A stretch of DNA of 19,122 nucleotides from Spartobacteria bacterium (GTDB lineage: Bacteria > Verrucomicrobiota > Verrucomicrobiia > Chthoniobacterales > Terrimicrobiaceae). The DNA is taken from the NCBI GenBank assembly GCA_947487745.1, contig CANKXQ010000004.1:1-19122 (forward strand). The letters are read 5' to 3'. Below the pieces are notes generated by a model. The model saw nothing but the letters and a program-made list of their open reading frames with translations, was not told the DNA's origin and did no database searches. Of this stretch, positions 1 through 19,122 are shown one piece after another; position 1 is the stretch's first letter; the number at the start of each line of letters is the position of its first letter. Both the position numbers and the translations under genes were made by a program.

Positions 1-540
1 CCATTTCACGCTGTCCGTGCCACTCAAGAAGTGCTTCACGGGTTTGCCATCCACCGCGATGATTTGGTCTCCGGGGCGCAGTCCGGCCACGGCTGCGGGA
101 CCGCCATCTTTCACATAGCCAACGACAGTGGTGTCGAATTCGCTCTGGGGCTTTCCGACCACCCACACGATGCAGGCCATGGCAAAAGCGAGGCCGAAGC
201 TGAAAAGCGGCCCTGCCGCGGCGACGATGATTTTATCGAGCGGCTTGACGGGTGGAAGTTGTTCGCGGGCGTTTTCGGATTCCCCCTCGAGCGCCTCCAT
301 GGGCGCGAGTTGGGGAATGGCAACGAAGCCACCTGCGGGAATCGAGCCGAGCCGGTATTCCACCCCGCCGATCGTTTTGCTCCAGATTGGCTTTCCGAAC
401 CAGATGGCAAACTTCTCGACCACGAGACCGCGCCAGCGCGCTGCTAAAAAGTGCCCCAATTCGTGGACGACAATCAGGAGGTTGAAAATGAGGAGAACCT
501 CGATGCAGATGAATAAGAATTTCAGTCCGTCAAAAAACAT
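1..540 (-). CDS. rseP: RseP-like site-2 zinc metalloprotease (M50), N-terminal part
   Basis: This is the first 180 codons of an intramembrane site-2 protease; the gene continues past the left edge of the window. Translated from the ATG at 540, an N-terminal hydrophobic segment contains the zinc-binding HExxH motif as HELGH at residues 26-30, followed by HFLAARW as in RseP/RasP proteins. A stretch beginning IPAGGFVALPQ matches the conserved G-G region after the first membrane segment. A second hydrophobic segment lies near residues 107-130, and the start of a PDZ domain (GLRPGDQIIAVDGKP) lies near residues 150-170. Family members sit in the inner membrane and cut anti-sigma factors or signal-peptide remnants. 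The gene diverges from yicC across a gap of about 96 bp. The start is the first in-frame ATG before the hydrophobic segment. Family assignment is firm; the cellular substrate is unknown. Confidence 0.93.
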   Translation of the reverse strand, partial: MFFDGLKFLFICIEVLLIFNLLIVVHELGHFLAARWRGLVVEKFAIWFGKPIWSKTIGGVEYRLGSIPAGGFVAIPQLAPMEALEGESENAREQLPPVKPLDKIIVAAAGPLFSFGLAFAMACIVWVVGKPQSEFDTTVVGYVKDGGPAAVAGLRPGDQIIAVDGKPVKHFLSGTDSVKW

Positions 541-636
541 AATGAGGTTCCCACCATCCTCCGATCCTTGAAAAAATCAATCCGGCACTGCGGAGCACCC
601 TCGACAGCGGCAGGCGGGCGCGGATAAAAAAGCACC

Positions 637-1503
637 ATGACAAGCATGACAGGACACGGCCGAGGCGAGGCCCGGACCAAAACCTGGGCGGCCGTTGTGG
701 AGTGCCATTCAGTGAACCGCAAGACGGCGGAAGTCGTTCTCCACGCAGATCGAAGCGCTTCACGGCTTGAGCCGACCGTTCGCGAGCGGGTTCTCGAACG
801 CATCTCCCGCGGGCGGGTTCAGGTGAATCTTTCCCTGGCCTGTTCAAAGGCTGCGGGACAGAGTTTTTTTGATGAGGATCGCGCCTTGGACTTTGTCAAA
901 CAGGCCCGCTCGCTGCAGAAAAAACTTGGGCTTGAAAGCGGCATCACCTTTGCTGATGTGGTCGCGGCTCCCGGCGTCGTCCGGACGGCGGATTCCCAGA
1001 TCGACGATGCCGAGGAGGCGGTCATGACGGCCTTGGATCAAGCGCTCGACGGCCTCGTCGCCACGCGAGCGAGCGAGGGAGCTGCCCTTCAGAAAGTCCT
1101 GTCCAAAAGCGCGGACCGCTTGGCCGCCATCATCAAAAAAACAACACCGCTTGCCGGGAAAGTGACGACCTCTTATCGCGAAACCCTGCACAAGCGCATC
1201 GAGCGTGCGGGATTGAGCCTCGCGGTGGATGATCCGCGTCTCGCAGCCGAGGTCGCCATCTTCGCGGAGCGTTGCGACATCACGGAGGAACTCGAGCGCG
1301 CGGCGAGCCATATCGCCCAATTCCGCGAAAAACTTGATGCCAAGGGACCGGTTGGCCGAACGCTGGAATTTCTGACGCAGGAGCTCGGGCGCGAATTCAA
1401 CACGCTCGGCTCCAAGTCCGCACACACCACCATCTCCCGCCTCGTCATCGAGGCGAAGTCGGAACTCGACCGCATTCGGGAACAACTCGCCAACATTGAA
1501 TAA
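637..1503 (+). CDS. yicC: YicC family endoribonuclease
   Basis: The 288-residue protein has the YicC hallmarks. It starts MTSMTGHGRGEA, matching the family pattern of SMTG followed by a small basic/acidic stretch, and ends with the C-terminal block LVIEAKSELDRIREQLANIE, including the invariant K-x-E-x-x-x-I-R-E-Q pattern. The internal segments DDPRLAAEVAIFAERCDITEELERAASHI and GRTLEFLTQELGREFNTLGSK are typical of the DUF1732 C-terminal domain. YicC proteins are RNases implicated in sRNA/mRNA turnover. The length is normal (about 290 residues). The gene overlaps the gmk start by 8 bp, a common partnership in bacteria, which suggests translational coupling. A second ATG three codons downstream (646) is possible, but the longer start keeps the family's usual residues before SMTG. 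No strong ribosome binding site is visible. Confidence 0.93.
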   Translation: MTSMTGHGRGEARTKTWAAVVECHSVNRKTAEVVLHADRSASRLEPTVRERVLERISRGRVQVNLSLACSKAAGQSFFDEDRALDFVKQARSLQKKLGLESGITFADVVAAPGVVRTADSQIDDAEEAVMTALDQALDGLVATRASEGAALQKVLSKSADRLAAIIKKTTPLAGKVTTSYRETLHKRIERAGLSLAVDDPRLAAEVAIFAERCDITEELERAASHIAQFREKLDAKGPVGRTLEFLTQELGREFNTLGSKSAHTTISRLVIEAKSELDRIREQLANIE

Positions 1504-2116
1504 CCTCACCATCCACCGCAAAGGCATCCTCTTCGTCATCTCCGCCCCGTCCGGAGCCGGCAAGACAACGCTCATCAGCTCGCTCCGCCACAAGCAGGAT
1601 TTCATTTACTCCGTTTCCTGCACCACCCGCTCGCCAAGGCCCGGAGAGGTTCACGGCGAGGATTACTTTTTTTTGAGCCAAGAGGAATTCCAGCGCCACA
1701 TCGAGGCGGGGGATTTTCTTGAGCACGCGGAGGTGCACGGCCGTTTTTACGGAACGCTGAAATCAACTGTGCTGAAGCACCTCACAGCCGGAGTGGATGT
1801 CTTGCTCGATGTGGACACGCTTGGCGCATCGAGCATTCGCGCGTGTGACGATCCCTTCATCCAAAGCGCGCTTGCGGATGTTTTCATCATGCCGCCAGGT
1901 CTTGATGAACTCGCGCGGCGGCTTCGCAGGCGCGGCACCGAGAGCGAGGAGCAGGTCGCCACTCGCCTCCACAACGCATCCGGTGAAATGCAAAAATGGC
2001 GTGACTATCGATACACCCTCATCAGTGGCTCGATGGAGGAGGATATTGAAAAATTCCGCGCCATCATGCGGGCAGAGCGCTACATGAGCAGCAGGCTTCA
2101 ACTCGATTTCGCATGA
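1496..2116 (+). CDS. gmk: Guanylate kinase
   Basis: This 206-residue protein converts GMP plus ATP to GDP plus ADP in the cytoplasm. It has the P-loop SAPSGAGKTTL near residues 15-25, the GMP-binding segment SCTTRSPRPGEVHGEDYFF, the FLEHAEVHGRFYGT block, and the lid-region RLRRRGTESEEQVATRL. It begins with TTG at 1496, inside the end of yicC, and its TGA overlaps the coaC start as ATGA, so the three genes form a coupled operon. Three normally well-kept spots differ from the E. coli enzyme: WQGA is TLGA, the RM after the lid is RL, and the VND of the base-binding strand is replaced by SGS. I read it as a divergent but probably active kinase. A later start is unlikely because the P-loop is only about 15 residues in. 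Confidence 0.93.
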   Translation: MNNLTIHRKGILFVISAPSGAGKTTLISSLRHKQDFIYSVSCTTRSPRPGEVHGEDYFFLSQEEFQRHIEAGDFLEHAEVHGRFYGTLKSTVLKHLTAGVDVLLDVDTLGASSIRACDDPFIQSALADVFIMPPGLDELARRLRRRGTESEEQVATRLHNASGEMQKWRDYRYTLISGSMEEDIEKFRAIMRAERYMSSRLQLDFA

Positions 2117-2658
2117 GCAAAAAAAATGTCATCCTCGGTGTCTCCGGCTCGATCGCCTGCTACAAGGCTGTCGAGCTGGCAAGCCGCCTCACTCAGGCTG
2201 GGCGCAATGTGAATGTGGTGATGACAAAACATGCCACAGAGTTTGTCGCTCCGCTCACTTTCCAGACACTGTCGCGCAATCCGGTCACAACAGGAATTTT
2301 CGATGAAAAAGAATCCTGGCATCCCGGCCACATTGCCTTGGCCGACTCGGCGGATCTTCTTTTGATCGCTCCAGCCACTGCGAACACGATAGCCAAACTC
2401 GCATGCGGTATCGCGGATGATGCGCTCACATCTATCGCTCTGGCATCCCAAGCCCCGCTCCTCATCGCACCTGCGATGAATGGCAAGATGTGGATGCATG
2501 CGGCGACTCAGGAAAATGTCGCCCGCCTGAAATCACGAGGCGCCCGTTTTATCGGCCCGGAAGGGGGATTGTTGGCGTGCGGATATGAGGGAATCGGTCG
2601 CCTCTGGGAGACAGTTGGCATTCTTGAGGAAGCTGAAAAAATCCTCTGTGCGCAATGA
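2113..2658 (+). CDS. coaC: Stand-alone phosphopantothenoylcysteine decarboxylase (CoaC-type flavoprotein)
   Basis: This 181-residue flavoprotein is the decarboxylase half of CoaBC (Dfp), which makes 4'-phosphopantetheine for coenzyme A. Visible motifs are the N-terminal FMN-binding GVSGSIACYKA, the histidine of GHIALADSADL that matches the catalytic His region, PATANT (family PASANT), the PAMNGKMW substrate clamp, and the ACGYEGIGRLWE flap with its cysteine. It ends right after the flap, at about the usual end of the decarboxylase domain. The CoaB synthetase domain that normally follows in bacterial Dfp is absent here and must be encoded elsewhere if the pathway is complete. The ATG overlaps the gmk stop (ATGA). 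Split CoaC proteins are known, and similar flavoproteins such as LanD or UbiX are alternatives, but PxMNxxMW and the ACG flap favour CoaC. Confidence 0.88.
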   Translation: MSKKNVILGVSGSIACYKAVELASRLTQAGRNVNVVMTKHATEFVAPLTFQTLSRNPVTTGIFDEKESWHPGHIALADSADLLLIAPATANTIAKLACGIADDALTSIALASQAPLLIAPAMNGKMWMHAATQENVARLKSRGARFIGPEGGLLACGYEGIGRLWETVGILEEAEKILCAQ

Positions 2659-2716
2659 TCCGGAAATTCCTGCAGAAGAAATTTTCACAAAAAACGATAT
2701 TATTTAAAAAAAGGTG

Positions 2717-2745
2717 TTGACGTCGAAGTGCGTGAAACTTATTCA
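2717..2745 (+). promoter_or_regulatory. Possible sigma70-type promoter for the H1-like gene
   Basis: TTGACG at 2717-2722 matches five of six bases of the -35 consensus. After 17 bp comes TATTCA at 2740-2745, a poor -10 element (three of six). The -10 overlaps the first DnaA box, so DnaA binding there would be expected to block or tune initiation. The weak -10 keeps confidence low. Confidence 0.3.
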
Positions 2746-2767
2746 CAGCAGCAGTGAGTTATTCACA
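2739..2767 (+). promoter_or_regulatory. Pair of perfect DnaA boxes upstream of the H1-like gene
   Basis: TTATTCACA occurs at 2739-2747 and again at 2759-2767, same strand, 20 bp apart (about two helical turns). Both match the DnaA box consensus TTATNCACA. Two weaker same-strand matches, each 7 of 9, lie at 2681-2689 (ATTTTCACA) and 2770-2778 (ATGTTCACA). An AT-rich run spans about 2690-2712. The sites sit 53-81 bp before the start codon of the histone-like gene, so DnaA could control its transcription. Binding itself is inference; the repeats are seen directly. Confidence 0.5.
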
Positions 2768-2819
2768 TGATGTTCACAAAAAATTTCCCGCATATGCGGA
2801 GAGAAAGGGGGGATATTAA

Positions 2820-3038
2820 ATGCCAGTAGCAAAAAAACCTGCCGCTAAGAAACCCGCTGCCAAAAAGCCAGTTGCTAAGAAGCCAGTCGCCAAAAAAGCA
2901 GCCGCTGCCAAGCCAGCCGCCAAGAAAGCCGTTGCCAAAAAAGCGCCTGCTAAAAAAGCACCTGCTAAGAAAGCTCCAGCCGCAAAGGCCCCAGCTAAAA
3001 AGCCCGCTGCCAAAAAAGCAGTAGCTAAGAAAAAATAA
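2820..3038 (+). CDS. Histone H1-like Lys/Ala/Pro repeat DNA-binding protein
   Basis: The 72-residue protein is made almost only of Lys, Ala, Pro and Val in tandem units such as [10 protein letters not shown] and PAKKA. It starts [11 protein letters not shown] and ends AVAKKK. There is no acidic residue, so it is extremely basic and expected to be disordered. This is the composition of the eukaryotic H1 C-terminal tail and of bacterial H1-like nucleoid proteins (Hc1/Hc2, BpH1, AlgP tails), which bind and compact DNA. A purine-rich GAGAAAGGGGGGATATTAA lies just before the ATG and can serve as a ribosome binding site. The gene stands alone, with its own upstream region carrying DnaA boxes and its own terminator. 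Lys codons are strongly A-rich (AAA and AAG), unlike the GC-rich neighbours. Length varies widely in this class because repeats expand and contract. The nucleoid role is inferred from composition only. Confidence 0.85.
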
Positions 3039-3042
3039 CATT

Positions 3043-3058
3043 CCTGTCCCAGGACAGG
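3043..3058. other. Short perfect hairpin after the H1-like gene
   Basis: CCTGTC and GACAGG form a six-base stem around a CCAG loop, starting 4 nt after the stop codon. It has no T-run of its own. It may stabilise the mRNA 3' end or pause polymerase just before the main terminator 13 bp further on. Confidence 0.35.
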
Positions 3059-3070
3059 TCTTAACAACCA

Positions 3071-3110
3071 AGATGGGAGAAGTCGCAAGGCTTCTCCCAT
3101 TTTGTTTTTT
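3071..3110 (+). terminator. Strong intrinsic terminator
   Basis: ATGGGAGAAG (3073-3082) pairs perfectly with CTTCTCCCAT (3091-3100) around an 8-nt loop. The stem can be lengthened by a G-T and an A-T pair below. The tail TTTGTTTTTT follows directly at 3101-3110. There is no T-run on the other strand, so it acts on + strand transcription. It ends the H1-like transcript and isolates it from metH. Confidence 0.9.
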
Positions 3111-3231
3111 GAGAGTTTTCGACCTGCGGAGCCCAGCTCATCTCAAGGTGCTGGCTGCCGCGTGTTAGGTTAGATCGTTTTTTCGTTTGCGTCGTCTTCG
3201 CATTCCGTAAACTACCTGATTCTCATCACGC

Positions 3232-6200
3232 ATGATTTCATCCACCGAAAAAGCCCTTCGCGATCTTCTCGCTCAACGAATCCTCATTTTGGACGGCGCG
3301 ATGGGAACCATGATCCAGCAATACAAATTGCAGGAGGCCGACTATCGCGGGGAGCGTTTTGCAGATTGGAAGGGCCAGGATTTAAAAGGCAACAATGACC
3401 TGCTTGTGCTCACGAAGCCGCAGATCATTCGTGAGATTCATGGCAAATACATTGCCGCCGGGGCGGATATCATTGAAACGAACACATTCAATGCGACGAC
3501 AATTTCCCAGGCCGACTACGGTCTCGAGCATCTTGTTCCCGAATTGAACTTGGCGGCGGCGAGGGTCGCACGCGAGGCGGCGGATGCCGTCACAAACAGG
3601 CGCGTCTTCGTGGCGGGGGCGATCGGGCCGCTCAACCGCACGCTATCGATTTCGCGGGATGTCAACGATCCCGGAAAGCGTGAAGTGACCTTCGAGGAGG
3701 TTGCTGCCGCCTACACCGAGCAGATTAAAAACCTCGTCGCAGGCGGGGTGGATATTCTGCTTGTTGAAACGATTTTCGACACGCTGAACGCGAAGGCTGC
3801 ACTTTTTGCAATAGCCCGATTTTTTGAAAAGCACCCGCGCATGCCGGTCATGGCATCTGGCACGATCACCGACTTGAGCGGAAGAACGCTCACTGGTCAG
3901 ACGGTGGAGGCTTTTCTCAATTCGCTTTCCCACTTTCCGCTTCTGTCCATCGGCCTCAATTGCGCTCTGGGGCCGAAAGAAATGCGGCCCTACATCGAGG
4001 AGCTCTCGAACATCTCGCCGTTCTTCGTTAGCACATATCCGAATGCCGGTCTGCCTGATCCGCTCTCGCCTACAGGATTTCCGGAGACTCCGGAGAGCCT
4101 CGCACCACAACTCCTCGAATGGGCAGAGCAGGGTTGGCTGAATATTATTGGCGGATGCTGCGGCACCACTCCCGGCCACATCAAAGCCATCGCCGATGTG
4201 GTTCGCGGATTGCCTCCGCGCCGGATTCCCGCCCGCACGGCGACTCTTAGATTGAGCGGCCTGGAGCCATTCACCGCGCGTCCGGAGATTCCCTTCATCA
4301 ATATCGGCGAGCGGACGAATGTGACAGGCTCGCCAAAATTTGCGAAACTCATCCTCGCCGGAAACTACGACGAAGCCCTCGCTGTGGCGCGCCAGCAAGT
4401 AGAGGCCGGGGCGCAGATCATCGATGTGAACATGGACGAAGGCATGCTCGATGGTGCCGCCGCCATGACGAAGTTCCTCAACCTCGTGGCCAGCGAGCCG
4501 GACATTTCCCGTGTGCCGGTGATGATCGATTCCTCGAAATGGGAAGTCCTTGAGGCCGGTCTGCGCTGCGTCCAAGGCAAGTGCGTCGTCAACTCGATCA
4601 GCCTCAAAGAAGGTCCTGAAAAATTCAAGGAACAGGCCAGCCTTATTCGCGCCTACGGAGCCTCGACGATCGTCATGGCCTTCGACGAAAAGGGACAAGC
4701 CGATAGCTTCGAGCGCAAAATCCAAATCTGCGAACGCGCCTATCGCATGCTTGTCGATGAAGTGGGATTCCCGCCGGAGGACATCATTTTCGATCCAAAC
4801 ATCCTCACCGTTGCCACCGGCATCGAAGAGCACAACGACTACGCGAACGCATTCATCAATGCCACGCGCTGGATCAAGGAAAACCTCCCCTACGCCCGTG
4901 TGAGCGGCGGCATTAGCAACATCTCGTTTTCATTCCGTGGCAACAATCCTGTGCGCGAGGCCATGCACGCCGCGTTCCTTTACCATGCCATCAAGGCCGG
5001 GTTGGACATGGGGATTGTGAATGCCGGTCAGCTCGGTATTTACGAGGACATTCCAAAGGACCTCCTCGAACTCATCGAGGATGTCCTGCTGAACCGCCGT
5101 CTGGATGCCACCGAGCGCCTCGTCACATTTGCCGAGAATTTCAAGGCCTCGAAAACTGGCGGCACTGGCTCCGCTCCCGTGCAAGACACCGCCTGGCGCG
5201 AACTCCCTGTGGAGAAGCGCCTGCAGCATGCCCTTATCAAAGGCATCGTGGATCACATCGACGCCGACACCGAGGAGGCTCTGAAAAAATACGGCAAGCC
5301 GCTATCGGTCATCGAGGGGCCTCTCATGGATGGCATGAAAATCGTGGGCGACCTCTTTGGCGCGGGGAAAATGTTCCTGCCGCAGGTCGTGAAGAGTGCC
5401 CGCGTGATGAAAAAATCCGTCGCATGGCTCACCCCGCTCATGGAGGCCGAGCGCGCCGCGAATCCGAATGCCCGCACGCAGGGCCGCATTCTCATGGCCA
5501 CGGTGAAAGGCGATGTCCACGATATCGGCAAAAACATCGTGGGCGTTGTCCTGGCCTGCAACAATTACGAAGTCATCGACATGGGCGTGATGGTTCCCTG
5601 CGAAAAAATCCTCGCCACTGCGCAGGAAAAAAATTGTGACATCATCGGCCTCTCCGGACTCATCACACCATCCCTCGACGAGATGATCCATGTCGCAAAG
5701 GAAATGCAGCGTCAGGGTTTCACCATCCCGCTCATGATCGGCGGTGCCACGACCAGCAGGGCGCACACGGCCGTCAAAATTTCCCAGTATTACTCCGGCG
5801 GAGTCGTTCATGTCCTCGACGCCTCCCGCGCCGTGAATGTCGCCAGCTCGCTTCTCAGTCCCGATCAAAAACCTGCGTTTCTCACGAATCTGGAATCCGA
5901 CTACGAAAAACTCCGCATCGAACATGCCGGAAGACAAGCCGGGAAGCCAATGCTCCCGCTCGCAGAGGCTATCGCGAACGCGCCGAATCTCCCGCACGAC
6001 AACATCGCTGTCCCGGAGCAAACGGGTGTGGTTGTTTTTGAATCCGCGAAACCCTGCTCCGGCTTCCCTCGTCGGATTGGTGGGCTTAAAGTCACCTCCG
6101 AGTCCGAACTCAAACAAATTTTCTCACTCGACTGCCCTCCGACTTGGTTCAGCACTGACGACACGCCAAAGATGGTCGAGGAAAAGCGCGCCCTTAAAGC

Positions 6201-7953
6201 AGCCTCTTTCGACAACGAACTCGTTCGCGAATTTCTCATCAGATATTGCCATCCTTTCAATTATTCTGCCGCCTTTGAAGGTGAACGCCCAGTCCTTGTT
6301 GTGGCGCCATCAACTTCGGGTAAAAACAAACTGCCATCGATTTTTGCGGACTGGCTTCAAAGCCATTTTCCGTGCGACATCGATGAAACCCTTGATGCGG
6401 TTTCCGCAGAAGAGGCAAAAAACCGCACAGGATATGTCGGCAAGGTGTCCCAACCCTCGACGATCGTCGTTCCAGAGGAATCGATCTCGGGCCTGGTCAA
6501 TCGTCGCGTCCTTCTCGTGGACGACATTCTCACCAGCGGGGAAACCATCAATGCCATGCAGGAAGCATTGGAGGCGGCGGGCGTGAAAATTTCTGGCGTT
6601 CTCGTCCTTGGAGCCGCCATGAAAGCGAAACCTACTTTCGTCACCACCGTCAACCAACTTGCGAAACAACTCGCCGTCGATTCCGAAGAAAAATGGAAAA
6701 CGGTGTATGAGGATTTCCAAGTAGCGCACAGCCAGTCCTATGCTAACCTCATCAGAAAGGCAAAAAACGATGCAACCAATCTACCCAAAGACATTAGAAC
6801 ACTTGTCGCCGCAAAAGCTGCAGCACTACGCAGAACTTCACGAACACATGTATCAAGAGAGCATCCGGCTCAATCGCACCCCGATTCCGGAGGAACTCCA
6901 GGATCCGCAGGAGTGGATGAACTTTTGCAAGTGGCGAAACGACAACTGGCGCAAATTGTGCCGCGAATCATCACCGAAAGTGGTGGAGATGTTGATGAAA
7001 CGGGAAGCCGTTCAAGACTCTTGGCTCCTCAACGAAGAGCCGTCAGCCTCCGCGACCTGATTCCCTTCATCGACTGGTCGCCGTTTTTCCACACTTGGGA
7101 ATTGCGCGGGCGGTATCCTGCGATTTTTGACGACCCGAATTGCGGGGTCGAAGCCAAGAAGCTTTTTGAGGATGCCCAGAAGTTGCTGGCCGAGATTGTT
7201 GCTGACGAGAGTCTGCAACTTCGCGGCGTGTGTGGACTTTTTCCGGCCAATCGCGATGGCGAGGACATCATTGTTTACACCGATGAGTCGCGCACCAATG
7301 AGGTCGTGCGCTTTCACGGTTTGCGCCAGCAAATGAAAAAGCCTGAGGGGCAGTTCAATTTCTCCATCGCTGATTTCGTCGCGCCCGCTCCAGCCAAGGA
7401 TTATGTCGGCGCCTTTGCCGTCACTTCCGGCCACGGCATGCTCGAAGTGGTAAAAAAATTCAAAGCTGCGCATGACGATTACAATGTCATCATGACGGAG
7501 GCGATCGCCGACCGCTTCGCCGAGGCGTTTGCGGAATACATGCACAAGTTTGCGCGTGACGCATGGGGCTTCGGAAAGACTGAAAACCTGACGCCTGAGG
7601 AAATCATCCGCGAAAAATACCGTGGCATCCGCCCCGCGCCCGGTTATCCCGCTCAGCCCGACCACACGGAGAAATGGGCGATCTGGAAGCTTCTCGATGC
7701 AGAGCAAAATACCGGCATCACCCTCACGGAGAGCCTTGCCATGTTCCCGGCGAGCAGCGTGAGCGGGCTTTATTTTGGACATCCTGAGTCAAAATACTTC
7801 GCCGTTGGAAAAATCGAGCGCGACCAGATTGAAAGCTACGCGCAGCGTAAAGGCATGTCGGTTGAGGAAGCCCAGAAGTGGCTCCAGCCCTATTTGAACT
7901 ACGACCCTGACAGCCAGCTCACACGGCCTTGCCAGCCTGGGGTCAGCAACTGA
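3232..7953 (+). CDS. metH: Cobalamin-dependent methionine synthase with a large internal insert
   Basis: MetH moves the methyl group from 5-methyltetrahydrofolate to homocysteine through cobalamin. All four modules are present: homocysteine domain (about 1-330; zinc ligands C244 in GLNCALG and C309/C310 in GGCCGTTP), pterin-binding domain (from about 355, [11 protein letters not shown]), cobalamin cap and binding domain (about 650-900; D761-x-H763-x-x-G766 supplies the cobalt ligand His), and AdoMet activation domain (about 1271-1573; [29 protein letters not shown]). The canonical PxC in the last motif is PAQ here. At 1573 residues it is far longer than the usual 1220-1260. Residues about 939-1270 are an in-frame insert between the cobalamin and activation domains; without it the protein would be about 1241 residues. 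Whether one polypeptide is made, and whether reactivation works, is not known. No clear SAM or cobalamin riboswitch was seen in the 120 bp after the terminator. Confidence 0.93.
6046..7041 (+). other. In-frame insert in metH: phosphoribosyltransferase-like segment plus a nested ORF
   Basis: MetH homology stops near GVVVFES (ends 6045) and resumes at [12 protein letters not shown] (from 7042), leaving about 996 bp (332 codons) foreign to MetH. Edges are good to perhaps 10 codons. In the MetH frame, residues 1019-1031 ([13 protein letters not shown]) resemble the first PRTase loop, and residues 1093-1105 ([13 protein letters not shown]) match the type I PRTase PRPP-binding signature: hydrophobic run, two Asp, then TSGxT. 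From about 6760 the MetH-frame protein turns into low-complexity R/S/T/G/P sequence with AT-rich third positions, while the +1 frame carries a protein-like ORF. No transposase, intein motif (no terminal HN) or clear terminal inverted repeat is seen. I infer a captured two-gene cassette. The PRTase substrate cannot be told. Confidence 0.7.
6770..7060 (+). CDS. Nested small ORF inside the metH insert, unknown function
   Basis: I do not recognise this 96-residue protein. It starts [20 protein letters not shown], is charged, and carries a Trp-rich stretch ([17 protein letters not shown]) followed by a helical-looking [12 protein letters not shown]. It lies in the +1 frame relative to MetH. An AGAAAGG 9 nt before the ATG may serve for ribosome binding. 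By hand count, third-position GC is 65 of 96 codons (68%), against 29 of 91 (32%) for the overlapping MetH frame, which marks this as the better coding frame. The last few codons (from about 7042) run into metH activation-domain sequence, so the original C-terminus may have been lost or replaced. An in-frame ATG at 6740 would add 10 residues. It may be a live gene, a relic of an inserted cassette, or the second part of a frameshifted PRTase protein. Confidence 0.45.
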
Positions 7954-7963
7954 TTTTTAAAAA

Positions 7964-9610
7964 ATGAAAACCCTCGTCATAGGTCATCGCAACCCGGATA
8001 TGGACTCGATCTGCTCTGCTATTGGATATGCGGAGTTCAAGCGCGCAACCGGAATGGATGGTGTCATCGCGGCCCGATGCGGAAACACCAACCAGCGGAT
8101 CGATTTCGCTCTTCAAAAATTCGGCCTCGAGGCCCCGGTTTTCTTCGCCGATGTCTATCCCCGCATCGAGGATGTCATGCAACGGAATGTTGTAAGCATC
8201 CACCGCGACGCCCCTGTTTATCAGGCCATGACGCGTTTCGGTGAGGACAAGTTCCGCGGTCTGCCTGTCGTCGACGATGCCCGCAACTGCATCGGACTCC
8301 TCTCCGCATTCAAGCTCGGGAAATATCTCTTCCCGCCGATTGAGAACCTTTCCTCGAGCCGCATTGTGGAGGCTTCGATCGCACACATTCGCGAAGCCAT
8401 ACGGGCGACGCTCATCACTGGCAAGGAAGACACTGCCATCCGTCCGCGCACCTTGGTCGTTGCGGCCATGCTTACGGACTCGTTCAAAAAACGTCTTGAG
8501 CAGCTCGATATTCCTTCCACCGTTTTGATTGTCGGCGACCGCTGGAACATCCAAGAACTCTCGATCCTTGCCGGTGTGCCGGCCATCATCATCACAAACA
8601 ATTTTTCCCCGCCGGATAAAATTCTCGCTCTGGCGCAGGAACACGGCACAACCCTCTTGTCATCGCCGCATGACACCGCGACGACCACGCTTCTGGCACG
8701 CGCAGCTGTGACTGCGGGGCAAATGCTCTCGCCGGATTTCACCTGTCTGTCAGCGGATGCCACCCTGCGGCAAACGCGCAACGACTTGGCAATAACATCG
8801 CAGTTTGCCTTTCCCGTTTTGGGGCCTCAGGGCCGCATGCAGGGAATCATCTCAAAAAGCGACCTGCTTCGGCCTGCACCCCGGCAGTTGATCTTGGTCG
8901 ATCACAATGAACTGACTCAGGCGGTTGCCGGTGCGGAGGAGTTGCCGATCGTGGAAATCCTCGACCACCACCGAATCGGCGTGGCTCCGACCCAACAACC
9001 AATCCTCTTCATGAACCGCCCTGTGGGCTCCACAAGCACGATTGTGGCGGATTGTTTCCGCATGGCCCGCATTCCCATTCCCAAGCCAGTGGCGGGATTA
9101 CTCATGTGCGGAATGATTTCCGACACCCTGAATCTCACTTCGCCCACAACGACTGCTGTGGACCGCGAGATCATGCAGGAACTTTCCAAAATCTGCGGCG
9201 TGAAGCCGGGCGATCTCGCCAACGAGATTTTCAGTGTCGGCTCGCCGCTCCTTACGCTCTCCACCAAGGAGGTCATCACCGCCGACTGCAAGGAATATGA
9301 CGAAAGGGGCGTGGTTTTCAGCGTCTCACAGATCGAGGAAATCAGCTTCGCACAACTCGAGAAGCAGCGCTCAGCACTCTTGGAGGAGCTAGAGAAATAC
9401 CGTGTGTCGCATGGTTACCTCTTCTCAACCCTTTTGATCACCGATGTGAACACCCAGAACTCGGTCCTCCTTGTCAATGGCGATGAGAGTTTCACGCGCC
9501 TCATCGATTTTCCCGAGGATGGCCTCAACGCGTGGCGCCTTGACGGGATTGTATCCCGCAAAAAGCAACTCCTGCCCTACCTCACGGAAACATTGGCGCG
9601 CATGGCCTGA
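7964..9610 (+). CDS. ppaC: Family II Mn-dependent inorganic pyrophosphatase with CBS and DRTGG domains
   Basis: This 548-residue enzyme hydrolyses pyrophosphate. The DHH-type active site is complete: GHRNPDMDSI at 7-16 (H8, D12, D14), DHNE at 313-316, DHHRIG from 334, and the C-terminal DHHA2 signature SRKKQ at 531-535. Between the first and later DHH motifs lies a regulatory insert: CBS motif 1 (about 70-130, IEDVMQRNVVSIHRDAPV), a DRTGG-like segment (about 180-255) and CBS motif 2 (about 255-310, ending GIISKSDLLRPAPRQ). Known CBS-PPases of this architecture are inhibited by AMP/ADP and activated by ATP or diadenosine polyphosphates, so this one is likely tuned to energy state. The gene begins 10 bp after the metH stop and is probably co-transcribed with it. 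Plain family II PPases are about 310 residues; the extra length is explained by the insert. Confidence 0.93.
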   Translation: MKTLVIGHRNPDMDSICSAIGYAEFKRATGMDGVIAARCGNTNQRIDFALQKFGLEAPVFFADVYPRIEDVMQRNVVSIHRDAPVYQAMTRFGEDKFRGLPVVDDARNCIGLLSAFKLGKYLFPPIENLSSSRIVEASIAHIREAIRATLITGKEDTAIRPRTLVVAAMLTDSFKKRLEQLDIPSTVLIVGDRWNIQELSILAGVPAIIITNNFSPPDKILALAQEHGTTLLSSPHDTATTTLLARAAVTAGQMLSPDFTCLSADATLRQTRNDLAITSQFAFPVLGPQGRMQGIISKSDLLRPAPRQLILVDHNELTQAVAGAEELPIVEILDHHRIGVAPTQQPILFMNRPVGSTSTIVADCFRMARIPIPKPVAGLLMCGMISDTLNLTSPTTTAVDREIMQELSKICGVKPGDLANEIFSVGSPLLTLSTKEVITADCKEYDERGVVFSVSQIEEISFAQLEKQRSALLEELEKYRVSHGYLFSTLLITDVNTQNSVLLVNGDESFTRLIDFPEDGLNAWRLDGIVSRKKQLLPYLTETLARMA

Positions 9611-9622
9611 TTCTGCATCTCC

Positions 9623-10135
9623 ATGAAATTCGGAGACAATCTCACCGGTTCGCTTCTCGTGGCGCACCCCTGCCTGCGTGATCCAAACTTCCGAAGGGCC
9701 ATTGTCTTTCTCTCCCAACATTCCCCGCACGAGGGAGCGACGGGATTTATCCTGAACCGCCCGCTTCAAGCCCTGCCAGATGCCGGGGTGCCCGTCTTTA
9801 TCGGCGGTCCCGTCGGCTCGGATGAAAGCCTCCTGACGAGCCTCCAATGGCGGGAAAACCCCACACTCGTGGCGTTTCGGGCCTTCACCGATGTGGCCGA
9901 TGCCGAGTCGCGTCAAGGCTGGGAGAAGGGACTTCGAATTTTCGAAGGATACGCCGGTTGGTCTCCCGGTCAGCTTGAGCAGGAGATCGAAGGCAACACC
10001 TGGCTCGTCATTCCGCCCACGCGCGAGCTGATTGAAATGATTGATCCCTTCCCTGCGTGGCAGGGTATCATGCGGAATTCCGGACCCCTCCTGCACCTTC
10101 TCTCCGAGGCGCCGGATGATCCTGGATTGAACTGA
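9623..10135 (+). CDS. YqgE/AlgH family protein
   Basis: The 170-residue protein matches the YqgE/AlgH (DUF179) family throughout. It has the N-terminal GSLLVAHPCLRDPNFRRAIVFL, then GATGFILNRPL, the FIGGPVGSDESLL segment, and the best-known block FEGYAGWSPGQLEQEIEGNTWLV near residues 108-130. Members are small soluble cytoplasmic proteins of uncertain biochemical role; the AlgH name comes from an alginate-linked gene in Pseudomonas. Length is slightly under the common 180-190 residues. It starts 12 bp after the pyrophosphatase stop, so metH, the pyrophosphatase and this gene probably form one transcription unit. No terminator is obvious after it. Confidence 0.9.
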   Translation: MKFGDNLTGSLLVAHPCLRDPNFRRAIVFLSQHSPHEGATGFILNRPLQALPDAGVPVFIGGPVGSDESLLTSLQWRENPTLVAFRAFTDVADAESRQGWEKGLRIFEGYAGWSPGQLEQEIEGNTWLVIPPTRELIEMIDPFPAWQGIMRNSGPLLHLLSEAPDDPGLN

Positions 10136-10196
10136 GCGGCTTTCCAAGGGCCCCACGGCTTGCATTCAAATCGGGCGGAGGCTTTCTTTCACGTCG

Positions 10197-10619
10197 ATGA
10201 CAGGGACATCCTCGCAAAAACTGACATCGCAGGAGTATCCCGCAATCGAACGGGATTCGGATTTCAAAAGCGAGTTTTTCGATGGCGAGATGTTCGCGAT
10301 GGGGGTGATTTCAAAAAGAGCTTCCCGCATTACGGTGAATCTCACCGGCGGCTTTCACGCCGCAATACGAGGCAAAGACGGCGAGCTTTTCTCCTCCGAT
10401 CTCCGCGTTAAAGTCAGTGCCAACGGCCTCTACACTTATCCCGACCTGACAATCGTTTGTGGTCCCGTCGATGTGGAGGACGAGCAGGCCGTTGTCTTGC
10501 TGAACCCAACGCTCATCATTGAGGTGCTGTCTCCGGGGACGGAGCGCTACGACCGTGGCATAAAATTTGATCTCTACCGCAAGCTGGATTCCCTCAAGGA
10601 ATATGTGTGCCGCGGATGA
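10197..10619 (+). pseudogene. Uma2 family (DUF820) nuclease-like gene, C-terminally truncated
   Basis: The 140-residue product matches Uma2 proteins, which have a PD-(D/E)xK restriction-nuclease-like fold and unknown biological role. It shows the N-terminal EYPAIERDSDFKSEFFDGEM, where the E of the FxGE pattern is kept, the strand YPDLTIVCGP with its active-site-like Asp, and the C-terminal core NPTLIIEVLSPGTERYDRG followed by KFDLYRKLDSLKEYV. Family members normally go on for about 40-50 residues from KEYV (typically KEYVLVD). Here three unrelated codons and a TGA follow. The break point, about 10607-10612, is also where homology to TerC begins, so a deletion has joined two genes. The nuclease-core residues survive, so residual function cannot be ruled out. 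Confidence 0.75.
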
Positions 10620-11200
10620 TTGGGTTGTTTCTGGCACTGGCCATGCGTCTTGCAGCCCTTTGTGGAGCGAGCCTGCTCATCAGTATGAGCAATCCGGTGA
10701 CATCGCTTTTCGGTTTCAACCTCTCGGTAAAAGATTTCATCCTGCTCAGCGGCGGTCTGTTTCTGACATGGAAGGCGGTGAAGGAAATCCACCACTGCGT
10801 GGAATATCCCACACCGCAAGGTGGCACGGGCGTTGGCGGTGCTGTGACGGCAACCTTCGCCTCGGCCATTCTTCAGATCGTGCTTCTGGATGCGGTCTTC
10901 TCGATTGATTCGGTGATCACGGCTGTGGGGCTCACATCCAGCATGCAGGTGATCATCATAGCAGTGTTGGGTTCGTTTGGAGTCGTGCTGGCTTTTGCCA
11001 AACCCATCGGGGAGTTCGTCGTCCGCCATGCCGCTCTAAAAATATTGGCACTCTCTTTTCTGGTCTGCATCGGAATGACCTTGATTCTTGAAGGTCTGCA
11101 CAAGCATGTGGAAAAGGAATTCCTCTACCTGCCCATGGGATTCGCCCTGTTGGTGGAAATGCTGCAAATGCGCCCAAGCCGGAACGCGACCCGCAAGTAA
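10616..11200 (+). pseudogene. TerC family membrane protein, N-terminally truncated
   Basis: The frame encodes the later part of a TerC-type integral membrane protein: IGLFLALAMRLAALCGASLL, then FGFNLSVKDFILLSGGLFL with WKAVKEIH, the second acidic signature LDAVFSIDSVITAVGL, and three more membrane segments ending at a short basic tail. The first one or two membrane segments, which in TerC carry the conserved ALEIVLGIDNVIF acidic motif thought to bind metal, are missing. The product of about 194 residues is some 50 residues short. The reading can start at ATG 10616, overlapping the Uma2 stop as ATGA, or at GTG 10607; neither has a ribosome binding site of its own. With half of the paired motif gone, transport function is doubtful. 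Confidence 0.75.
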
Positions 11201-11254
11201 TAATGCCGGGCGATTTCATTTGCCTTGCCCCAGACCGCCGAGCATAACACCGCG

Positions 11255-11902
11255 ATGAGTGAGTTTATTGATTTTTTCCTGAACGCCGAAAAGCACCTCG
11301 AGTGGTTTATCAAAAACTACGATGTCTGGATTTACGCCCTGCTTTTCGCCATCATTTTCTGTGAGACTGGTCTTATCGTGACGCCTTTTTTGCCCGGTGA
11401 TTCCCTACTTTTCGCCGTGGGAGCCCTTGCTGGCAAAGGTCTCATTGATTGGAAAATCATCACACCCCTGCTGCTGGTGGCGGCCATCGTTGGCGATGGC
11501 GTGAATTACGCGATCGGAAAATGGCTGGGACCAAAGGTCTTTCACTACGAGTCGAACCGCTTTCTCAACAAGGCGCACCTCATGAAAGCGCACACCTTCT
11601 ACGAAAAATACGGTGGACGCGCCATCATTCTCGCTCGCTTTGTTCCCATCGTTCGCACCTTCGCCCCCTTTGTGGCCGGCGTCGGCTCGATGACCTACTC
11701 CAAATTTGCCTTCTACAATGTGACCGGAGCGATCCTCTGGATCGGAATCTTCCTCGGCGGCGGCTACTACTTCGGCGGCCTCGAGATCGTGCAAAAAAAC
11801 ATGAAGCTCGTCATCCTCGGAATCATCGTGGTTTCAGTCCTGCCAATCGCGTGGGAATTCTTCAAAGCCTGGCTTGAAAAACGCCGTGAGAAGGCGGCGT
11901 AG
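11255..11902 (+). CDS. DedA family inner membrane protein
   Basis: The 215-residue protein belongs to the DedA/VTT family, inner membrane proteins tied to lipid-carrier (undecaprenyl phosphate or phospholipid) flipping and membrane homeostasis. Family marks are the early acidic residue in ETGLIVTPFLPGDSLLFAVGALAG (near residues 32-55), the arginine-rich motif ILARFVPIVRTFAPFVAGVGSM (near residues 127-150), which includes the F-x-R-x-x-P-x-x-R pattern, and YNVTGAILWIGIFLGGGYYFG, followed by a last membrane segment and a basic tail. I chose ATG 11255 because it gives the normal short N-terminus. A TTG at 11225 would add ten unlikely residues. It lies 54 bp after the TerC remnant and could share its transcript. 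Confidence 0.92.
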   Translation: MSEFIDFFLNAEKHLEWFIKNYDVWIYALLFAIIFCETGLIVTPFLPGDSLLFAVGALAGKGLIDWKIITPLLLVAAIVGDGVNYAIGKWLGPKVFHYESNRFLNKAHLMKAHTFYEKYGGRAIILARFVPIVRTFAPFVAGVGSMTYSKFAFYNVTGAILWIGIFLGGGYYFGGLEIVQKNMKLVILGIIVVSVLPIAWEFFKAWLEKRREKAA

Positions 11903-12010
11903 ACTGGGGTTGTGTCGGCGTCGACCTGATCTGAGTAAGCGGCTAAAAAAGTCTTAAAAAGTTTTTTGGAAGTTTTGTGACAGACGTGTTATTGTAAATC
12001 TCAAATTCTG

Positions 12011-12051
12011 TTGGAAATGTCCGGCCGGCATTAGGCTCTTGGAAATGTCCG
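12011..12051. repeat. 13-bp direct repeat in the dedA-metG gap
   Basis: TTGGAAATGTCCG occurs at 12011-12023 and 12039-12051, 28 bp apart, in the 276-bp gap between the convergent dedA and metG genes. The first copy runs into the palindrome CCGGCCGG (12021-12028). The rest of the gap, including an AT-rich stretch at 11943-12000, shows no gene or clear terminator. Confidence 0.6.
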
Positions 12052-12178
12052 AGGGCCTTTCGCATTTTCAAGGGACGCGCAAGAGTCCATGGCCTTCGAC
12101 ATCGCCAAGCAGTCCGCTGCCCAGTGCTCCAGGATATATTCCTTGATGTATGTCGGGATGAACCGATAGAGGCCTATT

Positions 12179-13726
12179 TCATTCCTGCGTTTCGATTCGC
12201 GGAAAGAGCGGGACGGGCTCACCGAGTTGGTGACCCTCCGGAAGCGCGCCCCATCTGGCGGCTGCGAGGGAGGCTTCGCCCTGCCAGTTGAGTTGGGTGC
12301 GTATGGCCTCTGCTTCGCGGGGGATGATCGGTGACATGAGGATCGAGATGATGCGAAGGGACTCGGAGAGCGTGTAAAGGACCTCGTCGAGTTTATCGGA
12401 CTGGGCAGGGTCTTTGGCGAGTTTCCACGGAGCGGTTTCCTCCACATAGGCGTTGCAGCGGGTCACGATCTCCATCGCGGCCTCGATGGCGGCTTGGACT
12501 TGGTAGGATGACATCGCCGCGTCGTAGGCGTTGGTTTTTTCCTGAACGAAGGCGGCGAGCGGGGAGTCCATGCGGCGCAGGATGCCGCTGCGGTAGCGTT
12601 TCGCCATGCTGAGGGTGCGGTTTAGCAGGTTGCCGAGGCTGTTGGCTAGCTCGGCATTGTAGCGCTGCTCGAGGCGCTCGATGCTGAAGTCGGCATCGCG
12701 TCCGGTGGAGATGTCGCTGAGCAGATAATACCTCACCGCAGCTTGGCCGTAGCGGGCCACGAGGACTTCGGGATCGATGCTATTTCCGAGGCTCTTGCTC
12801 ATCTTGGCGCCGGAAATGTTCCACCAGCCATGGACGAGGAGCGTAGGCATCTCGGCGTCGGTGAAGCCGAGGGCACGGAGCATGATCATCCAGTAGATGC
12901 CGTGGGGCGGGATGAGAATGTCCTTTCCGATGACATGCAGGGCAGGCCAGCGGGATTTGAAAAGGCTGAGATCAGCTCCCGGCTTGGCGTCGTAGCCGGC
13001 GAAGCTTATGTAGTTCGAGAGGGCATCGAACCAGACATAGGTCACAAAGGCGGGATCGAAGGGAAGCTCGATGCCCCAGGTGAGGCGGGATTTTGGGCGG
13101 GAAATGCAGAGGTCGCCGGTGAGTTTCTCTACGGCGTTTCGAAGCTCGGCGACCCGGAAATCGGGGATGACCAGAGGATTCCCGGCTTGTGTGCGGGAGT
13201 CGATGAGATGGAGGAGCCAGTCGCGGTGCTCTGCAAGTTTGAAGTAGTAATTTTCTTCTTCGATCAGGACGACCTCGCCCCACTCGGGGCCGAACTCACC
13301 GTCGGGGCCGCGTTCTTTTTCTGTGAGGAATTGCTCCTGGCGCACGCTGTAGTAGCCGCTCTGGGTGGATTTGTAGAATTGGCCTTCATCCCAGAGTCGT
13401 TGGAGCATGCCTTGCACGCAGGATTTGTGGAGGTTCTCCACAGTGGCGGCCCAGGCATCGTGGCTGAGGTCGAGTTTTTTCCAGAGCTCCACGAAGAGGG
13501 AGGTGATCTCGGCGACAAATTCCGCCGGCTCGACTCCGCGTTTCTGGGCGGATTGCTGCACCTTCTGTCCGTGCTGATCCACGCCTGTGAGGAAGAACAC
13601 ATCGCGTCCGGCGAGGCGCTGGTGGCGGGCTATGGCGTCGGCGAGGACCTTCTCATACGCATGGCCAATGTGCGGTGCGCCATTGGTATAGTCGATCGCG
13701 GTGGTGATGAAGAAGGTGTTCGGCAT
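12179..13726 (-). CDS. metG: Methionyl-tRNA synthetase
   Basis: The 515-residue class I synthetase charges tRNA-Met with methionine. It has the HIGH motif at residues 19-22 (APHIGHAYEK), the methionine-pocket region DVFFLTGVDQHGQK, and KMSKS at 308-312 (SGAKMSKSLGNSIDPE), followed by an all-alpha anticodon-binding domain (NAYVEETAPWKLAKD). The connective-peptide knuckle is the metal-free type: the segment from YYSVRQEQFLTEKERGPDGE to EENYYF has none of the cysteines of zinc-binding MetRS. It ends without the C-terminal EMAP-II/Trbp111-like tRNA-binding domain, which many bacterial MetRS carry, so it is the short form. The ATG lies 6 bp after the stop of the TPR gene, so the two are likely co-transcribed. 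Confidence 0.96.
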   Translation of the reverse strand: MPNTFFITTAIDYTNGAPHIGHAYEKVLADAIARHQRLAGRDVFFLTGVDQHGQKVQQSAQKRGVEPAEFVAEITSLFVELWKKLDLSHDAWAATVENLHKSCVQGMLQRLWDEGQFYKSTQSGYYSVRQEQFLTEKERGPDGEFGPEWGEVVLIEEENYYFKLAEHRDWLLHLIDSRTQAGNPLVIPDFRVAELRNAVEKLTGDLCISRPKSRLTWGIELPFDPAFVTYVWFDALSNYISFAGYDAKPGADLSLFKSRWPALHVIGKDILIPPHGIYWMIMLRALGFTDAEMPTLLVHGWWNISGAKMSKSLGNSIDPEVLVARYGQAAVRYYLLSDISTGRDADFSIERLEQRYNAELANSLGNLLNRTLSMAKRYRSGILRRMDSPLAAFVQEKTNAYDAAMSSYQVQAAIEAAMEIVTRCNAYVEETAPWKLAKDPAQSDKLDEVLYTLSESLRIISILMSPIIPREAEAIRTQLNWQGEASLAAARWGALPEGHQLGEPVPLFPRIETQE

Positions 13727-13732
13727 GGTGTG

Positions 13733-14071
13733 TCAGGAATCGGTTTTGATTTTTCCGCCCCAGGAGAGGATGCGCGCCTTTCCGCCCGCGGCCTCGGCCT
13801 CCTTGATCTGGTTGTTGCGGACATGGAAGAGCGAAAGGCTGGACCAGGCCAGCATGTCCTGCGGACGGAGCTTCACGGCTTGCAGGCCCGCCTCGACGGC
13901 CTCGGCGTTGCGGCCGTTTTTCATGAGCGACATGCCAAGTGCGTGCCAGCCTTCGAAAAAATCGGGATTCATCTCGACACAACGGCTGTATTTTTCAATC
14001 GCCGCCTCCAGATCGCCAACGGCTATATCGCCCGTGGCATCGTCGAAAATTTCCTCGATCTTTTGATCCAT
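13733..14071 (-). CDS. Small TPR-repeat protein
   Basis: The 112-residue soluble protein has no signal peptide. It contains about two to three tetratricopeptide repeats: residues about 12-45 (GDIAVGDLEAAIEKYSRCVEMNPDFFEGWHALG) and about 46-80 (MSLMKNGRNAEAVEAGLQAVKLRPQDMLAW), with the TPR spacing of W/L, G, A and P residues, then a third degenerate unit. TPRs mediate protein contacts, so the partner is unknown. Its ATG overlaps the stop of the upstream SurA/PpiD-like gene as TAATG on the minus strand, and metG follows after 6 bp. This places it as the coupled middle gene of the operon. Confidence 0.85.
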   Translation of the reverse strand: MDQKIEEIFDDATGDIAVGDLEAAIEKYSRCVEMNPDFFEGWHALGMSLMKNGRNAEAVEAGLQAVKLRPQDMLAWSSLSLFHVRNNQIKEAEAAGGKARILSWGGKIKTDS

Positions 14072-15582
14072 TAGCCTTGGCGGCCCGCTGGCATCGTGAT
14101 GCGCGCGGCTTCACGGCTGACACGCAGCCACTCCATGAAGAGCAGGTCGCGTTTGTTGCGAAGCAGGCTCTCGCGAATCTGTGTCTCCCGCGCGCCAAAG
14201 GCCATTTGATCGACTGGAGCACGGGTTTGAAGTTGAGCGACGAAAGCACCCCAGGGTGCGCCTTCGAGGTTTGAAATCGCACCCTCGTTGAGCAGGAGTG
14301 TGGAGCCTGCGATGGCTTGGTTTTCGGGAGATGTCGATTCGGCAGCGGCTACGACATTTTTGATTTCCTCGACTTTGAGATTCTGAGCCGCTGCTGCATC
14401 GGCGAACGATTTTCCCCCGGCCACGGCGGCGCGAAGGGCGTTCGCTGCGGATGTCGCGCCGGCGGTGAAAATCTGCTCGGCCTTCTGCGCGCGGAGTTGC
14501 GCCTCGATGCGCGGACGGGCTTCGTCGAGGGTGAGGGGACGGGCCTCATTCAAGGCGGTGACTTCGATGATGTAGAAGGCATCACCTGACTGGATGACAT
14601 CACTCGTGGTGCCTGCTTTGGGAAGAAGGAATGAGGCGCGGGCAATGTCGGACATGGTGTCGGCATCGAGCGCGGAGGATGCTTGGGCTGGATTTCCCGT
14701 GCGGTCGAAGGCTGTGAGTTTGACGATCTTTCCGCCGGCCTTTGAGGCGAGTTGTTCGAGGGACGATCCGGCTTGCGCCAAGGAATCTGCAATCTCACTG
14801 GCGGCGTTCGCGAGCTTCTGCAGGGCGTCGACCTTTTCCTTGCCTTCGAGCTTGGAGTCGGCTGGAAGCTCAAAAACCACGCAACGCGCCTCGCGTGTTT
14901 CATCCGTGACGAGCGCGGACTGGTTCTGCTGATGGATTGCGGCGACTTCCTCCGGGGTGATTTGGATTTTTTCAGCGTCCTGCTTGCGTTCGAATTTTAC
15001 GAAGGCTGCGGTGACGGGTTGGAAAGCCCGCGCCATCGCCTGCAGCTCGCCATCGCCGATGGCGGCGGGGGCTTCGATAATTTTGCTTAGAGCTTCAAGT
15101 CGGAGCGAGTCGCGAATCACATCCTCAAGCTGGCGCTCGGTGAATCCACGCGGAGCGAGTTGCTGGCTCACGAACTGACCGTATTTCAGGGGATCGAACT
15201 GCCCGGCAGCTTGAAAAATCGGAATCTGCTTGATGCGATTTGCGACTTGGTCGTCCGTGGGCTCGATGCCAAGTTCGCGCGACTCATGCTGGACGACCAG
15301 AAGGTTCCAGACAAACTCTGTGAGCGCCCGATCCTGATCTTGAGAGGTTCCCCCGAGTTTTTGCAGAAGCTCGAACTGCCCGAGTGCGAGAGTCAGTTGG
15401 TAGTTTTTGACCTGACGGTCGATCGCAAGGGGCGTGAGGGACTTTCCGTAAATCGTCGGGTTTTCGATCGTGGCCAATTCGTCAAGTTGGGTCGTGTTGT
15501 AGAGGAAAATAAAGGCTACGATTGTCAAAACAGCCACCACCAGCATCAGGAACCGCTGATTTTTTCTGAGAACTTGAATCAT
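14071..15582 (-). CDS. SurA/PpiD-like membrane-anchored periplasmic folding factor
   Basis: The 503-residue protein begins MIQVLRKNQRFLMLVVAVLTIVAFIFLY, a short basic cytoplasmic end and one membrane anchor, as in PpiD. A SurA_N-type helical chaperone region follows: the segment FVWNLLVVQHESRELGIEPTDDQV, then IPIFQAAGQFDPLKYGQFV and GFTERQLEDVIRDSLRLEAL match the family pattern of FQ..G.FD...Y near residues 110-165. The middle (about 230-350) resembles a degenerate parvulin-like domain (TTSDVIQSGDAFYIIEVTALNEARPLTLDEARPRIEAQL). Strong rotamase catalytic residues are not obvious, so it may act mainly as a chaperone for outer-membrane or secreted proteins. It leads a minus-strand operon with the TPR gene and metG, and diverges from the TPR-exbB operon over 55 bp. 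Confidence 0.82.
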   Translation of the reverse strand: MIQVLRKNQRFLMLVVAVLTIVAFIFLYNTTQLDELATIENPTIYGKSLTPLAIDRQVKNYQLTLALGQFELLQKLGGTSQDQDRALTEFVWNLLVVQHESRELGIEPTDDQVANRIKQIPIFQAAGQFDPLKYGQFVSQQLAPRGFTERQLEDVIRDSLRLEALSKIIEAPAAIGDGELQAMARAFQPVTAAFVKFERKQDAEKIQITPEEVAAIHQQNQSALVTDETREARCVVFELPADSKLEGKEKVDALQKLANAASEIADSLAQAGSSLEQLASKAGGKIVKLTAFDRTGNPAQASSALDADTMSDIARASFLLPKAGTTSDVIQSGDAFYIIEVTALNEARPLTLDEARPRIEAQLRAQKAEQIFTAGATSAANALRAAVAGGKSFADAAAAQNLKVEEIKNVVAAAESTSPENQAIAGSTLLLNEGAISNLEGAPWGAFVAQLQTRAPVDQMAFGARETQIRESLLRNKRDLLFMEWLRVSREAARITMPAGRQG

Positions 15583-15637
15583 AAAATTTGATGAAAATGT
15601 TGATTAACGAGGCGCAAGGTATTAGAGATTCACGCCA

Positions 15638-16378
15638 ATGAAAGCAAGCATCCCCCGTTTTTGGTTCGTGGCCGCAGCTATTCTTGTGGCGCCTTTTTCT
15701 TTGATGAAGGCTCAGGATGTCGTCGTTCAAAAAGACGGTCAACGGCGCGAAGGCGAGATCACAGGAGTCAAGGCCGATGCCATTCGCATCAAGATCGGGC
15801 CTGTCGAAACAGCCGTTCAAATGGCGAATGTCCAGTCTGTGGAAAAAGCAGCACCTGCCGACTTCGACGCCGCCAATCAACTCTGGCGTGCGGGCAACGC
15901 CGCCGGTGCGCTGGCGAAGCTCGAGCCGCTCACGCAGAAGTTCAGCGGCCTCCCCACGCCATGGGCCGAGCGGGCAACCTCCCTGCTCCCCGAGCTGTAT
16001 ATTTCCCAAGGGCGTGCTGCCGACGCGGAGACGGCTTTCAAAAATTTTCAAAAACTCTACCCCGGCGCCGGATCTTCCTCCGAGCTTTTGCTCGCCCGTC
16101 TTGCGATGGCCAGGAAGGATCTCATCACCGCCCGAGCGAAGCTCGCGCCGATCGTTGAGGCCGCCAAGCAAACCAAGTTGCCGGCTGGAACAGATGCCGT
16201 GGCTATGAGCCAGGCACTCTGCCTTATGGCCGAAATTCAGGAAGGCGCCGGTGAAAAATCCGAGGCTCTCGAAAATTATCTTCTTGTCACAACCATCTTC
16301 AAAAACGATCCATCTTCCGCAACTCGTGCCGCTACCCGCGCCGAGGCCCTCGAAAAAGAAAAAGTCATCGTTCCCTGA
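15638..16378 (+). CDS. Secreted TPR-like protein, first gene of the exbB-exbD operon
   Basis: The 246-residue protein has a clear signal peptide (MKASIPRFWFVAAAILVAPFSLMKAQ, cleavage likely after AQ at about 26). A small beta-rich Sm/SH3-like segment follows (about 27-70: VVVQKDGQRREGEITGVKADAIRIKIG), then helical repeats with TPR character (about 75-135, LPELYISQGRAADAETAFKNFQKLYPGAG, and about 195-235). It probably acts in the periplasm as a protein-contact module. exbB begins 23 bp downstream, and similar TPR proteins often accompany ExbB/ExbD motors in Verrucomicrobiota and Planctomycetota-type genomes (from general knowledge, not checked). No enzymatic motif is seen. The named function is limited to envelope-associated TPR protein. 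Confidence 0.8.
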   Translation: MKASIPRFWFVAAAILVAPFSLMKAQDVVVQKDGQRREGEITGVKADAIRIKIGPVETAVQMANVQSVEKAAPADFDAANQLWRAGNAAGALAKLEPLTQKFSGLPTPWAERATSLLPELYISQGRAADAETAFKNFQKLYPGAGSSSELLLARLAMARKDLITARAKLAPIVEAAKQTKLPAGTDAVAMSQALCLMAEIQEGAGEKSEALENYLLVTTIFKNDPSSATRAATRAEALEKEKVIVP

Positions 16379-16401
16379 TTCTCCCAAATCCGCCTAAACC
16401 C

Positions 16402-17304
16402 ATGCAAAAAACAAACTCAGTCATTCATCGCATTCTCCCGCTCTTCCTCCTGCTGGCAACCGGCTCTCTGACCCACGCCGCGGACAAACCGCCGGATCAG
16501 ATGAGCATCATCGAGATGATTCTCCACGGCGGTCCGCTGATCGTCGGAATTTGGTTGTGTATCGTGGGCACTTCGATGGTTCTAGTTACTTATTGTATTC
16601 AGCTCTTCATGACTCTGCGTGCCGAGAACCTCGCGCCAAAGGCCCTCATGGAATCTTTGAAATCAACAATTGATGCCGGGAATTACCAAGAGGCTTGGGA
16701 AACCTGCAAAGCGAACAAGGCTTATGTGGCCAAAGTCCTTCAAGGCGCGCTCGAGCGTCTGGGCCGCGGTCAGGATGCAGTGCAAGGTGGCTTGATTGAG
16801 TTTGGATTGCGCCAAGCCCAGCCGATTAAAACAAAAATCAGCTACATTTCGGTTATTGGAGTTATCGCCCCCATGATCGGATTGCTCGGAACGGTTATTG
16901 GTATGATGGGTGCGTTCGCCGTTCTCGGTCAGTCTGGTGTGGCTGATCCGCGCGGTCTCGCCCTTCGAATCGGTGAGGTGCTTATGGCGACGGCCAGCGG
17001 TCTCTTCATCGCTATTCCAGCGTTCATTTTTTATTACTACTTCCGCAACTTGACCACGATCGTGGTCGGACTCTCGGATGACAAACTCCAGCAACTTATG
17101 GTTGATGTGCCATACGAGGAGTTGCATGGAATCATAATTGGTGATGCGGCGGATGGATCCTTCACGCCGCACGCGGCTGCTTCCGGCGCCCCGCAAAATA
17201 TCGCGGCAGCCGCCGAAGCGAACTGTCCGGTTTGCAACGGAGCGATCTCTGTTGGAGAAACCCCTTGCCCTCACTGCGGATCGCCTATTGATTGGGGAAC
17301 ATAA
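16402..17304 (+). CDS. exbB: ExbB/TolQ-type proton channel with C-terminal zinc ribbon
   Basis: The 300-residue protein is the MotA/TolQ/ExbB subunit that, with ExbD, uses the proton motive force to drive work across the envelope. It has a signal-peptide-like N-terminus (about 1-27, ending THAADK), membrane segment 1 (about 42-68), a cytoplasmic loop, segment 2 with the typical VIAPMIGLLGTVIGMMGAF (about 154-172) and segment 3 with EVLMATASGLFIAIPAFIFYYYF (about 193-215). The Ala/Gly-rich linker after about 250 leads to a zinc ribbon with C275, C278, C289 and C292 (CPVCNGAISVGETPCPHCGS), placed in the cytoplasm by standard ExbB topology. That module is not part of the classical ExbB. exbD follows after 11 bp. 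Confidence 0.93.
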   Translation: MQKTNSVIHRILPLFLLLATGSLTHAADKPPDQMSIIEMILHGGPLIVGIWLCIVGTSMVLVTYCIQLFMTLRAENLAPKALMESLKSTIDAGNYQEAWETCKANKAYVAKVLQGALERLGRGQDAVQGGLIEFGLRQAQPIKTKISYISVIGVIAPMIGLLGTVIGMMGAFAVLGQSGVADPRGLALRIGEVLMATASGLFIAIPAFIFYYYFRNLTTIVVGLSDDKLQQLMVDVPYEELHGIIIGDAADGSFTPHAAASGAPQNIAAAAEANCPVCNGAISVGETPCPHCGSPIDWGT

Positions 17305-17315
17305 CCTTTCAAAAA

Positions 17316-17804
17316 ATGTCCGACGCAGCACATCCCGGCGGTAAGAAAAAAAAAGCTGTCCGCAAACCAGAACACGAGCCCGATCCGGAGTTCCAGATCG
17401 CTCCGATGATTGATATTCTCCTGGTCTTGCTGGTGTTCTTCATGTCCATCAGCTCGACGGAAGTGCTGCAGTCGAACAAGGAAATCAACCTTCCTATCGC
17501 CAAGGAGGCCAAAGAAGCCAAGGACAACCCCGGTCAGGTCATCATCAATGTGACATACACGGCCATGAATGGCATGACCGCCATCGAGGTAGACCAAAAA
17601 GACTACGCCATGCCGGCCGAGATCGTTCCCATCCTTCAAAACAAGGTCAGTGCGAACCCGCTCGTGCGTGTGCTCATCAGGGCAGACCGCGAAGTTCGTT
17701 ATGACTATGTGCGCAAAATCCTCGAGGCCGTTGGACAATCCGGCGTGGGCAATGTAACTTTCTCGGTCGTGGACAAAGACGCCAACCCGCCAGCCGCATC
17801 CTAA
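17316..17804 (+). CDS. exbD: ExbD/TolR family protein, first copy
   Basis: The 162-residue protein has the ExbD layout: a short basic cytoplasmic N-terminus (GGKKKKAVRK), one membrane segment starting FQIAPMIDILLVLLVFFM with the essential proton-carrying Asp at D33, and a periplasmic domain (about 60-155) with the IRADREVRYDYVRKILEAVG helix-strand pattern. I chose ATG 17316, 11 bp after the exbB stop. A TTG at 17292 would lie inside exbB and add eight residues with no family support. Together with exbB it should form a proton-driven motor. Confidence 0.93.
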   Translation: MSDAAHPGGKKKKAVRKPEHEPDPEFQIAPMIDILLVLLVFFMSISSTEVLQSNKEINLPIAKEAKEAKDNPGQVIINVTYTAMNGMTAIEVDQKDYAMPAEIVPILQNKVSANPLVRVLIRADREVRYDYVRKILEAVGQSGVGNVTFSVVDKDANPPAAS

Positions 17805-17872
17805 AAATTCCCCATATGCAAACCGACACTCAAATCATTCAAAATCTCTCAACCGGAGGGCTGTTCTAAGCC

Positions 17873-18295
17873 ATGGGTGGAGGTGGTGTATCCGAAGACG
17901 GAGATCCGGGCTTCCAAATCGCCCCGATGGTCGATGTGGTCTTTGTGTTGTTGCTTTTTTTCATGGCTTCAGCGGGATCTCAAGTCATTGAAAAAGAACT
18001 GAACATCAGCCTTCCCAGCGGCCGTTCCGCCGGTGCGGCTGGAGGTGTGCCATCCACCCCGATCATCATCGACATTCTTCCCGACGGGAAAGTGCAGATG
18101 AACAACAAAATCTACGATTCACCGCAGAGCCGTGAATTGCCCGAGTTGCGGAGCTGGTTGAAAGAGACGATTGGCAAGTTTGGCGATAAGGATCCAGTGA
18201 TTCTTCGTCCCGATCCCATGACCAAGCATGAGCGCGTCATGGATGTGCTCAATGCAGCCTCTGCTTCCGGCGTCACCAAGTTGTCGTTCAGTTAG
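17873..18295 (+). CDS. exbD: ExbD/TolR family protein, second copy
   Basis: This is a second, shorter ExbD (140 residues) with the same entry motif, FQIAPMVDVVFVLLLFFM, and the membrane Asp at D21. Its periplasmic domain (about 40-140) has VILRPDPMTKHERVMDVLNAASASGV, equivalent to the helix before the last strand. It is clearly diverged from the first copy, so the two probably form a hetero-oligomer or take different partners rather than being a recent duplication. A GGAGG about 15 nt before the ATG may help initiation. The 68-bp gap from the first exbD is the longest in this operon. No TonB or TolA gene is seen within the window. Confidence 0.92.
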   Translation: MGGGGVSEDGDPGFQIAPMVDVVFVLLLFFMASAGSQVIEKELNISLPSGRSAGAAGGVPSTPIIIDILPDGKVQMNNKIYDSPQSRELPELRSWLKETIGKFGDKDPVILRPDPMTKHERVMDVLNAASASGVTKLSFS

Positions 18296-18305
18296 TTTTT
18301 TTGCC

Positions 18306-19122
18306 GTGCGCGGCGCCAAGCCTTCTACGAACTCGCGGAGGAGACTCCTTGTCATCCTTCTCGTCTGCGCATTAGTCGCAGGTGCCTTGTCTTTTCTCGC
18401 AATCCAGATCAGTCGTTTCATCCATAGTCCTGAATTCGCCCGTTTTCTGGCATCCCGCGCGAGTCAGGCTTTGAAATTGGAGGCCAGTTTGGACCCCTTG
18501 CGGTGGGAGGGCGACTCCGCGTTGAGCGGGGGGTTGACCCTTATCGGTGGCGAGTCGGTCGCGTTGGAGCGCCTGGAGGCTAAAGTGTTGCGCGCTGAGT
18601 GGAATTGGCGCGCCTTGCTCTCCGGCGCTTGGGAAATCGAACACATCGACATTCAAAATCTCTCGGCCACATTCAAATCAAAGACCGAAACCGTCCCGTC
18701 TGCGCCTGCCAGTGCGTCAGCGGAAAAATCTCATTCCCGCCTCGCATCTTGGCTCCCCTCCCGGTTTGAACTCGGCAGGTTTGATGTGCGCAAGGCCGAT
18801 TTCCGTTTCGGAGAAATTCAAAGCACCAACCAAACTCTCGCGATTCAGCGCGTCTCAGGAGGCTACAATATCGAGTCGCGCGGGGGTTCGGTTTCCATTC
18901 CAGGCCTACCGCCCCTCGTGCATACGCAGAGCCACATTCGCGAGCGCGAAGGTGTCTTTTATTTCGACGATGCCCGTTTTTTTCTCTCCAGCGCGGGTTC
19001 GCTCGTGGCCTCTGGAAATACCGGTCCGAATGCGCGTTTGACCCTTAATTGGGATGGCGTGCCCGTCGAGAGCCTTCCCTTTCCCGTATTGGCAAAACAT
19101 CTCGATGGCGCGAGCCCAGGCC
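18306..19122 (+). CDS. AsmA-like envelope protein, N-terminal part
   Basis: An open frame of 272 codons runs off the right edge. From the GTG at 18306, ten bases after the second exbD stop, it has a basic start (VRGAKPSTNSRRR), one membrane anchor (LLVILLVCALVAGALSFLAIQI), then a long periplasmic region rich in beta-strand patterns: ASRASQALKLEASLDPLRWEGD, LERLEAKVLRAEWNWRALLSG and WEIEHIDIQNLSATF near residues 60-125. That succession (membrane anchor, the xLDPLRW-type strand, then IEHIDIQ.LSA) is typical of AsmA/DUF748-type proteins, which bridge the periplasm and are linked to lipid transport or outer-membrane assembly. GTG is chosen as the only plausible start near the operon's end. The C-terminal domain that would settle the subfamily is outside the window. 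Confidence 0.75.
   Translation, partial: MRGAKPSTNSRRRLLVILLVCALVAGALSFLAIQISRFIHSPEFARFLASRASQALKLEASLDPLRWEGDSALSGGLTLIGGESVALERLEAKVLRAEWNWRALLSGAWEIEHIDIQNLSATFKSKTETVPSAPASASAEKSHSRLASWLPSRFELGRFDVRKADFRFGEIQSTNQTLAIQRVSGGYNIESRGGSVSIPGLPPLVHTQSHIREREGVFYFDDARFFLSSAGSLVASGNTGPNARLTLNWDGVPVESLPFPVLAKHLDGASPG

Follow-up and report, generated by a model that had tools for sequence, protein, structure and literature searches.

Inteins and self-splicing introns are inserted in frame, occur patchily and are exchanged at allelic sites, and to our knowledge they are the only elements known to embed within a key protein without disrupting it. In the ShosTA and PsyrTA systems, the antitoxin is DprA-like and encoded by a gene beside that of the toxin. 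A third point of reference is provided by the polyvalent proteins of phages and conjugative elements, which carry phosphoribosyltransferase (PRTase) and zeta-kinase domains; in the sections considered here, Proteobacteria and Verrucomicrobiae are named as the main sources of the polyvalent PRTase and, for the zeta-like kinase, conjugative elements of Verrucomicrobium and Proteobacteria (Iyer et al. 2017, PMC5512222). The same two kinds of enzyme recur as the MetH inserts described below. In contrast to the polyvalent proteins, however, they reside in a housekeeping enzyme rather than in a multidomain phage or conjugative protein, and they are accompanied by an overlapping +1-frame partner, which those sections of PMC5512222 do not mention. 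Searches of the open-licence PMC literature found no description of inserts in MetH, as judged by titles and the beginnings of abstracts.

The analysed window, a 19,122-nucleotide stretch of a contig from a Spartobacteria bacterium, encodes the cobalamin-dependent methionine synthase MetH in a single open frame of 1573 aa (metH, 3232..7953, plus strand, as for all features below). The MetH Pfam domains are complete, and PF00156 (Pribosyltran) matches inside the protein at residues 1071-1128 (E 2.9e-7, above the gathering score), which bears out the sequence-only reading that metH is interrupted in frame by a PRTase-like insert. This insert (6046..7041, edges good to about ±12 bp) comprises about 330 codons, mostly a type I PRTase, and is located between the B12 domain and the Met_synt_B12 activation domain, which follows in frame at 7048..7854; the earlier count of 332 codons unrelated to MetH was correct, about 260 of them being PRTase. 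MetH residues ~939-1270 are missing from close relatives. Alignment with the insert-free genome G013, which is syntenic on both flanks of the insert, yielded two blocks (3173-6051, 91%, and 7054-10606, 85%) separated in G013 by about 22 bp, so that about 1 kb stands in place of a short linker. Ten aligned insert-free members of the genus have MetH proteins of 1240-1247 aa with a linker mostly like FES-GKSGN-ISL. The GC3 of the insert is 0.54, against 0.70 and 0.68, and DNA and protein searches of the source genome revealed no copy beyond that in the window. metH is the sole PF02965 match in this genome (64% complete) and looks like the only methionine synthase; in the genus, 15 of the 16 genomes, of which several are incomplete, gave no match to the MetE-type PF01717. 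The genes around metH appear ordinary on reading of their ORFs and do not resemble a defence island.

A survey of the genus identified the insert in three of 16 genomes, always at one site, with 12 genomes lacking it and one left without a call. The inserts of G011 (79% identical) and G005 (70%) lie in frame at the same place as in the window, and 11 MetH protein clusters carry it as well (46-88% identity); in total, the PRTase insert is known from two orders. Its in-frame presence in separate genomes and protein clusters is a strong argument against an assembly join, which was rejected, or a chance effect. The comparison with close relatives gave a patchy pattern of presence and absence, and the earlier statement that no MetH with this architecture was known is superseded by examples in genus genomes, in the protein clusters and beyond. 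PRTase searches matched 30 of 197 genomes at E<=0.001 (three with the insert, 27 at 18-26 bits) and 14 of 320 genomes at E<=1e-5 (11 at 25-29 bits and three in metH, of which one is a remnant), where the 27 and 11 low-scoring matches were taken for ordinary PRTases.

Most of the insert is occupied by the PRTase module, termed gene A (6064..6843, ~260 codons), which is read in the metH frame with third-position bias and has neither a start nor a stop of its own at its ends. Both motifs pointed out earlier are present: the PSTSGK motif (6307..6324), which may represent the PPi loop and whose PSTSG is invariant in all 11 rows of alignment A1, and the 13-residue PRPP-binding motif (6508..6546), in which an 11-residue stretch is invariant in the same 11 rows; G537, which is outside A1, has DDILASGET at this position. 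Membership in PF00156 is indicated by a profile match in 11 of 11 aligned inserts (E<=0.01) together with the PRPP-binding DD motif, and the AF2 model of gene A, ordered for the most part between insert residues of about 30 and 264, displays a PRTase fold. A profile built from gene A recovered the C-terminus of an LPD37 polyvalent protein (1938 aa) in G325 with E 4.2e-33, which places gene A, by sequence kinship, with the PRTases of mobile-element polyvalent proteins. Searches with gene A found no relative in the plasmid collection and one weak match in the phage collection, annotated as 'coat protein' (26% identity). Neither collection matched P0014 or the zeta insert introduced below (zeta at E<=1e-8), and the viral contigs gave one 46-residue PRTase match and none with the A5 or zeta queries.

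The insert also contains a second gene that had been missed, to which its last ~68 codons (tail, 6844..7041) mainly belong. In the metH frame this tail is open, weakly conserved and predicted to be disordered (pLDDT about 30). The +1 frame harbours an overlapping ORF of 96 aa, gene B (6770..7060, from an ATG at 6770), whose stop codon falls within the activation-domain codons of metH. Counted by metH codon position 1/2/3, differences in the tail amount to 27/6/4 (G000-G005), 27/5/3 (G011-G005) and 10/1/1 (G000-G011), whereas the A core shows 38/23/70, 11/7/43 and 40/20/66 for the same pairs (chi-square p 1.9e-6, 7e-9 and 0.0016 for the three pairs). Five other aligned copies of gene B share 43-90% identity with that of the window, and its AF2 model is helical with a pLDDT of 86-92 over residues 11-60. 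As the tail is constrained in the +1 frame, B is conserved and the model of its core is confident while that of the metH-frame tail is not, gene B is, by its sequence signature, a real gene. The metH frame through gene B is open in all five DNA copies, for which the probability of an open frame by chance given B is 0.02, 0.01, 0.09, 0.34 and 0.35. No DprA or other accepted profile matched gene B, and fold searches returned nothing under E 1; matches to PDC-M24A (E 0.029), a phage peptidase family (0.041) and GST_C_7 (0.34) were weak and not believed. Among 384 genomes of the class, seven matched gene B at E<=0.01, of which G000, G005 and G505 have metH copies; apparent free copies in G201, G272, G470 and G504 and a second hit in G505 look like chance on reading, and viral matches were 22 residues long and located in unrelated ORFs. 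Outside MetH, a candidate B-like ORF after an A relative in L066 outscored 99% of 3000 shuffles, 30 of which reached its score, while for the candidate in G325, 2934 of 3000 shuffles scored equal or higher; the two share 38% identity over 58 residues and provide only a hint of a B partner beside A relatives elsewhere.

A parallel case was found in another order, where nine of 320 genomes carry a zeta-toxin kinase insert (PF06414, E 5.6e-10) at a second domain boundary of MetH. As in zeta toxin modules, the kinase is combined with a small partner-like ORF; in contrast to these, the kinase lies in frame inside MetH, and the partner-like ORF follows downstream in the +1 frame, as observed in seven of seven aligned inserts of the nine carriers. 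B', as this partner-like ORF is termed, matched an HNH family of phages only weakly (E 0.082), and the match was not believed.

We slightly favour the explanation that a two-gene effector/partner module, derived from a mobile element, is nested without splicing in the MetH linker. Gene A, a PRTase of the kind found in polyvalent proteins and in toxins such as ShosT, would no longer have a start and stop of its own, its translation yielding a domain within the MetH protein, while gene B may be made as a separate protein from the same mRNA and would most likely serve as the antitoxin or immunity protein that restrains A. With the metH frame kept open through gene B, full-length MetH including the activation domain could still be produced. 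A toxin-like enzyme with a gene for a small protein beside or overlapping it, as seen here, is the arrangement of type II-like toxin-antitoxin pairs, and the module is probably toxin-antitoxin-like, with a putatively toxic A neutralized by B. Imprecise deletion of such a module would damage what is apparently the only methionine synthase, and a pair of this kind could in addition confer addiction or phage-triggered abortive defence. The insert resembles inteins and introns in its in-frame position in an important gene, its patchy presence and its exchange at one allelic site; both readings were rejected, since Pfam sequence profiles up to E 1 revealed no Hint or endonuclease domain in the insert and no Rfam family, catalytic intron RNAs included, reached the gathering score in the window. 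Unlike these elements, the insert is expected to remain in the product.

The module would spread and diversify through exchange between metH alleles. PRTase and MetH trees conflict, shared histories being rejected with AU p from 4e-4 to 5e-72, and this conflict indicates, at the sequence level, that the insert moves between metH alleles: flanks are 98/94% identical and gene A 76% for G000-G011, 86/81% and 89% for G011-G005, and 62/70% and 80% for G537-P0011. Homologous recombination through the flanks is the probable route. Together with patchiness, GC3 and the kinship of gene A, the conflict supports the earlier suggestion of a mobile gene captured by metH. The other earlier suggestion, a fusion regulating cobalamin reactivation, received no support and became less likely because the insert is patchy, is exchanged between near-identical MetHs and bears an overlapping gene. 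The same observations render unlikely the broader view of a domesticated metabolic fusion, in which the PRTase (or elsewhere the zeta-like kinase) tunes MetH via PRPP/nucleotide sensing or a one-carbon-purine link and B acts as an accessory regulator. Close copies of both insert types found in MetH only, purifying selection on gene A with intact motifs, and complete MetH domains would fit such a fusion; however, two unrelated enzymes share the overlapping-gene plan, and a regulatory domain would not be expected to bring a partner gene in a second reading frame. Some Verrucomicrobia metH genes were seen to carry a PRTase plus B cassette that has been exchanged between bacteria without breaking the host gene.

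We likewise regard as improbable that metH is a variable site at which A and B are kept as an abortive-infection pair and where phages, not selfish addiction, drive the diversity. In favour of such defence alleles, the A core is strongly diverged between near-identical hosts, and gene A matches the profiles of ShosT (E 5.7e-9) and PsyrT (6.9e-6), although its model resembles other PRTases, especially ComF, to an equal or greater degree. In contrast to ShosTA and PsyrTA, gene A has MetH sequence on either side, and the 96-aa helical B is neither DprA-like nor similar to other known partners; the ordinary neighbourhood of metH also argues against this interpretation. Very doubtful is a reading of B as the end of an A-B fusion generated by programmed +1 frameshifting, the MetH-A-B product of which would stop before the activation domain. 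Such a fusion would agree with the constant relative frame of the A/B overlap in five of five DNA copies and with the lack of a clear start signal for gene B, whose possible alternative starts are an ATG at 6740 and a TTG at 6803, but in-frame ATGs precede the conserved part of B in all five copies. An in-frame loss of about 200 aa from the core seems to have occurred in P0001, and this, along with the tolerant linker position, would suit a dead or neutral prophage fragment of a polyvalent gene drifting in place, an already disfavoured and extremely unlikely explanation in view of two constrained frames, a metH frame open in five of five copies, occurrence in two orders and invariant motifs.

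We consider it quite possible, if tentative, that the inserts represent a new mobile unit, namely a splice-free, in-frame, two-frame addiction cassette with a key enzyme as its carrier, the effector being read as part of the host protein and its partner from a different frame of the same DNA, a lifestyle adopted independently by a PRTase and a zeta kinase at two MetH boundaries and exchanged like homing elements. If the reading as a nested effector/partner module holds, such modules can sit in a key protein while neither disrupting it nor being spliced, which would account for their resistance to loss, and the overlap of coding sequences would be imposed by a host reading frame that has to stay open. 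Mobile cassettes may then lie hidden in long versions of core enzymes in metagenomes.

The metH gene of the Spartobacteria bacterium (3232-7953, + strand; contig 4 of a genome of 1.5 Mb, 64% complete) is a single open frame of 1573 aa, and its protein carries S-methyl_trans, Pterin_bind, B12-binding_2, B12-binding and Met_synt_B12 domains, with a Pribosyltran match preceding the last. Alignment with G013, an insert-free genome of the same genus, revealed collinearity over 3173-6051 (91% identity) and 7054-10606 (85%), and because these blocks lie only about 22 bp apart in G013, a stretch of ~1 kb occupies the position of a short linker, bearing out the sequence-only reading of an in-frame insert (6046-7041, +) in the MetH linker. 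The next gene, 7964-9610, resembles a DHH/CBS inorganic pyrophosphatase as far as the ORF can be read, a curious neighbour for a type I phosphoribosyltransferase (PRTase), but synteny with G013 runs on through it.

Among 16 genomes of the genus, the insert was present in three (the window's genome G000, G011 and G005), while ten others had intact linkers without it, G009 and G014 lacked it as judged by match coordinates, and in G008 the activation domain alone was among the matches listed. A search of long proteins returned 11 clusters sharing the insert (46-88% identity), every one a MetH, and a search of shorter proteins, scoring the 7994 candidates with most shared words, gave two MetH fragments. 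Genome scans supplied insert DNA from G005, G011, G545 and G537, plus a remnant in G505; names on the records include Chthoniobacter flavus, Verrucomicrobia bacterium and Pedosphaera sp. An artefact is ruled out by the recurrence of the insert in several genus genomes and 11 MetH clusters. One MetH fragment, P0001, looks by eye much like P0003 but has a PRTase core shorter by about 200 residues, with the frame kept, and is possibly a decayed allele or an assembly error.

Comparison of the PRTase module (gene A, 6064-6843, +) with the surrounding metH revealed discordant histories. Flanks of G000 and G011 are 98% and 94% identical and gene A only 76%; the corresponding values are 86%, 81% and 89% for G011 and G005, 62% (N-flank), 70% (C-flank) and 80% for G537 and the MetH record P0011, and 97% (N-flank) and 58% for P0006 and G000. 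AU tests on gene A rejected the grouping of rows with 96-98% identical N-flanks (p 6e-42 with P0006, 1.2e-5 without) and those on the flanks rejected three gene-A groupings (p 4e-11, 4e-4 and 5e-72), although these values, obtained with quick trees, are optimistic because the groups were picked after the identity table was seen. Gene A has a GC3 of 0.54, whereas the metH parts have 0.70 and 0.68. Towards G011, the ends of the insert differ at 23/300 (6067-6366) and 12/204 bases (6838-7041) versus 126/372 in the core, a pattern suggesting that the core was replaced by exchange within the module. On contig 96 of G505 (L093, 3-1946 and 2030-3238), the 3' half of an insert-free metH runs straight into the end portion of gene A, then gene B and another activation domain, an arrangement that recombination between two alleles could have produced.

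Beyond about 260 PRTase codons, residues in the metH frame are poorly conserved, and the +1 reading of the same DNA gives a conserved protein, gene B (6770-7060, +), whose MYQES, TPxPxEL, DPxEW and NW motifs recur in the G505 remnant and in each of the five intact copies for which DNA was obtained. Differences at metH-frame positions 1/2/3 of the tail (6844-7041) numbered 27/6/4 (G000-G005), 27/5/3 (G011-G005) and 10/1/1 (G000-G011), versus 38/23/70, 11/7/43 and 40/20/66 in the A core (p 1.9e-6, 7e-9 and 0.0016), and this pattern therefore identifies +1 as the frame under selection in the tail. Although distant pairs are near saturation, the same frame gave the highest amino-acid identity across the tail in all ten pairs of five genomes, and AlphaFold models agree with it as the coding frame, with predicted pLDDT near 30 for the metH-frame tail and 86-92 for gene B residues 11-60. 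The metH frame is nevertheless open across the tail in all five copies; when B's synonymous codons were redrawn, the chance of this was 0.021 (G000), 0.009 (G011), 0.091 (G005), 0.340 (G545) and 0.346 (G537), values not simply to be multiplied because the rows are related. Both frames appear to be kept, that of B for its protein and that of metH for reaching the activation domain. Most likely, B would be translated from an internal start on the same mRNA; among the candidates, ATG 6740 has a counterpart in 5/5 copies but is largely forced by the codons of gene A, and ATG 6770 has one in 3/5. Alternatively, B may be expressed through frameshifting.

A second insert, encoding a zeta-toxin kinase (PF06414), lies where the B12 cap domain of MetH adjoins the B12-binding domain in nine genomes of another order (L065, 4369-5388; L095-L103). 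P0013 (precomputed match) and G537 (E 5.6e-10) have it in addition to the PRTase insert; G505 carries a metH with it on a separate contig. Searching 320 genomes of that order gave ten matches, nine at 65-100% identity and one weak (G717, 26%), with MetH joined upstream in 9/9 inserts and downstream in 8/9, the G673 locus being cut short. In the window's own order, 3/213 genomes held distant relatives only (27-30% identical, ORFs of 296-432 aa). The zeta tail contains a +1-frame ORF of 60-70 aa with an EATLNALR-like motif (seven aligned loci of nine) and a shared ATG position partly dictated by the kinase frame. Codon-position differences over 21 pairs summed to 463/332/376 in the tail versus 675/497/1560 in the kinase core, with p about 2e-4 for each of the two pairs with least diverged tails, and the metH frame is open through 7/7 tails (chance 0.02-0.18 each). 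No +1-frame small ORF was found in the one relative outside MetH inspected, in G062. The zeta insert is unrelated to the PRTase insert, but built to the same plan.

A relative of gene A was also noticed in G325 contig 162 (L107, 2682-8495 and 10287-13367), where two neighbouring polyvalent-type proteins look alike by eye; the first has a C-terminal PRTase belonging to the family of gene A, and a small ORF 3' of it resembles one overlapping the PRTase in L066.

Taken jointly, nesting, two-frame coding and exchange, with the insert moving between host metH alleles, are claims we hold with high confidence. Translation would most likely run from MetH through A, read as an internal domain, and on through a filler tail into the activation domain. 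B would restrain A, a toxin/antidote relation that we propose tentatively, at slightly less than even chances; A may instead have a ComF-like or metabolic role. Imprecise deletion of the module would destroy MetH, and, under the toxin/antidote reading, A would be set free once B was no longer supplied. MetH is apparently the chief or only methionine synthase in the genus: MetE (PF01717) had no match in 15/16 genomes, many of them incomplete, and one in G011 (E 2.4e-17). The component parts of the module are of known kinds, and no description of such nesting inside MetH was found in the open-licence PMC papers searched; there is a real chance that the nested cassette represents a new kind of mobile unit.
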